64,000 bases of DNA. It comes from Occultella gossypii. Lineage in GTDB: Bacteria; Actinomycetota; Actinomycetes; Actinomycetales; Beutenbergiaceae. Location: the NCBI RefSeq assembly GCF_019947135.1, contig NZ_JAGSHT010000013.1, forward strand, positions 186,001-250,000, written 5' to 3'. Each line of letters opens with the position of its first letter. Position 1 is the stretch's first letter. Below are positions 1 through 64,000 of the stretch, piece by piece. The notes beneath the pieces were generated by a model. That model had not been told where the DNA came from and made no database searches. It saw only the letters and a program-made list of their open reading frames with translations. Both the position numbers and the translations under genes were made by a program.

Positions 1-528
1 GCCGACGACGTGCCGGTGCCGGACGGCGTGCCCGTCGACGGCGTCATCGACTACCGCGAGGGCACGGACGTGGGATACCTCGGCTGGCAGCGCCTGGGCC
101 GCACACCGGCGCTGCCGTTCGGGCACGGGCTGGGCTGGACCGACTTCGCCCACGGCGAGGCCGCCGTGATCTGCGAGCCCGACGGCGGACTCACGGTGGG
201 CGTCGACGTCACCAATGTCGGACCGCGGGCCGGGCGCGAGGTGGTGCAGGTGTACCTGGAACGGCCGGATGACCCAGGAATGTTGCGGCTGGCCGGGTTC
301 GCAGGCACGGACCTCGCTGCCGGCACCGGGGCCACGGTGACCGTGCGGGTGCCCGCGCGCGCCCTCGAGCGGTGGGGCGTTGCTGGATCGGGATCGCCGG
401 GGTGGCGGCGGGTCGGCGGCACCTACCGGGTGCACGTGGGCCGGTCGGTCGCGGACATCCGCGCCACCGCGAACGTCACCGTCGAGGGTGCGGACGTGCC
501 CGTTGCCGACGCCGTGGTGCACGCATGA
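1..528 (+). CDS. beta-glucosidase (GH3), C-terminal part
   Basis: This is the 3' end of a gene that begins before the window. The frame is open from base 1. The motif PVDGVIDYREGTDVGYLGW followed by TPALPFGHGLGWT is the usual end of the GH3 beta-glucosidase C-terminal sandwich. Next comes the fibronectin III-like domain (VGVDVTNVGPRAGREVVQVYL). The family hydrolyses terminal beta-glucosides; the catalytic residues would lie in the missing part. The stop overlaps the next start (ATGA at 525-528), so the two glycosidases are probably translated together. Confidence 0.85.
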   Translation, partial: ADDVPVPDGVPVDGVIDYREGTDVGYLGWQRLGRTPALPFGHGLGWTDFAHGEAAVICEPDGGLTVGVDVTNVGPRAGREVVQVYLERPDDPGMLRLAGFAGTDLAAGTGATVTVRVPARALERWGVAGSGSPGWRRVGGTYRVHVGRSVADIRATANVTVEGADVPVADAVVHA

Positions 529-2267
529 CGCCGGCCGCGTCCGTCACCCACCCGCCGCTGAGCCGGCTCGCCGCGACCCGTCCGGACGTCACCGCGCGCT
601 CCTTCGTGCGCCGGGCGGGCACCCGGATCGTGGACGGCACCGGCGCACCCGCGCTCGAACGCGGCGTGGGCATCGGCACCTGGCTGCTGCCGGAGGGCTA
701 CATGTGGGGATTCCGGCCGGCCGGGCGACCCGGCGCGGGCATCCCCGCGCAGTCCCCCCGGGAGATCGAGGCCCTGTTCACCGACCTGGTCGGCCCCGAA
801 CGCGCCGCGGCGTTCTGGACCCGGTGGCGGGCGTCGTTCTTCACCGAGGCCGACGTCGCCGAGATCGCCGCGCAGGGGTTCGACCACGTCCGCCTGCCGA
901 TCAACTCCCGCATCGTCATGGATGACTCGGGCGCCTTCCGCTCCGACGGGTTCGCCCTGGTCGACGCGTGCATCGAATGGTGCCGCGCGCACGGCCTGCA
1001 TGTCGTCCTGGACCTGCACGGCGCGCCGGGCGGGCAGACCGGCACCAACATCGACGACTCCCCACGAGGCCGTCCGGAACTGTTCACCGACCCGAGGTAC
1101 CGCGACCTGACCGTGGCGCTGTGGGCTGAGCTGGCCCGCCGGTACTCCGGCGAACCGGTGGTCGCCGCCTACGACCTGCTCAACGAACCGCTGCCGAACT
1201 CCTACGCCGCCGCCCACGCAGGCGACCTGGTCAGCCTGTACCGCGACCTCACCGCGACGATCAGGGCCATCGACCCCGACCACCTGATCATGTACGAGGG
1301 CCTGCACTGGGCCAGCGACGTCTCGATCTTCACCGAGGTCTGGGACGCGAACTCGGCGATCCAGTTCCACCGGTACTGGGCGCCGCCGGACCGGGCCGGC
1401 ATCGCGCGCTACCTCGAGGTACGGGACCGGCTTGGCCTGCCGATCTACATGGGCGAGGGCGGCGAGAACGGCACCGACTGGCTCGCCGCCGCGTTCGGGC
1501 TGTACACGGCACACGGCATTGGCTGGAACTTCTGGACCTGGAAGAAGATCGACAATCCGCACTCCCCCGCCGTGGTCGTCCCGCCTACCGGTTGGGACGC
1601 GGTCTCCGGGTACGCGGCCGGCACGCACGAGCGGCCCGAACCCGATGCCGCCTGGGCCACGCTGCTCGCCCTGGTCGAGGCGGTGCGGCTGCCGAACTGC
1701 ACCTGGCACGGTGAGGTGATCGCGGCGCTGCTGCACCGCACGCCGGTGACCCTGCCGGCCTACGCGTTCGCCGGTGCCGGCGCGGGTGAGCGCAGCATCG
1801 TGTCGAGCACCGCCGCGGAGTCGGCCGACGCCGCCGACGAGCCGTGGGCCGACGACCCCGTCACCATCCGCTACACCGGCGGCGAGCCGCACGTGAACCC
1901 GTTCGCCGCCGACCCGGCCGAGCGCGCCCGAGCCGGCACGTTCGCGGCGCACCTGCGCGCCGGGGACCGGGTCGACTACGACCTGCACGTCGCCGAACCC
2001 GCCGCGGGCGCGGGCGGCTCACCCGAGACCACGGTGACCCTGCGGACCGGGCGAGTTACGCCGTCGGGCATCACGCCGACGGCGGCTCCGCCGACCGGGC
2101 CGGCCGCGTCCGGCACCCTGGCGGTGCGGCTCGGCGGTGTCACGGTGCCCGGCGCCTGGTTCGGGACCACCTGGCGCGGCTCGACGCCGACGGTCCCCGG
2201 CCCCACCACCCTTCGGATCGGCGTCGAGGACGGCGCCGTCGACCTGATCGAGATCGCCGTGCGCTGA
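525..2267 (+). CDS. GH5-type glycoside hydrolase (cellulase superfamily)
   Basis: 580 residues. The ATG at 525 overlaps the upstream stop. An (alpha/beta)8 glycosidase fold is indicated by DHVRLPINSR, by YDLLNEPLPNS (NEP; the Glu is the expected acid/base) and by YMGEGGENG (the Glu is the expected nucleophile), with the WNFWTWK strand following. It resembles the exo-beta-glucanase/cellulase branch of GH5. The roughly 170 residues after the barrel have no domain I recognise, and I see no signal peptide, so the enzyme may act on imported oligosaccharides together with the GH3 enzyme. The exact substrate cannot be read from sequence. Confidence 0.8.
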   Translation: MTPAASVTHPPLSRLAATRPDVTARSFVRRAGTRIVDGTGAPALERGVGIGTWLLPEGYMWGFRPAGRPGAGIPAQSPREIEALFTDLVGPERAAAFWTRWRASFFTEADVAEIAAQGFDHVRLPINSRIVMDDSGAFRSDGFALVDACIEWCRAHGLHVVLDLHGAPGGQTGTNIDDSPRGRPELFTDPRYRDLTVALWAELARRYSGEPVVAAYDLLNEPLPNSYAAAHAGDLVSLYRDLTATIRAIDPDHLIMYEGLHWASDVSIFTEVWDANSAIQFHRYWAPPDRAGIARYLEVRDRLGLPIYMGEGGENGTDWLAAAFGLYTAHGIGWNFWTWKKIDNPHSPAVVVPPTGWDAVSGYAAGTHERPEPDAAWATLLALVEAVRLPNCTWHGEVIAALLHRTPVTLPAYAFAGAGAGERSIVSSTAAESADAADEPWADDPVTIRYTGGEPHVNPFAADPAERARAGTFAAHLRAGDRVDYDLHVAEPAAGAGGSPETTVTLRTGRVTPSGITPTAAPPTGPAASGTLAVRLGGVTVPGAWFGTTWRGSTPTVPGPTTLRIGVEDGAVDLIEIAVR

Positions 2268-2352
2268 CCCGACCGGGCCGGCCTCGCGCACCCGCTCCGA
2301 GCGCGCTGCGGCGGAGTAGAGTTCGCATCCCAGCCACTTCCCGAGGTGTGCC

Positions 2353-3162
2353 ATGCCCGTCCAGGCCGATCGCGTCGCAGCGTTCCACCGCCTGCACTCC
2401 GGTGGCACGTTCGTGATGCCGAACCCCTGGGATCCCGGGAGCGCACGGGTCCTGGCAGGTCTCGGGTTCCCGGCGCTGGCGACAACGAGCTCCGGGTTCG
2501 CGTGGACCCGCGGCCGGGCGGACACCCAGGTCGACCTCGAGCAGGTGCTCGCGCACCTGCAGGACGTCGCCGGCGCCGTCGAGGTACCGGTGAACGCCGA
2601 CTTCGAGGGTGGCTACGCGGTCGATCCCGACCAGGTCGCCACGAACGTGGGCCGCGCCGTCGCGACCGGCATCGCGGGCCTGTCCATCGAGGACTCCTCA
2701 GGCGACCCCGCCGAACCCCTGCTGCCGTTCGAACTGTCCGTCGAGCGGGTGCGGGCGGCGCGGCGTGCGATCGACAAGAGCGGCACCGGGGTGCTGCTGA
2801 CCGCGCGGTCGGAGGGCTTCGTCGTCGGCCGCCCGGACATCGTCGAGACCCTGCGCCGGCTGCGCGCGTACTCCGAAGCGGGCGCCGACTGCCTCTACGC
2901 GCCCCGGATCACGACGGTCGTGGACGTCGAGGCGGTCGTGGCCGCGGTGGCGCCGAAGCCGGTGAACCTGCTGATCAACGCGCCGTTCATGACCGTGGCG
3001 CAGGCTGGCGCGCTGGGCGTACGGCGGATCAGCGTGGGCGGCACCCTCGCCCGCGCGGCGTGGGGCGGCTTCCTCGGCGTCGCACGGGAAATAGTGGACG
3101 CCGGCACGTTCTCCGGTTTCAGCGACCTCCCGAACGTCGACGGGCTGTTCACCACCGACTGA
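2353..3162 (+). CDS. isocitrate lyase / PEP mutase family protein
   Basis: 269 residues, about the usual length for this family. The ATG at 2353 has a GAGG ribosome site before it. Family features are FVMPNPWDPGSARVLAGLG at the N-terminus, VPVNADFEGGYA (metal-binding Asp/Glu region), GLSIEDSS and LTARSEG. The CKCGH-type loop of true isocitrate or methylisocitrate lyases is not visible, which places it in the broad PEP-mutase-like group. The reaction is C-C or P-C bond lyase/mutase chemistry with unknown substrate. It stands alone, 85 bp after the GH5 gene. Confidence 0.75.
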   Translation: MPVQADRVAAFHRLHSGGTFVMPNPWDPGSARVLAGLGFPALATTSSGFAWTRGRADTQVDLEQVLAHLQDVAGAVEVPVNADFEGGYAVDPDQVATNVGRAVATGIAGLSIEDSSGDPAEPLLPFELSVERVRAARRAIDKSGTGVLLTARSEGFVVGRPDIVETLRRLRAYSEAGADCLYAPRITTVVDVEAVVAAVAPKPVNLLINAPFMTVAQAGALGVRRISVGGTLARAAWGGFLGVAREIVDAGTFSGFSDLPNVDGLFTTD

Positions 3163-3234
3163 GTGTCCCGAGGCGGTTGACCGGCCACCGATCTGGGCAG
3201 GACGCACCAGCGCACCGGCGCGCCTCGGGGCGGC

Positions 3235-6200
3235 TCAGCCCAACAGCCGCCGCCGAGTCAGCACCAACAGCGCGCCGGCGACGGCCATGGCAACGGCCAG
3301 CCCCAGGGCAGGAGCCACACCGTCGGAGGTACCCGTCGCCGGCAACGTCGGCGTGCTCGGTGGCGGCCCTGGCTGGGCCGCCGTCGGGTCCTCACCGGGC
3401 TCGGCCGGCAGCCCGAGCGCCGCGGGAACCGCCTCGACCGTGACCACCAGATCACCGCCCCGACCACCGTCACGGTCGACGACGGCGAACGTCGCCTCGT
3501 AGGTGCCCGCCTCGGTGTAGGTATGCGTCACCGGCGGATCGGCCGGGCCGACCACCTCGACCACGGGTGATCCGTCGCCCCAGTCCACGATGTAGGTGAA
3601 CAGGTCGGCCATGTCCGCGCTCGACGAGTCGTCCGCGCTCACCTTCAGCGTGAGCGGTTCGCCGACGACGGCGGTGCGCGCGCCGTCCACGATCGCGCCC
3701 GGCCCGGTGTTGCTGACCTCGATCGCACCCGTGGCGTCGGCACCGAGGCCATCGACCTCGGCCCGGACGTCGACGTCGTAGGTCACCGGACCGTCGTCGA
3801 TCCCGAACGCCTCGAGCTCGGCCCAGGTGAGCGTCACCTCGGCGCCGGTCGCGTCGGAGAAGTCGCCGTCACCGTTCAGGTCCCATCCGATGACGGCGGT
3901 CGTGCTGGATCCGGCCGCGGACAGCGTGATGTCCTCACCCTCGGCGATCGCGTACGGGCCACCGGCGGCGACGACGGGAGCGACCTCGAGCTCGGCGTCG
4001 TCGTCGCTGGCGCCGAACCCGTCGTCCGGCACGAAGGTCGCGACGACGGTCTGCACGCCGGCGCCGAGCGCGGTGTCCAGCTCCGCGGTGCCCGCGAGCA
4101 GCGTGACGGTACCGAGCACGTCACCGCCGCTGCTGAACGTCACCGATCCGGCAGCAACGACGCCGGCACCCGCGGCCGTGACGTCGGCGGTCAGGGTGAC
4201 GGTGTCGCCGTCGACGGCGGTCGTCGGAGCGGTCAGGACCAGCGTGGTCGGCATCGCCGTCGGCCTGATCGCGACGGTCTGCGAGCTCGGTGCGAACGTG
4301 TCGGTCCCGAGGTATTCGACGGTGATGTCAAAGGCCGCGGTGCTCGTCGGGGTGTGACTGCCCGTCCAGGCGGGCAGATCGGCAGCGTCGAGCTCCGAGA
4401 CGTCGCCGTCGACCGTGACCCGCACGCTGCCCTCCATGACGGCGGATCCGTCACCGGTCACCGTGGCGGTGATGCCCAGTGGCTCGTGCGCCCGTGGTGC
4501 TTCCGGGCTGACGGTGACCGCGGTGGTCGTCGGGGCCACCACGAGCAGCTCGATCGGGTCGGCCGCGCTGTCGGTCCACCCGTCGGCACCGGTGTACGCG
4601 GCGGCGATGGTGTGGGTCCCGCGCGCCAGGCCCGTGAGGGTGACGGTGACCTCGCCGTCGGCGTCCGGGGTGCCCGCAGCGACGGGCGCGCCGCCGTCGA
4701 CCGAGTAGGAGACGGTGCCGGCGTCGACCGGGTCGCCGCCGGAGGCCACGGTCGCCGTGACGGTGACGTCTTCGCCGCTGCCCACGCTGGCCGGCGCGTC
4801 GAGCACGATCGAGGTCGCCGCCTGCGCGAGCACCTCGACCTGGACCGCCGTCGAGGTGGTCCAGCCGTCGGCGCCCGTGTAGGTGGCGTCGATGGTGTGG
4901 GTACCCCGGGCCAGGCCGGTGAGCGTGAAGGTCACCTGCCCGGCGGTATCCGGGGAGCCGGCACTGACGGGTGTGGCGCCGTCGACGGCGTAGCTGACGG
5001 AACCGGCGGTGACCGGGCTGCCGCCGGCGCCGGCGATCGTGGCGACGACGTCGAGGTCCGCACCCACAGCGACGGTCGCTGGTGCGTCCAGTGCGATCGT
5101 GGTGCCCTCCGTCCCGAGCACGTCGACCGGGTCGGCGGCGGAGTCGGTCCAGCCGTCGGCGCCGGTGTAGGTGGCGGCGATGGTGTGGGCGCCGCGGGTG
5201 AAGCCAGTGAGCGTGAAGGTGACCTCCCCGCCGTCATCGGGGGTACCGGCGGCCACCGGGGTGCCGTCGTCGAGGACGTAGGTCACGGTGCCCGCGGTGA
5301 CCGGCCCGTCCGCGGCCGAGACAGTGGCGGTCACCGTGGCATCGGTACCGGCGGCGACCGTCGCGGGCGCGTCGAGCGTGAGCGTGGTCGGCGACTCGAC
5401 CAGGACGGTGGCCGGGTCAGCCACGCTGTCCGCGAGGTCACCCGCGCCGGTAAAGGTCGCCGTGATCGAGTGGCTGCCACGCGTCAGGCCGGGGACCGAG
5501 AACGTGATCTCGCCGTCGGCGTTCGGCGTGCCGGCCTCGACCGGAGCACCACCGTCGAGCGCGTACGCGACCGTGCCGGCGGCGACGGGCACGCCGTCGC
5601 CCGTCACGGTGGCCGTGATCACGGCGTCGTCGCCCAGCTGCACCGTCGCCGGTGCCTCGAGGGCGATCTGGGTCGCAACCCCGGAGGTCAGCTCCAGGCA
5701 CCAGTCCTCGAAGAGCCGGCCGCCGTCGCCCGGAGCGTTGTCGACGATGTAGAGCGACCAGGTGCCGTTGGCCGAGGTTCCCGCGAACGCCTCGGCGAAT
5801 GTGGCGGCGGCGGACGGCGCCGGGGCCGGGGCCGGGAAGGTGTCGTGCACGTTGTCGAGGTTCGTCGGCGCGAACGTGCCGCCGGCACTGAGCGAGACGA
5901 GCGGTTCACCGTCGTCGGAGAACACCAGATCGGGCAGATCGGCCAGCACGCCACCGACGTCGCTGAGGAACATGAGGTTGTCCCCGTCGGGTGAGACCAG
6001 CATGACGTCGAGGTCACCCGTCGAGGTGTGCTCGAGCCCGTTCAGATGCACCTTGACGTCCGTCACGCTGCCCGCACGGTCGTCGACGAAGATTCGAAGC
6101 GGGTAGACCCGCGCGGGGCCGACCTGCGGGATCTGCGTGGGCGCCGGGTTGGGCGGGTTGCAGTAGAGGTCTCCGTCGACCTGGGTGTCGTCGTCGGCCT

Positions 6201-7122
6201 GCAGCGTGAAGGCGGTCGCGCTGGGGAGGTAGGTGGCCGTGCCGAGATAGTCCACCTGGATCTGGTCGATGCCCTCACGGCCCCAACTGGCGAACGAGAC
6301 GGTTGCGACACCGTCGACGACATCGGCGGGATACGTCACCGCGCCCGGGATGGAGAACCCGACTGTTCCCTCGGTCACCGGTTCCCCGTTGGACGCCACG
6401 TATGCGGTCATCGTGAGCAGTTCGCTGGTCGAGGCCGGGTTGGGGGTCGCGCTCGCCGTGATGGCCGTGGGTGCGGCGGTGTCCGTCGTCGTGATCGTGA
6501 GGCTCCAGCCGCCCGCGATCGCGCCGGCGTCCCCGGTGCTGTCGTCGACGACGTACAGACGCCAGGTGCCGTTGGGGTCGATGCCGCTGAACGCGCCGGC
6601 GAATGTCGTCGCACCACCAGGGGTCGGCGCGGGCGCCGGATAGGCGTCAACAGTCGTCTCGACGTCCTGCGGCGCGTAGGTACCCGCGACCAGGCTGCCA
6701 GCATCGGGGAACTCGATCCCGCCGTCGGCGATCGTGAGATCGACATCGTCGGCGCTGACGGTGAACGTCGCCTCACCGACGTCGGACATCACCACGAGGT
6801 TGTCGCCGGTGGGCGCGACCAGCAGCATGTCGACGTCGTTGACGAAAAGATGACTCAGGCCGGTCAGCGCGACCGAGACGTTCGAGACCGCTCCGGCCAG
6901 CCCGGAGACCGCAATGTTCGAGGGATAAGGGTCCGCAGGGCCGAACTGGTCCGGTGACCCCGCCCCGGGGATGCTGATCGGGCCCATGCTGGTGAAGGTC
7001 GTCGGACCGTCCGCTCGGGCCGGTGCCGCGAGGCTGATTGCGCCGACCGTGGTGAGGGCGAGTGCCGCTGCTGCGACGGCGGCCAGCCGTGCACGTGCCG
7101 TTTCTGTCATGAGTGCGCGCAT
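3235..7122 (-). CDS. LPxTG-anchored surface protein with P-domains, Ig-like repeats and PKD
   Basis: 1295 residues from the ATG at 7122, chosen because a GGGGG run sits 7-11 bases upstream; the ATG at 7110 is also possible. In order: a signal peptide ending near APARA; a proprotein-convertase P-like domain (VFVNDVDMLLVAPTG stretch); an Ig-like module; a second P-like domain (STGDLDVMLVSPDGDN); about four closely similar Ig-like modules of some 95 residues (GTHTIDATYTGADGW repeated); two or three further Ig-like modules; a PKD-like domain (YIVDWGDGSP); then LPATG, a hydrophobic helix and RRRLLG. The sorting signal predicts sortase anchoring to peptidoglycan. Probable role is adhesion or substrate binding, possibly linked to the glycosidases upstream. 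No sortase is in the window. Confidence 0.88.
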   Translation of the reverse strand: MRALMTETARARLAAVAAAALALTTVGAISLAAPARADGPTTFTSMGPISIPGAGSPDQFGPADPYPSNIAVSGLAGAVSNVSVALTGLSHLFVNDVDMLLVAPTGDNLVVMSDVGEATFTVSADDVDLTIADGGIEFPDAGSLVAGTYAPQDVETTVDAYPAPAPTPGGATTFAGAFSGIDPNGTWRLYVVDDSTGDAGAIAGGWSLTITTTDTAAPTAITASATPNPASTSELLTMTAYVASNGEPVTEGTVGFSIPGAVTYPADVVDGVATVSFASWGREGIDQIQVDYLGTATYLPSATAFTLQADDDTQVDGDLYCNPPNPAPTQIPQVGPARVYPLRIFVDDRAGSVTDVKVHLNGLEHTSTGDLDVMLVSPDGDNLMFLSDVGGVLADLPDLVFSDDGEPLVSLSAGGTFAPTNLDNVHDTFPAPAPAPSAAATFAEAFAGTSANGTWSLYIVDNAPGDGGRLFEDWCLELTSGVATQIALEAPATVQLGDDAVITATVTGDGVPVAAGTVAYALDGGAPVEAGTPNADGEITFSVPGLTRGSHSITATFTGAGDLADSVADPATVLVESPTTLTLDAPATVAAGTDATVTATVSAADGPVTAGTVTYVLDDGTPVAAGTPDDGGEVTFTLTGFTRGAHTIAATYTGADGWTDSAADPVDVLGTEGTTIALDAPATVAVGADLDVVATIAGAGGSPVTAGSVSYAVDGATPVSAGSPDTAGQVTFTLTGLARGTHTIDATYTGADGWTTSTAVQVEVLAQAATSIVLDAPASVGSGEDVTVTATVASGGDPVDAGTVSYSVDGGAPVAAGTPDADGEVTVTLTGLARGTHTIAAAYTGADGWTDSAADPIELLVVAPTTTAVTVSPEAPRAHEPLGITATVTGDGSAVMEGSVRVTVDGDVSELDAADLPAWTGSHTPTSTAAFDITVEYLGTDTFAPSSQTVAIRPTAMPTTLVLTAPTTAVDGDTVTLTADVTAAGAGVVAAGSVTFSSGGDVLGTVTLLAGTAELDTALGAGVQTVVATFVPDDGFGASDDDAELEVAPVVAAGGPYAIAEGEDITLSAAGSSTTAVIGWDLNGDGDFSDATGAEVTLTWAELEAFGIDDGPVTYDVDVRAEVDGLGADATGAIEVSNTGPGAIVDGARTAVVGEPLTLKVSADDSSSADMADLFTYIVDWGDGSPVVEVVGPADPPVTHTYTEAGTYEATFAVVDRDGGRGGDLVVTVEAVPAALGLPAEPGEDPTAAQPGPPPSTPTLPATGTSDGVAPALGLAVAMAVAGALLVLTRRRLLG
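4560..5700. repeat. near-identical Ig-module repeats inside surface protein
   Basis: About four copies of a roughly 285-bp unit lie in the surface protein gene. The shared block contains gtgtaggtggcg..gatggtgtgggt and recurs near 4590, 4870, 5160 and 5445. Similarity is visible in DNA as well as protein, so unequal recombination could change copy number. Confidence 0.75.
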
Positions 7123-7417
7123 GTATAGCCCCCGAGCATGCCCGCGCATCGTTTCCCCGAATACGGGCTTCCATTCCCGCGCGATCGCGCAAGCTTCCTC
7201 ATCCTTCCGGTTCGGCGAGGGATCGCACAACAGTCGGCGGGGTCATCCGCAGAGATCGAGACCTTTCCGTGACCTTCCGCTCTTTGGGATGGTTCATCTC
7301 GGCAACCGAGCCACGTCCTGGTCGGCGCCGTGGTCCGGTTTGGCGCTAACGTACGCGCATCGGGGTCGCACCAGCGGATCCCTCGGATGCCGCGGGCGTG
7401 GCAGAGGTGAGCAGGTC
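7123..7417 (-). promoter_or_regulatory. divergent intergenic region with structured 5' leader
   Basis: This 295-bp gap separates the surface protein (minus) from the DUF6916 gene (plus). Read on the minus strand, 7240-7310 contains GGTTGCCGAGATGAACC (GGTT/AACC hairpin), then paired GAGAT/GTCTC arms around an internal loop (GAA opposite TCACGGAAAG), then GGTCA/TGACC arms. The layout recalls a small riboswitch-like leader, but the conserved cores of c-di-GMP-I and ydaO do not match well. Unassigned. Confidence 0.3.
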
Positions 7418-7861
7418 ATGGTCGGAGTGACGCGACGTTCGGTGCTGCGCGGCGGGGTGGCTGCCGCCCTGCTGCCGCTCACGGTCGGGGTACTGGCCGG
7501 CGCACCAGCCACGGCCATGGCCATGGCGACCGTCGACGTCGGCGTCGTGACCCGGAGCGCGGTCGAGGCCGCCGTCGGGACCCGGGTGCGCGTGATCGGG
7601 GCGGGCGGCGTGAGCACGGGCACGCTCCACCGCGTCGACGACCTCCGCCACGCCGTCGCCGGACACCCGGACGCGTTCGCCGCGCGGCTGCGCCTCGACG
7701 GCGATGCGGAGCTGGGACCGGGCCTGGTCGACCTCGAACTGCCGGGTCTGCGCGTGCCGGGCGTCGGTCTGTTCATCACCGGCGTGCCCGGGGCACGCAC
7801 CGCCGACCTCGTCATCGATCGTCGCTCGGTGGCCGAGCACCTCGGCACCGGCACGGCCTGA
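7418..7861 (+). CDS. DUF6916-type protein with Tat-like signal
   Basis: 147 residues; the ATG at 7418 has GAGGTGAG upstream. The N-terminus has twin arginines in TRRSVLRGG followed by a hydrophobic stretch and APATAMA, which looks like a Tat signal peptide. The rest is a small beta-rich domain (RVIGAGGVSTGTLHRVDDL). Proteins of this group are commonly encoded next to tail-collar (microcystin-dependent) proteins, as here, 33 bp upstream. Function unknown. Confidence 0.65.
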   Translation: MVGVTRRSVLRGGVAAALLPLTVGVLAGAPATAMAMATVDVGVVTRSAVEAAVGTRVRVIGAGGVSTGTLHRVDDLRHAVAGHPDAFAARLRLDGDAELGPGLVDLELPGLRVPGVGLFITGVPGARTADLVIDRRSVAEHLGTGTA

Positions 7862-7894
7862 CACCTTCACCCCTCGACCCGACAGGAGCGCGCC

Positions 7895-8404
7895 ATGGAA
7901 CCCTTCCTCGGCACCATCCAGCTGTTCGCCTTCCCCTTCGTACCCCGCGGTTGGGCGGCGTGCGACGGTCGGCTGCTGGCGATCAGCCAGAACGCCGCCC
8001 TCTTCTCGCTGCTCGGCACCCAGTACGGCGGTGACGGCCAGACCACGTTCGCAGTTCCGGACCTCCAGGGCCGGGTTCCGATCGGCCAGGGGCAGGGCCC
8101 AGGACTCAGTCCCCGCACGATGGGTGAGAGAAGTGGTCAGGAGAGCGTCATGCTGGTCACCAGCCAGATCCCGAGCCACTCACATGCGATCAACGCGGCG
8201 GGTGCCGCGACCACGAAGTCGCCGGTCGGCAATCTGCCCGCGGTCGCGACCGGCGGTTCGGCCTACGGCGCCACTGCCGTCGGGTCGATGGGCCCGGGCA
8301 TGGTGCAGCCAGCGGGACAGAACCAGCCCCACGAGAACATGCAGCCCTACCTCGTCGCGAACTGGTGCATCGCCACCGAGGGGATCTTTCCCAGCCGCGA
8401 CTGA
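7895..8404 (+). CDS. phage tail collar domain protein (microcystin-dependent protein family)
   Basis: 169 residues; a CAGGAG ribosome site precedes the ATG at 7895. The collar fold is clear from FLGTIQLFAFPFVPRGWAAC, DGRLLAISQNAALFSLLGT, YGGDGQTTFAVPDLQGRVP and the ending NMQPYLVANWCIA. Such MdpB-like proteins are often chromosomal and outside prophages in soil actinobacteria; their function is not settled. No other phage gene is nearby, so this is not evidence of a prophage. Confidence 0.85.
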   Translation: MEPFLGTIQLFAFPFVPRGWAACDGRLLAISQNAALFSLLGTQYGGDGQTTFAVPDLQGRVPIGQGQGPGLSPRTMGERSGQESVMLVTSQIPSHSHAINAAGAATTKSPVGNLPAVATGGSAYGATAVGSMGPGMVQPAGQNQPHENMQPYLVANWCIATEGIFPSRD

Positions 8405-8480
8405 CGACGTTCCGGCGCGCGCATGGGCCGGTTCCCGCGTGGCAGGTACCGGCGCCATCCGGGCGGGGCCGCGCAAGATC

Positions 8481-9347
8481 CTAGACGTCGGTGACCGGGG
8501 CGTCCGGCGCGACGGGCATGGCCCGCTTGTGCGCGGTCCGTGCGAAGGCAGCCTCGATCGTCTCGCGGTCCTTCTCGGCGACGGTGCCGCCCTCGAGGTA
8601 GGTGTCGATCGCCTCGTAGGTCACCCCGAGGGCCACCTCGTCCGGGTTACCGGGCTTGCCGTCCTCGAGGTCCGCGGTCGGGACCTTCGTGACCAGTTTC
8701 TCCGGCGCACCCAGGTGGGCACCGATCGCCCGGACCCGGCGCTTGGTGAGCCCGGCGAGCGGGGTCAGGTCGCAGGCGCCGTCGCCGTACTTCGTGTAGA
8801 AGCCGGTGACCGCCTCGGCGGCGTGGTCGGTGCCGATCACGAGCAGGTTGCGGGCGCCGGCGATCGTGTACTGGGCAACCATCCGCTGACGGGCCTTGAT
8901 GTTGCCCTTGACGAAGTCCGCCGCGGACTCGCTGGAGGCGGTCGTGCCACCCGCCAGGACCGCGGCGACCATGGCGTCCGTGGGCTCGGCGATGTTCACG
9001 GTGAGCACCTCGTCGGCCTCGATGAAGGAGATAGCAGCCTGCGCGTCGGCCTCGTCCGCCTGCACCCCGTACGGCAGCCGGACCGCGACGAACGCGGCGT
9101 CCCGGCCCTCGGCGCGGAGCCGCTCGACGGCCAGCTGCGCAAGGCGTCCGCCCGTCGTGGAGTCCACCCCACCGCTGATGCCCAGGACGTACCCGGCGGC
9201 TCCCGTGCGGCGCAGGTACTCGGCCAGGAACCCGATCCGGCGCTCGGCCTCGGTGGCCGCGTCGAACTCGGCGGGGACGCCGAGCTCGTCGATGATGCGC
9301 TGCTGCGTGGGCGAGAGCTGGCGGGTCTGCGTGGTGGTCACGTTCAC
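8481..9347 (-). CDS. nadE: ammonia-dependent NAD+ synthetase
   Basis: 288 residues, GTG start at 9347, full length for the stand-alone NH3-dependent enzyme. It adenylates and amidates deamido-NAD to NAD+. The ATP-pyrophosphatase loop [19 protein letters not shown] and the [23 protein letters not shown] region are diagnostic. There is no nitrilase (glutaminase) domain. Cytosolic. Confidence 0.95.
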
Positions 9348-9399
9348 ACGGTAGCGATCGGCCGAGGGCCGGTGCCAACGTGGCCGGCGATGCTCGCGA

Positions 9400-11832
9400 T
9401 CAGGGCGCGAACTCCAGGAGCAGACCCAGCACGATCAGGGCACCGGCCTTGTCGAGCGGGTTGTTGTTGTTCCCGCACTTGGGTGACTGCACGCAGCTCG
9501 GGCAGCCCGTCGCGCAGCGACATGACGCGACGGCGTCCCGGGTCGCGGCGATCCAGGTGCGGGCTGCGCTGAAGCCGCGCTGCGCGAACCCGGCGCCGCC
9601 GGGGTACCCGTCGTACACGAACACGGTGGGTTCGAACGTGTCGGCGTGGATCGCCGTGGAGAGCCCGCCGATGTCCCACCGGTCGCAGGTGGCGATCAGC
9701 GGGAGCAGCCCGATCGCCGCGTGCTCGGCGGCGTGCAGCGCCCCCGGCAGGTCCGCGGGGCCGACGCCTGCCTCGGCGAGCACCGAGGCGTCCACGTGCC
9801 ACCAGGTGCCGGTGGTGTGCAGGGTGCGATCGGGCATCTCGAGCGGGTAGGACGCGATGATCTCCATGCCCGGCAGCCGGCGGCGGTCATAGCCGTTCAC
9901 CCGGGCCGTCACCTCGAGGTGCCCGTAGTTCCACCGGACCGGCCCCCACTGCTGCTCGGTGTCCGTGCTGACGATCCGCACATGGGTGTCGGAGCGCGCC
10001 CGGGTGCGGTAGCCGAGGTTCTGGGCGGTGACGAGCGCGACGTCGTCGCCGTAGTGCTCCACCCGGTAGGTGCGGCCCTGGTGGGTGTACACCGCGCCCT
10101 CGTGCACGGTGGCGTCGGCACGGTCGCCGTCGACGGTGCCGAGGACGCGGCCGGTGCCCTCCTCGACCACCTGGACCTGGGCCTCGCTGCCGCCGCGCAG
10201 GTCGGTGAGCCCGGCGGGGTGCTCGGGGCGGGCGTAGTTCCAGTACCAACCGCCGGGACGACGGCGGAGCAGCCCCCGGGCGACGAGTTCGTCCGGGAGC
10301 GCGGCGTCGGCGAGGCCGAACCTGGCCAGGTCGGCTTCCGTCAGCGGGAGTTCGGCGGCGGCGGCGCACAGGTGCGGGGCGAGCACGTAGGGGTTGGCCG
10401 GGTCGAACGCGGTGGCCTCGACCGCGACGCCGAAGATCGCCTCCGGGTGGTGCACCAGGTAGGAGTCGAGCGGGTCGTCGCTGGCGATGAGCACCGCGAG
10501 ACCTTCCGCACCGGCTCGCCCGGCCCGGCCGACCTGCTGCCACAGCGACACTCGGGTTCCCGGCCAGCCGGCGATCAGGACGGCGTCGAGGCCGGAGATG
10601 TCCACGCCGAGCTCGAGGGCGTTCGTCGAGGCGAGCGCGAGCAGGTCCCCGGTGCGCAGCGCGGCCTCGAGCTCGCGACGCTCCTCGGGCAGGTATCCGC
10701 CCCGGTAGGCGGCGACCCGGTCCGCCAGGTCCTCCGGTCCGTTCGGGTCCGGTGCCGCGCCCGGGGCGCGCCAGCGGCGGCCGAGCCGGTCGCGGGTGTG
10801 GACCGCGATCACCTCGGCGCCGATCCGTGAGCGCACGAACGCGAGCGTGCGGCGCCGGGCCCGCACGAGGTCGGTGAGCAGGTCCGCGGTCTCCGAGAGC
10901 GCCGACCGCCGCGGGCCGTCCTCGGGGGCGCCGCTCGGCACACCCGGCGGCGGGTCCTGGTCGACGAAGTCGTCCTCGGCGACCTCCTCGGCGTCGGTGA
11001 GCAGCGGCGGCATCCACAGCGCGATGGTGCGCCGGCCGGCGGGCGAGGCGTCCTCGGTGACGGCGTGCACGTCGGCGGCGTCGACCCCGAGCAGCCGGGC
11101 CGCCGTCACCTCCGGCTCCCCCGTCGTCGCCGACGCCATGATCGCCGTCGGGCGTGCCCCGTAGTGCTCGGCCAGCCGCAGCAGCCTGCGCAGCACCAGC
11201 GCCACGTGCGCACCGAGGACCCCGCGGTAGGCATGGCACTCGTCCACGACGATGTACCGCAGGCCGCGGAGCAGACGCTGCCAGCGTTTGTGCCCGTTGA
11301 GCATGGAGAAGTGCAGGAAGTCCGGGTTCGTCAGGACGATGTCGGCGTAGTCGCGGGCCCAGTCGCGCTCGTTCAGAGGGGTGTCGCCGTCGCACGTCAC
11401 GGCGCGTACATCCCGGACGCCACCGGCGCGGAGCAGTTCCGTGAGCCCGTGCAACTGGTCCGCCGCCAGGGCCTTCGTGGGACTGAGGTAGAGGACGCTC
11501 GGGCGCCGGGTGAGCGTGGAGATCCTGGTGCCCGGGGTCTGGGCGCGGATCGCGGTGATCGCCGGGAGCCATCCGGCCAGCGACTTGCCGGATCCCGTGG
11601 AGGTCGCGAGGACCACGTGCTTCCCGGCCCAGGCGGCCTCTGCGGCCTCCACCTGGTGCACCCAGGGCTCGGTGATACCGCGGGCACGGTAGGCGGTGAC
11701 GAGGTCCGGATCCGCCCACGGTGGCCACGCGGCGGTCCTGCCGGCGCGGGCCGGCATCCGCTCGACGTGCAGGAGACTGTCCCGCTCGCGACGACCGGTC
11801 AGGAGCACCTGCAGTGTGTCCCGATCGGCCAT
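9400..11832 (-). CDS. MrfA/YprA-type DEAD/DEAH helicase with DUF1998
   Basis: 810 residues from the ATG at 11832. Upstream in-frame starts exist, but [10 protein letters not shown] is the natural N-terminus. Superfamily 2 motifs: ATSTGSGKS (motif I), [10 protein letters not shown] (motif II, DECH), SATTGEP (III) and [10 protein letters not shown] (VI). The C-terminal DUF1998 carries a cysteine cluster ([16 protein letters not shown]), the metal site of MrfA. MrfA-type proteins are 3'-5' DNA helicases in MrfAB-dependent DNA repair. A homologue lies near the Tad locus in M. tuberculosis (Rv3649), the same setting as here. No mrfB-like exonuclease gene is adjacent. Confidence 0.88.
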
Positions 11833-11966
11833 TCGCCGATTGTCGCAGCACGGTCGGACACCAGGTGTTCGCAACGACCGGGCGGGCGGCCCGGTCAGGC
11901 GCACCCGAGCAACGTCCATCAGCGCTCGTCGGCAACGCGCGTGATCGCCTGTGACGCAGCGGCAGC

Positions 11967-12042
11967 CAGCGACGTAGCGAGCCCTCAGCGACGGAGCGAG
12001 TCGTCAGCGGCGGAGCGAGTCGTCAGCGACGGAGCGAGTCGA
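11967..12042. repeat. four 19-bp tandem repeats
   Basis: Units of cagcgacggagcgagtcgt start at 11967, 11986, 12005 and 12024; the first is the most diverged. The last one and a bit fall in the 3' end of the TetR gene and include its stop; the rest lie between it and the helicase gene. Confidence 0.85.
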
Positions 12043-12580
12043 TCATCCGGTTCAACGCGGCCTCCGCGAGTTCCGGTTCACCGCCGTCGGCGATCCAGAT
12101 CGCCGCCTCGTTCATCGCGCCGCCGAGCAACGCACCGGCGGCACCGGGGTCCACGGCCAGATCGTCGAGCGCGGCCAGTCCCTCGGCGAGCAGGTGCGCG
12201 GAGTGCTGGGAGTCCATCCGGCGCCAGGACTCCCAGCCGACCACGGCGGGTCCGTCCACGAGCACGATCCGGCGGATGCCCGGCTGCACGGCGGCGCGCA
12301 GGAACGCCGCGCTCCCGTCCTTGAGGGCCGGCCATCCCACGCCCGGGGCCGCCTGCGCGACGGCGTCCGCGATCACGGCGTGCGCGTCGGTGAGGACGGC
12401 CCTGAACAGCCCCAGTTTGTCGCCGAAGTGGTGATAGACCGCGCCCCGGGTCACACCCGCCGCCTCCGCCACCCGCTCGAGTCCGACGGCCGCGTAGCCG
12501 TGCTCGGCGAACAGCTCACGGGCCACCTGGCGCAGCCGTCGTTCGGTCGCCTCACTCTGCGCCTTGGTCGCTCTGGCCAC
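12023..12580 (-). CDS. TetR-family transcriptional regulator
   Basis: 185 residues, GTG start. The N-terminal helix-turn-helix is typical (ELFAEHGYAAVGLERVAEAAGVTRGAVYHHFGDKLGLF). The C-terminal ligand-binding part is diverged. It is divergent from a VOC-family gene with 81 bp between, which suggests control of that gene and of itself. Its 3' end runs into the 19-bp repeat array. Confidence 0.9.
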   Translation of the reverse strand: MARATKAQSEATERRLRQVARELFAEHGYAAVGLERVAEAAGVTRGAVYHHFGDKLGLFRAVLTDAHAVIADAVAQAAPGVGWPALKDGSAAFLRAAVQPGIRRIVLVDGPAVVGWESWRRMDSQHSAHLLAEGLAALDDLAVDPGAAGALLGGAMNEAAIWIADGGEPELAEAALNRMIDSLRR

Positions 12581-12588
12581 GGCCGACT

Positions 12589-12650
12589 CCTTTACAAACA
12601 GACTGTACGTATCCTACCGTGACCTCTATACATACACACTGTATCTAAGT
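12589..12650. promoter_or_regulatory. putative TetR operators in divergent promoter
   Basis: Two related sites lie in the TetR/VOC gap: ACAGACTGT (12598-12606, a perfect 9-bp dyad) and ACACACTGT (12634-12642), both inside TAC/GTA-rich stretches (TGTACGTAT and ATACATACACACTGTAT). The 36-bp spacing and position fit autoregulation. Inferred from symmetry only. Confidence 0.5.
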
Positions 12651-12661
12651 GGAGGCATCGC

Positions 12662-13057
12662 ATGATCACCGGTATCTACCCGGTCCTGATGAGTACGGAC
12701 GTGGCGGCCAGCGCCGCCTTCTTCACCGAGCGGTTCGGCTTCGAGACCGTGTTCGAGGCCGACTGGTACGTCTCGCTGCGCCGGGACACGTGGGAGCTGG
12801 CGTTCGTCGACGCCGACCATCCGACGATCCCCGACGGCTTCCGCGCCGCGGCCACCGGGGTGCTGGTCAACATCGAGGTGGATCGCGTCGACGAGGAGTA
12901 CGCCCGGCTCACCACTGCCGGCGACGTCGGCGTCGCGCTTGAGCTGCGCTCGGAGGACTTCGGGCAGCGGCACTTCATCGTCGTGGCGCCCGGCGGCGTC
13001 CTCGTCGACGTGATCGAGCCGATCCCGTACGCGGGCGAGTTCGCGGCGCAGGGCTGA
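12662..13057 (+). CDS. VOC-family (glyoxalase/bleomycin resistance-like) protein
   Basis: 131 residues; GGAGG six bases before the ATG at 12662. One vicinal-oxygen-chelate domain: IYPVLMSTDVAASAAFFTERFGF at the start and VVAPGGVLVDVIEPI at the end. These proteins isomerise, cleave or sequester small molecules; no specific substrate is visible. The divergent TetR gene suggests inducible expression. Confidence 0.85.
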   Translation: MITGIYPVLMSTDVAASAAFFTERFGFETVFEADWYVSLRRDTWELAFVDADHPTIPDGFRAAATGVLVNIEVDRVDEEYARLTTAGDVGVALELRSEDFGQRHFIVVAPGGVLVDVIEPIPYAGEFAAQG

Positions 13058-13084
13058 TCCCGATGTCGCGTGACCCCGGCGCGA

Positions 13085-13933
13085 CTACGCGGTCGCCGGT
13101 TGCGGCACGTCCGTGGCGGCGAGCGTCAGATAGGCGAATCCCATGACGTCCCGGTGACCGCGAAGCCAGATCGAGCGCTGCTCGTCCAGGCTCTGCCGGA
13201 CCGCATCGGCGTCCGGGTGATCCGGGTGGGCGGCGAGCCAGAGTTCCCGGTCGGCCATATGACCGGACTCATACTCCGCCCACTCCTCCCGCGTGACGGT
13301 CTCGGTGCGGATCGGGCGGAAGCCAGCGGAGATGGCCTGATCGACCAGATCGGCGAGCAACGGGCAGTCCTCGGCGGTGGTGCCCTCCCACATGTTCGCG
13401 AGCTCGGTGGCCGTGGGTGGGTGTTCCCAGTACTCGACGCCGAACAGCAGCCGCCCGCCGTCCCGCACCCGGCCGCGCAACGCGGTGAGTGCCTCCGGTA
13501 TCGAACCGAAGGCGTGGAAAGCGCCGATGTTGAGCACCACGTCGGCAGGTTCGGTGTGCTGGGCGGCGGAACCCTCAACGAAGTCCACGCGGTCCCCGAG
13601 TCCGCGGCCCGCAGCGGCGCCACGTGCTCGCTCGAGGTCCGGGCCGTGGACGTCCACACCGACACCGCGAGTCTCCGGCGCCCCGGCCAGCGTCATCAGC
13701 AGGAGTTCGGCCCAGCCGCAGCCGAGATCCACGACCAGCGCCGGGCTGGTCGCTGCGAGGTCGGCCGCGAGGCGATGAGCCCGTTGGGATGAGAGCGGGG
13801 CGTTGAAGGTCAGCAGGCTCCCCGAACCCGTAGGCGGCGGAGCAGAACCGTCGGCCGGCGCAGCGGCGCTGTCGGTCGAAGGAGCGGTGGCCTCGCCTGA
13901 GACGGCCGGGGCGTCGTTCGGTGTCGGGGTCAT
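13085..13933 (-). CDS. class I SAM-dependent methyltransferase
   Basis: 282 residues from the ATG at 13933; an upstream in-frame TTG at 13969 is less likely. After a Pro/Ala-rich, probably disordered N-terminus of about 35 residues comes the SAM-binding motif VVDLGCGWAELLL and the acidic GVDVHGPDLERAR strand. NIGAFHAFG and RLLFGVEYWE follow. The substrate cannot be told from sequence. Minus strand, after the plus-strand VOC gene. Confidence 0.8.
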   Translation of the reverse strand: MTPTPNDAPAVSGEATAPSTDSAAAPADGSAPPPTGSGSLLTFNAPLSSQRAHRLAADLAATSPALVVDLGCGWAELLLMTLAGAPETRGVGVDVHGPDLERARGAAAGRGLGDRVDFVEGSAAQHTEPADVVLNIGAFHAFGSIPEALTALRGRVRDGGRLLFGVEYWEHPPTATELANMWEGTTAEDCPLLADLVDQAISAGFRPIRTETVTREEWAEYESGHMADRELWLAAHPDHPDADAVRQSLDEQRSIWLRGHRDVMGFAYLTLAATDVPQPATA

Positions 13934-14041
13934 CGCAGCGACCCTGTACCACCGATCCGCCACCGTCAACGCAATTCCTGGCCGCGTGGGGTGGAGTCAT
14001 CGAGTGCGGCGCCACGTCGGCCCGGCGCACTTCGGTCCGAC

Positions 14042-14539
14042 TCATCCCCGTCCGACCGGCCCGGCCCGGGCCTGCGCGGTTGCCCGCGCCGACCATCCGG
14101 GAACCGGCGTGACCGGGACCCCGACCTGCACGGTCACCATGCCGCCCGCGGACACGACGCAGGAGTCGAGCTCGACTCCATGGCGTTGCGCGACGCCGCC
14201 CGCGACCGCGCACGGATCGCCAGAGCGGCTCACCGCCACCTCCGCACCGGCGATGGCCGCGAGATCGGCCGCACCCTGCGCGAGACCGCGCGCACTCGTG
14301 ACCCGGGCCAACCCGCCGACCAGCACGGCGAGGATGAGCGCCGCCGCGACGATGGCGAGAACCAGGACCGTGGCCGATCCGCGGTCCCTCTCGCCAACGC
14401 GGACGAACACACCCCGGACGAACCGGGCCCCGGAACTCGAGTCGCTCAACGCGGTGGGTGTGAATCGCACAAGCGTCGCGGCTCGATCCCGGGCAACCGA
14501 ACTACCCGCCCTGGCAGGCGCGACCGCCGCAGGTGTCAC
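14042..14539 (-). CDS. Rv3654c-like TadE-type secretion-neighbourhood protein
   Basis: 165 residues. The GTG at 14539 overlaps the tadE stop (GTGA 14536-14539). A single hydrophobic helix follows GERDRGSATVLVLAIVAAALILAVLVGG; the rest has the small-residue pattern of Rv3654c-family proteins (GAADLAAIAGAE, then DPCAVAGGVAQRHGVEL). These are minor-pilin-like proteins found at the end of actinobacterial Tad loci. The long Ser/Arg-rich N-terminus is unusual. Confidence 0.75.
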   Translation of the reverse strand: MTPAAVAPARAGSSVARDRAATLVRFTPTALSDSSSGARFVRGVFVRVGERDRGSATVLVLAIVAAALILAVLVGGLARVTSARGLAQGAADLAAIAGAEVAVSRSGDPCAVAGGVAQRHGVELDSCVVSAGGMVTVQVGVPVTPVPGWSARATAQARAGPVGRG

Positions 14540-15087
14540 GGCCCGCTCCCGGGTTCGGCGCGTGCGGAGAACTCGGCTGAGGCCACCAGGCCCGCGGCCC
14601 CGAGCGGGCCGGTGTCCACGGGTGCGCTGACGCGGACCACCACCCACCCGTCGGCGGAGGTCACCGAGACCTGGGCCTGCTCGCCGGCGAGGTCGGCGGC
14701 GATCGCTGCGACCTGCGCCTCGCCGGAGCCGAGTGCGGCCGCGCGAGCGCCCGCTCGGGCGGCGTCCGTGCACCGCACCTGGGCGGTCGCCGCCGCTGCC
14801 ACGAGCAGGACGGCAACCAGCACCAGGACGACGGCGGGCAGCACGATCGCGAATTCGGCCGTGACCGAACCCCGCTCGTGGTGGGCAGCACCCCACTCGC
14901 GACAGGAATGGCCCAGCTCTCGTCGGGCAGATCCCCACCGACGGTGAGCGGCGTGCTGTCGTGGCGGGACCTGTCCCGGGCGGACCGGGCCCGTGCCGAC
15001 CTGGCCCGTGCGGACCTGGCTCGGGCGGACCGGGCCCGTGCCGACCTGGCCCGGCCCGACTTGGTCGCGACTCCCGGCTGCCCGCAC
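14536..15087 (-). CDS. TadE-like minor pilin with repeat-encoded N-terminal extension
   Basis: 183 residues if read from the GTG at 15087, three bases after the upstream stop. The TadE core is ERGSVTAEFAIVLPAVVLVLVAVLLVAA, starting near residue 72. I find no other ATG, GTG or TTG between 15087 and that core, so the N-terminus seems to be translated from the 15-bp repeat array (GTGPVRP-like units). The extension is atypical; TadE proteins normally carry only a short leader. Confidence 0.7.
   Translation of the reverse strand: MRAAGSRDQVGPGQVGTGPVRPSQVRTGQVGTGPVRPGQVPPRQHAAHRRWGSARRELGHSCREWGAAHHERGSVTAEFAIVLPAVVLVLVAVLLVAAAATAQVRCTDAARAGARAAALGSGEAQVAAIAADLAGEQAQVSVTSADGWVVVRVSAPVDTGPLGAAGLVASAEFSARAEPGSGP
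14971..15060. repeat. six 15-bp tandem repeats in tadE 5' region
   Basis: Imperfect units such as ctggcccgtgcggac begin at 14971, 14986, 15001, 15016, 15031 and 15046. On the minus strand they encode the Gly/Pro/Val/Gln/Arg part of the TadE extension. On the plus strand one frame reads RADLARADLARADRARAD, which looks like a pentapeptide repeat, but there is no sign that it is expressed. Confidence 0.8.
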
Positions 15088-15090
15088 GGA

Positions 15091-15324
15091 TCAGCCGCCC
15101 ACCGACAGCGCCTGCCGGATGATCCCGAGCAGGAGCCCGCGGACCTCGTCGCTGCGCAGGATGACCAGGAGCAGCCCGGCGAAGGCCACGGCCGCCAGGG
15201 TGGCGATGGCGTACTCCGCGGTGGCCATTCCCGCCTCCGCCGTGCGCCGCACCAGGACGTACCGGCGGCGCAGACCCGACACGAACCGGCGCCACGCGGT
15301 GGCTCCGAACTTGGCGATTCTCAT
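15091..15324 (-). CDS. DUF4244 small pilin-like protein
   Basis: 77 residues. ATG at 15324 with AGAGGAACACC upstream. Charged N-terminus (RRRYVLVRRTAEAG), then MATAEYAIATLAAVAFAGLLLVI, which resembles the processing site and hydrophobic helix of a Flp-type pilin (G|MATAEY with Glu at +5). It is probably the major pilin-like subunit of this Tad system. Cleavage by a prepilin peptidase is inferred; no tadV is in the window. Confidence 0.8.
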   Translation of the reverse strand: MRIAKFGATAWRRFVSGLRRRYVLVRRTAEAGMATAEYAIATLAAVAFAGLLLVILRSDEVRGLLLGIIRQALSVGG

Positions 15325-15460
15325 GGTGTTCCTCTCGTCTCCGGGATCGATCGATCCCGTCCTGCCTCCACTGTGGGCTCCGCCCCCCGTCGGCCGCTCC
15401 GCGCACCGGGCCTCCTGTGGACGACCAGACATCGGCCGGCTGGCCGTGTGCGCCTGGGAG

Positions 15461-16069
15461 TCAGGGACCGAGCAGGTCGAGCCCGGTCGACAGCAGCACC
15501 GGGACCAACCCGAGCAGGACGAAGGACGGGAGCAGGCACAGCCCGAGCGGGAGGACCAACTGGACGCCCAGTCGGGCCGCGGCCTCCCGCGCGCTTGCCC
15601 CGCGGCGGGCTCGCACGCCCTCCGCGGCTTGGCGCAGGCCCGCCCCAGGAGCGACGCCGTCGCACCAGGCCGGGGCCAGGGCCCGGGACACGGCAGCCCA
15701 GCCGTCGTCGACGCCCAGCCAGGCCTGGTCCCAGTCGGCGCCGAGCCGGAGAGCGCCGGCAACGCGCCGGAGCGGCTCGCCCTGCTCGGCGGGCAGCGCA
15801 TGCCCGAGGGCATCGAGCGCGGCGGGGATCGAGACGCCGGCAGTGAGCGCCGCGTCGAGCAGATCGAGCACCACCGCGGGATCGACGACCGGGCCCGACT
15901 CCCGGCTACGTCCAGGTACTGGTGGGAGCCGGCTCCGCGCCGGTCCGCCGGCCTTGCCCGCAGGCGCCTTGAGCCGCGTGGACGGCGCGTACGCAAGGGG
16001 CGCGCGTCGCACCGCCCACGGCACCGCTGCCAGCACGACGAGCGCGGCGGCGAGCCAGGCCAAGCTCAT
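15461..16069 (-). CDS. tadC: TadC-like type II secretion F-domain protein
   Basis: 202 residues, ATG at 16069. Hydrophobic N-terminal helix (MSLAWLAAALVVLAAVPW), a cytosolic T2SSF domain (LDLLDAALTAGVSIPAALDALG, VSRALAPAWCDGVAPGAGL), and a C-terminal helix pair (VQLVLPLGLCLLPSFVLLGLVPVLL). It is the inner-membrane platform partner of TadB. Its ATG overlaps the stop of an 18-residue micro-ORF made by tandem duplication, so translation is probably coupled through that chain. Confidence 0.8.
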   Translation of the reverse strand: MSLAWLAAALVVLAAVPWAVRRAPLAYAPSTRLKAPAGKAGGPARSRLPPVPGRSRESGPVVDPAVVLDLLDAALTAGVSIPAALDALGHALPAEQGEPLRRVAGALRLGADWDQAWLGVDDGWAAVSRALAPAWCDGVAPGAGLRQAAEGVRARRGASAREAAARLGVQLVLPLGLCLLPSFVLLGLVPVLLSTGLDLLGP

Positions 16070-16122
16070 GACCCACCCGCCCGTCCGGCTCGACCCAGCG
16101 TCGCGACCCAGGCAACCCTCAT
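16066..16122 (-). CDS. 18-residue micro-ORF 2 between tadB and tadC
   Basis: ATG at 16122 overlaps the stop of micro-ORF 1 and its TGA overlaps the tadC ATG (ATGA at both ends). The peptide begins MRVAWVATLG and ends RAGGS, echoing the tadB C-terminus. It arises from a 53-bp tandem repeat and probably serves only to pass ribosomes on to tadC. Confidence 0.5.
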   Translation of the reverse strand: MRVAWVATLGRAGRAGGS

Positions 16123-16175
16123 GACCGACCCACCCGCCCGGCTCGACGTGACGTCGCGACCCACACCAGCCTCAT
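16119..16175 (-). CDS. 18-residue micro-ORF 1 between tadB and tadC
   Basis: ATG at 16175 overlaps the tadB stop (ATGA 16172-16175) and its TGA overlaps micro-ORF 2. The peptide starts MRLVWVATSR and ends VGRS. It comes from the same 53-bp repeat. Function as a peptide is unlikely; a coupling role is inferred. Confidence 0.5.
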   Translation of the reverse strand: MRLVWVATSRRAGRVGRS

Positions 16176-17059
16176 GAACCACCCGCCCGTTCGGCTCGAC
16201 GCACCAACGTCGCGACCCACCGTCGGCCCGCGACCACCAGTCCCACCCCGAGCACGAGACACCAGCCGCCGATCCCGCCGCCGAGCAGTACCCCGAGCGG
16301 ATCGGCACCGAGGCCCGTGCCGAGCAGCACACCGGCCAGTGGCAACCAGGCGAGCAGTCTCGCCGTCGACCTGGGGCCGGCGAGCGCGGTGCGCCGGGCC
16401 GAGGCGGCCTCGGCCGACTCGACGATCCCGCTCGCACAGCGCTCGAGAACATCGGCCAGTGGCGTGCCGACGCGATGAGCGATCCGGCACGCCGCGATGG
16501 CACCCGCCACCTGGGCGGCATCCGGTCCGTGCCCCACCCGCGCGGCGAGCGCCGCGAGCGGCCCCGGGACGCCGGATGGTCCGCGATCGACCTCCGTGGA
16601 TGGCGACTCCATGCCCGGTGAACTCCGTGCAGCGGGCGTCCGGGGCCTCAGGTCGATGGCGTGGGCAACGAGGTCCGCAGTCGGGTCGGGTCGGGCGGAG
16701 TCGGTACCCGCGAGCGCCCGCTCCCACGCGGACTCGACGTCGGCGCCGGACCGCAGCCTCGCGGCGACCTCAACGAGCACCTCGCCGAGAGGGATCGGTC
16801 GGTCACGGTGCCGCCAGGGGACCCATCGAAGCCCTCGGCGATCGACCCCGGCGCTGGAGCGTCGGTCCCTGCGGCCGCGTCGCCGTCCCGAGCCCTGCGG
16901 ACGCGGGGGCGCGCCACGGTGACCGGGTGCCGTGAGCAACCACACGGCCAGGACGCACAGCACGGCCGCCGCCACGGCCGCGACGCCGACCGGCCGGGCG
17001 CCGGGTGCACCGCCCGCCGCGCCCAGAGCACCTGCCGCCGCCACGAGCACCCCGCTCAC
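16172..17059 (-). CDS. tadB: TadB-like type II secretion F-domain protein
   Basis: 295 residues. The GTG at 17059 overlaps the tadA stop (GTGA 17056-17059). Hydrophobic N-terminal helices (SGVLVAAAGALGAAGG and VGVAAVAAAVLCVLAVWLL), a central T2SSF domain (LGEVLVEVAARLRSGADVESAWERAL; IAACRIAHRVGTPLADVLERCA), and C-terminal helices (LLAWLPLAGVLLGTGLG; WCLVLGVGLVVAGRRW). It is a membrane platform protein working with TadA and TadC. Confidence 0.82.
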   Translation of the reverse strand: MSGVLVAAAGALGAAGGAPGARPVGVAAVAAAVLCVLAVWLLTAPGHRGAPPRPQGSGRRRGRRDRRSSAGVDRRGLRWVPWRHRDRPIPLGEVLVEVAARLRSGADVESAWERALAGTDSARPDPTADLVAHAIDLRPRTPAARSSPGMESPSTEVDRGPSGVPGPLAALAARVGHGPDAAQVAGAIAACRIAHRVGTPLADVLERCASGIVESAEAASARRTALAGPRSTARLLAWLPLAGVLLGTGLGADPLGVLLGGGIGGWCLVLGVGLVVAGRRWVATLVRRAERAGGS

Positions 17060-18243
17060 CGCGCCGCGTCCAGCCGCTCGGCGAGCGCCGGCCAACCGGG
17101 CCCCCAGCACCACCCACCGAGGCCGTCACGACCCATCGCGACCTCGCAACGCATGCCGTCACCGCCGTCGGGCGAGAGAACCGCGACCTGGTCCACGTGC
17201 CGCCGCCCCTCGGTCCGGCGCAGGTGCACCACCGCGTCGAACGCACTGAGCGCCTGGACCGCGACGGCGGCCGGACTCAGCCCGGCGAGCGTGCCCAGCG
17301 CGGCCAGGCGGGCCGGCACATCCGTGGCGGCGTTGGCGTGCACCGTGGCCAGCCCGCCGTCGTGCCCGGTGTTGAGGGCGCCGAGCACCTCGCGGACCTC
17401 GGCGCCACGGCACTCCCCCAGCACCAGCCGGTCCGGACGCATCCGCATCGCCGTCCGCACCAGGTAGTCCAGCCCGATCCCGCCGACGCCCTGGACGTTC
17501 GGCCGCCGGACCTGCAGGTGCACGACGTGCGGATGGTCCGGCGCCAGTTCCGCGGCCTCCTCGATGCACACGATCCGTTCGTTCGGCGGCACCAGCGAGA
17601 GCATGCTGGCCAGCAGCGTCGTCTTCCCACTGCCGGTGGCGCCGCTGACCAGGACGTTCGCGCGCACGCGCACGAGCTGGGCGAGGATCTGCGCGGACCG
17701 GTCGTCGAGGAAACCGTCCTCGACCAGTTCGGCGAGCCGGAACGCCCGACGGCGGACCGTGCGTAGGGAGACCAGCGCACCTTCCGCACTGAGCGGGGCG
17801 AGCACGGCGTGCAACCGGGTACCGTCCGGCAGTCGCCCTTCGGCAACTGGCGCGGCGTCATCCAGCCTCTGGCCCGCGACGGCGGCGAGCCGAGTGGCGA
17901 GGACGCGGATGTCACCGAGACCCACCGCCGGGACCCGTCGCAGGCCGTCACCGCGATCCACCCAGACACCGTGATCGGCGTTCACCAGGACGTCGGTCAC
18001 CCGCGGGTCGTCGAGCAGCGGCTGCAGCACCGGTCCGGCGCCGAGGAGTTCGGCCCTGGCATCTCGCTCCAGCGTGATCAGGTCCCGGTCGCCGATCGGG
18101 CTGGAGTTCTCCCGGACCGCCCGTGCCACCTGGCCCGCGTCCGGCGCACGGTCGGTCCCGAGCAGCCGGTCGCGGACCTGGTCGACGCCGGTCTTCCTCG
18201 TCGGCAACCGATCGCGCACCTGGGCGACCTCGGTGAACGTCAT
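17056..18243 (-). CDS. tadA: TadA/CpaF-type secretion ATPase
   Basis: 395 residues. Hexameric ATPase that powers Tad pilus assembly at the inner face of the membrane. Visible motifs: VTDVLVNADHGVWVDRG (N-terminal domain), LVSGATGSGKTTLLASML (Walker A), IVCIEEAAELAPDHPHVV (Asp-box), RPDRLVLGECRGAEV (Walker B) and TGHDGGLATVHANAA (His-box). Corresponds to Rv3659c. It begins 13 bp after the tadZ-like gene and overlaps tadB by 4 bp. Confidence 0.93.
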   Translation of the reverse strand: MTFTEVAQVRDRLPTRKTGVDQVRDRLLGTDRAPDAGQVARAVRENSSPIGDRDLITLERDARAELLGAGPVLQPLLDDPRVTDVLVNADHGVWVDRGDGLRRVPAVGLGDIRVLATRLAAVAGQRLDDAAPVAEGRLPDGTRLHAVLAPLSAEGALVSLRTVRRRAFRLAELVEDGFLDDRSAQILAQLVRVRANVLVSGATGSGKTTLLASMLSLVPPNERIVCIEEAAELAPDHPHVVHLQVRRPNVQGVGGIGLDYLVRTAMRMRPDRLVLGECRGAEVREVLGALNTGHDGGLATVHANAATDVPARLAALGTLAGLSPAAVAVQALSAFDAVVHLRRTEGRRHVDQVAVLSPDGGDGMRCEVAMGRDGLGGWCWGPGWPALAERLDAAR

Positions 18244-18256
18244 CGTCGGATGCCGT

Positions 18257-19273
18257 TCAGTCGGCGAGGCCGAGGGCGCCGACGAGGGTGCGCGCGCCGC
18301 GGATCAACGGGCCCCGTCTCTGCTCCCCCGGCGCGACACCCCGTTCGACGGCGGCCGCGAGGGACCGTTCGGGGCGCATGGTCAGCTCCAGCGGCAGCTC
18401 GCAGGCCTGGGCGATCTCCTGGGCGGTCAGCCCGCCCGGCGCCGGCCCCCGGACCACCAGGCGCACGTCCGCGCCGGCAAGCGCGCGGGCCAGCACCTGC
18501 GCACCCGCGGCGGATACGACGTCACAGGTCGCGGCCACGAGCACGACGTCACAGAAGGGCACCCAGTGGGCCTCACCGGACTCGGCCGCACCCCGGGCGA
18601 GATCGAGGACGAGGACGTCGTGCCCGGCGGCAAGCGCCTCGAGCACGGGGATCTCCGCCCCCTGCGACGGACCGCCCCGCCAGTCCGCGGAGAGCACGTG
18701 CACTCCGTGCCACACCGGGAGCGCCACGGAGAGCGACTCGGAGTCGAAGCCGCCCCGGTCACCAGCGAGGTCGCCCCAGCGGACGCCGCCCTCGTGCTCG
18801 ATGCCCAGGATCAGCTCCACGCCCGCCCCGGTCAGGTCCAGGTCCGCGAGGGCCACGCCCAGCCCGGCATCCGCGCAGGCCCGGGCCAGCGCGGTGGCCA
18901 GCGCCGAGGTGCCCACGCCGCCGCGGGCACCGATCACGCCCACCACCTGCGCGCGCCGTGTCCGGGTACCGGCACGCGCCCGGGCGAGCACCTGCTCGGC
19001 CGCACCCGGCAGCACGAGGCACGCTCCGCCGTCGGGCGCGGTTGCCCCAGGCACCACGCTCACCCACGCGGACCGGTGCCGGACCTCGGTCCACGACGGG
19101 TCCTGCGGGCCCCACTCGGTGGCACTGTCCAGTAGCAGACCGGCCTCCGGCGGACCGGCGGCCGGCGGGTGGATCGCCAGGGGCACCCCGGCGAGCGAGG
19201 TCACGGCCCGCACCTCCTCGATCAGGGCGGCGTCGGCCGAACGCAGGGCGATGATCGGTTGCTCCAGGGACAC
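18257..19273 (-). CDS. CpaE/TadZ-like ATPase (Ssd, Rv3660c family)
   Basis: 338 residues from the GTG at 19273, which has GAGGAG upstream; the longer in-frame extension lacks a ribosome site. N-terminal receiver-like part (LEQPIIALRSADAALIEEVRAV), then a deviant P-loop (VVGVIGARGGVGTSALATALA) and ALADLDLTGAGVELILG, the MinD/ParA-type fold. In M. tuberculosis this position is Ssd; in Tad systems TadZ/CpaE localises the pilus machine. It is the first gene of the tad operon here. Confidence 0.85.
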   Translation of the reverse strand: MSLEQPIIALRSADAALIEEVRAVTSLAGVPLAIHPPAAGPPEAGLLLDSATEWGPQDPSWTEVRHRSAWVSVVPGATAPDGGACLVLPGAAEQVLARARAGTRTRRAQVVGVIGARGGVGTSALATALARACADAGLGVALADLDLTGAGVELILGIEHEGGVRWGDLAGDRGGFDSESLSVALPVWHGVHVLSADWRGGPSQGAEIPVLEALAAGHDVLVLDLARGAAESGEAHWVPFCDVVLVAATCDVVSAAGAQVLARALAGADVRLVVRGPAPGGLTAQEIAQACELPLELTMRPERSLAAAVERGVAPGEQRRGPLIRGARTLVGALGLAD

Positions 19274-19678
19274 CGTGACTCCTCGGGTCGGGCCTTGAGC
19301 GTGCCCCGCACGGCCGCGCCCCCGGCTGCTCAGCGCGCCCCGTTGTGGACGGTGAGGGGTTGAGGCCTCGCCTGTGGACACGGATGCCGATCCCTTCCCA
19401 ACCCCGGCAGGAGGGAGTAGAAATGGAGGACAACTCCAGCAGCGGCGAGTACCCACGCGCGATAGGTCCACGAATAGGACCGGGCGACCGGGATCCGTCC
19501 CGTAGCGACCCGCACCGGAAATGCACGCTTGATCGCTCGTACGCCACTGAAGGTGACAACGGCGCCCAAGGGGCGCCGTTGTTGCGTGATTCCGGTGCCG
19601 GCCCGGTTCGGCGCGCCCTCCGGATCCGCGCCGTCCGCATCGCTACGGTGACTCCACACGACGATCTTGGAGGATCCA
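19274..19678. other. 405-bp divergent gap with a perfect hairpin
   Basis: Should hold the tad operon promoter (minus) and that of the membrane protein gene (plus). A perfect 11-bp stem with a 3-base loop sits at 19557-19581 (caacggcgccc / gggcgccgttg). An ATG at 19423 with GGAGGG upstream opens 94 codons, but they overlap the next gene start and show no recognisable protein. I see nothing else. Confidence 0.5.
19557..19581. terminator. orphan perfect hairpin
   Basis: 11 paired bases around AAG, followed on the plus strand by gttgcgtgat with no U-run. It lies about 100 bp before the next plus-strand start, and no gene ends here. It could be a transcription pause or attenuator in the leader of the membrane protein gene. 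Confidence 0.4.
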
Positions 19679-20851
19679 GTGAGCACCGACCCGCCCAGTA
19701 CCGGTGACAAGGACGAGGTGAACCCCGCGCCCGCCGACGACACCGCCGTGACTCCAGACGCGCCCGCGCAGGGCGGCGTGCTGCCCAGCCCGTCGGGGGA
19801 CGCCGGTCCAGCGGGGCCCGCCGGCTCCTCGGACCCCGCCGCTGCCCCTCTCGAGGAGCCCGTCGCGCCGGTCTCCGAGACCGACCTTGCCGATGAACCC
19901 ACGGCGGCCGGGACCGACCTGCCCGCCGCCGAACCGGTGACGGCCGCCGGGACCGACCTGCCCGCCGCGACCGAGTCCCCCACCGCCACGACCAGCCACG
20001 TCGAGGACACCCCTCGGGCCCTCGACGCCGACGAACCCCTGGAGGACGACGTGCCCCCTGCCCCCACCCGCGAGGAGGACGAGGCGATCCGCGCCGAGCG
20101 AGCACGCCGGTTCGGCCGCCCGTCCGGCGAGAGCGCCGCATCCGCCGACGAGGCCGGCACGACCGCTGCCGGCACCACGGCCGGGACGACCTCGACCGAC
20201 GCCACGGGCACCGATGCCGGACCGAGCACAGTCGCGGCCGGCACCGCTGCCGGTGTGGCCGCCGGGTCCGCCACCGAGACAGACACCCCGGCCCCGGTGA
20301 CACCGTCCGAGACCGCGGCCCGCGGCGCCGATGACCCCTTCGAGGACTGGGACGACGGCCCGCAGTCCCGCACGAGCGCGCACTGGTGGGGCATCCTCAT
20401 CGCCGTCGTGTTCACCCCGGTCGCGTGGTACCTCATCGCCGATGGCGGTGACCGCATCGCGCACGCACAGAACACGAATCTCGACCAGATCAACGTGGCC
20501 GGGTTCATCGAGCTCGGCGGGGGCATCCTCGCCCTCGTCGCGCTCTTCATCGCGGCCCGCTGGTCCTCGGTGGGCTCGATCATCATGGGTTCGGTCGGCG
20601 TCGTGGTCGGCGCCGCGTTCCTCGCCGTGCCCCGCTTCGTGATGGACCTCCTGGACGAGCAGGCCGCCCCGGTCTTCGATCGGCTCGGGCAGTTCGGCAC
20701 GAACATCTACGACCACCTCCTGTCCGACGGCCAGACCGGTCGCCTCGTGGCCTACGGCATCGTCCTGATCTTCACCGGCGTGGTCTCCCACGGCGCCCGC
20801 CGACAGGGTCGCCGCGAAGAACGACGCAAGACCGCCGCCGGGCTCGACTGA
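19679..20851 (+). CDS. membrane protein with long disordered acidic N-terminus
   Basis: 390 residues; the GTG at 19679 has GGAGG five bases upstream. The first roughly 235 residues are Ala/Pro/Thr/Asp/Glu-rich low complexity, followed by at least four hydrophobic segments (WGILIAVVFTPVAWYLI, LGGGILALVALFIAA, IIMGSVGVVVGAAFLAV, LVAYGIVLIFTGVVS). Ends with a basic tail (RRQGRREERRK). No family recognised. Conserved only in layout with tad-acs intervals. Confidence 0.65.
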   Translation: MSTDPPSTGDKDEVNPAPADDTAVTPDAPAQGGVLPSPSGDAGPAGPAGSSDPAAAPLEEPVAPVSETDLADEPTAAGTDLPAAEPVTAAGTDLPAATESPTATTSHVEDTPRALDADEPLEDDVPPAPTREEDEAIRAERARRFGRPSGESAASADEAGTTAAGTTAGTTSTDATGTDAGPSTVAAGTAAGVAAGSATETDTPAPVTPSETAARGADDPFEDWDDGPQSRTSAHWWGILIAVVFTPVAWYLIADGGDRIAHAQNTNLDQINVAGFIELGGGILALVALFIAARWSSVGSIIMGSVGVVVGAAFLAVPRFVMDLLDEQAAPVFDRLGQFGTNIYDHLLSDGQTGRLVAYGIVLIFTGVVSHGARRQGRREERRKTAAGLD

Positions 20852-20867
20852 TCCCCACCGACCCCAC

Positions 20868-20901
20868 GGGGCGGTCCGGTGCCTCGGCGCCGGGCCGCCC
20901 C
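20868..20901 (+). terminator. terminator-like hairpin after membrane protein gene
   Basis: GGGGCGG / CCGCCCC arms, with an inner CGGTGCC / GGCGCCG stem, lie 17 bp after the stop. Followed by gttcgtcgtcgtcc rather than a clean U-run, as is common in high-GC actinomycetes. Confidence 0.55.
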
Positions 20902-21003
20902 GTTCGTCGTCGTCCCGCAGTTGGGACCGGCCTGCCGGTGCCCGCGCGATGGGCATAGGCTGACCCGCGAAACCATGCACCGTCGATGTTGCTCGGAGGA
21001 ACC

Positions 21004-22995
21004 GTGACGGACCAGCACAACCCCGCCCTGGAGAACCTGCTCTCGGAGACGCGGTCGTTCCCGCCGGATGAGGAGTTCGCCGCGCAGGCGAATGCGCAGC
21101 CGGAGTTGTACGACCGCGCGGCCGCGGACCGGCTCGGGTTCTGGGCCGATCAGGCGAACACGTATCTGACCTGGTCCAAGCCGTTCACCGAGGTCCTCGA
21201 TTTCTCCGGCGCCCCGACGGCCCGCTGGTTCGCCGACGGTCAGCTCAACGCCGCCTACAACGCGGTCGACCGGCACGTCGAGGCGGGCAACGGGGACCGG
21301 GTCGCGATCCTGTTCGAGGGCGAACCGGGCGATACCCGCACGCTCACCTACGCCGACCTCAAGGACGAGGTCTCCCGGGCCGCGAACGCCCTCGAGGCGC
21401 TCGGGGTCCAGACCGGCGACCGGGTCGCCATCTACCTGCCGATGATCCCCGAGGCCGTCATCGCGATGCTCGCCTGCGCCCGGATCGGGGCCACCCACTC
21501 GGTGGTCTTCGGCGGCTTCTCCGCCGAGGCCCTGTACTCCCGGATCACCGACGCCGACGCGAAACTGGTCATCACCAGCGACGGCGGCTACCGCCGCGGC
21601 AAGCCCAGCGCCCTCAAGCCGGCCGTCGACGACGCCCTCACCAAGGGTGAGACGAACGTCGCGCACGTGCTCGTGGTGCGCCGCACCGAACAGGACGTCG
21701 CGTGGACGCAGGGCCGCGACGTCTGGTGGCACGACGCGCTCGCCGACGCCTCACCCGAGCACACCCCGGTCCCGGTGGACGCCGAGCACCCGCTGTTCAT
21801 CCTCTACACCTCCGGCACCACCGGAAAGCCCAAGGGCATCCTGCACACCACCGGCGGCTACCTGACCCAGGCCGCCTACACCCACTCGGTCGTCTTCGAC
21901 CTCAAACCCGACACCGACGTGTACTGGTGCACGGCCGACGTCGGCTGGGTCACCGGGCACTCCTACGTCACCTACGGCCCGCTCATCAACGGCGCCACCC
22001 AGGTCCTCTACGAGGGCACCCCGGACACCCCGCACAAGGGCCGCTGGTGGGAGATCATCGCCAAGTACAAGGTCACCATCCTCTACACCGCACCCACCGC
22101 GATCCGCACCTGCATGAAATGGGGCGAACAGATCCCCGCCGAGTTCGACCTGAGTTCCCTGCGTGTGCTGGGCAGTGTCGGTGAGCCGATCAACCCCGAA
22201 GCATGGATGTGGTACCGCCGCGTCATCGGCGCCGACCGCACCCCGATCGTGGACACCTGGTGGCAGACCGAGACCGGCGCGATCATGATCTCCCCGCTGC
22301 CCGGCGTCACCGCCGCCAAGCCCGGCTCGGCACAGACCCCACTACCGGGCATCAGCGCCGACATCTGGAACGACGCCGGCGAGCCCGTCGGCAACGGCGG
22401 CGGCGGATACCTCGTCCTGGACGAACCCTGGCCCTCGATGCTGCGCGGCATCTGGGGCGACGAGGAACGCTTCAAGGACACCTACTGGTCCCGCTTCCCC
22501 GGCACCTACTTCGCCGGCGACGGCGCCAAATACGACGACGAGGGCAACATCTGGCTCCTCGGCCGCGTCGACGACGTCATGAACGTCTCCGGCCACCGCC
22601 TCTCCACCACCGAGATCGAATCCGCGCTCGTCTCCCACGACTGGGTCGCCGAAGCCGCCGTCGTGGGCGCCTCCGACGACACCACCGGCCAAGCCGTCGT
22701 CGCGTTCGTCATCCTGCGCGGCGACGTCGTCGAACGCGCCGACGAGATCGGCGAGGGCCACGACGTCGTCGCCGAACTACGCAACCACGTCGCCAAAGAA
22801 ATCGGTCCGATCGCCAAACCCCGCTCCATCCTCGTCGTCGCCGAACTCCCCAAAACCCGATCCGGCAAGATCATGCGCCGCCTCCTACGAGACGTCGCCG
22901 AACACCGCCCCGTCGGAGACGTCACCACCCTCGCCGACACCTCGGTCATGGACCTCATCTCCACCGGCCTGAACGCCGCCCCCGCCGCCGACTGA
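21004..22995 (+). CDS. acs: acetyl-CoA synthetase
   Basis: 663 residues, the full length for Acs. The GTG at 21004 has CGGAGGAACC upstream. It converts acetate, ATP and CoA to acetyl-CoA, AMP and PPi. Motifs: [11 protein letters not shown] from residue 268 (P-loop-like A3 core), [13 protein letters not shown], and [11 protein letters not shown], whose Lys622 is the conserved lysine regulated by acetylation in this family. Corresponds to Rv3667. I see no CRP-like site in the short upstream region. Confidence 0.96.
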
Positions 22996-23017
22996 CCGAC
23001 CCCGGCAGGCCGGGCGT

Positions 23018-23059
23018 TCACGATCTCGCTCATGACTCACGTCGTGGGCGAGATCGTGA
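23018..23059. terminator. 12-bp inverted repeat after acs
   Basis: TCACGATCTCGC (23018-23029) and GCGAGATCGTGA (23048-23059) are perfect complements around an 18-base loop, 22 bp after the acs stop. It may end acs transcription, or be a dispersed palindromic element; only one copy is visible here. Confidence 0.5.
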
Positions 23060-23099
23060 GCACCCACCTGGCGCGGCGTTGGGGGTAGCCTCAGGACCC

Positions 23100-24023
23100 G
23101 TGACCGTCGACCCCTCGATCATCCTCGGCGAGGGCCCCTGGACCCACCGGATGGTCGCCGCCAACGGCGGCCGGTTCCACGTGGCGCTGGCCGGCCCCGA
23201 CGACGGTGAGGCCCCCCTGGTGGTACTGCTGCATGCCTTCCCGCAGTTCTGGTGGGCCTGGCGTGCGCAGCTGCCGATCCTCGCCGAAGCCGGCTATCGG
23301 GTCGCGGCGATGGACCTGCGCGGCTTCGCCGGCTCGGACAAGCCGCCGTCGGGACATGACACCCCCTCGATGGTCGCGGACGTGAGTGGCGTGATCCGGT
23401 CCCTGGGCGCCACGGAGGCCGTGGTCGTGGGACACGGCATCGGTGGCCAGGTCGCCTGGTCGATGCCGAGCATGGCGCCGCGCGTCACCCGGGCCATCGG
23501 CGTGGTGGGCGCGCCGCACCCCGTGTTCCTGCACTCGGTGTCCCATCGCGCGGCGCCTGCCGGGACGATCGGCAGGCTCGCCAAGTTCCAGGTGCCGTGG
23601 TTCCCGGAGCACTCGCTCACCCGCGGCGACCTCGTCGCGCGACTGCTGCGCGCGTGGGGGGCACCCGGCTGGGAGAGCCCGGACGTCGATCTGTACACGG
23701 ATGCGATGCGGCTGCCGTTCGTGGCCCACAGCGCGATGGAGCAGATCCGCTGGCTGGTGCGCTCAACGCCGCGCACCGACGGCCGCCGGTTCAGGTCCGC
23801 GGTCTCCGCCCCGGTGGGGGTGCCGGTGCTGTCCCTGCACGGCGCCAAGGACGGAAACCTGCCCCCACGCGCCTGCCGGCGCGACGGCGAGATGGTCACC
23901 GCCCGGTACAGCCGGGTAGTGGTCGACGGCGCAGGTCATTTCCTGCCGGAGGAGTCACCTGAGGAGGTGGGTGAGCTGTTGCTCGCCTGGCTCGCTGAGC
24001 TGCCCGGAACCGACCCGCGCTGA
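23100..24023 (+). CDS. alpha/beta hydrolase (epoxide-hydrolase-like) lacking the usual nucleophile
   Basis: 307 residues, GTG start. The fold is clear: VVLLHAFPQFWWAW (oxyanion region), MDLRGFAGSDKP, SLHGAKDGNLP (acid residue) and GAGHFLPEESPEEV (catalytic His). The nucleophile elbow, however, reads VVVGHGIGGQVAW, with Gly113 where Ser (esterase) or Asp (epoxide hydrolase/dehalogenase) is expected. It occupies the place of Rv3670 (EphE). Either the enzyme is inactive or non-canonical, or another residue serves. Confidence 0.8.
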   Translation: MTVDPSIILGEGPWTHRMVAANGGRFHVALAGPDDGEAPLVVLLHAFPQFWWAWRAQLPILAEAGYRVAAMDLRGFAGSDKPPSGHDTPSMVADVSGVIRSLGATEAVVVGHGIGGQVAWSMPSMAPRVTRAIGVVGAPHPVFLHSVSHRAAPAGTIGRLAKFQVPWFPEHSLTRGDLVARLLRAWGAPGWESPDVDLYTDAMRLPFVAHSAMEQIRWLVRSTPRTDGRRFRSAVSAPVGVPVLSLHGAKDGNLPPRACRRDGEMVTARYSRVVVDGAGHFLPEESPEEVGELLLAWLAELPGTDPR

Positions 24024-24051
24024 CCTGGGCACGCCCCGCCGCGACGGTGGC

Positions 24052-24068
24052 GTTGGCGGTGCGCCAAC
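24052..24068. terminator. short perfect hairpin upstream of crp
   Basis: GTTGGCG-GTG-CGCCAAC, 7 paired bases, 28 bp after the hydrolase stop. It may end the hydrolase transcript or be an operator half of the crp promoter region. Confidence 0.4.
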
Positions 24069-24140
24069 AACCGCCCTAATGTGGCGCACGGACACGCTGG
24101 GCCTGTCACGGTCTGCCCCAAGGCTTGGCGGGTGGCAGAC

Positions 24141-24156
24141 TGTGGTTTACCTCACA
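24141..24156. promoter_or_regulatory. CRP/GlxR operator upstream of crp
   Basis: TGTGGTTTACCTCACA matches the actinobacterial CRP/GlxR consensus TGTGA-N6-TCACA at all but one fixed base, including the central TA. It ends 34 bp before the crp ATG, which suggests autoregulation. Confidence 0.7.
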
Positions 24157-24190
24157 CGCCTGCCCGGTGGGCAACGAACAGGGAGATTCG

Positions 24191-24868
24191 ATGAACGAGA
24201 CCGTGGTCCGTACCGCACCGCTCTTCGCCGAACTGAGCGACGAGAGCTATCTCGCGGTGCGGGAGCGGATGGAGGCCCTGACGTTCCGGCGCGGCGAGGA
24301 GATCTTCCACGAGGCGTCGGCCGGGGACCGGCTCTACGTGATCGGCTCCGGCAAGGTGAAGCTCGGTCACATGGCCCCGGACGGCCGCGAGCACCTGCTG
24401 GCCATCCTCGGCCCGGGAGAGATCCTCGGTGAGGTCTCGCTCTACGACCCGGGCCCCCGCACCGCCACGGCCACGGCGCTGGCGACCACCGAGATGGTCG
24501 AGCTGAGCCATCAGGGGCTGCTGCAGATCCTCGACGCTCGCCCCGAGGTGTCCCAGCACCTGCTCCGGTCGCTGGCCCTGCGCCTGCGCCGCACGAACGA
24601 CAAGGTCGCGGACCTGATCTTCTCCGACGTGCCGGGCCGCGTCGCGAAGGCCCTGCTGGACCTGGGCCGCCGGTTCGGTGAACGCACGGACGCCGGGCTG
24701 AAGGTCACGCACGACCTCACCCAGGAGGAACTTGCCCAGTTGGTGGGCGCGACCCGTGAGACCGTGAACAAGGCCCTGGCCGAGTTCTCCTCGCGGGGCT
24801 GGCTGCAGCTGCAGGGCCGGTCCGTCATCCTCATCGACATCGACCGGCTCACCCACCGCGGTCGCTGA
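24191..24868 (+). CDS. Crp/Fnr-family regulator (GlxR/Rv3676-like)
   Basis: 225 residues, ATG at 24191 with AGGGAG upstream. N-terminal cyclic-nucleotide domain (FRRGEEIFHEASAGDRLYVIGSGKVKL, LLAILGPGEILGEVSLYDPGPRTATATA) and a C-terminal winged helix (LTQEELAQLVGATRETVNKALAEF). Length and sequence match the cAMP-responsive global regulator of actinobacteria (Crp Rv3676, GlxR). A matching operator lies 34 bp upstream. Confidence 0.92.
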   Translation: MNETVVRTAPLFAELSDESYLAVRERMEALTFRRGEEIFHEASAGDRLYVIGSGKVKLGHMAPDGREHLLAILGPGEILGEVSLYDPGPRTATATALATTEMVELSHQGLLQILDARPEVSQHLLRSLALRLRRTNDKVADLIFSDVPGRVAKALLDLGRRFGERTDAGLKVTHDLTQEELAQLVGATRETVNKALAEFSSRGWLQLQGRSVILIDIDRLTHRGR

Positions 24869-24932
24869 CCCCCACCCCGGACCACCCCGGCCCCGACCCC
24901 ACACCAGTCACCGATCGCGCGGAAACCCTCGG

Positions 24933-25898
24933 TCAACTCGCGTGCGACCGAGGGGTTGCGCGCACTCGGCCCAGTGCGGCGGCGACCTGGCGTGGGATGA
25001 GCGTCGGCTGATGGACATCGGCGGCGGTGAATCGCAGGATCACCGTGTCCGTGCGAGACGCCAAGGCGTTCTGCCGGGCCCGGTCGCGGAACTGCGCCTC
25101 GGGAGCCGAGTGGATCGCGACACCGTCGATCTCGACCAGAACCCACGAGCCGTCCTCGCGGAGCCAGCCCATGTCGCCTCGAGCGATGAAGGCACCGCGT
25201 GAGTCGGTGACCACCACTTGAAGGTCATCCGGCCGGAGACGGGCGTCCACGCAGACCAATCTGGCACGCGTCTCGAGCGGCGACTCGGCCCGGCCGTCCA
25301 CCAGGTCCCACCACGGAGCGAGTCTCGCGGCGCCTCGCCTGCCGCGAACCCGACGGCGGACCTCGGCGAGACCCTCTGCGTCGAGTTGGCGGCGGAACAG
25401 GGTCGAGTCGAGCACGGCAACCGCGGTCTCCCGGTCCATCTCAGGCAACGCCTGGACCAGTGCGGAGCGAAGGTCGGCCACGGCCCGCCCGCGCAGCCTG
25501 GCGACCCGAAACCCCTGATCGAACCGGCGGACCCGGATCGACGCAGGGCCGCGGTTCCCGCGGGCCCCCGGCAAGCTCACCTCGGGTGTGATCCGGGCCG
25601 GCAGACCCCACACCTCGTGGAGCGCGAGGGCGCACATGCCAACAGCGATCGCGTCCGGGCCGGCACCCAGCAGTCCGAGCCACGCAGCACGGCGTCGCTG
25701 GTGATCGTGAAGGTCGCCGATCGCGGGCTCACCGCAGTCATACACACCCCGCACGAGGCGACGCCACAACCCACTGCGCACAAGATTGGCGATCCGCAGT
25801 TCGGAGATACCGAGGCGTGCGCACTGTGCGGTGGTGATCAGCCCCGCCTGCCCGCGCGCGACCCGTAGCGCGGACTCCGGTTGCCTGACACCTGCCAT
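24933..25898 (-). CDS. DUF559 domain protein with AbiEi-like N-terminus
   Basis: 321 residues, ATG at 25898. N-terminal winged-helix-like segment (GQAGLITTAQCARLGISELRIANLVRSGLWRRLVRGVY) of the type IV antitoxin/AbiEi_4 kind. The C-terminus is DUF559-like, a Vsr-related nuclease fold (ESPLETRARLV, MGWLREDGSWVLVEIDG, FRDRARQNALASRTDTVILRFTAADV). These two-part proteins are common and multicopy in actinomycetes and their role is unproven. No toxin partner is adjacent. Confidence 0.75.
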   Translation of the reverse strand: MAGVRQPESALRVARGQAGLITTAQCARLGISELRIANLVRSGLWRRLVRGVYDCGEPAIGDLHDHQRRRAAWLGLLGAGPDAIAVGMCALALHEVWGLPARITPEVSLPGARGNRGPASIRVRRFDQGFRVARLRGRAVADLRSALVQALPEMDRETAVAVLDSTLFRRQLDAEGLAEVRRRVRGRRGAARLAPWWDLVDGRAESPLETRARLVCVDARLRPDDLQVVVTDSRGAFIARGDMGWLREDGSWVLVEIDGVAIHSAPEAQFRDRARQNALASRTDTVILRFTAADVHQPTLIPRQVAAALGRVRATPRSHAS

Positions 25899-26141
25899 GC
25901 ACCCAGCACACCATCGTCCGGGCACTACCGACGTGCCCCTGTGGACAACGCCGACCAGCGCCGGCTCGCCGCCCATCCCCGGCGGCCCCCGTACCGTCCC
26001 GCAGGGCTCGGCGAGCGCGCAGTTGTCACGTTCCAGGCCGACGGGAACAGAGGGCAACAGCGCGCTCGACCGAGGCGGGCGGACAGCCGGGGGCAGCCGG
26101 GTGGGTGGACAGGCGGGTGGGTGGTCCCGGCCGTCCAATCG

Positions 26142-26615
26142 TCAGTCGGGCAGGACCTCGACGGTCAGTTCGACCTCGACGGGGGCGTCGAGCGGGAGGA
26201 CCGCAACGCCGACGGCGGAGCGTGCGTGCACGCCCGCGTCACCGAAGATCTCCTGGAGCACGTTCGAGGCACCGTTGATCACGCCGGGCTGGCCCGTGAA
26301 GGAGGGGTCGGAGGCGACGAACCCGACGACCTTGACCACGCGGACGATCCGGTCCACCCCGCCGACCAGCGCCACCACGGCGGCCAGGCCATTGAGAGCG
26401 GCGACCCGAGCGAGCGCGGTCGCGTCGGCCGGGCTGACGAGCCCGTCGGCCTCGCCGACCTTGCCCGTGTGGGCCATCACGCCGTCGACCATGGGCAACT
26501 GCCCCGACGTGTGCACCAGGTCACCCTGGCGCAGCGCCGGCACGTACGACGCGACCGGTGGGACGACGTCGGGCAGCGCGATCCCGAGCTCGGCGAGGCG
26601 CGCCGATGCGCTCAC
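26142..26615 (-). CDS. RidA-family (YjgF/UK114) protein
   Basis: 157 residues. The GTG at 26615 overlaps the stop of the DUF4177 gene (GTGA). Family signature: VHTSGQLPMVDGVM, ALNGLAAVVALVG, VRVVKVVGFVASDPSFT, VARSAVGVAVLPLDAPVEVE-like ending. RidA proteins deaminate reactive enamines/imines; the sequence here belongs to the longer RidA-like subgroup with an N-terminal ARLAELGIALPD segment. Corresponds to Rv3678c. Confidence 0.88.
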   Translation of the reverse strand: MSASARLAELGIALPDVVPPVASYVPALRQGDLVHTSGQLPMVDGVMAHTGKVGEADGLVSPADATALARVAALNGLAAVVALVGGVDRIVRVVKVVGFVASDPSFTGQPGVINGASNVLQEIFGDAGVHARSAVGVAVLPLDAPVEVELTVEVLPD

Positions 26616-26767
26616 GCCTTCTCCCGCTTCAGATAGGCGACCAGTCCCTGACCATCAGGACCGGGCACCACCTGAACGAGTTCCCACCCGTCGGAGCCCC
26701 ACTGGTCGAGGATCGCCTTCGTCGAGTGGATGATCAGCGGAATGGTCGCGTACTCCCAAGTAGCCAT
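26612..26767 (-). CDS. DUF4177 small protein
   Basis: 51 residues: starts MATWEYATIPLIIHSTK, with core LDQWGSDGWELVQVVPG. This matches the short DUF4177 protein found between whiB4 and the RidA gene in mycobacteria (Rv3678A). Its stop overlaps the RidA start. Function unknown. Confidence 0.85.
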   Translation of the reverse strand: MATWEYATIPLIIHSTKAILDQWGSDGWELVQVVPGPDGQGLVAYLKREKA

Positions 26768-26784
26768 GCCGCTGATCCTAGGCT

Positions 26785-27132
26785 CTAGTTGTTGCGCGGA
26801 TCGACCCCTCGGCGCGGCTTCGTCGCCGGCCACTTCTGGCTGATCAGTTCGTTGATGGCGTTGCGATCCGTGTCCGCCAGTGCCATCCGCCAGGACTCCA
26901 CCGTGGGTGCGCGGCGCAACAGCGCGCGGCGCTCCCGCTCGGTCATGCCGCCCCAGACACCGAACTGGATCCGGTTGTCCAACGCGTCGACCAAGCACTC
27001 CAGGCGAACGGTGCAGGAGAAGCACACCTCCCGTGCCTGCCGCTGTGCCGCGCCCTGCACGAAGAGGTCATCGGGTGACTTCTGCGCACACGCCGCCTGC
27101 AGCGTCCAACTCTCATCAAAACGTACGTCCAC
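26785..27132 (-). CDS. whiB4: WhiB-family Fe-S regulator, WhiB4-like
   Basis: 115 residues from the GTG at 27132, chosen because GGAGG lies five bases upstream; a GTG at 27144 is an alternative. Four cysteines bind the 4Fe-4S cluster: AACAQ, then EVCFSC and LEC. FGVWGGMTERERR is the WhiB turn and basic region. The symbol rests on context: divergent from a bifunctional PBP and next to DUF4177-RidA, as for whiB4 (Rv3681c) and ponA2. WhiB4 responds to oxygen and redox stress. Confidence 0.88.
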   Translation of the reverse strand: MDVRFDESWTLQAACAQKSPDDLFVQGAAQRQAREVCFSCTVRLECLVDALDNRIQFGVWGGMTERERRALLRRAPTVESWRMALADTDRNAINELISQKWPATKPRRGVDPRNN

Positions 27133-27484
27133 AATGACCTCCACGACGAGACTGCCTGCCAGTCACCCGACAGGAGGGCCGTCGTCCCTGAAAAAATACA
27201 AGGACTTCGAGCGCTCCCCCTATGTGCGGAGTTATACACCTCCGCACGGACAAAAGACAGTCCCCACCGACCTGCGGACCGAACCGGTTCGGCAGGCGGT
27301 CGCACTCGGGCCTGTCCGGTTCGGCCCTGGCCGCGGATGCCCGGGCCATCGGGCGTGAGTGGGGACGGTCCTTCGATGGTGCCCCGGCCGTGTCCGGTTC
27401 CCCGAATGTGCGTGCGCAGGCGCGGCGTGCGCCGCGATGCGCGGAAGGGTGGCCACACCCGGAGCACAACGTATCCTAGAACGC
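27133..27484. promoter_or_regulatory. whiB4/PBP divergent promoter region
   Basis: 352 bp with no gene. Contains an A-rich run (tgaaaaaatac at 27189-27199) and a perfect inverted repeat, GTGCGGAG (27224-27231) / CTCCGCAC (27240-27247), around TTATACAC. The repeat is about 90 bp upstream of whiB4 and could be an operator. Promoter boxes cannot be fixed by eye. Confidence 0.5.
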
Positions 27485-29941
27485 ATGGCACCTCCTCCCC
27501 GGTCGACTTCGCGCGCCGTCAACGCGGCACAACTGGTCTCCCTGTTTCTCGCGTTCCTCCTGGTCGCGGGGGTCGGTGGCGTCCTCTCGGCCGGCTTCAT
27601 GATGCCGTTCGTGACGGCGGTCGGCGCGACCACCGAGGCCTCTACCCGGCTGTTCGACGAGCTGCCGACGGAGCTGGGCTCGGAGGAGCTGTCCGAGCAG
27701 ACCGTGATGAACGCCGCGGACGGGACCCGGCTGGCCACGTTCTTCCTCGAGAACCGGGTCGTGGTGCCGCTGTCCGAGATCTCGCCGTACATGGGTGCGG
27801 CCGTGATCGCGGTCGAGGACCAGCGCTACTACGAGCACGGCGGCGTGGACCCGGAAGGTCTCTTCCGGGCCGCAGTGCAGACCTTGACCGGTGGCGGGCT
27901 GCAGGGTGGCTCGACCCTGACCCAGCAGTACGTGAAGAACGTGCTCATTGAGGCCGGCCGGAACGCGAACGACCCGGCGGCCATCGAGGCCGCGCGGGAG
28001 AGCACCATCGGCCGCAAGCTCCGCGAGGCCAAGCTGGCGATCGCGCTGGAGCAGGTCCGCACGAAGGACGAGATTCTCGAGGGATACCTCAACATCGCGC
28101 AGTTCGGCCCGTCCCAGTACGGCGTCGAGGCCGCCGCCCAGTACTTCTTCTCGATCAGCGCCGCCGAGCTCAGCCTCGGGCAGTCCGCGATGCTCGCCCG
28201 GATCACGCAGAACCCGGCGAAGTGGAATCCGGTCAACAACCCGGAGACAGCGGAGGCGGGTCGCAACACCGTGCTCGGGCTGATGCTCGCCCAGGGAAAG
28301 ATCACGCAGGAGGAGTACGACGTCGCCGTGGCGCAGCCCATCGCGGACATGATGAACGTCTCGAACACCCCGGTCGGCTGCTCGAACGCCGGCACCGCCG
28401 CGTACTTCTGCGACTACGTCAAGTCCGAGATCCTGAACAACCCGATCTTCGGCGAGACCCAGGCGGAGCGGTACCAGTTGCTGGTGCGCGGTGGGCTGAC
28501 CATCAACACCACGATCAATCTCTCGATGCAGGCGCAGGCCTACGCCTCCCTCGTGGACGCGATCCCCGTCGATGACCCCTCCGGGGTCTCCACCGCCGTC
28601 TCCACGGTGCAGCCCAACACCGGCCAGATCCTCGCGATGGCGCAGAACACCCTCTATGGCAAACCCACGGAAGGCGCCTCCAGAACCACCGAGGTGAACT
28701 TCAACGCGGACACCAGATACGGCGGCTCCCGCGGATTCCAGACCGGGTCGACGTTCAAGGCCTTCGTGCTGACGCAGTGGCTCATCGACGGGCACTCCCT
28801 CAACGACAGGGTGGACGGCTCCCAGGGCCAGAGCTTCCCGAAGAACTCATGGGAAACGTGTCTGCCCGAGTACATCGACAGCAAACCCTACGAACCGAGG
28901 AACCTCGAGGGCATCGGCAACGGTCCGATGACCGTGCTCGCGGCCACCGAGCAGTCCGTGAACACCGCGTTCGTGAACATGGCGAACCAGATGAACCTCT
29001 GCGACCTCGCGAACACCGTGCAGGGCATGGGCGTGCACCACGCGACGCTGGCGCCCGGCACCACGTTCGACAACGGTTTCGAACTGAACGTGCTCCCGTC
29101 CATGTCGCTCGGCGCGAACGAACTGGCGCCGCTGACGATGGCCGCCGCGTTCGCGACCTACGCCTCCGGCGGCGTGTACTGCGAGCCGATCGCGATCCTG
29201 TCCATCCAGAACTCGGACGGCGAGGAGCTCCCGGTCCCGCCGCAGACCTGCTCGCAGGCGCTCGAGCCGAACATCGCGAACGCCATGAACTACGCGCTCG
29301 GCCAGGTCGTCGCGGACGGCACCGGCCGGCCGAGCCGGCTCTCGGACCGCCCCTCCGCCGGTAAGACCGGAACGGCGAACGACGACTCCGCGGCCTGGTT
29401 CGTCGGATACGTGCCCCAGCTCGCGTCGGCCGTCTGGGTCGGCTTCTCCGAGGGCACCGTGTCGATGCAGAACATCCGCATCAACGGCCAGTGGCACCGG
29501 TACGTCTACGGTGGCGCGATGGCCGCCCCGATCTGGCAGAACTACATGAATCAGGCCGTCCAAGGGTTGCCCGTGCAGACCTTCGCCGAGGCGGGCGACC
29601 GCGAGATCTACGGTGAACGCCGCCCCGTGCCGAGCGTGGCCGGACGATCCGTGGCCGACGCCACGTCGATCCTCGAGGGCGCCGGCTTCACGGTGCGGAC
29701 CGGGTCCACGGCTGCAGACGACAGCGTGCCGGCCGGGTCGGTCATCGGCACCTCGCCCGGCCCGAACAACCTGGTCACGCCGGGCAGCGCCGTGACGCTG
29801 ACCATCAGCAGCGGCCCCGCGCCCGAGCCACCCGCCAGTCCGACGCCCGACGACGACGACGACGGCGGCGGCGGCGGCGGTCCGGGCAACGGTAACGGCG
29901 GCGGCAATGGCGGCGGTAACGGCAACGGCAACGATGACTGA
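27485..29941 (+). CDS. bifunctional class A penicillin-binding protein (PonA2-like)
   Basis: 818 residues, ATG at 27485. Peptidoglycan glycosyltransferase and DD-transpeptidase. A membrane anchor (VSLFLAFLLVAGVGGVLSAGF), a GT51 domain with catalytic EDQRYYEHGG (Glu111) and QGGSTLTQQYVKN, then transpeptidase motifs S422-TFK, S491-V-N and K627-TG. A PASTA domain (VAGRSVADATSILEGAGFTV) follows, then a C-terminal tail made of Asp, Gly and Asn runs. Same order as ponA2 (Rv3682), which is needed under stress in mycobacteria. Confidence 0.95.
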   Translation: MAPPPRSTSRAVNAAQLVSLFLAFLLVAGVGGVLSAGFMMPFVTAVGATTEASTRLFDELPTELGSEELSEQTVMNAADGTRLATFFLENRVVVPLSEISPYMGAAVIAVEDQRYYEHGGVDPEGLFRAAVQTLTGGGLQGGSTLTQQYVKNVLIEAGRNANDPAAIEAARESTIGRKLREAKLAIALEQVRTKDEILEGYLNIAQFGPSQYGVEAAAQYFFSISAAELSLGQSAMLARITQNPAKWNPVNNPETAEAGRNTVLGLMLAQGKITQEEYDVAVAQPIADMMNVSNTPVGCSNAGTAAYFCDYVKSEILNNPIFGETQAERYQLLVRGGLTINTTINLSMQAQAYASLVDAIPVDDPSGVSTAVSTVQPNTGQILAMAQNTLYGKPTEGASRTTEVNFNADTRYGGSRGFQTGSTFKAFVLTQWLIDGHSLNDRVDGSQGQSFPKNSWETCLPEYIDSKPYEPRNLEGIGNGPMTVLAATEQSVNTAFVNMANQMNLCDLANTVQGMGVHHATLAPGTTFDNGFELNVLPSMSLGANELAPLTMAAAFATYASGGVYCEPIAILSIQNSDGEELPVPPQTCSQALEPNIANAMNYALGQVVADGTGRPSRLSDRPSAGKTGTANDDSAAWFVGYVPQLASAVWVGFSEGTVSMQNIRINGQWHRYVYGGAMAAPIWQNYMNQAVQGLPVQTFAEAGDREIYGERRPVPSVAGRSVADATSILEGAGFTVRTGSTAADDSVPAGSVIGTSPGPNNLVTPGSAVTLTISSGPAPEPPASPTPDDDDDGGGGGGPGNGNGGGNGGGNGNGNDD

Positions 29942-29986
29942 TCGCCCGCGCTACCCGGGGACGCTCTGAGCACCACGGGCGCGGCC

Positions 29987-30937
29987 GTGCGCCGCGCCAT
30001 CGGGATCGGTGCCCTCGGTGCCGCAGCGGGGCTCAGCTGGGCCCTGCTCGAGGCGCAGGCGTACACGCTGCGCCGGGTCACCGCGACCGTTCTGCCGGCC
30101 GGGGCACGGGACGTACGGGTGCTGCACATCTCGGACCTGCACCTGCTCCCGAGTCAACGGCGCAAGGTGGAGTGGCTGCGCGCCCTCGCGGACCTGCGCC
30201 CGGATCTGGTCGTCAACACCGGCGACAACATGGCCCACCGGGACTCGATGCCCGCGGTGCTGGAGGCCCTGGCGCCGCTGCTGAAGGTGCCCGGTGCCTT
30301 CGTGATGGGCTCCAACGACTACTACGAACCGGTACGGCGCAACCCCGCCCGCTACCTGCGTGACGACCCCCGGAACCCGGATGCCCCCGAGGCGCCGCCG
30401 CTGCCCGCCCGGGCGCTCGGCCAGGCGTTCAGCGCGGCCGGCTGGGCGGACCTGACCAACACCCGCGCGCAGGTCAGCGCGGGCGGCGTGACGTTCTCGT
30501 TCGTCGGGGTGGACGACCCGCACCTGGAGCGAGACCGCTTCCCGGCCGCCGGGTCCGGCGCCGGCGGCCCTCGCCGTTCCACCGCGGGTGAGCCCGTCGT
30601 ACGGGTCGGCGTCACCCACGCGCCCTACGTGCGGATCCTCGACGCGATGCACGCGGACGGCTGCAGCCTCATCCTCGCGGGGCATACCCACGGCGGGCAG
30701 CTGTGCGTGCCCGGGTACGGCGCGCTCGTGACGAACTGCGACCTCGATCCGGGCCGTGCCAGTGGTCTGCACGGCTGGCCGGGCGTACGCCCGGACGTCG
30801 ACGGCGGTGCCTCCGGGTCCTCCTGGCTGCACGTGAGCGCGGGGCTGGGTACGTCCCCGTTCACGCCGGTCCGGTTCGCGTGCCGCCCCGAGGCGACGCT
30901 GCTCACGCTGACCTCGGCGCGCGAACCCCGTAGTTAG
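29987..30937 (+). CDS. membrane-anchored metallophosphoesterase
   Basis: 316 residues, GTG start. N-terminal hydrophobic segment, then the calcineurin-like set: HISDLHL, NTGDNM, GSNDYY (in place of GNHD), THAPYV and GHTHGGQLCVPG, binding two metal ions. Rv3683-like. It lies 45 bp after the PBP and was probably once co-transcribed with it. The substrate, perhaps a lipid or nucleotide phosphate, is unknown. Confidence 0.88.
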   Translation: MRRAIGIGALGAAAGLSWALLEAQAYTLRRVTATVLPAGARDVRVLHISDLHLLPSQRRKVEWLRALADLRPDLVVNTGDNMAHRDSMPAVLEALAPLLKVPGAFVMGSNDYYEPVRRNPARYLRDDPRNPDAPEAPPLPARALGQAFSAAGWADLTNTRAQVSAGGVTFSFVGVDDPHLERDRFPAAGSGAGGPRRSTAGEPVVRVGVTHAPYVRILDAMHADGCSLILAGHTHGGQLCVPGYGALVTNCDLDPGRASGLHGWPGVRPDVDGGASGSSWLHVSAGLGTSPFTPVRFACRPEATLLTLTSAREPRS

Positions 30938-30965
30938 TCCAGCGCAGCCTCGAGCTGGGCCCGAT

Positions 30966-31361
30966 TCAGCGAAGAGGAATCGTGAAGGTCCGCTCACCGT
31001 TGTTGTCGCGGATCGTCACCTCGATCTGTTCGGCCTCACCCTCCGGGTCCTCGACCCGAACGGCGTGGTCGATGGCGAGACGGACGGCCTCGGGGTCCTC
31101 GGTCCGTAGGTCGATCACGACGACGACAGCGCTCGGCACCGCAGGTCCAAGCCACCCGGGCCGAAATCCCGTGGTCACGGACTCAACCGTCGGGGGCCAG
31201 TCCGGCTCGGCGGCCGGCTGCGGAAGCAACGAACGGATCGCCCAGGCCCCGAGCATCAAGGTGACGCCCACAACAAGCCCAGCAGCCACTGCGACAGCCA
31301 CGACCCGCAAACCTCGCAGAGGGACGCCTCGGGCCGACACGATCTCCACGGTAGCGAGCAC
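30966..31361 (-). CDS. small membrane-anchored hypothetical protein
   Basis: 131 residues, GTG start. One transmembrane helix (LRVVAVAVAAGLVVGVTLML) and an extracytoplasmic domain (VPSAVVVVIDLRTEDPEAVRLAIDHAV, EVTIRDNNGERTFTIPL). No recognised family. Codon use fits the surroundings. It is convergent with the phosphoesterase, 28 bp between stops. Confidence 0.55.
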   Translation of the reverse strand: MLATVEIVSARGVPLRGLRVVAVAVAAGLVVGVTLMLGAWAIRSLLPQPAAEPDWPPTVESVTTGFRPGWLGPAVPSAVVVVIDLRTEDPEAVRLAIDHAVRVEDPEGEAEQIEVTIRDNNGERTFTIPLR

Positions 31362-31514
31362 GGATGGTGGGCGTGTGGAGATCGAACGGACCTACAGAGG
31401 AGGTCGGATCCGCGCCGGGCGAGTGGACGAGCCCCGTGGCCCGGCGTGTGATCGTCCGCACACGAAGCCAGTTTCACTATGGGCCCCTGACTCCGCTATC
31501 CTGACTTGGCTCCC

Positions 31515-31589
<75 letters not shown>

Positions 31590-31617
31590 AGATTGTCGCT
31601 CGGAGAGCAACGCGAAA

Positions 31618-31645
31618 CAGGCCGGTCCCTCTCGGGGCCGGCCTG
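31618..31645. terminator. bidirectional terminator hairpin
   Basis: CAGGCCGGTCCC / GGGGCCGGCCTG with a TCTC loop; 12 pairs including one G-U. It lies between the tRNA-Pro (plus) and the end of the uracil permease gene (minus) and can serve both. Confidence 0.65.
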
Positions 31646-31671
31646 ATTCGCGTGCGGTCCGCGACGCGGGG

Positions 31672-32970
31672 TCAGTGGCCGTCGACCGGCGCATCCGCAC
31701 CGGTGGACACCGGCTCGACGGCGGTCCCCCGCCACCGGGAGATGGCACGCATCACGTGGTAGACGATCAGCGCGGAGGCGGTGCCGAGGGCGATCCCCTC
31801 GAACGTCAGCGAGCCGGCCACCCAGGTGTAGTTCGCGATGCCGACGATGAGCGCGATGCCGGCGGTGGTCAGGTTCACCGGGTCGGAGAAGTCGACCTTG
31901 GCCTGGACCCAGATGCGGGCGCCGAGCACGCCGATCATCCCGTAGAGCACCGTGGCCGCGCCGCCGAGCACACCCGCCGGGACCGTGTTGATGACCTCGC
32001 CGAACTTCGGGGACAGGCTGAGCACCAGCGCGAAGGTCGCGGCGGTCGCGTAGGCCGCGGTGGAGTACACCCGGGTGGCGGCCATGACGCCGATGTTCTC
32101 GGCGTAGGTCGTCGTCCCGGACCCTCCGCCGGCACCGGCCAGGGTGGTCGCGACGCCGTCGGCGATCAGCGCCCGCCCGGTGATCGCGTCGTAGTTGTCA
32201 CCGGTCATCGCGGCGACCGACTTCACGTGCCCGACGTTCTCGGCGATCAGCACCAGCACCACCGGGATGAACAGGCCGAGCGTCGCCAGGTCGAACGTCG
32301 GCGTGGTGAACTGCGGCAGCCCGACCCAGGCCGCCTCCCCCACCTTGGTGAAATCGATCTCGCCCCGCCACACGGCCACGACGTATCCCACGAGCACGCC
32401 GAGCAGGACCGCGAGCCGCCCGAGGATGCCCCGGAACAGCACCGTGATCAGCACGATCGCCGCGATCGTGACGATGGCGGTCACCGGGGCCGCGGACACG
32501 TTGCCCCAGGCCGCCGGGGCGAGGTTGAAGCCGATCAGGGCGACGATCGTGCCCGTCACGACCGGCGGCATCACGACGTCGATCCAGCGCGCTCCGGCCA
32601 CGTGCACCACGACGCCGACCAGCGCGAGCAGCACGCCGACCACGAGGATGCCGCCCAGCGCCGTCGACATGCCGTGCGTGCCCATCACGGCGCCGATCGG
32701 CGCGATGAACGCGAAACTCGAGCCGAGGTAGCTCGGCAGCCGGTTACCGGTGATCAGCAGGAACCCGAACGTCCCGATCGCGGAGAAGAACAAGGTCGTC
32801 GAAGGTGGGAACCCGGTGATCAGCGGCACCAGGAACGTCGCGCCGAACATCGCGACCACGTGCTGTGCGCCGATCCCGATCGTGCGCGGCCAGGACAGCC
32901 GCTGCCCGGGTCCGACCACCTCGCCCGGTCTGATCGTCCTGCCGTCTCGATACAACGTCCAACCCTGCAC
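31672..32970 (-). CDS. uracil/xanthine permease (NCS2 family)
   Basis: 432 residues; the GTG at 32970 has GAGGAG six bases upstream. Proton-coupled nucleobase importer in the membrane, about 14 helices. UraA-like features: GAQHVVAMFGATFLVPLITG, SSFAFIAPI, VLVLIAENVGHVKSVAAMTG and GGGSGTTTYAENIGVMAATRVYS (substrate-site helices). The region DRTLYRDGRTIRPGEVV-type N-terminal tail is usual. Uracil is the likeliest substrate. Confidence 0.88.
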   Translation of the reverse strand: MQGWTLYRDGRTIRPGEVVGPGQRLSWPRTIGIGAQHVVAMFGATFLVPLITGFPPSTTLFFSAIGTFGFLLITGNRLPSYLGSSFAFIAPIGAVMGTHGMSTALGGILVVGVLLALVGVVVHVAGARWIDVVMPPVVTGTIVALIGFNLAPAAWGNVSAAPVTAIVTIAAIVLITVLFRGILGRLAVLLGVLVGYVVAVWRGEIDFTKVGEAAWVGLPQFTTPTFDLATLGLFIPVVLVLIAENVGHVKSVAAMTGDNYDAITGRALIADGVATTLAGAGGGSGTTTYAENIGVMAATRVYSTAAYATAATFALVLSLSPKFGEVINTVPAGVLGGAATVLYGMIGVLGARIWVQAKVDFSDPVNLTTAGIALIVGIANYTWVAGSLTFEGIALGTASALIVYHVMRAISRWRGTAVEPVSTGADAPVDGH

Positions 32971-33110
32971 GGATGCTCCTCAGCGAAGTGTTCGGGCCAC
33001 CGGCCGGGACCCGTCCGGCATCGTAGCGGCGCCACGAGGACCGGCCCGACGCCCGTTGCCCCGGTAGGCCGCGCGGAACGCGCACCTGTGCCCGTGGCAG
33101 GATCGGTGCC

Positions 33111-33596
33111 ATGCCGATCCCCGACTTCGTCACGGACCTACGGCGGCACGTCGGGACCGAGCTCCTGTGGCTCTCCGGGGTGAGCGCGGTGGTGTTCGAC
33201 GACGCCGACCGGGTCCTGCTCGGGCGCCGCAGCGACACCGGCCGGTGGGCCGTGATCAGCGGCATCCTCGACCCCGGCGAACAGCCCGCCCTCGCGGCCC
33301 TGCGCGAGGTCGCCGAGGAGACCGGCGTGAGCGCGCGGGTGGAGGCGCTGACGTCGGTGCGCACCGGCGCCGCGGTCACCTACCCGAACGGCGATCGTGC
33401 GCAGTACCTGGACCTGACGTTCTGGTGCCGGCACACGGGCGGCGAGGCCCACGTCGCGGACGACGAGTCCCTCGAGGTCGGCTGGTTCGCGGTGGATGCG
33501 CTGCCGGAGCCGCTCACCGACTCCAGCGCGCAGCGCATCGCGGACACGCTCGCCTACCGGGCCGACCCCTCGGCCGGACCCGCCTTCGAGCGGTGA
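33111..33596 (+). CDS. NUDIX hydrolase
   Basis: 161 residues. NUDIX box GILDPGEQPALAALREVAEETGV gives the GX5EX7REUXEEXGU pattern. The N-terminal IPDFVTDLRRHVGTELLWLSGVSAVVF is typical of actinobacterial NUDIX proteins close to the ADP-ribose/MutT-like group. Substrate not defined by sequence. Confidence 0.88.
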   Translation: MPIPDFVTDLRRHVGTELLWLSGVSAVVFDDADRVLLGRRSDTGRWAVISGILDPGEQPALAALREVAEETGVSARVEALTSVRTGAAVTYPNGDRAQYLDLTFWCRHTGGEAHVADDESLEVGWFAVDALPEPLTDSSAQRIADTLAYRADPSAGPAFER

Positions 33597-33698
33597 GGCG
33601 ACGCCGTCGCCGCAATGCCCGACGGCGTCACGCCGGTTCGTCCGTCGCCGCGCCGGGGCACGTGGCCGGGTCTCGCAGGCCGTCCCGACGGCGGAGCG

Positions 33699-34766
33699 TC
33701 AGTTCGCGCGCCGCCGCGCCGCCGCGGCGGCCAGGTTCCGGAGCACCGACTCGGTCGTGTCCCAGGACATGCAGGCATCCGTGACCGACTGGCCGTAGGT
33801 GAGCCCCGTCGACGCCGGCTCCTGCCGCCCGGCCACCAGGAAGCTCTCCAGCATCACCCCGGCCACACCGCGCTCCCCCGCCGCGACGATCTGCGCGATC
33901 TCCCGGGCCACCTCGGCCTGGCGGACGTGGTCCTTGCCACTGTTGCCGTGGCTGGCGTCCACCACGAGGCGCCGGGCCAGGCCGGACCGCTCGAGCACGT
34001 CGAGGGCGGCCGTGAGCGCGGGCGGGGCGTAGTTCGGTCCCCGTCGGCCGCCACGCAGGATCACGTGGGAGTCAGGGTTGCCCGCGGTGTTGACGACGGC
34101 GGCCCGGCCGGCCGCGTCCACGCCGAGGAAGGTCTGCGGTGCGGACGCGGCGACGCAACCGTCCGCGGCCACCTGGACGTCGCCGTCGGAGGAGTTCTTG
34201 AACCCGATCGGCATGGACAGCCCGGAGGCCAGCTGCCGATGCACCTGGGACTCGACCGTGCGCGCCCCGATCGCGCCGTAGCTGACGGTGTCCGCGATGT
34301 ACTGCGGCGAGGTCGTCTCGAGGAACTCGCACCCGGCGCTCACGCCCGCGGCGAGCACGTCGAGCAGCACGGTGCGGGCCAGGCGCAGGCCACGCGGGAT
34401 GTCGTAGCTGCCATCGAGCCCGGGGTCGTTGATCAGGCCCTTCCAGCCCGTGGTGGTGCGGGGCTTCTCGAAGTAGACCCGCATCACCACGTGCAGGTCG
34501 TCGCTCAGCTCCGCCGCGAGCGCGGAGAGCCGGTGGGCGTACTCCACTGCCGCGACCGGGTCGTGCACCGAGCACGGGCCGACCACCGCGAGCAGGCGGT
34601 CGTCCCGGCCGGCGAGGATGTCCTGCGTGTGTGCGCGGGAGCGGGCCACCAGGTCGGCGGTCGCGTCCGGCAGCGGCTGCTCGGCGAGCACCTCGCTCGG
34701 GGTCGGCAGCGGCTCCATGCGCAGCACGCGCAGGTCGTTCGTGCGTTCGGTCTGGATGGGGTTCAT
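33699..34766 (-). CDS. 3-deoxy-7-phosphoheptulonate synthase (class I, AroFGH type)
   Basis: 355 residues, ATG at 34766. Condenses PEP and erythrose-4-phosphate, the first step of aromatic amino-acid synthesis. Class I features: VVGPCSVHDPVAA, RVYFEKPRTTTGWKGLINDP, DTVSYGAIGARTVESQ, MPIGFKNSSDG, VILRGG and VDASHGNS. Its leader encodes a 20-residue peptide with Tyr-Trp-Phe (34884-34946), which suggests attenuation by aromatic tRNA charging. Confidence 0.94.
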   Translation of the reverse strand: MNPIQTERTNDLRVLRMEPLPTPSEVLAEQPLPDATADLVARSRAHTQDILAGRDDRLLAVVGPCSVHDPVAAVEYAHRLSALAAELSDDLHVVMRVYFEKPRTTTGWKGLINDPGLDGSYDIPRGLRLARTVLLDVLAAGVSAGCEFLETTSPQYIADTVSYGAIGARTVESQVHRQLASGLSMPIGFKNSSDGDVQVAADGCVAASAPQTFLGVDAAGRAAVVNTAGNPDSHVILRGGRRGPNYAPPALTAALDVLERSGLARRLVVDASHGNSGKDHVRQAEVAREIAQIVAAGERGVAGVMLESFLVAGRQEPASTGLTYGQSVTDACMSWDTTESVLRNLAAAAARRRAN

Positions 34767-34883
34767 CTCCGGGGTGTCCTTCCGGTCCGGGCGGATCACC
34801 CCAGGTCCCGGAGCGCCCGCCTCAATGGCGAAAGGGCGGGACCGGTAATGGTCCACGCCCTGTGTCGGCTCCGGTTGCGCGCG
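34767..34883 (-). promoter_or_regulatory. attenuator-like region of the DAHP synthase gene
   Basis: On the minus strand, segment B (34834-34843, ggtcccgccc) can pair with A upstream (34850-34860, gggcgtggacc) or with C downstream (34804-34821, ggcgggc and cgggacc parts), so the two hairpins exclude each other. In addition 34862-34869 pairs with 34909-34916 inside the leader peptide gene, a stem that grows to about 12 bp with one mismatch. No U-run follows, so the outcome could be Rho-dependent termination or translation control. Confidence 0.6.
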
Positions 34884-34946
34884 TCAGTGGCTGAGCGCGA
34901 CGGCCGGGGCCGACACGCTAAACCAATACTGCTGTGCGCAACGCAT
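34884..34946 (-). CDS. aromatic leader peptide (Tyr-Trp-Phe)
   Basis: 20 residues: MRCAQQ-YWF-SVSAPAVALSH. Codons 7-9 are TAT TGG TTT, one for each aromatic amino acid. A TATCCT -10 hexamer (34953-34958) lies six bases before the ATG, so the transcript is probably leaderless. A ribosome stalled at codons 7-9 would cover 34909-34916, one arm of the downstream stem. Comparable to the aroR leader of Corynebacterium glutamicum in principle. Confidence 0.75.
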   Translation of the reverse strand: MRCAQQYWFSVSAPAVALSH

Positions 34947-35016
34947 GAGGTGAGGATACACACCCGGTGAGGCTGCGCCGTCGGGCGTCTCACCACACCC
35001 GGACCCAGATACCCGG

Positions 35017-35118
35017 GCGGCGTGCCGTCCCCGCGCCTAGCCTTGGGGTGGGGCCCCAACGACAGGTGCGGCGTGCCATCCGCGCACCTAGCCTTGGGGT
35101 GGGGCCCCAACGACAGGA
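35017..35118. repeat. two 51-bp tandem repeats upstream of SDR gene
   Basis: Copies start at 35017 and 35068 (gcggcgtgcc in both) and share ctagccttggggtggggccc and a TTGGGG/CCCCAA hairpin. The second copy supplies the AGGAG ribosome site of the SDR gene. The duplication may have copied part of a promoter/leader. Confidence 0.9.
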
Positions 35119-35125
35119 GAGCGCG

Positions 35126-35884
35126 ATGACTGACCTTCCATTCGGCGACCGGGTTGCGATCGTGACCGGCGCCGGCTCGGGCCTGGGCGAGGCGATCGCG
35201 AAGGAGCTCGCGGCCGGCGGCGCCGCGGTGGTGGTCAGCGACCTGAACCTCGACAGCGCGACCCGGGTCTCCGAGGAGATCGTGGCGGCCGGCGGCAGCG
35301 CGTCCCCGTTCGCGCACGACGTGGCGAGCGCGGACACCTCGCGCGCTCTCGTGGCGCACACAGTGACCACGTACGGCGGCCTGCATCTGGCCGTGAACAA
35401 CGCCGGCATCGGCGGCGCGCAAGCGCCCGTCGGCGAGGTCGACCTGACCGACTGGAACCGGGTCATCGACATCAACCTGAACGGCGTCCTGTACGGGATG
35501 CGGTACCAGATCCCGGAGATGCTCAAGGATCCGCGGCGCAGCGCGATCGTGAACATGGCCTCGATCCATGGCGCGGTGGCGGCGCCCGGCAACGCCGCCT
35601 ACACCGCGGCCAAGCACGCCATCGTCGGGCTCACCAAGAACGCGGCCGCGGAGTACGGCCCGGCGGGCCTGCGGATCAACTCCGTCGGCCCCGCGTACAT
35701 CGACACCCCGCTCCTGCTGGACCTGCCCGACGAGTTCCGTGCCGCCCTGATCGGCAAGCACCCGCTCGGCCGGCTCGGGCTGCCCGAGGAGGTCTCCGCG
35801 CTGGTCTGCTTCCTGCTCTCGGACCGGGCCAGCTTCATCACCGGCAGCTACCACCTGGTCGACGGCGGCTACACGGCCGTGTAA
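35126..35884 (+). CDS. short-chain dehydrogenase/reductase (classical SDR)
   Basis: 252 residues. TGAGSGLG (NAD(P)-binding), NNAGIG, catalytic Ser in NMASIHG, YTAAK (Tyr-X3-Lys) and the VDGGYTAV ending. Asp at the end of the second strand (VVVSDLNLD) favours NAD(H). Oxidises or reduces an unknown alcohol/ketone. It faces the DAHP synthase gene divergently and converges on the prp operon. Confidence 0.9.
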   Translation: MTDLPFGDRVAIVTGAGSGLGEAIAKELAAGGAAVVVSDLNLDSATRVSEEIVAAGGSASPFAHDVASADTSRALVAHTVTTYGGLHLAVNNAGIGGAQAPVGEVDLTDWNRVIDINLNGVLYGMRYQIPEMLKDPRRSAIVNMASIHGAVAAPGNAAYTAAKHAIVGLTKNAAAEYGPAGLRINSVGPAYIDTPLLLDLPDEFRAALIGKHPLGRLGLPEEVSALVCFLLSDRASFITGSYHLVDGGYTAV

Positions 35885-35902
35885 CCGCCGTCGACCGTGC
35901 TG

Positions 35903-37024
35903 TCAGGCTCGCGTGGGAACCTCCCGCTGGTCCGGTCCGACGTACTCGCTCAGCGGCCGGATCAGCGCGTTCGAGGCGGCCTGCTCCATGATGTGCGCGG
36001 TCCACCCGGTCACCCGGGACGCCACGAACAGCGGCGTGAAGGTCGGGGTGTCGAAACCCATCAGGTGGTAGGCGGGACCGGCCGGGTAGTCCAGGTTGGG
36101 CTTGATGTTCTTGCTCCTCGCCATCGCCTGCTCGAGCGTGGTGTACAGGTCGCCGAGATCGGGCCGGTCGTAGTGGGCCACCAGGTCGTCCAGGACGGAC
36201 TTCATCGTCGGCACCCGGGAGTCGCCGTTCTTGTAGACCCGGTGCCCGAAGCCCATGATCTTCTTCTTGTTCGCGAGCGCGTCCTCCAGCCAGGCCTCGG
36301 CGGCGTCGGCGGACCCGATCTCGTCGAACGTGGCCATCACGGCCTCGTTCGCGCCACCATGCAGCGGCCCCTTGAGCGCACCGATCGCACCGACCACGGC
36401 CGAGTGCAGATCCGCCAGCGTCGAGGTGATCACGCGGGCAGTGAAGGTGGAGGCGTTGAAGGAGTGCTCCGCGTAGAGGACCATCGAGACCTCGAACGCG
36501 CGCACCACCTCCGGCTCGGGGACCTCGCCGAACGTCATGTACAGGAAGTTCTCGGCGTAGCCGAGGTCCGCACGCGGCGGCACGAGCTCCTGGCCGCGGC
36601 GACGGCGCTGGTCGAAGGCGACGACGGCGGGGAGCTGGGCGAACAGGCGCAGAGACTTCGCGAGGCTCGCCTCGGGCGAGGGGTCCTCGGCGGCCGGGTC
36701 GTGCGCGCCGATGACGGAGACCGCGGTACGGCACACATCCATCGGGTGGCAGGTGGTGGGCAGGGACGTGATGACGTCCACGACGCCGTCGGGCAGGGCC
36801 CGCTGGGCACGCTCGGCCTCGTTCTGGGCCGCCAGCTCGGCCTCCGTGGGCAGCTCGCCGTGCCAGAGCAGGTAGGCGACCTCCTCGAACGAGCAGTGCG
36901 CGGCAAGGTCCTGCACGGGGTAGCCGCGGTAGAGCAGCGAGTTGGTCTCGGGGTTGACCTTGGAGATGGAGGTGACGTCGACGACGACCCCGGCCAGCCC
37001 CTTCTTGATGTCGGTCTCGGTCAT
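35903..37024 (-). CDS. prpC: 2-methylcitrate synthase / citrate synthase
   Basis: 373 residues; GGAGGACACC before the ATG at 37024. Condenses propionyl-CoA with oxaloacetate to 2-methylcitrate. Features: LLYRGYPVQDLAAHCSFEEVAYLL, HSFNASTFTARV (catalytic His), HGGANEAVM (His) and MGFGHRVYKNGDSR (His), plus a late Asp in the PNLDYPAGPAYH region. Last gene of the prp operon, 47 bp after prpB. Confidence 0.93.
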   Translation of the reverse strand: MTETDIKKGLAGVVVDVTSISKVNPETNSLLYRGYPVQDLAAHCSFEEVAYLLWHGELPTEAELAAQNEAERAQRALPDGVVDVITSLPTTCHPMDVCRTAVSVIGAHDPAAEDPSPEASLAKSLRLFAQLPAVVAFDQRRRRGQELVPPRADLGYAENFLYMTFGEVPEPEVVRAFEVSMVLYAEHSFNASTFTARVITSTLADLHSAVVGAIGALKGPLHGGANEAVMATFDEIGSADAAEAWLEDALANKKKIMGFGHRVYKNGDSRVPTMKSVLDDLVAHYDRPDLGDLYTTLEQAMARSKNIKPNLDYPAGPAYHLMGFDTPTFTPLFVASRVTGWTAHIMEQAASNALIRPLSEYVGPDQREVPTRA

Positions 37025-37071
37025 GGTGTGTCCTCCATCGGTCGGTGGATCGGTGCTGCTGGGGTGCCGGC

Positions 37072-37965
37072 TCAGGGCCGGTAGGTGAAGATCTCGGAGT
37101 CGAACTCGTTGTACGCGGCGTAGTCGAGCAGCTCGTAGAGCCGGGCACGGGTCTGCATCCGGGGCACCACGCCCGCCTGGGTGCCGGCGGCCACGATCTC
37201 GTCCAGGCCCCGCTCGGCCTCCCCCATCGCCAGCCGCAGCAGGGTCACCGGGTAGATCACGATGCGCACCCCGGCGGAGGCGAGCTCGGCGGTGGTGAAC
37301 AGCTCGGACTTCCCGAACTCGGTCATGTTCGCGAGCACCGGCACGTCCACCGCGGACGCCACGGCCTCGAACTCACCGAGGTCGGCCATCGCCTCCGGGA
37401 AGATCGCGTCCGCGCCGGCATCGACGAGTGCCTTGGCCCGGTCGACCGCGGCGTCGAGCCCGTCGATGGCGCGCACGTCGGTGCGGGCCATGATGAGGAA
37501 GTCCGGGTCACGCCGGGCGTCCGCGGCGGCGCGGATCCGCTTGACCGCGTCACCGAGCCCCACCACGGACTTACCGTCGAGGTGCCCGCACCGCTTCGGG
37601 TTGACCTGGTCCTCGATGTGGGCGCCGGCGAGCCCGGCGTCCTCGAGGATCTGGATGGTGCGTGCCACGTTCATGGGTTCGCCGAAGCCGGTGTCCGCGT
37701 CCACGATCGAGGGCAGGTTCGTCATCCGGGCGATCTGCCCGGAGCGGGCCGCCACCTCGGTCAGCGTGGTGAGCCCGATGTCCGGCAGGCCGAGGTCGGC
37801 CGACAGCACGGCCCCGGAGATGTAGACACCCTCGAAGCCCTTCTCCTCGATCAGCCGTGCCGAGAGCGGGTTGAACGCCCCTGGCAGGCGCAGCAGGTCC
37901 GGGCCGGCAAGGGCCTCGCGCAGCCTGCGCCGCTTCTCCGACGCACTCGTCGGTGCGTGCAACAT
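37072..37965 (-). CDS. prpB: methylisocitrate lyase
   Basis: 297 residues, ATG at 37965 sharing its A with the prpD stop (TGATG). Splits 2-methylisocitrate to pyruvate and succinate. Diagnostic: PGAFNPLSARLIEEKGFEGVY, SIVDADTGFG (metal), and the catalytic loop HIEDQVNPKRCGHLDGK with the KRCGH cysteine. Confidence 0.95.
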   Translation of the reverse strand: MLHAPTSASEKRRRLREALAGPDLLRLPGAFNPLSARLIEEKGFEGVYISGAVLSADLGLPDIGLTTLTEVAARSGQIARMTNLPSIVDADTGFGEPMNVARTIQILEDAGLAGAHIEDQVNPKRCGHLDGKSVVGLGDAVKRIRAAADARRDPDFLIMARTDVRAIDGLDAAVDRAKALVDAGADAIFPEAMADLGEFEAVASAVDVPVLANMTEFGKSELFTTAELASAGVRIVIYPVTLLRLAMGEAERGLDEIVAAGTQAGVVPRMQTRARLYELLDYAAYNEFDSEIFTYRP

Positions 37966-39479
37966 CAGAACAGGCCCTTCGGCGAGCGCACCGTCCCGAG
38001 CAGCCCCGACCGGGCGACCACGGTGAGCTGGGACAGTTGGCCCGCCTCGAGCTCCGGCAGCCGGGCCGCGACCGCGAGGAACCGGTCGATCTCGGCCGGC
38101 TCGAGGACGCCGTCGGCCAGGGTGCGGAACTTCTCCACGTACTGCGCGCGCTCGAACGGACGGGCGCCGAGCGGGTGCGCGTCGGCCACGGCGATCTCCT
38201 CGACGATCCGCTGCCCGTCGACGGTGGTGATCTCCATCCGGCCCCCGAACGCCTTCTCGGCCGGGTCGGTGGAGTGGTACCGGCGGGTCCACTCCGGGTC
38301 CTCGGCCGTGGTGATCTTGCGCCACAGGTCCACGGTGTCCGGGCGGTTGGCCCGCTCCGGGGCGTAGGAGCGCTCGTGGTGCCAGGCGCCGTCCTGCAGC
38401 GCCACCGCGACGATGTACGGGATGGAGTGGTCGAGCGTCTCGCGGGTGGCCGACGGCGAGTACTTCTGCGGGTCGTTCGCGCCCGAGCCGATCACGTAGT
38501 GGGTGTGGTGGCTGGTGTGGATCACGATCGAGGCGATCCGGCCCGGGTCGGCCAGATCGGGGCGGGTCCGGTGCAGGCGCCGGGCCAGGTCGATGAGCGC
38601 CTGCGACTGGTACTCGGCCGAGTGCTCCTTCGTGTACGTGTCGAGGATCCCGGTGCGCGGCTCCCCCGGGCCGGGCAGCGGCACGTCGTAGGTCGCGTCC
38701 GGGCCGTCCAGGAGCCAGGCGATCACGCCGTCCTCGCCCTCGTAGATCGGCTCGGGGGACGTCTGACCGCGCATCGCCCGGTCCACGGCCTCGATCGCGA
38801 GCTTGCCGGCAAGCGCGGGCGCGTAGGCCTTCCAGGTCGAGATCTGGCCCTTGCGGGACTGTCGGGTCGCGGTCGTGGTGTGCAGGGCCTGGCCGATGGC
38901 CTGGAAGATCGTCTCGGTGTCCAGCCCGAGCAGGGTGCCGATCCCGGCGGCGGCGCTCGGCCCGAGGTGGGCCACGTGGTCGATCTTGTGCTTGTGCAGG
39001 CTGATCGCCCGGACCAGGTCCACCTGGATCTCGTACCCGGTGGTGATGCCGCGGACCAGGTCCGCACCGGAGGCGCCGGCGTGCTGGGCGACCGCGAGGA
39101 TCGGTGGGATGTTGTCCCCGGGGTGGGAGTACTCGGCGGCCAGGAACGTGTCGTGATAATCGAGCTCACGCACGGCGACCCCGTTCGCCCACGCGGCCCA
39201 CTCGGGGCTCACCCGCAGGTCCGGGCTGCGCCCGAACACCGTCGATCCGGGCGTGTACGGGTGCGCGAGGGCCTGCGAGCGCGCCGCCACCACCGGGGCC
39301 CGCAGCAGCGAGGCGGTCGCCACGGCGGCGTTGTCGATCACCCGGTTGATGATCATCTCGGTGACCTCCGCGGTCACCGGCACCGGGTCGGTCGCGAGCT
39401 CCGCCAATTTCCAGGCGAGCTGCTCGGATCGGGGCAGGTCCTCGTCGCTGCGGTGGGTGCGTACCTGGTGGGTGATCAT
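37965..39479 (-). CDS. prpD: 2-methylcitrate dehydratase (MmgE/PrpD)
   Basis: 504 residues from the ATG at 39479, with GGAG six bases upstream. A GTG at 39497 overlapping the regulator stop (GTGA) is an alternative that would add six residues. MmgE/PrpD fold: [57 protein letters not shown] and [24 protein letters not shown]. Dehydrates methylcitrate in the second step of the pathway. Confidence 0.93.
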
Positions 39480-39493
39480 GGGCGTCTCCGATT

Positions 39494-40207
39494 TCACGCG
39501 GTGGGTTCGTTGACCGATGGCGCGGGTGGCCCCGTCGGTGCTGGTCGTGGCGGTGCCGGTTGCAGCGCGGCGGTCTCGTAGGTGTGCAGGATGTGGCCGA
39601 GGCTCGCGCGCAGGTGCACCAGGGTGGCGCTCGAGGCGAGTTCGGCGTCTCCGTCAAGGATGGCCCGGGCCACGACTCGGTGCTCGCCGACGGACTCCAG
39701 CAGCCGGGCCGGGTGGTCCCGGGCCACGCGCCGGAGCCGACGCAGGTGCAGCCGCACCCCGTCGAGCGCCTGGGTCAGGAACCGGCTTGCCGCGGCCGCG
39801 TCGATGGCGTCGTCGAGGCGCTGCACCAGGTCGTAGTAGGCGGCCCGGTCCTCCGGGCGGCCGAGGTCGAGGTCGACGGCGGCGCCCAGGTCCGCGACGA
39901 GCGTCCGGAACGGTCCTGGGTCGCGTCGCTCGGCCGCGAGCCGAGCCAGCCGCGTCTCGACGGCGATCCGCAGGTCGAACAGGTCGCTCACGTCCGCGGG
40001 CGCCAGGTCGGTCACGACCGCGCCGCGGGCGCCGGCGCCGCGCACCAGGCCATCGGCTGCGAGCCGGGCGAGGGCCTCGCGGACGGGGGTGCGGGAGACA
40101 CCCAGCCGCTGCGCCTGCTCCACCTCGCCCAGGGGCGTCCCGGGCGGTAGCCGCCAGTCGAGGATGTCCTGGCGGAGCGCGGAATAGGCCCGTGAGCCAG
40201 CCCGCAT
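39494..40207 (-). CDS. GntR-family regulator (FCD subfamily) of the prp operon
   Basis: 237 residues; strong AAGGAGG before the ATG. N-terminal winged helix ([43 protein letters not shown]) and FCD ligand domain ([21 protein letters not shown], later [14 protein letters not shown]). First gene of the prp operon and overlapping prpD, so it probably senses a methylcitrate-cycle intermediate and regulates its own operon. Many actinobacteria use PrpR-type regulators here instead. Confidence 0.88.
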
Positions 40208-40242
40208 CTCGTCGCCCTCCTTGGTCAGATCTTGACCCCAGC

Positions 40243-40300
40243 GTATACATAAGAGCGAATTTTGGCCAGCAAGTGAGGCAAATCCGAATGATATGTATAC
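40243..40300. promoter_or_regulatory. paired GTATAC operators upstream of prp operon
   Basis: GTATAC at 40243-40248 (gcGTATACAT) and 40295-40300 (atATGTATACAA), 52 bp apart. FCD-type GntR proteins commonly bind TNGTATACNA-like palindromes; the second site fits well. The spacing of five helical turns would allow looping. Binding is inferred. Confidence 0.6.
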
Positions 40301-40420
40301 AACCGGAGGTCCGATCGGCCTGACACCGGAATCGATCCGGCGATCCGTCGCACCGGACGAGCAGATCCGGCCACCTCGAGCACGGCAACCGGGCCGTCAT
40401 CGTGGTCGTAGGCTGCGGAC

Positions 40421-42298
40421 ATGCCGATCGATCGTGCCATTGGCCGCGCCCACCGAGCCGCCGACCGCGCCACCCGGGCCGCTGGGAACACCAACGAGGC
40501 GTGGCCCCCGCCGCCCTGGGAGGAGCGCTTCCGAGCACGCCGGGTGGGCCTGCCCGAGTGGGCCCGGGGCAACCCGGACCGCGCGGTGGTCATCGCGACC
40601 GCGGGCGGGGCGCAGCAGGTGCATTCGTGGACCGTCTCCACCGGCGCCTTGGTGCGGGCCACGGACCGTCCGCACGGCACCACCGACGCGACGATCGACC
40701 CTACGGGGGCGTGGATCTGGTGGTTCGACGACACCGACGGTGACGAGCTCGGCACCTGGCGCCGGCAGCCGTTCGCCTCGACGGTGACCCGCCGGCCCGA
40801 GCACCCCATCAACCTGCCGCCCGCCTACGATGCCGGACTCCTCCTCCACGACGACGGCACCGCCGTCATCGGCCGCAGCGACGACGCCTACGGAACCCAG
40901 ATCCACGCCGTCCGCGCCGGGGTACCCGACGCGGTGCCGGTGCCGCTGTACCACCACGCCCAGGACGCGGAGGCCGCGGCCCTGAGCCGCGACGGCAACC
41001 TGGTCGCCGTCGAGCACAGCGAGCGCGGCGACAACCGTCACCCGGCGATCCGGGTGCTCTCCGTGGACAACGGCGCCCGGATCGCCGATCTCGACGACGG
41101 GCCCGGCCTCGGGCTGTGGGCGATCGCGTTCGCACCACTGCCCGGGGACCCGCGGCTTCTGGTGCGGCACGAGCGTTCCGGCGCCAACCGGCTGCTGATC
41201 TGGGACGTGCGCACCGGACTGATCCGGCCGATCGACCCGGGCCTGCCGGGCGACGTCGCCGATGCCGACTTCTTCCCCGACGGACGCTCCCTGCTCATCG
41301 CCCAGGACCACGAGGCGCGCACCCTGCTGTTCCGCTACGACCTCCAGGACGGCTCCGTACGCCAGGTGGGTTCCGCCGTCGGCACCGTCTCCGGGGCCAC
41401 GCCCCGTCCGGACGGCGACGTCTGGATCGCGCGCTCGTCGGCCGCCGAGCCCCGCGAGGTGGTCTCGGCCGCCACCGGCGCCGCCCTGATCACGTTGAAC
41501 GGGCCGCGACCGCCGGCGTCCGTGCCGGTGGAGGACGTCTGGGCGGATGGCCCGGGCGGGCGCATCCACGGCCTGCTGCGCCGCCCGTCGACGGGCTCCG
41601 CCCCCTACCCGGTGGTCGTGGACGTGCACGGCGGCCCCACCTGGCACGACTCGGACTCCTTCGACCCGTACGCGGCGGCGTGGACCGACCACGGCTTCGC
41701 GGTCCTGAAGGTGAACTACCGCGGCTCCACCGGGTACGGCTCCGCGTGGCGGGACGCGCTCCAGGCGAAGGTCGGCTTCACCGAGCTCGCCGACATCGCC
41801 GCCGTGCACGACGCCCTAGTCGCGGACGGCACGCTCGATGCGAACCGGTCGGTGCTGGTCGGTGCCTCCTGGGGTGGGTACCTGACCCTGCTCGGGCTGG
41901 GCACCCAGCCGGAGCGGTGGACCCTCGGGGTCGCCGGGGTGCCTGTCGCCGACTACATCGCCGCCTATGAGGACGAGATGGACAGCCTGAAGGCGTTCGA
42001 CCGGTCCCTGTTCGGCGGCTCGCCGGAGGAGGTGCCGGACGCCTACCGGGTCTCCTCACCGCTGACCTACGTCGACGCGGTGCGGGCACCGGTGCTGATC
42101 CTCGCCGGCCAGAACGACCCGCGGTGCCCGTACCGGCAGATCGAGAACTACGTGACCGCGCTGCGCGGCCACGGCGCCACCGTGGAGACGTACACCTATG
42201 ACGCCGGCCACGGGTCCCATGTGGACCACGAGCGGGTGCGGCAGATGCGCGCCGAGCTCGAGTTCGTGCTCCGGCATCTCCCGGGCGCGCGGGCCTGA
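40421..42298 (+). CDS. S9 family prolyl-oligopeptidase-type peptidase
   Basis: 625 residues. An N-terminal beta-propeller of about 375 residues (repeated AALSRDGNLVAVE-like strands) and an alpha/beta hydrolase domain: DVHGGPTWHDSDSF, LVGASWGGYLTLLGLG (Ser483), NDPRCPY (Asp566) and YDAGHGSH (His597). Resembles acylaminoacyl/dipeptidyl peptidases of S9C. Divergent from the prp operon, 213 bp apart. Intracellular, as there is no signal peptide. Confidence 0.9.
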   Translation: MPIDRAIGRAHRAADRATRAAGNTNEAWPPPPWEERFRARRVGLPEWARGNPDRAVVIATAGGAQQVHSWTVSTGALVRATDRPHGTTDATIDPTGAWIWWFDDTDGDELGTWRRQPFASTVTRRPEHPINLPPAYDAGLLLHDDGTAVIGRSDDAYGTQIHAVRAGVPDAVPVPLYHHAQDAEAAALSRDGNLVAVEHSERGDNRHPAIRVLSVDNGARIADLDDGPGLGLWAIAFAPLPGDPRLLVRHERSGANRLLIWDVRTGLIRPIDPGLPGDVADADFFPDGRSLLIAQDHEARTLLFRYDLQDGSVRQVGSAVGTVSGATPRPDGDVWIARSSAAEPREVVSAATGAALITLNGPRPPASVPVEDVWADGPGGRIHGLLRRPSTGSAPYPVVVDVHGGPTWHDSDSFDPYAAAWTDHGFAVLKVNYRGSTGYGSAWRDALQAKVGFTELADIAAVHDALVADGTLDANRSVLVGASWGGYLTLLGLGTQPERWTLGVAGVPVADYIAAYEDEMDSLKAFDRSLFGGSPEEVPDAYRVSSPLTYVDAVRAPVLILAGQNDPRCPYRQIENYVTALRGHGATVETYTYDAGHGSHVDHERVRQMRAELEFVLRHLPGARA

Positions 42299-42366
42299 CG
42301 CCCAGGCACTGTCCCCGGCTCGCCAGGGGTGGTGGGCTGCCTCTCGGGGCCGCCCACCACCGACTC

Positions 42367-44675
<2,309 letters not shown>

Positions 44676-44762
44676 GGAGGCTCCGATGGGGTGGGAAATT
44701 GGAACGTCTGATTCTAGATCGGACCAGTGGGTGGACACGTTTCGGTCCGCATCCCGAAATCA

Positions 44763-45596
44763 TCAGCTGCCGCTGATGACGTCCCAGGTGAGCTTGATGA
44801 TGAGCGCGGCGACCACCACGAGGAACGCGATCCGGATGAAACCGCTGCCCTTCGCCACCGCCATCCGGGTGCCGATGTAGGCGCCGAGGATGTTCGCCGC
44901 GCCGACCACGATCCCGATCCCCCAGAGCACCGCGCCGTATGGCACGAAGAACACCAGGGCCCCGAGGTTGGTGGCGAAGTTCACGATCTTCGCGAGCGCG
45001 CTCGCAGGTAGGAAGGCGTAGCCCAGCACGCTGACCAGACTGATGACGAGGAAGCTGCCGGTCCCGGGGCCGAGCAGCCCGTCGTACGCACCGATCGCGA
45101 GGCCGAGCCCGATGGCCGCGCCGTAGTGCCGGTTCCCGCTCCAGCGCAGGTCCGTGACGGCGCCGAGTTTGGGCTTGGCCGCGGTGTAGATGGCGACGAG
45201 GATCAGCACCACGATGATGATCGGGCGCAGGGCCTGCTCGGGGATGTTCGAGGCCAGCGCCGCGCCGCCGACCGCCGCGACGAAGGCAGCGATCGCCATC
45301 GGTGCCGCCGTGCGCATGTCCGGATGGACCCGCCGGTAGTACGTGATGGAGCTGGTGGACGTGCCCATGATCGAGCCGACCTTGTTCGTGGCCAGGGCCT
45401 GCACGGCGGTGATGTCCGGGACGAACAGCAGCAGGGCCGGGAGCTGGATCAGACCGCCGCCGCCCACCACGGCGTCCACCCAGCCGGCGGCGAACCCGGC
45501 CAGCACGAGCAGCGCGATGACACCGAGTGTCAGCTCCAGGCCACCGGTCCCCGGGAGGGTGATGGTGGCGTCGGCGAGCATCGGGGCGTCGGGCAC
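44763..45596 (-). CDS. TauE/SafE (TSUP) family membrane exporter
   Basis: 277 residues, GTG start (an ATG at 45581 is possible). Seven or eight helices; the TSUP signature is LAGFAAGWVDAVVGGGGLIQLPALLL, echoed in the second half by AIGLGLAIGAYDGLLGPGTGSFLVI. Family members move sulfite, sulfonates or other organic anions. 87 bp upstream of lysC on the same strand. Confidence 0.85.
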   Translation of the reverse strand: MPDAPMLADATITLPGTGGLELTLGVIALLVLAGFAAGWVDAVVGGGGLIQLPALLLFVPDITAVQALATNKVGSIMGTSTSSITYYRRVHPDMRTAAPMAIAAFVAAVGGAALASNIPEQALRPIIIVVLILVAIYTAAKPKLGAVTDLRWSGNRHYGAAIGLGLAIGAYDGLLGPGTGSFLVISLVSVLGYAFLPASALAKIVNFATNLGALVFFVPYGAVLWGIGIVVGAANILGAYIGTRMAVAKGSGFIRIAFLVVVAALIIKLTWDVISGS

Positions 45597-45734
45597 GGAG
45601 CAGGTCTACCACCTCCGCCCTCCCGCCGCCGAGCCGGCCCGAACCATGAGGCACACGATCCGGACACAGGATCCACGCAGGGCACGCCGCTGACTCGCCG
45701 AACACGGCCGCGCCGGCGCCCTACGGTGAGGTCC

Positions 45735-46742
45735 ATGTCCACACCGCTGCCAGCAGGCGGCCCGCCGCCCGATCCGATCGCGACCGCGCCTCCAGGTCCA
45801 CCCGGCCCGCCGGCGGGAGCAGCACCGGCGATCCTGGCCCGGGGCCTGCACCGCTCCTTCGGAACCGTCCGGGCGGTGGCCGGGGTGGACCTGGCCGTGC
45901 GGCGCGGGTCGGTGACCGCGCTGGTCGGCCCGAACGGGTCCGGCAAGACCACGCTCCTGCTGATCCTCGCCGGCCTGCTCGCCCCCGACCACGGCTCCGT
46001 GCTCGTGGCCGGCGCCGATCCCGCCTCCTCGGCCCTGGCCCGGTCCCGGATCGGCTGGATGCCGGACTCCTTCGGCACCTGGGACTCCCTGACCGCCGTC
46101 GAGGTGCTCACCACGATGGCCGGTGCCTACCGGCTCGGACGCGAGGAGGGCAGCGCACGCGCGTGGGACCTGCTCCGCGCGGTGCACCTGGACGACCTGG
46201 CCACGGCCCCGGCGCACACCCTCTCGCGCGGGCAGAAGCAGCGCCTGGGCATGGCCCGGGCGCTGATCAACTCACCCGACGTGCTGCTGCTGGACGAGCC
46301 GGCGTCGGGCCTCGACCCACGCTCGAGGATCGAGATGCGCGCCCTGCTGCGTGGCCTAGCCGCCGGTGGCACCACCGTCCTGATCTCCTCCCACGTCCTC
46401 GCGGAGCTGGACGAGATGGTCGACGACGCCGTGTTCCTCACCCGCGGCCGCACCATCAGTGCCGAGCAGCTGGGCACCGGCGCCGGGACGCGCCGGTGGC
46501 GGCTGCGTTCGCTCGATCCCGCGGCGCTGCAGCGGTGGGCGGCCCAGGCCGGCGTCCCGCTCGTTGCGGACACGGACACCCCCGACGTCGAAGGCTCGGT
46601 CCTCGTCGATGTCGCCGACGATGCGGCCGCCGCGGCGCTGCTCGCCGCAGCGGTCGGTGCGGGGGTTCCGGTGGTCTCGCTCGCTCCTGTCAGCGGTCTG
46701 CTCGAGCAGGCCTACCTCACCCTGGATACGGACCGACGATGA
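45735..46742 (+). CDS. ABC transporter ATPase
   Basis: 335 residues. A Pro-rich N-terminus, then LVGPNGSGKTTLLLILAG (Walker A), LSRGQKQRLGMARAL (signature), VLLLDEPASGLDP (Walker B) and ISSHVLAELDE (His switch), plus a roughly 90-residue C-terminal domain. Overlaps the permease gene by 4 bp (ATGA). Exporter-type; cargo unknown. Confidence 0.92.
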   Translation: MSTPLPAGGPPPDPIATAPPGPPGPPAGAAPAILARGLHRSFGTVRAVAGVDLAVRRGSVTALVGPNGSGKTTLLLILAGLLAPDHGSVLVAGADPASSALARSRIGWMPDSFGTWDSLTAVEVLTTMAGAYRLGREEGSARAWDLLRAVHLDDLATAPAHTLSRGQKQRLGMARALINSPDVLLLDEPASGLDPRSRIEMRALLRGLAAGGTTVLISSHVLAELDEMVDDAVFLTRGRTISAEQLGTGAGTRRWRLRSLDPAALQRWAAQAGVPLVADTDTPDVEGSVLVDVADDAAAAALLAAAVGAGVPVVSLAPVSGLLEQAYLTLDTDRR

Positions 46743-47827
46743 CGACCTTCACCGTTCCGCTGGAACCGAACCACCCGCCCGTTCCGGAGCCGACGGCTCC
46801 CGGCGCTCGGGCGATCTCCTGGCAGGGCGTCCGCACGATCGCCGTCCTGGAGCTGCGCCAACGGATCCGGTCCACGCGTTGGCGGGTCGCCCTGGGGGTC
46901 TGGTTCGGGCTGGTCGGCCTGATCAGCCTGCTGATCGGCGGCGCGTTCGCCGCGCTCGGCGGCGACCCGACGTGGGCGTTCGGTCTGGTCCTGATGTTCG
47001 TGCTCGGCCTCGGCCTGGTGGTGGCGCCGACGCTCGCGTCCACGGCCATCAACGGGGACCGCAACGCCGGCACGCTCGCCATCCTGCAGGTGACGCTGCT
47101 CTCGCCGGCGGACATCGCCGTCGGGAAGCTCCTGGCCGGGTGGGCCGCCGCGCTCGCGTTCCTCACGGTCTCGCTGCCGTTCCTGCTCTGGAGCGCGCTG
47201 CTCGGGGGAACGACGGCGGGCGGCTTCGTCCTCTCGCTCGTGGTGCTCGCGCTGCTGCTGGGAGTGGTCTGTGCGATCGGGCTGGGGTTCTCCGCGCTGA
47301 CCGCCCGGACCGCCGGCTCGAGCGTGCTCACCTACGTGGCCGTCGCCTCACTCACGGTGATCTCGCTGATCCTGTTCGTGCTCACGTTCCCGGCCGTGAC
47401 CACCACGGAACAGGTGCAGGTACACGGCATCGTCGAGGAGTCGATCGCCGACGGCGGCGAGTACCGGTGCGAGACCTTCACCGACCAGCGCGAAGTCACC
47501 CACACCGAGCAGACGTGGTGGCTGCTCGCCATCAACCCGTTCGTGATCCTGGCGGACACCGGCGCCCAGCCCGGCCTCGACCCGGACCGATCGGGCCCGT
47601 TCGAAGCGATCCGCGCGGCCACGAACCAGATGCGCAGCGGCCCGCCGGACGTCTTCGAGGAATGCTGGCTGTCCAGCTACGCCGAGCCCAGGGTGGACGA
47701 CGCCGCGCCGGTCTGGCCGTGGGGCCTGGGCGCGAACCTGCTCCTCGGGGCGGCCGGACTGGCCGTCGCGATCCGCCGGCTCCGCGTGCCCTACCGCACC
47801 CTGCCGGGCGGCACCCGGGTGGCGTAG
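46739..47827 (+). CDS. ABC-2 type permease
   Basis: 362 residues, ATG overlapping the ATPase stop. Six hydrophobic helices, e.g. RVALGVWFGLVGLISLLIGG, LVLMFVLGLGLVVAPTLAS, FVLSLVVLALLLGVVCAIGLG, with the NGDRNAGTLAILQVTLLSPADIAVGKLLAGW coupling loop of ABC-2 permeases. An insert with three or four Cys/Asp-rich stretches lies between the last two helices and is probably extracytoplasmic. Confidence 0.88.
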   Translation: MTTFTVPLEPNHPPVPEPTAPGARAISWQGVRTIAVLELRQRIRSTRWRVALGVWFGLVGLISLLIGGAFAALGGDPTWAFGLVLMFVLGLGLVVAPTLASTAINGDRNAGTLAILQVTLLSPADIAVGKLLAGWAAALAFLTVSLPFLLWSALLGGTTAGGFVLSLVVLALLLGVVCAIGLGFSALTARTAGSSVLTYVAVASLTVISLILFVLTFPAVTTTEQVQVHGIVEESIADGGEYRCETFTDQREVTHTEQTWWLLAINPFVILADTGAQPGLDPDRSGPFEAIRAATNQMRSGPPDVFEECWLSSYAEPRVDDAAPVWPWGLGANLLLGAAGLAVAIRRLRVPYRTLPGGTRVA

Positions 47828-47941
47828 CCGCCGCGACGCGATGCGCGCTCGCCCCTGCGCGCCCACCGAGGCGCCACGGCCTGAGCCGCGCGCAACCGGT
47901 CGCCATGGTCCAGTTGCGGCCGCCGCGGAAGCGCCGAGCCC

Positions 47942-48520
47942 TCAGCCCCCGCCGTGCAGGGCGTCGAACTCGGCCTCACCGGCGACGTCGTCGTCGACGT
48001 CCAGGCGCAGGTGCGAGATCAGGCTGAGCAGGATCCGCATCGCGCTGGCCGCGCGCTCGCCCCAGGCCGACAGGTAGGAGAACTGCCACCACCACAGCGC
48101 CTCCGAGGGGTTCCCGGCACGGTGGTGCGCCAGCCCCACGCTCATTGCCTGCGCGACGTCCGACAGGTCGTTGCTCAACGCACCGGCGGTGACCTCCGGG
48201 CTGACCAACGGGTCCGCCACCTCGGTGTACTCGTCGATCCCCTCCAGCACGTTCGCCAGGGACACCCGGAGCGGCTCGAGGTCACCCTCGGGTCCGTCGT
48301 CGGGCTCGAACCGCTCGGCCGGGACGATGTCCACGATCGCGCCCAGACGGGCACCCGCGGCGCTGAGGTCGGAGACGGCGAGCAGCAGCAGCGGGATGGA
48401 GGAGTCCGGGCTCACCCCGGCGGCGACCTCACGGACCGTGTCCAGGAATCGCTCGGCGACCCCGGCGGTGGCGGTGGCAAGCACCAGCAGGTCGGCATCC
48501 AGACCGTGGTTCTCAGACAT
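47942..48520 (-). CDS. DUF5063 family protein
   Basis: 192 residues; its start lies within the last codons of recR (8-bp overlap). All-helical by appearance ([59 protein letters not shown]). The family is found next to recR in actinobacteria; function unknown. A link to DNA repair is suggested only by position. Confidence 0.8.
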
Positions 48521-49118
48521 CGATGCTCCTCCGTCCCTCGAACGCCCGGCCGAGCGTGATCTCGTCGGCGTACTCCAAGTCTCCACCAACCGGCAGACCG
48601 GAGGCGAGGCGGGAGATGGTCAGCCCCATCGGCCGCAGCATCCGGGCCAGGTAGGTGGCCGTTGCCTCGCCCTCCACGTTGGGGTCGGTGGCGATGATGA
48701 TCTCCTGGATGGCGCCGTCGGCGAGCCGGGTCATCAGCTCCCGGATCCGGAGGTCGTCCGGTCCCACCCCGTCGATCGGGTTGATGGCGCCGCCGAGCAC
48801 GTGGTAGCGGCCGCGGAACTCCCGGGTGCGCTCGATCGCGACCACATCCTTGGCCTCCTCGACCACGCACAGCATGGCGGGGTCACGGCGCGGGTCCCGG
48901 CAGATCCGGCACTGGGTCTCCTCGGAGACGTTGCCGCAGATCTCGCAGAACCGGACCTTGGTCTTGACCTCGGTGAGCACGTGGGCGAGGCGCCGCACGT
49001 CCGCCGGGTCGGCCGCAAGGATGTAGAACGCGATCCGCTGCGCGCTCTTGGGACCCACCCCGGGCAGTCGGCCGAGTTCCTCGATGAGGTCGGCGATGAT
49101 TCCCTCGTATGCGGCCAT
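48513..49118 (-). CDS. recR: recombination protein RecR
   Basis: 201 residues, full length. Helix-hairpin-helix ([20 protein letters not shown]), four-Cys zinc site ([16 protein letters not shown]), TOPRIM domain ([40 protein letters not shown]) and the Walker-B-like end. Acts with RecF and RecO to load RecA on gaps. Its ATG shares one base with the dnaX stop (TGATG). Confidence 0.97.
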
Positions 49119-52100
49119 CAGGGCTGTCCGTCCGTGGTCTCGGTGATCTCATCGATCACGGTGCCGCCGAGCAGGCGCGCCACGAGCGGCGCGCCGATCA
49201 GGCCAGAGGACTCGATGTCCGGGTCCGACATGTCGGGTTCGTCGATAGACGCCGCAGGGCCCGACGGCGTCCGGTCGCCGCCGCGCGGGCCGGCGCCGTT
49301 GGTCTGGGCTGCGCGGGCGGCCGCGAACGCGGCATCCCGGGCGGACCCGGGCACGCCGCCGCCGGTGGGTGCCGCGGGGCCTGGTGCCGGGCTGCGCGGC
49401 GCCGAGGACCGCACGCCTCGGAAGGGCTCGGGCGGGGGGCCGTCATCGAAGTCCGGCGGTTCGGCCGGGGGGATGTCGTCATCCGGTGCCGTTCGCGGCG
49501 CACCGCCGGCCGATGGGGTGGGCCGGTCGCCGGGGCCACTCTCGCGCCGCGTGCCACCGGACGGCGGATCCTCGTCCGTGCCGCGACCGTCGTTCGCATC
49601 CCTGGAGCCGTCCGATTCACCCGCGCTCGTGCCCGCGTCGTCCCCGGGGATGTCCCAGGGCGGGGGCGGGAAGTCGTCATCCGCGGCGGAACCGCCGGTC
49701 CCCGCAGCGCCTGCGAGGGATGCGGTAGCGGCCCGGGCGGGCCGCTCGGGGTCGTCGGACTCGCTGTCTCCGGCGCCGGGAGGCCCGGCCGGCGCACGGC
49801 CAGCCGCGGCCTGGGTCGCCGGGCCGGCGGACGGCTGCGACTGTGCCGAGGGTTGGGCGGACAGGTTGCTCGAGCCCTGAGTAGCGGACCCGTGCGACGG
49901 CGAGGCGGGACCGGCGGAGGCCGGCCCCTGCGAGGCGCCTGGGGAGGGTTCGGCCGGGTTCGCCGGTGCGATCGGGGTCGCTGGTGGGGCCGGGTTCGCA
50001 GGTGCGATCGGAGTCGCAGGTGCGGCTGGGCTCGCCGGTGCGGCCGGTCGGCCCCAGTCGGCCTCGGCGCGACTGACCGCGTCGTTGCCGGGAGTCTGAT
50101 CACCGGCGGGCGCACCCGCGCCGGCCGGGTCGTGGCCCGCATCGCCGGGCTGGGCGTCCGACTGGCCTGCCGGAGCGCTGCCGTCGGCGACCACGGCATC
50201 GATGCGCACGGACAGGCCGAGCGTCTCCGACAGTGCACGCTGCAGGTGCTCGCCGTGGCTGCCGTTACGGAACGCGGAGGCGAGCCCGGGGGTGGAGAAC
50301 CCGAGTGCGAGGTTGGTGGCGTTCAGATCGACGACCTGGGCGTCCTGGGAGATGAGCGCCCAGGTGGTGCGCTTGATCCTGGTCAGGGTCTCCAGGACCT
50401 CGGGCCAGCGCCGGCGCACCTGCTCGGCCGTCATCCCTGCGGATCCGGCGGATGCGGCCGCTGCTGCGGGCGCCGCCGCCGGAGGTGTGGCGGTCGGACG
50501 TGGCGTGGCGGCGGCCGGTGGCGCAGCCGGAGCCTCGGCGGCAGCCAGCCGGTCCGGTGCGTCCGGCCGAGGCGCTGCCGAGCCGGACACGGACTGCGCC
50601 GAGGCCGACCCAGGGGCTGCGGCCCGCTCGGAGCCGTCGCCGCCGGTAGCTGCGGCCCGCGCGGAGCCGTCTCCGCCCGATCCTGCGCGCCCGGAGGAGT
50701 CGCCGCCGGATCCTGCTGCCTCGGAAGCGGCGGCGTCGGATGCTGGCTCCTGGGGTGCAGCGTCGCCGTCGGTGGCACCAGCAGATTCGCCCTGGTCGGT
50801 CGGTTCGGCCGAGGCCCGCGCCGCGGCCGCGCTGGCCTGGTCACCGTCAGCCACGTCGACGGCTGCGCCCGCCGCCGGGGAAGGCTGTGGTGGTGTGACC
50901 TGCGCGGAAGGGGCCGAGGTCTGGACCGGCGCCGGTGGCTGCGCAGGGGCGGGCGCCTGATCGGCTGCCGGTGCGTAGGCGGCTGCGGGTGCCTGTGGCT
51001 GGAGCGCCGCGGGTGTCGGCGCCGGTGACGGAGCGACTGCTGGCCCACGCGGGGCCAGTGGCGCCACGCCGCTGAGTGCGCCCTCGAGCCGGTCGAGCCG
51101 GGCGTTGAAGCCATCGACGCCGTCGTCCGCGGCGGGTAGGAGCAGTCGCGCGCAGAGCAGCTCGAGCTGCAGTCGCGGCGACGTCGCCCCGATCATCTCG
51201 GTGAGAGCGAGATTCACCAGGTCCGCGGCCCTGGACAGGGTGCCCAGGCCGAGGTGCTGGGCCTGCACGGCCATCCGCGTCAGTTGGTCCTCGGGGACGG
51301 CCCGCAGCACCGTGCCCGCCTGTTCCCCGGCGGCGAGTACCACGATCAGGTCTCGCATCCGCTCGAGCAGGTCCTCGACGAACCGGCGCGGCGCGTGTCC
51401 GGAGTCGATCACCCGCTCCACCACCCGGAACAGGCTGGCGCCGTCGCGAGCGGAGAGGGCGTCGATCGCGTCGTCGAGCAGCGCGCCGTGGGTGAACCCG
51501 AGCAGGGCGACGGCCCGCTCGTAGGTGACCTCGCCCTCGTCGGCGCCGGCGATCAGCTGGTCCAGGACGGACAGGGAGTCCCGCACGGACCCGCCGCCGG
51601 CCCTGACAACGAGCGGCAGCACGCCGGAGGCCACGGTCATGTTCTCGGCGGTGGCAAGCCGCTCCAGGTAGGCGGTGAGCTGCTCCGGGGGAACCAGCCG
51701 GAACGGGTAGTGGTGGGTCCGGGACCGGATCGTGCCGATGACCTTGTCCGGCTCAGTGGTCGCGAAGATGAACTTCACGTGCGCCGGCGGCTCCTCGACG
51801 AGCTTCAGCAGGGCGTTGAACCCCTGCGTGGTGACCATGTGCGCCTCGTCGAGGATGAAGATCTTGTACCGGTCCCGGGCCGGGGCGAACGCGGCGCGCT
51901 CCCGCAGCTCGCGGGCATCGTCGACGCCGTTGTGGCTCGCGGCGTCGATCTCGACGACGTCGAGGCTGCCGGGGCCACCCCGGGCAAGTTCCACACAGCT
52001 GTCGCAGGTGCCGCACGGAGTGTCGGTGGGCCCCTGGGCGCAGTTGAGGCAGCGCGCAAGGATCCGGGCGGACGTCGTCTTGCCGCAGCCGCGAGGCCCG

Positions 52101-52228
52101 GAGAACAGGTACGCGTGCGTCACCCGGTTCGCGCGTAGGGCGGCCATCAAGGGTTCGGTGACGTGTTCCTGACCGATCACGTCGGCGAACGTCTCTGGCC
52201 GATAGCGGCGATACAGCGCGGTGCTCAC
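49118..52228 (-). CDS. dnaX: DNA polymerase III gamma/tau subunit
   Basis: 1036 residues from the GTG at 52228 ([20 protein letters not shown]). Clamp-loader ATPase: [17 protein letters not shown] (Walker A), zinc site [29 protein letters not shown] (Walker B). After the third clamp-loader domain come two long Ala/Pro/Ser/Gly-rich linkers around a small folded domain ([32 protein letters not shown]). It is far longer than the 643 residues of E. coli tau. No slippery run for a gamma frameshift is evident. Confidence 0.95.
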
Positions 52229-52354
52229 CCGATCACAATAGGCGGCGGCACCGACACCGCACACTCGCCTGTGTCCATCGGGCCCGAACCCGGCCCGAAC
52301 CCCACTGTGCCGGGCACTGGCCCGCCGCGACCCGCACCCTCCACGGGGCATGAA

Positions 52355-52446
52355 GGACCCCCCGCGCACCCATCAGAGCCCACCTGCCCTTGCTGCCTTC
52401 CGGCCCTGGGGGGATTCAGCGGGATGACGCCACACGGGGGGTCTGC
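52355..52446 (-). ncRNA. ffs: signal recognition particle RNA (4.5S type)
   Basis: The minus strand carries the conserved apical core GGGCCGGAAGGCAGCAAGGGC (52386-52406 on this strand), flanked by complementary ends GGCAGACCCCCCG and CGGGGGGTCC. Small bacterial SRP RNA, about 92 bases, no Alu domain. It precedes dnaX, a common actinobacterial arrangement. Confidence 0.93.
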
Positions 52447-52549
52447 CGTCCAGTCTAACTGGACTCGCGGATAGGTTCGAACCGCCCAAGGCGACCGCAC
52501 CGGTGACGGCGACCATCCGCCGTCGGGCATCAGCCTTCGGTCTACCGGC

Positions 52550-53890
52550 TCAGCCGCCGGACTCGGTCCGGCGCACCCGAACCGTGACGATCCGGTGCCC
52601 ATCGATCTCGACCACCTCGAGGACATGGTCACCGGCCGGCACGACGTCGCCGACCTTCGCGACCCGGCCGAGCCGGTCCAGGAAATACCCGCCGACGGTC
52701 TCGTAGTCGCCCTCGTCCGCCAGCTCGAAGCCCGCCCGCTCGGCGAAGTCCTCCAGGTTGAGCCCGGCGTCGATCAGCCCGTCGTCCTCAGCGGGCGAAG
52801 GCGCGCCGACGAGCTCGATGTCGTGCTCGTCGTGGATCTCGCCGACCAGTTCCTCGACAAGGTCCTCGAGCGTGACGATGCCGTCCGTGCCGCCGTACTC
52901 GTCGATGACGACGGCGATGTGGATACGGGCGCGTCGCATGATGGACATCGACGGCAGCAGAGCGTTCGTGGACGGCAGCACTACCACCTCGCGGGCCAGG
53001 TCCCGGACCTTGCGCACCGTCGGCGAGGGGCGCACAGTCGCGGGGACCTCCTCGTCGTCGGCGGCGAGAGTGGCGACGTCCGCGAGGAACAGATCCCGCA
53101 CGTGCACGAAGCCGAGGATGTCGTCGAAGTTCTCGCCGATGACGGGATAGCGGGAGTACGGCTGGTCCGCGATAAACCTGGTCGCATCCCGGATGCCGAG
53201 GTCCCCGTCGAGGAAGGCGACCTCGTGGCGGGGGCGCATCACCTCGCTGACCGAACGCTCGCCGGCGTCGAACACGTCCCGCAGGATCTGACGCTCGTCC
53301 TCGGGCAGACCCTCGTGGGCGATGACCATGCCTCGAAGTTCCTCGTCGGTCATCTCTTCGTTCTTGGCGTTCGGGTCACCCCCGAAGAGCCGTACGACGG
53401 CATTGGTGGAGACCGAGAGCAGCCAGATCACCGGTCGCATCAGGGCCGAGAACCGGTCCAGGAGCGGGCCGACGCCGAGGGCGACCCCGGTCGAACGCTG
53501 CAGTGCGAACCGCTTCGGCACCAGCTCGCCGAGGACCAGCGACAGGTAGGCGATCACGAGCGTCATCACGATCAGGGACAGGGTGCTCGCCACGGACTCG
53601 GGCATCCCCCAGCCGACCAGGGCCGGCACGAAGTCCGGCGCGATCGTGGACGCGCCGTACGCGGCGGAGAAGAACCCGGCGACCGTGACCCCGATCTGGA
53701 CGGAGGCGAGGAACCGGTTCGGGTCGCGGGCCACGGCGGCCACCCGGGCGCCGCGGTCGCTCTGCTCGGCGAGCTGGTCGATCTGGCTCTCCCGGAGCGA
53801 GACCAGCGCGATCTCGGTGGCCGCGAAGACCCCGCCGATCAGGATGAACAACAGCACGAGGCCGAAGCTGACGAGCGTGCCGCCGTCCAT
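52550..53890 (-). CDS. CNNM/CorC-type hemolysin family membrane protein
   Basis: 446 residues. DUF21 membrane domain with four helices (LVSFGLVLLFILIGGVFAATEIALVSLRE), two CBS domains (VMRPRHEVAFLDGDLGIRDA; VHVRDLFLADVATLAADD...ALLPSMSIMRRARIHIAVVIDEYGGTDGIVTLEDLVEELVG in the second), and a C-terminal CorC_HlyC domain. The family is linked to Mg2+/Co2+ efflux or resistance. Confidence 0.92.
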   Translation of the reverse strand: MDGGTLVSFGLVLLFILIGGVFAATEIALVSLRESQIDQLAEQSDRGARVAAVARDPNRFLASVQIGVTVAGFFSAAYGASTIAPDFVPALVGWGMPESVASTLSLIVMTLVIAYLSLVLGELVPKRFALQRSTGVALGVGPLLDRFSALMRPVIWLLSVSTNAVVRLFGGDPNAKNEEMTDEELRGMVIAHEGLPEDERQILRDVFDAGERSVSEVMRPRHEVAFLDGDLGIRDATRFIADQPYSRYPVIGENFDDILGFVHVRDLFLADVATLAADDEEVPATVRPSPTVRKVRDLAREVVVLPSTNALLPSMSIMRRARIHIAVVIDEYGGTDGIVTLEDLVEELVGEIHDEHDIELVGAPSPAEDDGLIDAGLNLEDFAERAGFELADEGDYETVGGYFLDRLGRVAKVGDVVPAGDHVLEVVEIDGHRIVTVRVRRTESGG

Positions 53891-54116
53891 CAGGCGGCCG
53901 TTCGGGTGGCGTGTGTGGCGGCGCGATCAGTGCCGCGGGCTGGGCCCGCCGTGCCTAGGCGCGGTCGGGATCGTCGATGCGGAGGGTCGTCCATGTCACC
54001 ATGCAACCGTCAGCAGCCCCACCGGCGCAACCGGCCGAGGTCCGGCTGTGCTGCGGCTCACTCCGATCGGTTCGGAGCGGCGCTCCAACTCGGGTATCCT
54101 CTTTGAGGCCTGACCA

Positions 54117-54204
54117 GGAGGATTCGCCTAGTGGCCTATGGCGCACGCTTGGAAAGCGTGTTGGGTGCAAGCCCTCGGGGGTTCGAATCCCCCATCCTCC
54201 GCCA
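54117..54204 (+). tRNA. tRNA-Ser(GGA), probable integration site
   Basis: Acceptor arms GGAGGAT/ATCCTCC, anticodon stem CACGC/GCGTG with loop TTGGAAA (anticodon GGA), a long variable arm as in serine tRNAs, T-loop TTCGAAT, discriminator G and an encoded CCA (54202-54204). An integrase gene starts 168 bp downstream. Confidence 0.96.
54180..54204 (+). other. probable attL core at tRNA-Ser 3' end
   Basis: Integrases of this type recombine at the 3' half of tRNA genes; the T-arm and acceptor end (ggttcgaatcccccatcctc region) would be the shared core. I found no second copy to the end of the window, so attR is presumably outside. Confidence 0.45.
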
Positions 54205-54213
54205 GCACCTCCC

Positions 54214-54251
54214 AGAATCTCGCCGAAACCCGCAGTTTTCGGCGAGATTCT
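54214..54251. terminator. 15-bp perfect stem after tRNA-Ser
   Basis: AGAATCTCGCCGAAA (54214-54228) and its complement (54237-54251) around an 8-base loop, ten bases after the tRNA. It may end the tRNA transcript or form part of the attachment region. Confidence 0.55.
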
Positions 54252-54325
54252 GCCGTTTCTGGCCGTTGCCCTGATGTGCAGGGATAGGCATGAACGAGCC
54301 CCTTGCGGCAGAATTTCTGACACAA

Positions 54326-54356
54326 CGCTGACACAGACAAGGTCGATGTGTCAGCG
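54326..54356. promoter_or_regulatory. 10-bp inverted repeat upstream of int
   Basis: CGCTGACACA (54326-54335) and TGTGTCAGCG (54347-54356), 11 bases apart, with a further CTGACACA at 54318-54325. The second arm ends 15 bases before the int ATG, next to its ribosome site. Could be integrase arm sites or an operator/attenuator for int. Confidence 0.5.
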
Positions 54357-54371
54357 GAGAGGAGGTCCAGG

Positions 54372-55568
54372 ATGGTCGCTACGAGCCTTCCACGCGGGAT
54401 CGTCCGGTTCCGAGAACGCTACCGGGTGCGCCTCGATGTCGACGGAACCACGCACAGCCTGGGCGTCTTCGACACCCTGGGCGACGCAAGGGCCGCACTC
54501 GACATCGCCAAGGGCCAGCGCGCCCGGGGCACCTTCGTCCCGCCCAGCCAGGTGCGCGCCGAGCGCCGGGCGGCCAAAACCAAGGCCGAGACCGACGCCC
54601 TCACGCTCGGCGAGTGGGCCGAGCAGTGGCTGGAGGCACTCGCGGCCAACCCGGAGCGCTCCCCCTCGACCGTGCTGTCGTACCGGTCTGTACTGCGCAC
54701 CCACGTGCTGCCCGAGCTCGGCAGCACCCGCCTGGTCGACCTCACCCCGCAGCAGGTCGCCGCTCACCTCGCGACGCTGCGGGCAATGCCGTCGAAGCGT
54801 CACCCGGGTGCGCGGGCCAACGGTGTGGCACCAAACGCGGCCAGGGTGCTGCGCTCGTGCCTCAATGCCGCTGTCAGGCGACCGGACATCGGTCTGGCGT
54901 CGTTCGCGTTCCCAGAGGCACCGTCGCAGGCCCAGGTCCGGCCGGAAGAGGAGGACGGCGACGTGGCGACGCCCGAGCAGGTCGCCGCGATGGCTGCGGC
55001 GATGCCGGAGCATCTGCGCACCGCCGTGCTGCTCGCCGCCTGGTGCGCCCTGCGGCTGGGCGAGGTGCTCGGGCTCGAGCGCCGCGACTTGGAACACCTG
55101 GACGACCCCGCGCGAGCCGTGCTGCACGTCCGCCGGCAGTGGAACACCAAGGCAGGGAGGCTGACAGACCCGAAGCGCGGCAGCAAGCGCAGCATCGCAA
55201 TCCCGGCCTCCCTACTACCGATCCTGAGCGACCACATCGAGACCCACGCGGCCCCAGGCCGCGACGGCCCGCTCTTCACTCCCCCAACCCGGCGTGGCCG
55301 ACGCATCTCCCAGACCGCATTCGACAGGTACTGGCGCGATGCGAGGAGGGCCGTCGGCCGCGACTCGTTCCGCTTCCACAGCCTCCGCCACACCGGCCTG
55401 ACCGAGTACGCCCGCCAGGGCGCGACCCTCGCCGACCTCCTGGAGCGCGGCGGTCACACCGACGTCTCCGTCGCTCTGAGATACCAACACGCCTCCGCCC
55501 AGCGGGACCGCGAACTGACAGGCCGACTCGATCGACTCGTCATACTCGACCCGTCACGAACGGACTGA
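54372..55568 (+). CDS. int: tyrosine site-specific integrase
   Basis: 398 residues; ATG at 54372 chosen for its AGGAGG, rather than the GTG at 54348. An N-terminal AP2-like arm-binding segment (RFRERYRVRLDVDGTTHSLGVFDTLGDARAAL), a SAM-like core-binding domain (LTLGEWAEQWLEAL...VLSYRSVLRTHVLPELG), and the catalytic domain with Arg228 (CALRLGEVLGL), His336-X2-Arg339 (HSLRHTGLTEYA), His362 (RGGHTDVSVALRY) and nucleophile Tyr371. Intact. It integrates and excises the element at the adjacent tRNA-Ser. Confidence 0.93.
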   Translation: MVATSLPRGIVRFRERYRVRLDVDGTTHSLGVFDTLGDARAALDIAKGQRARGTFVPPSQVRAERRAAKTKAETDALTLGEWAEQWLEALAANPERSPSTVLSYRSVLRTHVLPELGSTRLVDLTPQQVAAHLATLRAMPSKRHPGARANGVAPNAARVLRSCLNAAVRRPDIGLASFAFPEAPSQAQVRPEEEDGDVATPEQVAAMAAAMPEHLRTAVLLAAWCALRLGEVLGLERRDLEHLDDPARAVLHVRRQWNTKAGRLTDPKRGSKRSIAIPASLLPILSDHIETHAAPGRDGPLFTPPTRRGRRISQTAFDRYWRDARRAVGRDSFRFHSLRHTGLTEYARQGATLADLLERGGHTDVSVALRYQHASAQRDRELTGRLDRLVILDPSRTD

Positions 55569-55627
55569 AGCGACGACTTCGGCGTTTCGCTCGGACACGA
55601 GAGAGATATGCGAAGCTCGAACCTTTA

Positions 55628-58042
55628 CTACGAAGCAGAACTAGTTCGAACCTCGATTTTGCCTATGTCCCTCCCCAGCTCGGCCGAGACTGCCGGCCAT
55701 GACCATCCACTCTCGTCAAGCCCAGATTCCGCCCAGGCCTCATCAAGATATACCTGAAACGCGCGTGCACGTGCGAGTCTTTCGCCAATAAAGTAGGCGG
55801 AGGCAATTCGCGGCCTCACACTGGTGTCAATGATGGGCACATCAACGACGACCGCATCGCAGTACGTGAACAGGGGGATCAGTTTGTTTAGGGTGTACGC
55901 ACCTACCATTGTTATTCGCGCGCGTTCAGCGTGCGCTGCATTAAAATCCGTGAGGGGCGCCTCTATGAGTCTGAAACGAGCGAGATAGTTCAGTGCAAAA
56001 GAAACTGCCTCTAGGTCAAACCCTTGCCCTTGGAGGTGGCTATAAACGTCCGATACCTCGATATATCCAGCGCTGTCTTTAGCATCGCCACGCGAGAGCA
56101 CGTAGGCGAGGGCTAGAGGCAGGAGGAAGTGGTTGCGTCGCTCGGGTCTGTCAACAGCGAACATGTTTGCGATCGGAGAAGTCTGAGGGTCATAGTACTC
56201 ATTATCTCCGTACATCAGCGACCGCAGGAACTCATGAATTGGTATGAAGTAGTCGCCAGGATTGCGCTTCTCTACTTCGACGATCTTCACGGTGTCGACA
56301 TGACCACTGCCGACGAACTGCGTAACGAAGGACAGAGCGCGGCGCATGTTCCCACCGGCGAGGTTATCGATCAAAGCAAGCAATTCCCTGTTGCGCCTGA
56401 AGTTTCCTTCTAGAACACGTAGAAACAACTCGAGGTTCTCGCTCGCGAGGGTCAGGCCCCCGCCATTCGTTCGCACGTCGCCGCCACCTTCAAGGACCTG
56501 GAGAGCGAAATCGACCCGCTTCTGTAACATGACGTCCGTACGGGGTGGCGAGATGGCGAAGACCCGCGGATGGTAACCCGAAACAGCGCCGTACCTTTGC
56601 GACTCATAGTACGTCTCGGGCCGGAGGGTCACGAAGACCGTCGCATCCCACGAGGCCGCTAGCTCGTTCGCAGCAAGGAAGACCAGATTCTGGACGTCGT
56701 GATCCCGCTGGTCCACATTGTCAAGGAATATGACGACCTGCCGATGATGGGATCGGACGATCCGGTTGATTGCCCGCCTGAGGTGGTCGCTCTTGTTCCC
56801 GATTAGTCCTCGGAGAAAGTCGATACGACGGAGCAGGTAGGCTTGGGAATCCACGTCCTTGAGTTGACCGTCCACACCCCGGTCAAACCGCTCGATATCC
56901 TTTCGGTAGAGATCCTCAACGAACGCAGCATCGTCAATGTCAATGTCGAAGTCCTCCAACAGCGTCTCACGAATCCGCTCCACTGCGTACTCGGCAGGCG
57001 AACTGAAGGTGGCTCCGCGTCCGTAGTCGACTGTTACTGCGATCGCATCTTGGAAGACCGGCTTGGCATCGATCCGAACCAAGTGTTGGATGAATGTGCT
57101 CTTGCCGACTCCTACGCCTCCCAGTAGCACTATCGGCCGATGTGAGGCGGCGGCGGACAGCGCCTCCTCCGAAAGTACGGGATTCACGCCTTTCTTCAAG
57201 GAGGCTGGCTCCTCAAGTTGGCCCCGCTCCCCTAGCACCGCGGCCGTCCTGCTCGTCAATAGCTCTCGGGATATCTCTGCGTACGACGAGAGTGCACCAC
57301 TTGTCGCGTAGCACCGCTCAAGGAAGAGATCGCTGTACTTCTCCTCTTGTGGCATGTCTTCAAGCATCACTTCGCCCATAATCTGCAGGTTCGTCTGCAT
57401 GTTGTTGCGCCGCTTGACCCCGGGGTAGGACGTCAGCGCGCTGGAGAGAGGCGGTGGAGGTGCATGAGTTCCGGTGCTCAGTTGACTGAAGATCCTCTTC
57501 GCACGAAGGCCATCGTAGGAGAGGCAGTTATAGAACGTCACGAAATGCTCTTCTATTGCCTCCAGTGACGGATATACTAAAGCCTTACCGTCGAGTGGCG
57601 CCACACCGTCATTTCTGCTTCCGAGGAATGCGACCCATTGATGTCCGTTTGTGACGACGCATGGTGCCACGCCGCGCGAGCCGGCATACCGCATCACCTG
57701 CTCCATCGCCGATTTGAGGCTCGCGTTCGAACGATCGCCTATGAGCGCGCGGATCCCGCAGGTGCCGCTCTTGGTGTCCATGGGTAGAACAAACGCGGCG
57801 CCTTCCTTCTTCGCCTCGACGATCGCGATTGTGCCGATCTCGCGTAGCTCGTAGTCCGTGTACCCATCGGCCGCGTACTGCTCCACGGTGATCGACTCGC
57901 TTGGCCAATCCAAGACAGCGCTCAGCATGTGATCGATGACGTCGAACCGGGTCTGCGCCTCGTTTCGCGTGCCCAGCCATTCGCTGGCAGACTCGCGCTG
58001 CTTCAGGGCTACGAGCGCGGCGCAGCCAGTGTCGAACGACAA
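55628..58042 (-). CDS. HsdR_N-like nuclease fused to P-loop NTPase; candidate defence protein
   Basis: 804 residues from the TTG at 58042, with AAGGAG six bases upstream. Residues 25-180 resemble the HsdR N-terminal nuclease (PD-(D/E)XK): Asp63 in YTDYEL, then Glu76-Ala-Lys78 in AIVEAKKEG. Residues 300-480 hold an NTPase: LLGGVGVGKSTFIQHL (308-315), VVIFLDNVDQ (436-445) and VTLRPETYYES. The helical C-terminal 300 residues match nothing I know and may be a sensor. No methyltransferase or specificity gene accompanies it. GC is near 50% (29 of 60 in 55861-55920), against about 70% around it, which points to transfer. Convergent with int. Confidence 0.7.
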   Translation of the reverse strand: MSFDTGCAALVALKQRESASEWLGTRNEAQTRFDVIDHMLSAVLDWPSESITVEQYAADGYTDYELREIGTIAIVEAKKEGAAFVLPMDTKSGTCGIRALIGDRSNASLKSAMEQVMRYAGSRGVAPCVVTNGHQWVAFLGSRNDGVAPLDGKALVYPSLEAIEEHFVTFYNCLSYDGLRAKRIFSQLSTGTHAPPPPLSSALTSYPGVKRRNNMQTNLQIMGEVMLEDMPQEEKYSDLFLERCYATSGALSSYAEISRELLTSRTAAVLGERGQLEEPASLKKGVNPVLSEEALSAAASHRPIVLLGGVGVGKSTFIQHLVRIDAKPVFQDAIAVTVDYGRGATFSSPAEYAVERIRETLLEDFDIDIDDAAFVEDLYRKDIERFDRGVDGQLKDVDSQAYLLRRIDFLRGLIGNKSDHLRRAINRIVRSHHRQVVIFLDNVDQRDHDVQNLVFLAANELAASWDATVFVTLRPETYYESQRYGAVSGYHPRVFAISPPRTDVMLQKRVDFALQVLEGGGDVRTNGGGLTLASENLELFLRVLEGNFRRNRELLALIDNLAGGNMRRALSFVTQFVGSGHVDTVKIVEVEKRNPGDYFIPIHEFLRSLMYGDNEYYDPQTSPIANMFAVDRPERRNHFLLPLALAYVLSRGDAKDSAGYIEVSDVYSHLQGQGFDLEAVSFALNYLARFRLIEAPLTDFNAAHAERARITMVGAYTLNKLIPLFTYCDAVVVDVPIIDTSVRPRIASAYFIGERLARARAFQVYLDEAWAESGLDESGWSWPAVSAELGRDIGKIEVRTSSAS

Positions 58043-58065
58043 GGCTTCTCCTTAGGTGGTAGCAG

Positions 58066-58846
58066 TCAGCGCGTGCTTCGCAGAAGCGTATCGGCGTGCC
58101 GGCACAATCGCCCGTCGCCTCGCCCCTTCAGGTCAAGCCCAGGGTGGTGGTGTACAGGCGCTGATCCGCCGATGGCGGAGGGTCGAGCTGTCAGTGCGGG
58201 GACGGTAGTGAGTAGCTCCTCGGGCTCGGTGGGCGGGTTGAGGGCAGCGCGGGCGCGGGTCAGGATGCCGAGGCCGATGTGGCGGCATTGTTCGGTCCAG
58301 GCGGGGTGCTGTTCGGCGAGTACGGCGCCGATCAGGCGCAGGATGGCGTTCCGGCCCGGGAAGTTGCCGACGACGTCGGTGCGGCGGCGGATCTCGCGGG
58401 TTGAGGCCTTCGTTGCGTTTGTTGGACCAGATCCGACGCAGATCTCCTTCGGGAACATGGTGAGGCCAGGCTGTCGGCGCGCGCGTCGTCCGGTGGGCGG
58501 CGACGTTCGGGGAGCTTGCGACCAGGGCGTCGATGATGCGTTCGAACTGGCTGTGCACGGCTTCGTCGGGCTGGTCGTAGACCGAGTGCCGCAGTGCCTT
58601 GACCCAGGTCCAGGACGCGTTCGGTGCAACGGACATCAGGTTCGCGGCGTGGTGGGCGCGACACCGCTGCCACGCGGTTCCGGGCAGCGTGGCACCGATC
58701 GCCTCCAGCAGCCCGGCGTGGGCGTCGGAGGCCACCAGGCCGACACGGCCGACACGGCCGACTCTGGTGAGCCCGCGCGCCACGGGATTGCGGATCTTCG
58801 AGAGGCTGGAAGGTTCACTCGAAGGATCTACCCGGTGTGACCGCAC
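58066..58846 (-). pseudogene. IS256-type transposase remnant
   Basis: The C-terminal half of a mutator-type transposase spread over more than one frame. SDAHAGLLEAIGATLPGTAWQRCRAHHAANLM and VYDQPDEAVHSQFERIIDAL are in the first frame. TREIRRRTDVVGNFPGRNAILRLIGAVLAEQHPAW, the conserved end, is in another, with the shift near 58440-58510. The N-terminal catalytic part is missing and I see no terminal inverted repeats. Non-functional. Confidence 0.8.
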
Positions 58847-59402
58847 CTACATCGTCGCACGCTCACCCGGGGCCGTCGTACTCCACTCTGCCCAATTCCA
58901 CTCTCTAAGAACCCCTTTCTCGCGACCCAGTACCGGTGTTGCCCGCTCCTAGTTGAGGTCTGCCCTCCCGCGACCGAGCGCGCGAGTACGCACCCCCGAA
59001 CAATATGAGTCGCAGGTGGACCGGCAGCTGCGCACGCCCCACTCCTCCGGCGACTACCCCTTCATACCGCCGTCCATGGCTAGGACAGGAGCACTGGCGC
59101 TGCGGACCGGCGGGACCTTCGGTCTTGATCAGTGTCGCGTGGCACACGGTGGCGCAGCGGTCTCCGCAAGGAGCCGCTCTTCCTGACGCAGGCGACGCCC
59201 GATCAGAGGCTGAGCCAGCCGCGACAGCAGCGGCACCTCGTGGCCACACCCATCACCCGCGGAGCGCCCTACCCGGCGCCGCTCGACCGCCCGCTCGTTC
59301 GATCGACGACTTCTCGAGCGCAACACACCTCTTGCACCACTGGTGGGTGGTTCCGTATCGATATCGACCTGTTCGCGCGCGGCCGTACGTGTAGTGGGTG
59401 TG
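58847..59402. other. non-coding stretch upstream of relaxase; candidate oriT region
   Basis: 556 bp with no convincing gene. Contains CACCACTGGTG (59336-59346), TATCGATATCGA, and GATATCGACCTGTTCGC at 59360-59376, 27 bp before the relaxase ATG; the latter is repeated as a palindrome after the gene. MobF relaxases usually lie beside their oriT, so the nic site is probably here, but I cannot fix it. Confidence 0.4.
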
Positions 59403-62400
59403 ATGACGATCCACTCACTGCACGCCGGCAACGGGTATGAGTACCTGACCCGGCAGGTCGCGAGCGGCGATGAAGTGCGGCGTGGGAAGTCGCTGAGCGA
59501 CTACTACAACGCCCATGGCAACCCACCCGGACAGTGGGTCGGGAGTGGTACCCGAGCGATGCAGATCTCGGGTCAGGTCGACGCCCAGCAGATGCGCAGC
59601 CTGTTCGCCTTCGGTGCGCATCCGAACGACGAAGCGCAGATGCTCGGCCGACCGTTCCTGCGCCGTCGCGAGTGGGAGGACGATCCCTACCAGGCTGCAC
59701 TCGAGCAGGCCTTCACCACGTTCGCTGCACAGCACGACCGGGCGCCTCGTGCCGGTGTCGAGCGTGAGCGCATTCGGTGGCACGCCGCCACCGAGATGGT
59801 GCGTCAGAGCCTCGGCAGCGAGCCGTCCAAGCCCGAGGTCGCTCGCTACCTAGCGGGGCGATCCTCAGCCAACAGGGAGGGTGTGTCCGGCTTCGATCTC
59901 GTCTTCACGCCGGCCAAGTCGGTGTCGGTGCTGTGGGCACTCGCCGACGACGATGTGCGCGAGCAGATCAGTCAGGCGCACGCGCATGCGTGGCAAGAGA
60001 CGCTCGCGTGGATCGAGCAGGAAGCAGCCCTCACTCGTACCGGTCGTGGCGGTCTGAAGCAGATCAACACGATGGGTCTGACGGCGGCCGCGTTCGACCA
60101 CCTGGACTCACGTTCGGGTGACCCGAACCTGCACACCCACGTCGCCGTGTCGTCGAAGGTGCTGGGCGTCGACGGCAAGTGGCGCAGCCTTGATGCTCGC
60201 GTGCTGTTCCGGCTGACCGTGGCTGCCTCGGAGCGGTACAACGCCATCGTCGAGGAGCAGCTCGTGCAGCGGCTCGGCGTGCAGTTCGTGGCCACGCCTC
60301 GCCCCGGCAAGAAAGTTCCCGTGCGAGAGATCGACGGCGTCGGCGCTGACCTCGTCGCCCTGTTCTCGCAGCGACGTGCAGCGATCACCACGTCGTACGA
60401 AGCGATGGTCGGCGAATATCGAGCCAAGCACGGCCACGAGCCACCCCGCACCGAGCAGTACCGCCTCGCACAGGCAGCGACCCTGGCGACCCGCACCGCC
60501 AAGGAACCTGGCCGACCGCTGAACGAACGAGTCCTCGACTGGCGCGCTCGCGCCGTCGAGATGCTCGGATCTTCTGAACGCTTGCAGCAGCGGCTCGCTT
60601 CAGCTTTGCACCGTCAACCGACGCAAACCACCCTCCTGCTCGACGAGCGCCGGTTCACACAAGAAGCGGTGACGCAGGTGATAGAGCTGCTTGGCCAACG
60701 GCGCGCCACGTGGACCCAGTTCCACGTCCTCGCCGAAGCGACGCGGGTGGTCCGCACGCTGGCCGCCGTCCAGCAGGGATGGTGGTCCGTCACCGACGCC
60801 GCGCATGCGGTGACGACCGCCTGCTTGAAGGCCTCCATCCAGCTCACGCCGTCGGACCCCACACCCATCCCGACGGCGTTGGCCCGCGCTGGCGGGGCCT
60901 CGATCTACGTGCAGCACGGGACCACGAGGTACACCTCGCGACAGGTGCTGGACGCCGAGGCGGAGCTTCTACGAGCAGCACGGGCAAGTGGTGGTCTCAC
61001 GGTGCGGGGGAGCACGTTCGAGGCCGCTGCCGCTGATGTCCAGATCGACTCCCGACGACGCATGGACACCCGCCAGATCGAGCTGGCTCGGCGGTTCGCC
61101 TGCAGCGGCCAACAGCTTGTCGCCGGCATCGGACCGGCCGGTGCCGGCAAGACGACAGCGATGCGAGCCTTCGTCGCCGCGGTCCACGGCGAGGGCGGCA
61201 AGGTCGTCGCGCTGGGACCCTCCGCCGTCGCCGCTCAAGTCCTCGGCGATGACCTCCACGTCCCCGCTGAGACCCTGCACAAGTTCATCGCCAGCCACGA
61301 TCACGACACCCCCGTGCCGGAGCATCTACGCCTCGATGATCGGACCGTGCTGCTGATCGACGAGGCAGGCATGGCCGGCACGCTCGACCTGCAGAGAGTG
61401 CTGCAGATCGCCCAACGTGAAGGAGCGTCCGTGCGGCTGCTGGGCGACCCGAGCCAGCTCGGCGCAGTCGGCGCCGGAGGTGCGCTGCGGCTCATCGCCA
61501 ACACCGTCGGGGCCGCCGAGCTCCGCGATGTCCACCGGTTCAGCACGCCCGGTGAAGACGCCGCCGGCCTCCTGATCCGGGTCGGCCGCAGCGCAGGTCT
61601 GGACTTCTACATCGATCAGGGTCGCGTCCACTCCGGCACACGCGATGCCGCGCTGGAGGATCTCCACGCAGCCTGGGTCGAGGACCTCGGCCATGGGCGC
61701 AGCTCGATCATGGTCGCCGCGACCAACGACGACGTCACCTACCTCAACGAGCGCGCACGCCAGCACCGCATCGCCAGCGGCGAGGCCGCAGAGGACGGCG
61801 TTGAGCTCGCCGACGGCACCGGTGCCGGGATCGGCGACATCGTCGTCACCCGTCACAACGACCGGCTGCTGCGCCACGGCAGCACCGACTACGTCAAGAA
61901 CGGCGACCTCTGGACCGTCACCGGCATCCGCGACGACGGCGCACTCACCGTGCAGCACCACGAGCACCGCACCCGCACCGCGCTGCCCGCCGCATACGTG
62001 CGCGAGCACGTCCAGCTCGGCTACGCCACGACCGTGCACCGCTGCCAGGGCATGACGGTCGACGTCGCCCGGGTACTCGTCGACGACTCGATGGCCCGCG
62101 AGCACCTCTACACCGGCATCACGCGGGGCAGGGAGAGCAACCATCTCTATGTCGTCACCGAGGAGCTGCTCGACGTCTCCCTGCACCACCAGCCACAGCC
62201 CCTTGCCGCGGCCCGCGACGTCCTCGAAGCCGTGCTCGGACGCGGCGACTCCGACGACGCCGCCCTCACCACGGCGATGGCTGACCGGGAGGCATCGAAC
62301 TCGCTCGCGATGCTCGTGCCCGCCTATGAGGACGCCCTTGCGACCGCGCTCGATCCCCACGCCGTCGCCAGGATGGGCGAGGCCATTCGACGCGCCTACC

Positions 62401-63167
62401 CGCCCGACCAAGCCCGCCGCATCCTGGCGGACGAGTCGTGGCCACACTTGGCTGGGCTTCTGTACCGCCACCAGCGAACCGGCACCGATGTATCAGCGCG
62501 GCTCGGGGAGCACGTCGAGAGCCTCGCCGGGGCGCGCTCGCCCGCTCCCCTACTGGCATGGCAGCTCGACGAACCCGTGACGGACGGTGAGGGTCTGCCC
62601 TCCTGGATCACTCCCCCACCGCCTGACGAGAGTCGACCGCGGGACGCGCGCAACGCCGTCGGGCATCCAGTGGAAGCCAGCGGCACGGAGGAGGCGGCGG
62701 TAGCCGCGTGGCTGCGCGATCGAGCGCAACGGATCCGCGATCGCCTCGACGAGCTCACCCGACGAGTCGCCGAGCATCCACCGGTCTGGGCCGCAGCGCT
62801 CCCGGAGCCACCCGGTATCGACTCCCCGGACCGGCTGGTCTGGGACCACCACGTGCGCCAGATCGTCGCCTACCGCGACCGGTACAGCATCGATACCGAC
62901 TCGCCCCTAGGAACGTCGTTGCCTGCGGGCAGCGCCATGGGCAGGGCTCGGATGGCCGCCGAGGCGGCACTCACCGCGCTCGCCGCCGTCAATGACGCGC
63001 CCGACGTGGCCGAACGCGACCGGCTGCGGGAGATCGGGCGGGAGCAAGCATTGGCGCAGGCCGAGGTCAGTCTCGATGAGCTGCAGCAGGGCCCTATCTA
63101 TCCGCTCGTCCCGATGCACCAGCATCTGAGCATCTATGGCGACGGTGCAGGGCCGGGGCTCGGCTGA
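59403..63167 (+). CDS. MobF-family conjugative relaxase-helicase (TrwC/TraI type)
   Basis: 1254 residues from MTIHSLHAGNGYEYLTRQVA; Tyr12/Tyr14 (and Tyr34/35) are candidate nicking residues. The metal-binding triad is FDHLDSR (His233) and LHTHVAVSS (His244, His246). The helicase half has GIGPAGAGKTTAMRAF (577-584), VLLIDEAGMAG, LLGDPSQLGAVGAGGA and YATTVHRCQGMTVD (RecD-like), with GITRGRESNHLYVV. Intact and full length. It nicks oriT and unwinds the transferred strand. GC and codon use are close to the host, unlike the upstream NTPase gene. No coupling protein or T4SS is visible. Confidence 0.93.
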   Translation: MTIHSLHAGNGYEYLTRQVASGDEVRRGKSLSDYYNAHGNPPGQWVGSGTRAMQISGQVDAQQMRSLFAFGAHPNDEAQMLGRPFLRRREWEDDPYQAALEQAFTTFAAQHDRAPRAGVERERIRWHAATEMVRQSLGSEPSKPEVARYLAGRSSANREGVSGFDLVFTPAKSVSVLWALADDDVREQISQAHAHAWQETLAWIEQEAALTRTGRGGLKQINTMGLTAAAFDHLDSRSGDPNLHTHVAVSSKVLGVDGKWRSLDARVLFRLTVAASERYNAIVEEQLVQRLGVQFVATPRPGKKVPVREIDGVGADLVALFSQRRAAITTSYEAMVGEYRAKHGHEPPRTEQYRLAQAATLATRTAKEPGRPLNERVLDWRARAVEMLGSSERLQQRLASALHRQPTQTTLLLDERRFTQEAVTQVIELLGQRRATWTQFHVLAEATRVVRTLAAVQQGWWSVTDAAHAVTTACLKASIQLTPSDPTPIPTALARAGGASIYVQHGTTRYTSRQVLDAEAELLRAARASGGLTVRGSTFEAAAADVQIDSRRRMDTRQIELARRFACSGQQLVAGIGPAGAGKTTAMRAFVAAVHGEGGKVVALGPSAVAAQVLGDDLHVPAETLHKFIASHDHDTPVPEHLRLDDRTVLLIDEAGMAGTLDLQRVLQIAQREGASVRLLGDPSQLGAVGAGGALRLIANTVGAAELRDVHRFSTPGEDAAGLLIRVGRSAGLDFYIDQGRVHSGTRDAALEDLHAAWVEDLGHGRSSIMVAATNDDVTYLNERARQHRIASGEAAEDGVELADGTGAGIGDIVVTRHNDRLLRHGSTDYVKNGDLWTVTGIRDDGALTVQHHEHRTRTALPAAYVREHVQLGYATTVHRCQGMTVDVARVLVDDSMAREHLYTGITRGRESNHLYVVTEELLDVSLHHQPQPLAAARDVLEAVLGRGDSDDAALTTAMADREASNSLAMLVPAYEDALATALDPHAVARMGEAIRRAYPPDQARRILADESWPHLAGLLYRHQRTGTDVSARLGEHVESLAGARSPAPLLAWQLDEPVTDGEGLPSWITPPPPDESRPRDARNAVGHPVEASGTEEAAVAAWLRDRAQRIRDRLDELTRRVAEHPPVWAAALPEPPGIDSPDRLVWDHHVRQIVAYRDRYSIDTDSPLGTSLPAGSAMGRARMAAEAALTALAAVNDAPDVAERDRLREIGREQALAQAEVSLDELQQGPIYPLVPMHQHLSIYGDGAGPGLG

Positions 63168-63186
63168 ACGTCTCTCGGTCATCGCA

Positions 63187-63222
63187 GATATCAACCTGTT
63201 CGCCGGCGAACAGGTCGATATC
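63187..63222. repeat. 36-bp near-perfect palindrome after relaxase
   Basis: Two 18-bp arms, GATATCAACCTGTTCGCC and GGCGAACAGGTCGATATC, with no loop and a single mismatched pair. The arm sequence GATATCGACCTGTTCGC also occurs at 59360-59376 just before the relaxase. May be a terminator, an operator or an oriT-related site. Confidence 0.8.
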
Positions 63223-63242
63223 AGACACGCGACACGCACTGG

Positions 63243-63980
63243 TCAACCTCGCAGCAGCAGTTCCAAACGTTGGAGCCCTGCAGTCGCGCCTCCGACCATC
63301 GCCCAGACCGGGCGGTGCGCCCTCATGTCTCCGAGCATCGAACGCAGACGATCCCGCTCCAATGCGTCCAGCGGCGGTTCGCCCCGGACGTCCGCCGGGG
63401 TCAGCAGCGTCGACAGCACTGCGAAGTCCGTGAGGTGCCGATCGCGCTTGCGATCGAGCATCACCGTCCGTGCCGCTGCTTTCGCACCGAGCGCACCCAG
63501 CACCGAAGGCCGTAGGACCGCGCCGGTGCGGCCCTCGACCTTCACGGCCTGCGCCGAGGTTCTGTTCAGGGCTTTCTGCGCGCCGGGAGTCTCCAGAGTG
63601 GTGCCACCGCCGGCGCCCCGTCGACGAGCGGCGTGCTCGCCCAGGAACCTAGGGATCAGGACATCGATGACTGCCGCGTCGCGGACCCAACGGTGCTGGT
63701 GACCAGTGTGCGTGGTGCCGGCAGGGGCGAACCCGGCTGCCTTGAGGGTCGACGTGATCTGAAAGAGAGCGTCGGGATGGCCGCGGACGTCGAGCACGGT
63801 GTCTGCGTCGTCGGTTGCACGGGTCGGCCACGAGCCACGGGCCGCGCACCACAGGTGAACCATCTGGCCGCCCACGAGCGTCCAGCCGGTCGGGTGCGAC
63901 TCGTAGAGATCGAGCAACGCCGCCCAACCTGCTGCTTGATCCGCATTGAGCATCGGCACCTCGACTACCTGCTCGCTCAC
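63243..63980 (-). CDS. AbiEii-like nucleotidyltransferase
   Basis: 245 residues, GTG start overlapping an upstream stop (GTGA 63977-63980). The nucleotidyltransferase motif is GWTLVGGQMVHLW (Gly37-Gly38) followed by TRATDDADTVLDVRG (Asp58, Asp60). The rest includes RFLGEHAARRRGAGG and AKAAARTVMLDRKRDRHLTDFAVL, like AbiEii/type IV toxin NTases. If so, the partner (AbiEi-type antitoxin) would be the gene just upstream, of which only the end is seen. Convergent with the relaxase. Confidence 0.7.
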   Translation of the reverse strand: MSEQVVEVPMLNADQAAGWAALLDLYESHPTGWTLVGGQMVHLWCAARGSWPTRATDDADTVLDVRGHPDALFQITSTLKAAGFAPAGTTHTGHQHRWVRDAAVIDVLIPRFLGEHAARRRGAGGGTTLETPGAQKALNRTSAQAVKVEGRTGAVLRPSVLGALGAKAAARTVMLDRKRDRHLTDFAVLSTLLTPADVRGEPPLDALERDRLRSMLGDMRAHRPVWAMVGGATAGLQRLELLLRG

Positions 63981-64000
63981 GCCTTCCGCTCCCGGTTGGC
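63977..64000 (-). CDS. 3' end of an unidentified gene
   Basis: Only seven codons and a stop (ANRERKA) are inside the window; the TGA overlaps the GTG of the nucleotidyltransferase gene. The reading frame is inferred from the overlap alone. A partner of the NTase is likely. Confidence 0.35.
   Translation of the reverse strand, partial: ANRERKA

Follow-up and report, generated by a model that had tools for sequence, protein, structure and literature searches.

The locus described here raises the question of whether one short reading frame, in which codons for Tyr, Trp and Phe stand side by side ahead of a class I DAHP synthase gene, can report on all three aromatic amino acids at once. DAHP synthase sets the flow into all three, and its gene is used in amino-acid production strains; if the answer is yes, a conserved three-residue leader at the pathway entry lets one RNA switch watch the whole pathway. 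Leaders that sense a single residue are textbook knowledge. The trp and pheA attenuators of E. coli combine competing helices with control codons placed in a short leader ORF: the leader is translated from a Shine-Dalgarno (SD) sequence, the control codons lie inside strand 1, and the antiterminator forms on the 5' arm of a terminator that ends in a U-run. A terminator is also part of the trpL/rnTrpL attenuator of Sinorhizobium meliloti. We propose that the reading frame studied here is quite probably a ribosome-mediated attenuator that senses charged tRNA-Tyr, tRNA-Trp and tRNA-Phe where the aromatic pathway begins.

The window, by which we mean the whole analysed stretch of 64,000 nucleotides from Occultella gossypii, carries on its minus strand a gene at 33699..34766 (ATG at 34766) whose product exceeded the profile cut-offs of NF009395 (481 bits, cut-off 343) and TIGR00034 (475 bits, cut-off 173), as a class I DAHP synthase of the aroF/G/H type. 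Its SD sequence, GGAAGGA (34777..34783), lies inside a further predicted hairpin. Upstream on the same strand lies the leader ORF MRCAQQYWFSVSAPAVALSH, 20 codons and a TGA stop at 34884..34946, with the putative control codons TAT TGG TTT (Tyr-Trp-Phe) at 34920..34928; the hexamer TATCCT (34953..34958), the presumed -10 box of a leaderless promoter, ends six bases 5' of its ATG. A first-pass annotation had named the adjoining aromatic codons, the hexamer and its spacing, and the identity of the gene, and all of these leader features are real and lie where it placed them. In the 5.84-Mb genome the pattern CAGTATTGGTTT has a single occurrence, and none of 200 dinucleotide shuffles folds as well as the RNA from 34946 to 34760 (z −4.9). 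A consensus scan of 34650–35150 returned no sigma-70-type promoter and no intrinsic terminator. No Rfam family reached its gathering score in the window leader or in the leaders of 18 loci including L002, and at E values up to 5 the search gave only a sub-threshold microRNA match.

We analyzed the upstream regions of class I DAHP synthase genes collected from many genomes with a detector for ORFs of 10–45 codons in which three or more of six residues are aromatic and which have TAnnnT 5–9 nt before the start. With settings chosen after the first relatives were seen, the detector matched 123 of 182 actinobacterial loci, the window locus counted in. In a control set of 179 loci, which omits L042, L044 and L045 of the 182, it matched 120 loci, none of the 179 reverse complements and 3 of 895 shuffles, and among 302 tiles of the window on both strands its one match was the tile with the leader. 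The survey leaves out 22 places, 21 in family f4 and one in f6, as well as the partial match G356, and the leader share would be 123/204 if all 22 lacked a leader. The 59 loci with no detected leader include the sampled loci of f4, a family that appears close to Bifidobacterium, and all 23 of family f35; at one of our loci, L095, a Trp/Tyr leader ORF is present yet was missed by the detector. A further sample of one family, 30 loci drawn from 67 places with seven in genomes already sampled, had the leader at 29. The window has many GC-rich hairpins (stems of 8 bp or more number 130 and 136 on its two strands), as the reading of a chance ORF in a structured 5' region would have it, but the reverse-complement, shuffle and tile results and the presence of the leader in all three other genomes of the genus that we examined (MRCARQYWFSESAPAVALSH, MRCAQQYWFSVSAPAVALSH and MRCAPRYWFSVSAPAVALSL) make that reading extremely improbable.

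By these matches, many other Actinobacteria have a predicted leader of this kind in front of their class I DAHP synthase gene. The 152 leaders represent 127 distinct ORFs, and in 137 of them Tyr, Trp and Phe fall within nine residues, the remainder having Phe and Tyr only (12) or Trp and Tyr only (3); Trp belongs to the aromatic cluster in 140, and the exact string YWF occurs in 14. The first-pass annotation had named loss of the aromatic codons in relatives as grounds for giving up the attenuator, and the alignment of relatives went the other way: the cluster is kept upstream of DAHP synthase genes, together with some compensating base changes in the RNA. Many clades also share an APGGA-like stretch in the conserved ORF, and the C-terminal part varies between clades; the clade names used here (f1, arthro, myco and so on) are our own and were given from peptide patterns.

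The start of the leader appears to coincide with the start of its transcript. TAnnnT stands 6 or 7 nt 5' of the start in 116 of 123 leaders (the detector required 5–9 nt), and other spacings within 0–24 nt gave two matches in all. Mean SD energy was −3.5 kcal at leader starts, −3.4 kcal in shuffled sequences and −5.8 kcal at DAHP synthase starts, and SD-like energies below −5 kcal were found at 30 of 123 leader starts versus 81 of 123 DAHP synthase starts. Because the −10 box stands at this spacing, 6 nt 5' of the ATG in the window, and the leaders on average have no SD signal, we infer a leaderless transcript with its 5' end at the ATG. AroR, the leader of Corynebacterium glutamicum, reportedly has a leaderless start as well, according to work by Neshat in 2014.

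Codon choice in the leaders is the reverse of that in the genes they precede. The leaders use TAT 151 times, TAC 7, TTT 118 and TTC 17 (TAT/TTT in 269 of 293), whereas the DAHP synthase gene portions analysed use TAT 3 times, TAC 444, TTT 8 and TTC 586 (TAC/TTC in 1030 of 1041). The distance from the first base of the last aromatic codon to a pairing strand GGCYC is likewise fixed, at 8 nt in 108 leaders and 11 nt in 30, or 138 of 152. Together, codon choice, fixed spacing and the missing average SD signal point to ribosome pausing rather than to the peptide. A functional small peptide could account for the conservation of the ORF and for its APGGA-like stretch; its C-terminal part, however, is clade-specific, the preference for TAT and TTT is a matter of RNA or decoding rather than of the peptide, and, as read by eye in many clades, the Ala-Pro-Gly-Gly-Ala codons coincide with an RNA hairpin, GGCUCC-N4-GGAGCC. 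We consider such a peptide very unlikely. A general sensor of slow translation, in which the rare TAT and TTT codons answer any slow-down and not three amino acids, has in its favour that these codons are nearly missing from the analysed portions of the downstream genes. Trp, however, has no synonymous codon and is kept all the same in 140 of 152 leaders (137 with Tyr and Phe, 3 with Tyr), and the gene behind the leader encodes the entry enzyme of the aromatic pathway, so that we regard a general sensor as unlikely. The sensor part of the attenuator, with its cluster of aromatic codons, is by contrast well supported.

Several described leaders resemble this one in part. C. glutamicum AroR carries Phe-Tyr-Phe (PMC4046766, Mentz 2013, in the available part of the paper) and, like the leader of the window, has clustered aromatic codons in an ORF immediately upstream of a class I DAHP synthase gene; the window differs in having one Tyr, one Trp and one Phe codon consecutively. 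The first-pass annotation took known leaders such as AroR to sense one aromatic residue, a description that does not fit the Phe-Tyr-Phe of AroR (PMC4046766, same part), although the accessible portion of a review reports that C. glutamicum aroF transcription is raised by Phe limitation, with no effect of Tyr (PMC11802643). Of the S. meliloti trpL/rnTrpL leader, the available text of PMC10117765 describes a likewise leaderless small ORF that starts at AUG ahead of an aromatic pathway gene, with the difference that it is a tryptophan attenuator ahead of trpE. According to the accessible part of PMC8079986, leuL, trpL, ilvL and thrL of Streptomyces lividans are leaderless too and several lack a typical U-rich terminator, and none of the eight leaders it lists, which relate to Leu, Trp, Ala, Ile, Met and Thr, precedes a DAHP synthase gene. 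The available portion of a 2005 survey of Actinobacteria reports that Phe and Tyr operons there had no conserved RNA structure ahead of them (PMC1262725), and that of another 2005 study predicts attenuators ahead of DAHPS-tyrA operons in two Vibrio species (PMC1173090). Our search of full-text literature, with most subscription papers outside it, returned no description of a Tyr-Trp-Phe leader. We regard the leader studied here as an AroR-like variant that includes Tyr, Trp and Phe and that occurs more widely than the literature we found describes. This suggests a family reaching across much of Actinobacteria, with the published AroR as one corner.

Downstream of the aromatic cluster, the RNA is organized into a series of alternative helices. 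Strand 1 (GTGTCGGC, 34909..34916) and the segment GCCGACAC at 34862–34869 of strand 2 (CCGGAGCCGACAC, 34862..34874, recognized by folding, covariation and a helix test) are perfect complements, as the first-pass annotation had held, and congener L003 has one mismatch in this pairing (GAGTCGGC). Helix 1:2 would compete with P1, a hairpin of the minimum free energy structure within the leader ORF (34889..34924) whose 5' strand takes in bases of the Trp and Phe codons and in which strand 1 pairs with a stretch further along the ORF; hairpins akin to P1 in the ORFs of other clades were read by eye. Next comes hairpin T (34834..34860), terminator-like and recognized by covariation, in which GGGCGTGGACC (34860–34850) pairs with GGTCCCGCCC (34843–34834). 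The latter can instead pair downstream with GGCGGG (34821–34816), so that the earlier proposal of two possible partners for this segment holds. Behind T lies a degenerate U-tract, the tail TTTCGCCATT (34824..34833), whose CGCC can pair with GGCG at 34821–34818 (P5). Covariation also marks strand 3 (GGCGGGCGCTCCGG, 34808..34821), with strand 4, the T tail and strand 2 as possible partners, and, together with the sequence, strand 4 (CCGCC, 34790..34794); the CCGGAGC of strand 2 can pair with GCTCCGG at 34814–34808.

We examined covariation in an alignment, A1, of 26 sequences from the window family and neighbouring groups, using three helices drawn from member L091. Of the cells in these helices, 95.3% were paired, compared with 32–50% in slid registers. 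Cells changed on both sides numbered 53 versus 19.6 in shuffles, a value reached in 0 of 500, and pairs with changes on both sides numbered 7 versus 4.2; further pair types came to 14, below all 500 shuffles (mean 15.5). The core of helix 1:2, GGCUCCGG:CCGGAGCC, was paired in 94.2% of cells, with one pair exchanging UA and CG and one C.A mismatch in the genus of the window. This core overlaps the arms of the first-pass annotation by three pairs only (GGC:GCC), and the 8-bp helix described there is the window's own extension of it. Hairpin T was paired in 94.9% of cells with changes on both sides at 5 of 10 pairs, and helix 3:4, between T and the SD sequence, in 97.7% with one cell changed on both sides. 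In the same alignment the 2:3 helix was paired in 72% of cells and the SD helix in 60%. In a set of 107 sequences, one of them proteobacterial (L078), helix 1:2 beat shuffles in 87 (8 of 12 in the window family) and the 2:3 pairing in 41, including 23 of 26 arthro, 5 of 12 window-family and 2 of 22 myco sequences; the SD pairing did so in 26 of 118. A pairing of the tail with downstream sequence is possible in 68 of 123 loci (CGCC/GGCG 36, CGTC/GACG 26, CGTC/GGCG 6, CGCC/GACG 0), and the motif is absent in 55.

Where a stalled ribosome would stand relative to strand 1 bears directly on how these helices might be used. The usual footprint of a 70S ribosome reaches some 12 nt downstream, counted from the A-site codon's first base, so that in the window the ribosome would cover 0 of the 8 nt of the arm at 34909–34916 with Tyr in the A site, 3 of 8 with Trp and 6 of 8 with Phe. 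The first-pass annotation had a ribosome stalled at the aromatic codons mask this arm. That part of its model is not supported in this form: in 138 of 152 leaders the pairing strand begins just past the cluster, at the fixed distance of 8 or 11 nt, and a stall at the earlier codons would therefore leave strand 1 exposed.

We propose the following sequence of events. Transcription would start at the ATG, and a ribosome would translate the leaderless ORF. If charged tRNA-Tyr, tRNA-Trp or tRNA-Phe runs low, it would pause at the Tyr-Trp-Phe codons, of which Tyr and Phe are written as TAT and TTT, forms avoided by the downstream genes. The pause would open the base of hairpin P1 and, since strand 1 lies just downstream of the cluster, leave most of strand 1 free for strand 2, whereas a ribosome running on would cover strand 1. 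Helix 1:2 would free strand 3 for strand 4 and thereby favour access to the SD sequence of the DAHP synthase gene; without it, strand 2 could take strand 3, and strand 4 would be available to the SD region. Premature termination at hairpin T may contribute as well. A paused ribosome would thus probably raise production of the enzyme when any of Tyr, Trp or Phe is short, through translation, termination or both, and an attenuator of this kind predicts induction by each of the three starvations and loss of the response by codon swaps.

Constrained folding offers one view of this read-out. We compared the energy needed to open the SD sequence under a ribosome-sized unpaired mask placed on the aromatic codons (stall) or past them, with DAHP synthase starts assigned by a script, some of them doubtful (for example at L005, L089 and L093). 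Opening cost less under a stall in 55 of 119 sequences and more in 30 (mean −0.53 kcal; Wilcoxon p 0.002, not corrected for relatedness), compared with 95 lower and 112 higher of 357 with shuffled spacers. By group, the lower and higher counts were 16 and 1 in mycobacterial sequences, 11 and 5 in the Rhodococcus/Pseudonocardia-like, 7 and 5 in the 'apgga', 11 and 10 in the Arthrobacter-like, 4 and 3 in the window family, and 6 and 6 in the others, the effect being weak or missing in these last three groups. Three members of the genus gave 12.8 versus 16.0, 7.6 versus 11.2 and 5.7 versus 7.0 for stall versus past, and L005, whose gene start is doubtful, had the opposite sign (15.4 versus 14.8). 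Compared with free RNA, the stall changed the window family by +0.33 kcal, which goes against the model, and in a separate folding run with free RNA as the reference, 55 of 122 sequences were lower and 31 higher; the free-RNA and duplex-energy runs include the proteobacterial L064, L066 and L078. Over all sequences the computed sign fits a stall that exposes strand 1, with a small effect, and we therefore hold the sensor firmly and the read-out loosely.

The main rival to this account is that control is by transcription attenuation only, with T a regulated intrinsic terminator that RNA polymerase passes when a ribosome stalls at Tyr-Trp-Phe. Hairpin T is conserved and compensated, tails behind it are more U-rich at some loci (e.g., L013, L015 and L035), and the rise in aroF transcription under Phe limitation in the available review text (PMC11802643) is what such a mechanism would give. 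The actinobacterial sequences, however, have no upstream strand that pairs with the 5' arm of T beyond chance. By duplex energies against shuffles, the mean z was −0.10 for the leader with the T 5' arm and +0.21 for the region between them, strand 2 included; by contiguous helices, strand 2 with the T 5' arm beat shuffles in only 3 of 107 sequences, all Rhodococcus/Pseudonocardia-like, where the T finder often picks another hairpin. Strand 2 with the T 3' arm did so in 9 of 107, 8 of them among the 26 arthro sequences. In the window, T is followed by a tail, UUUCGCCAUU, that has no match in the consensus terminator scan, and of its hairpins with T-rich tails, two in all, neither is at the leader. 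The downstream pairing of the tail, with covariation in 68 of 123 loci, is odd for a plain U-tract, and helix 3:4 lies beyond T, where it is relevant in read-through RNA only. The trp-type terminator and antiterminator of the first-pass annotation thus found no counterpart in a conserved pairing with the T 5' arm, and because the classical antiterminator was not found we do not claim the plain trp model. Neither E. coli-type antiterminator pairing with the terminator 5' arm nor a U-run was found in the window system, and its RNA read-out would depart from the trp scheme. We regard transcription attenuation as the sole mode of control as rather less likely than not.

Proteobacterial leaders lend that rival further weight. 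Among 39 non-actinobacterial DAHP synthase loci, a criterion of at least four aromatics in seven residues of an ORF found aromatic leaders at 16, all proteobacterial (L047, L054, L056, L059, L060, L064–L068, L073, L075, L078, L079, L082 and L085; e.g., MNANRSFYFWYYGFPMPLAEEGVRSP), and none in the 39 reverse complements. Each of the 16 has a hairpin with a T-run (e.g., GCCGCCAGCGAACCTGGCGGCTTTTTT) downstream, and a leader strand is complementary to the terminator 5' arm over 5–9 nt, containing GGCGG in 13 of 16 and CTGGC in two, as raw counts without a chance baseline. The match is 6–9 nt long in 12 of 16 and 5 nt in four, the short matches likewise without a chance baseline, and L066 has only a distant 5-nt match of different sequence. 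In 15 of 16 the GGCGG or CTGGC strand lies 10–19 nt past the first base of the last aromatic codon, so a stall there would expose an antiterminator strand, in the same order of cluster first and pairing strand after it. By eye, several of these leaders have a TA-rich box 6–8 nt before the start and may therefore be leaderless too.

Returning to the three-residue attenuator, we suggest, tentatively and with some doubt, that one leaderless pause site reading Tyr, Trp and Phe as an OR gate commonly controls class I DAHP synthase across Actinobacteria and that Proteobacteria have a leader similar to it. The sensor layout, a dense aromatic cluster and then a pairing strand close by, would be shared while the read-outs differ, with terminator competition in Proteobacteria and, in many Actinobacteria, a relay of helices 1:2, 2:3 and 3:4 that ends at the SD sequence.

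Further leaders and loci came to light in the collections. L223 (MRNWRFYFEWGSGR) and L225 (MRMWRFYFSKAPEAETS) belong to a genus of the mycobacterial family that has small genomes and is perhaps Corynebacterium; their leaders contain MRNWRFYF and MRMWRFYF, with a 1:2 helix and a T-like hairpin by eye. In both, Trp stands shortly ahead of Phe-Tyr-Phe, a hint that AroR-like leaders may respond to Trp as well. At two Dehalococcoidia DAHP synthase loci (L071 and L080) the upstream ORFs are longer and have many Tyr and Phe residues, possibly another type of leader, and relatives of DAHP synthase are encoded on 25 contigs of a viral collection (L253–L277). Elsewhere in the window, tRNA genes lie on the plus strand at 31515–31588 and 54117–54201 and a bacterial small SRP RNA on the minus strand at 52350–52446. 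The interval that separates the leader from a divergent SDR-type oxidoreductase gene contains a 51-nt tandem duplication (35001–35102, 80% identical); each copy holds CCTAGCCTTGGGGTGG, so the duplication may be a doubled promoter or operator of the oxidoreductase gene.
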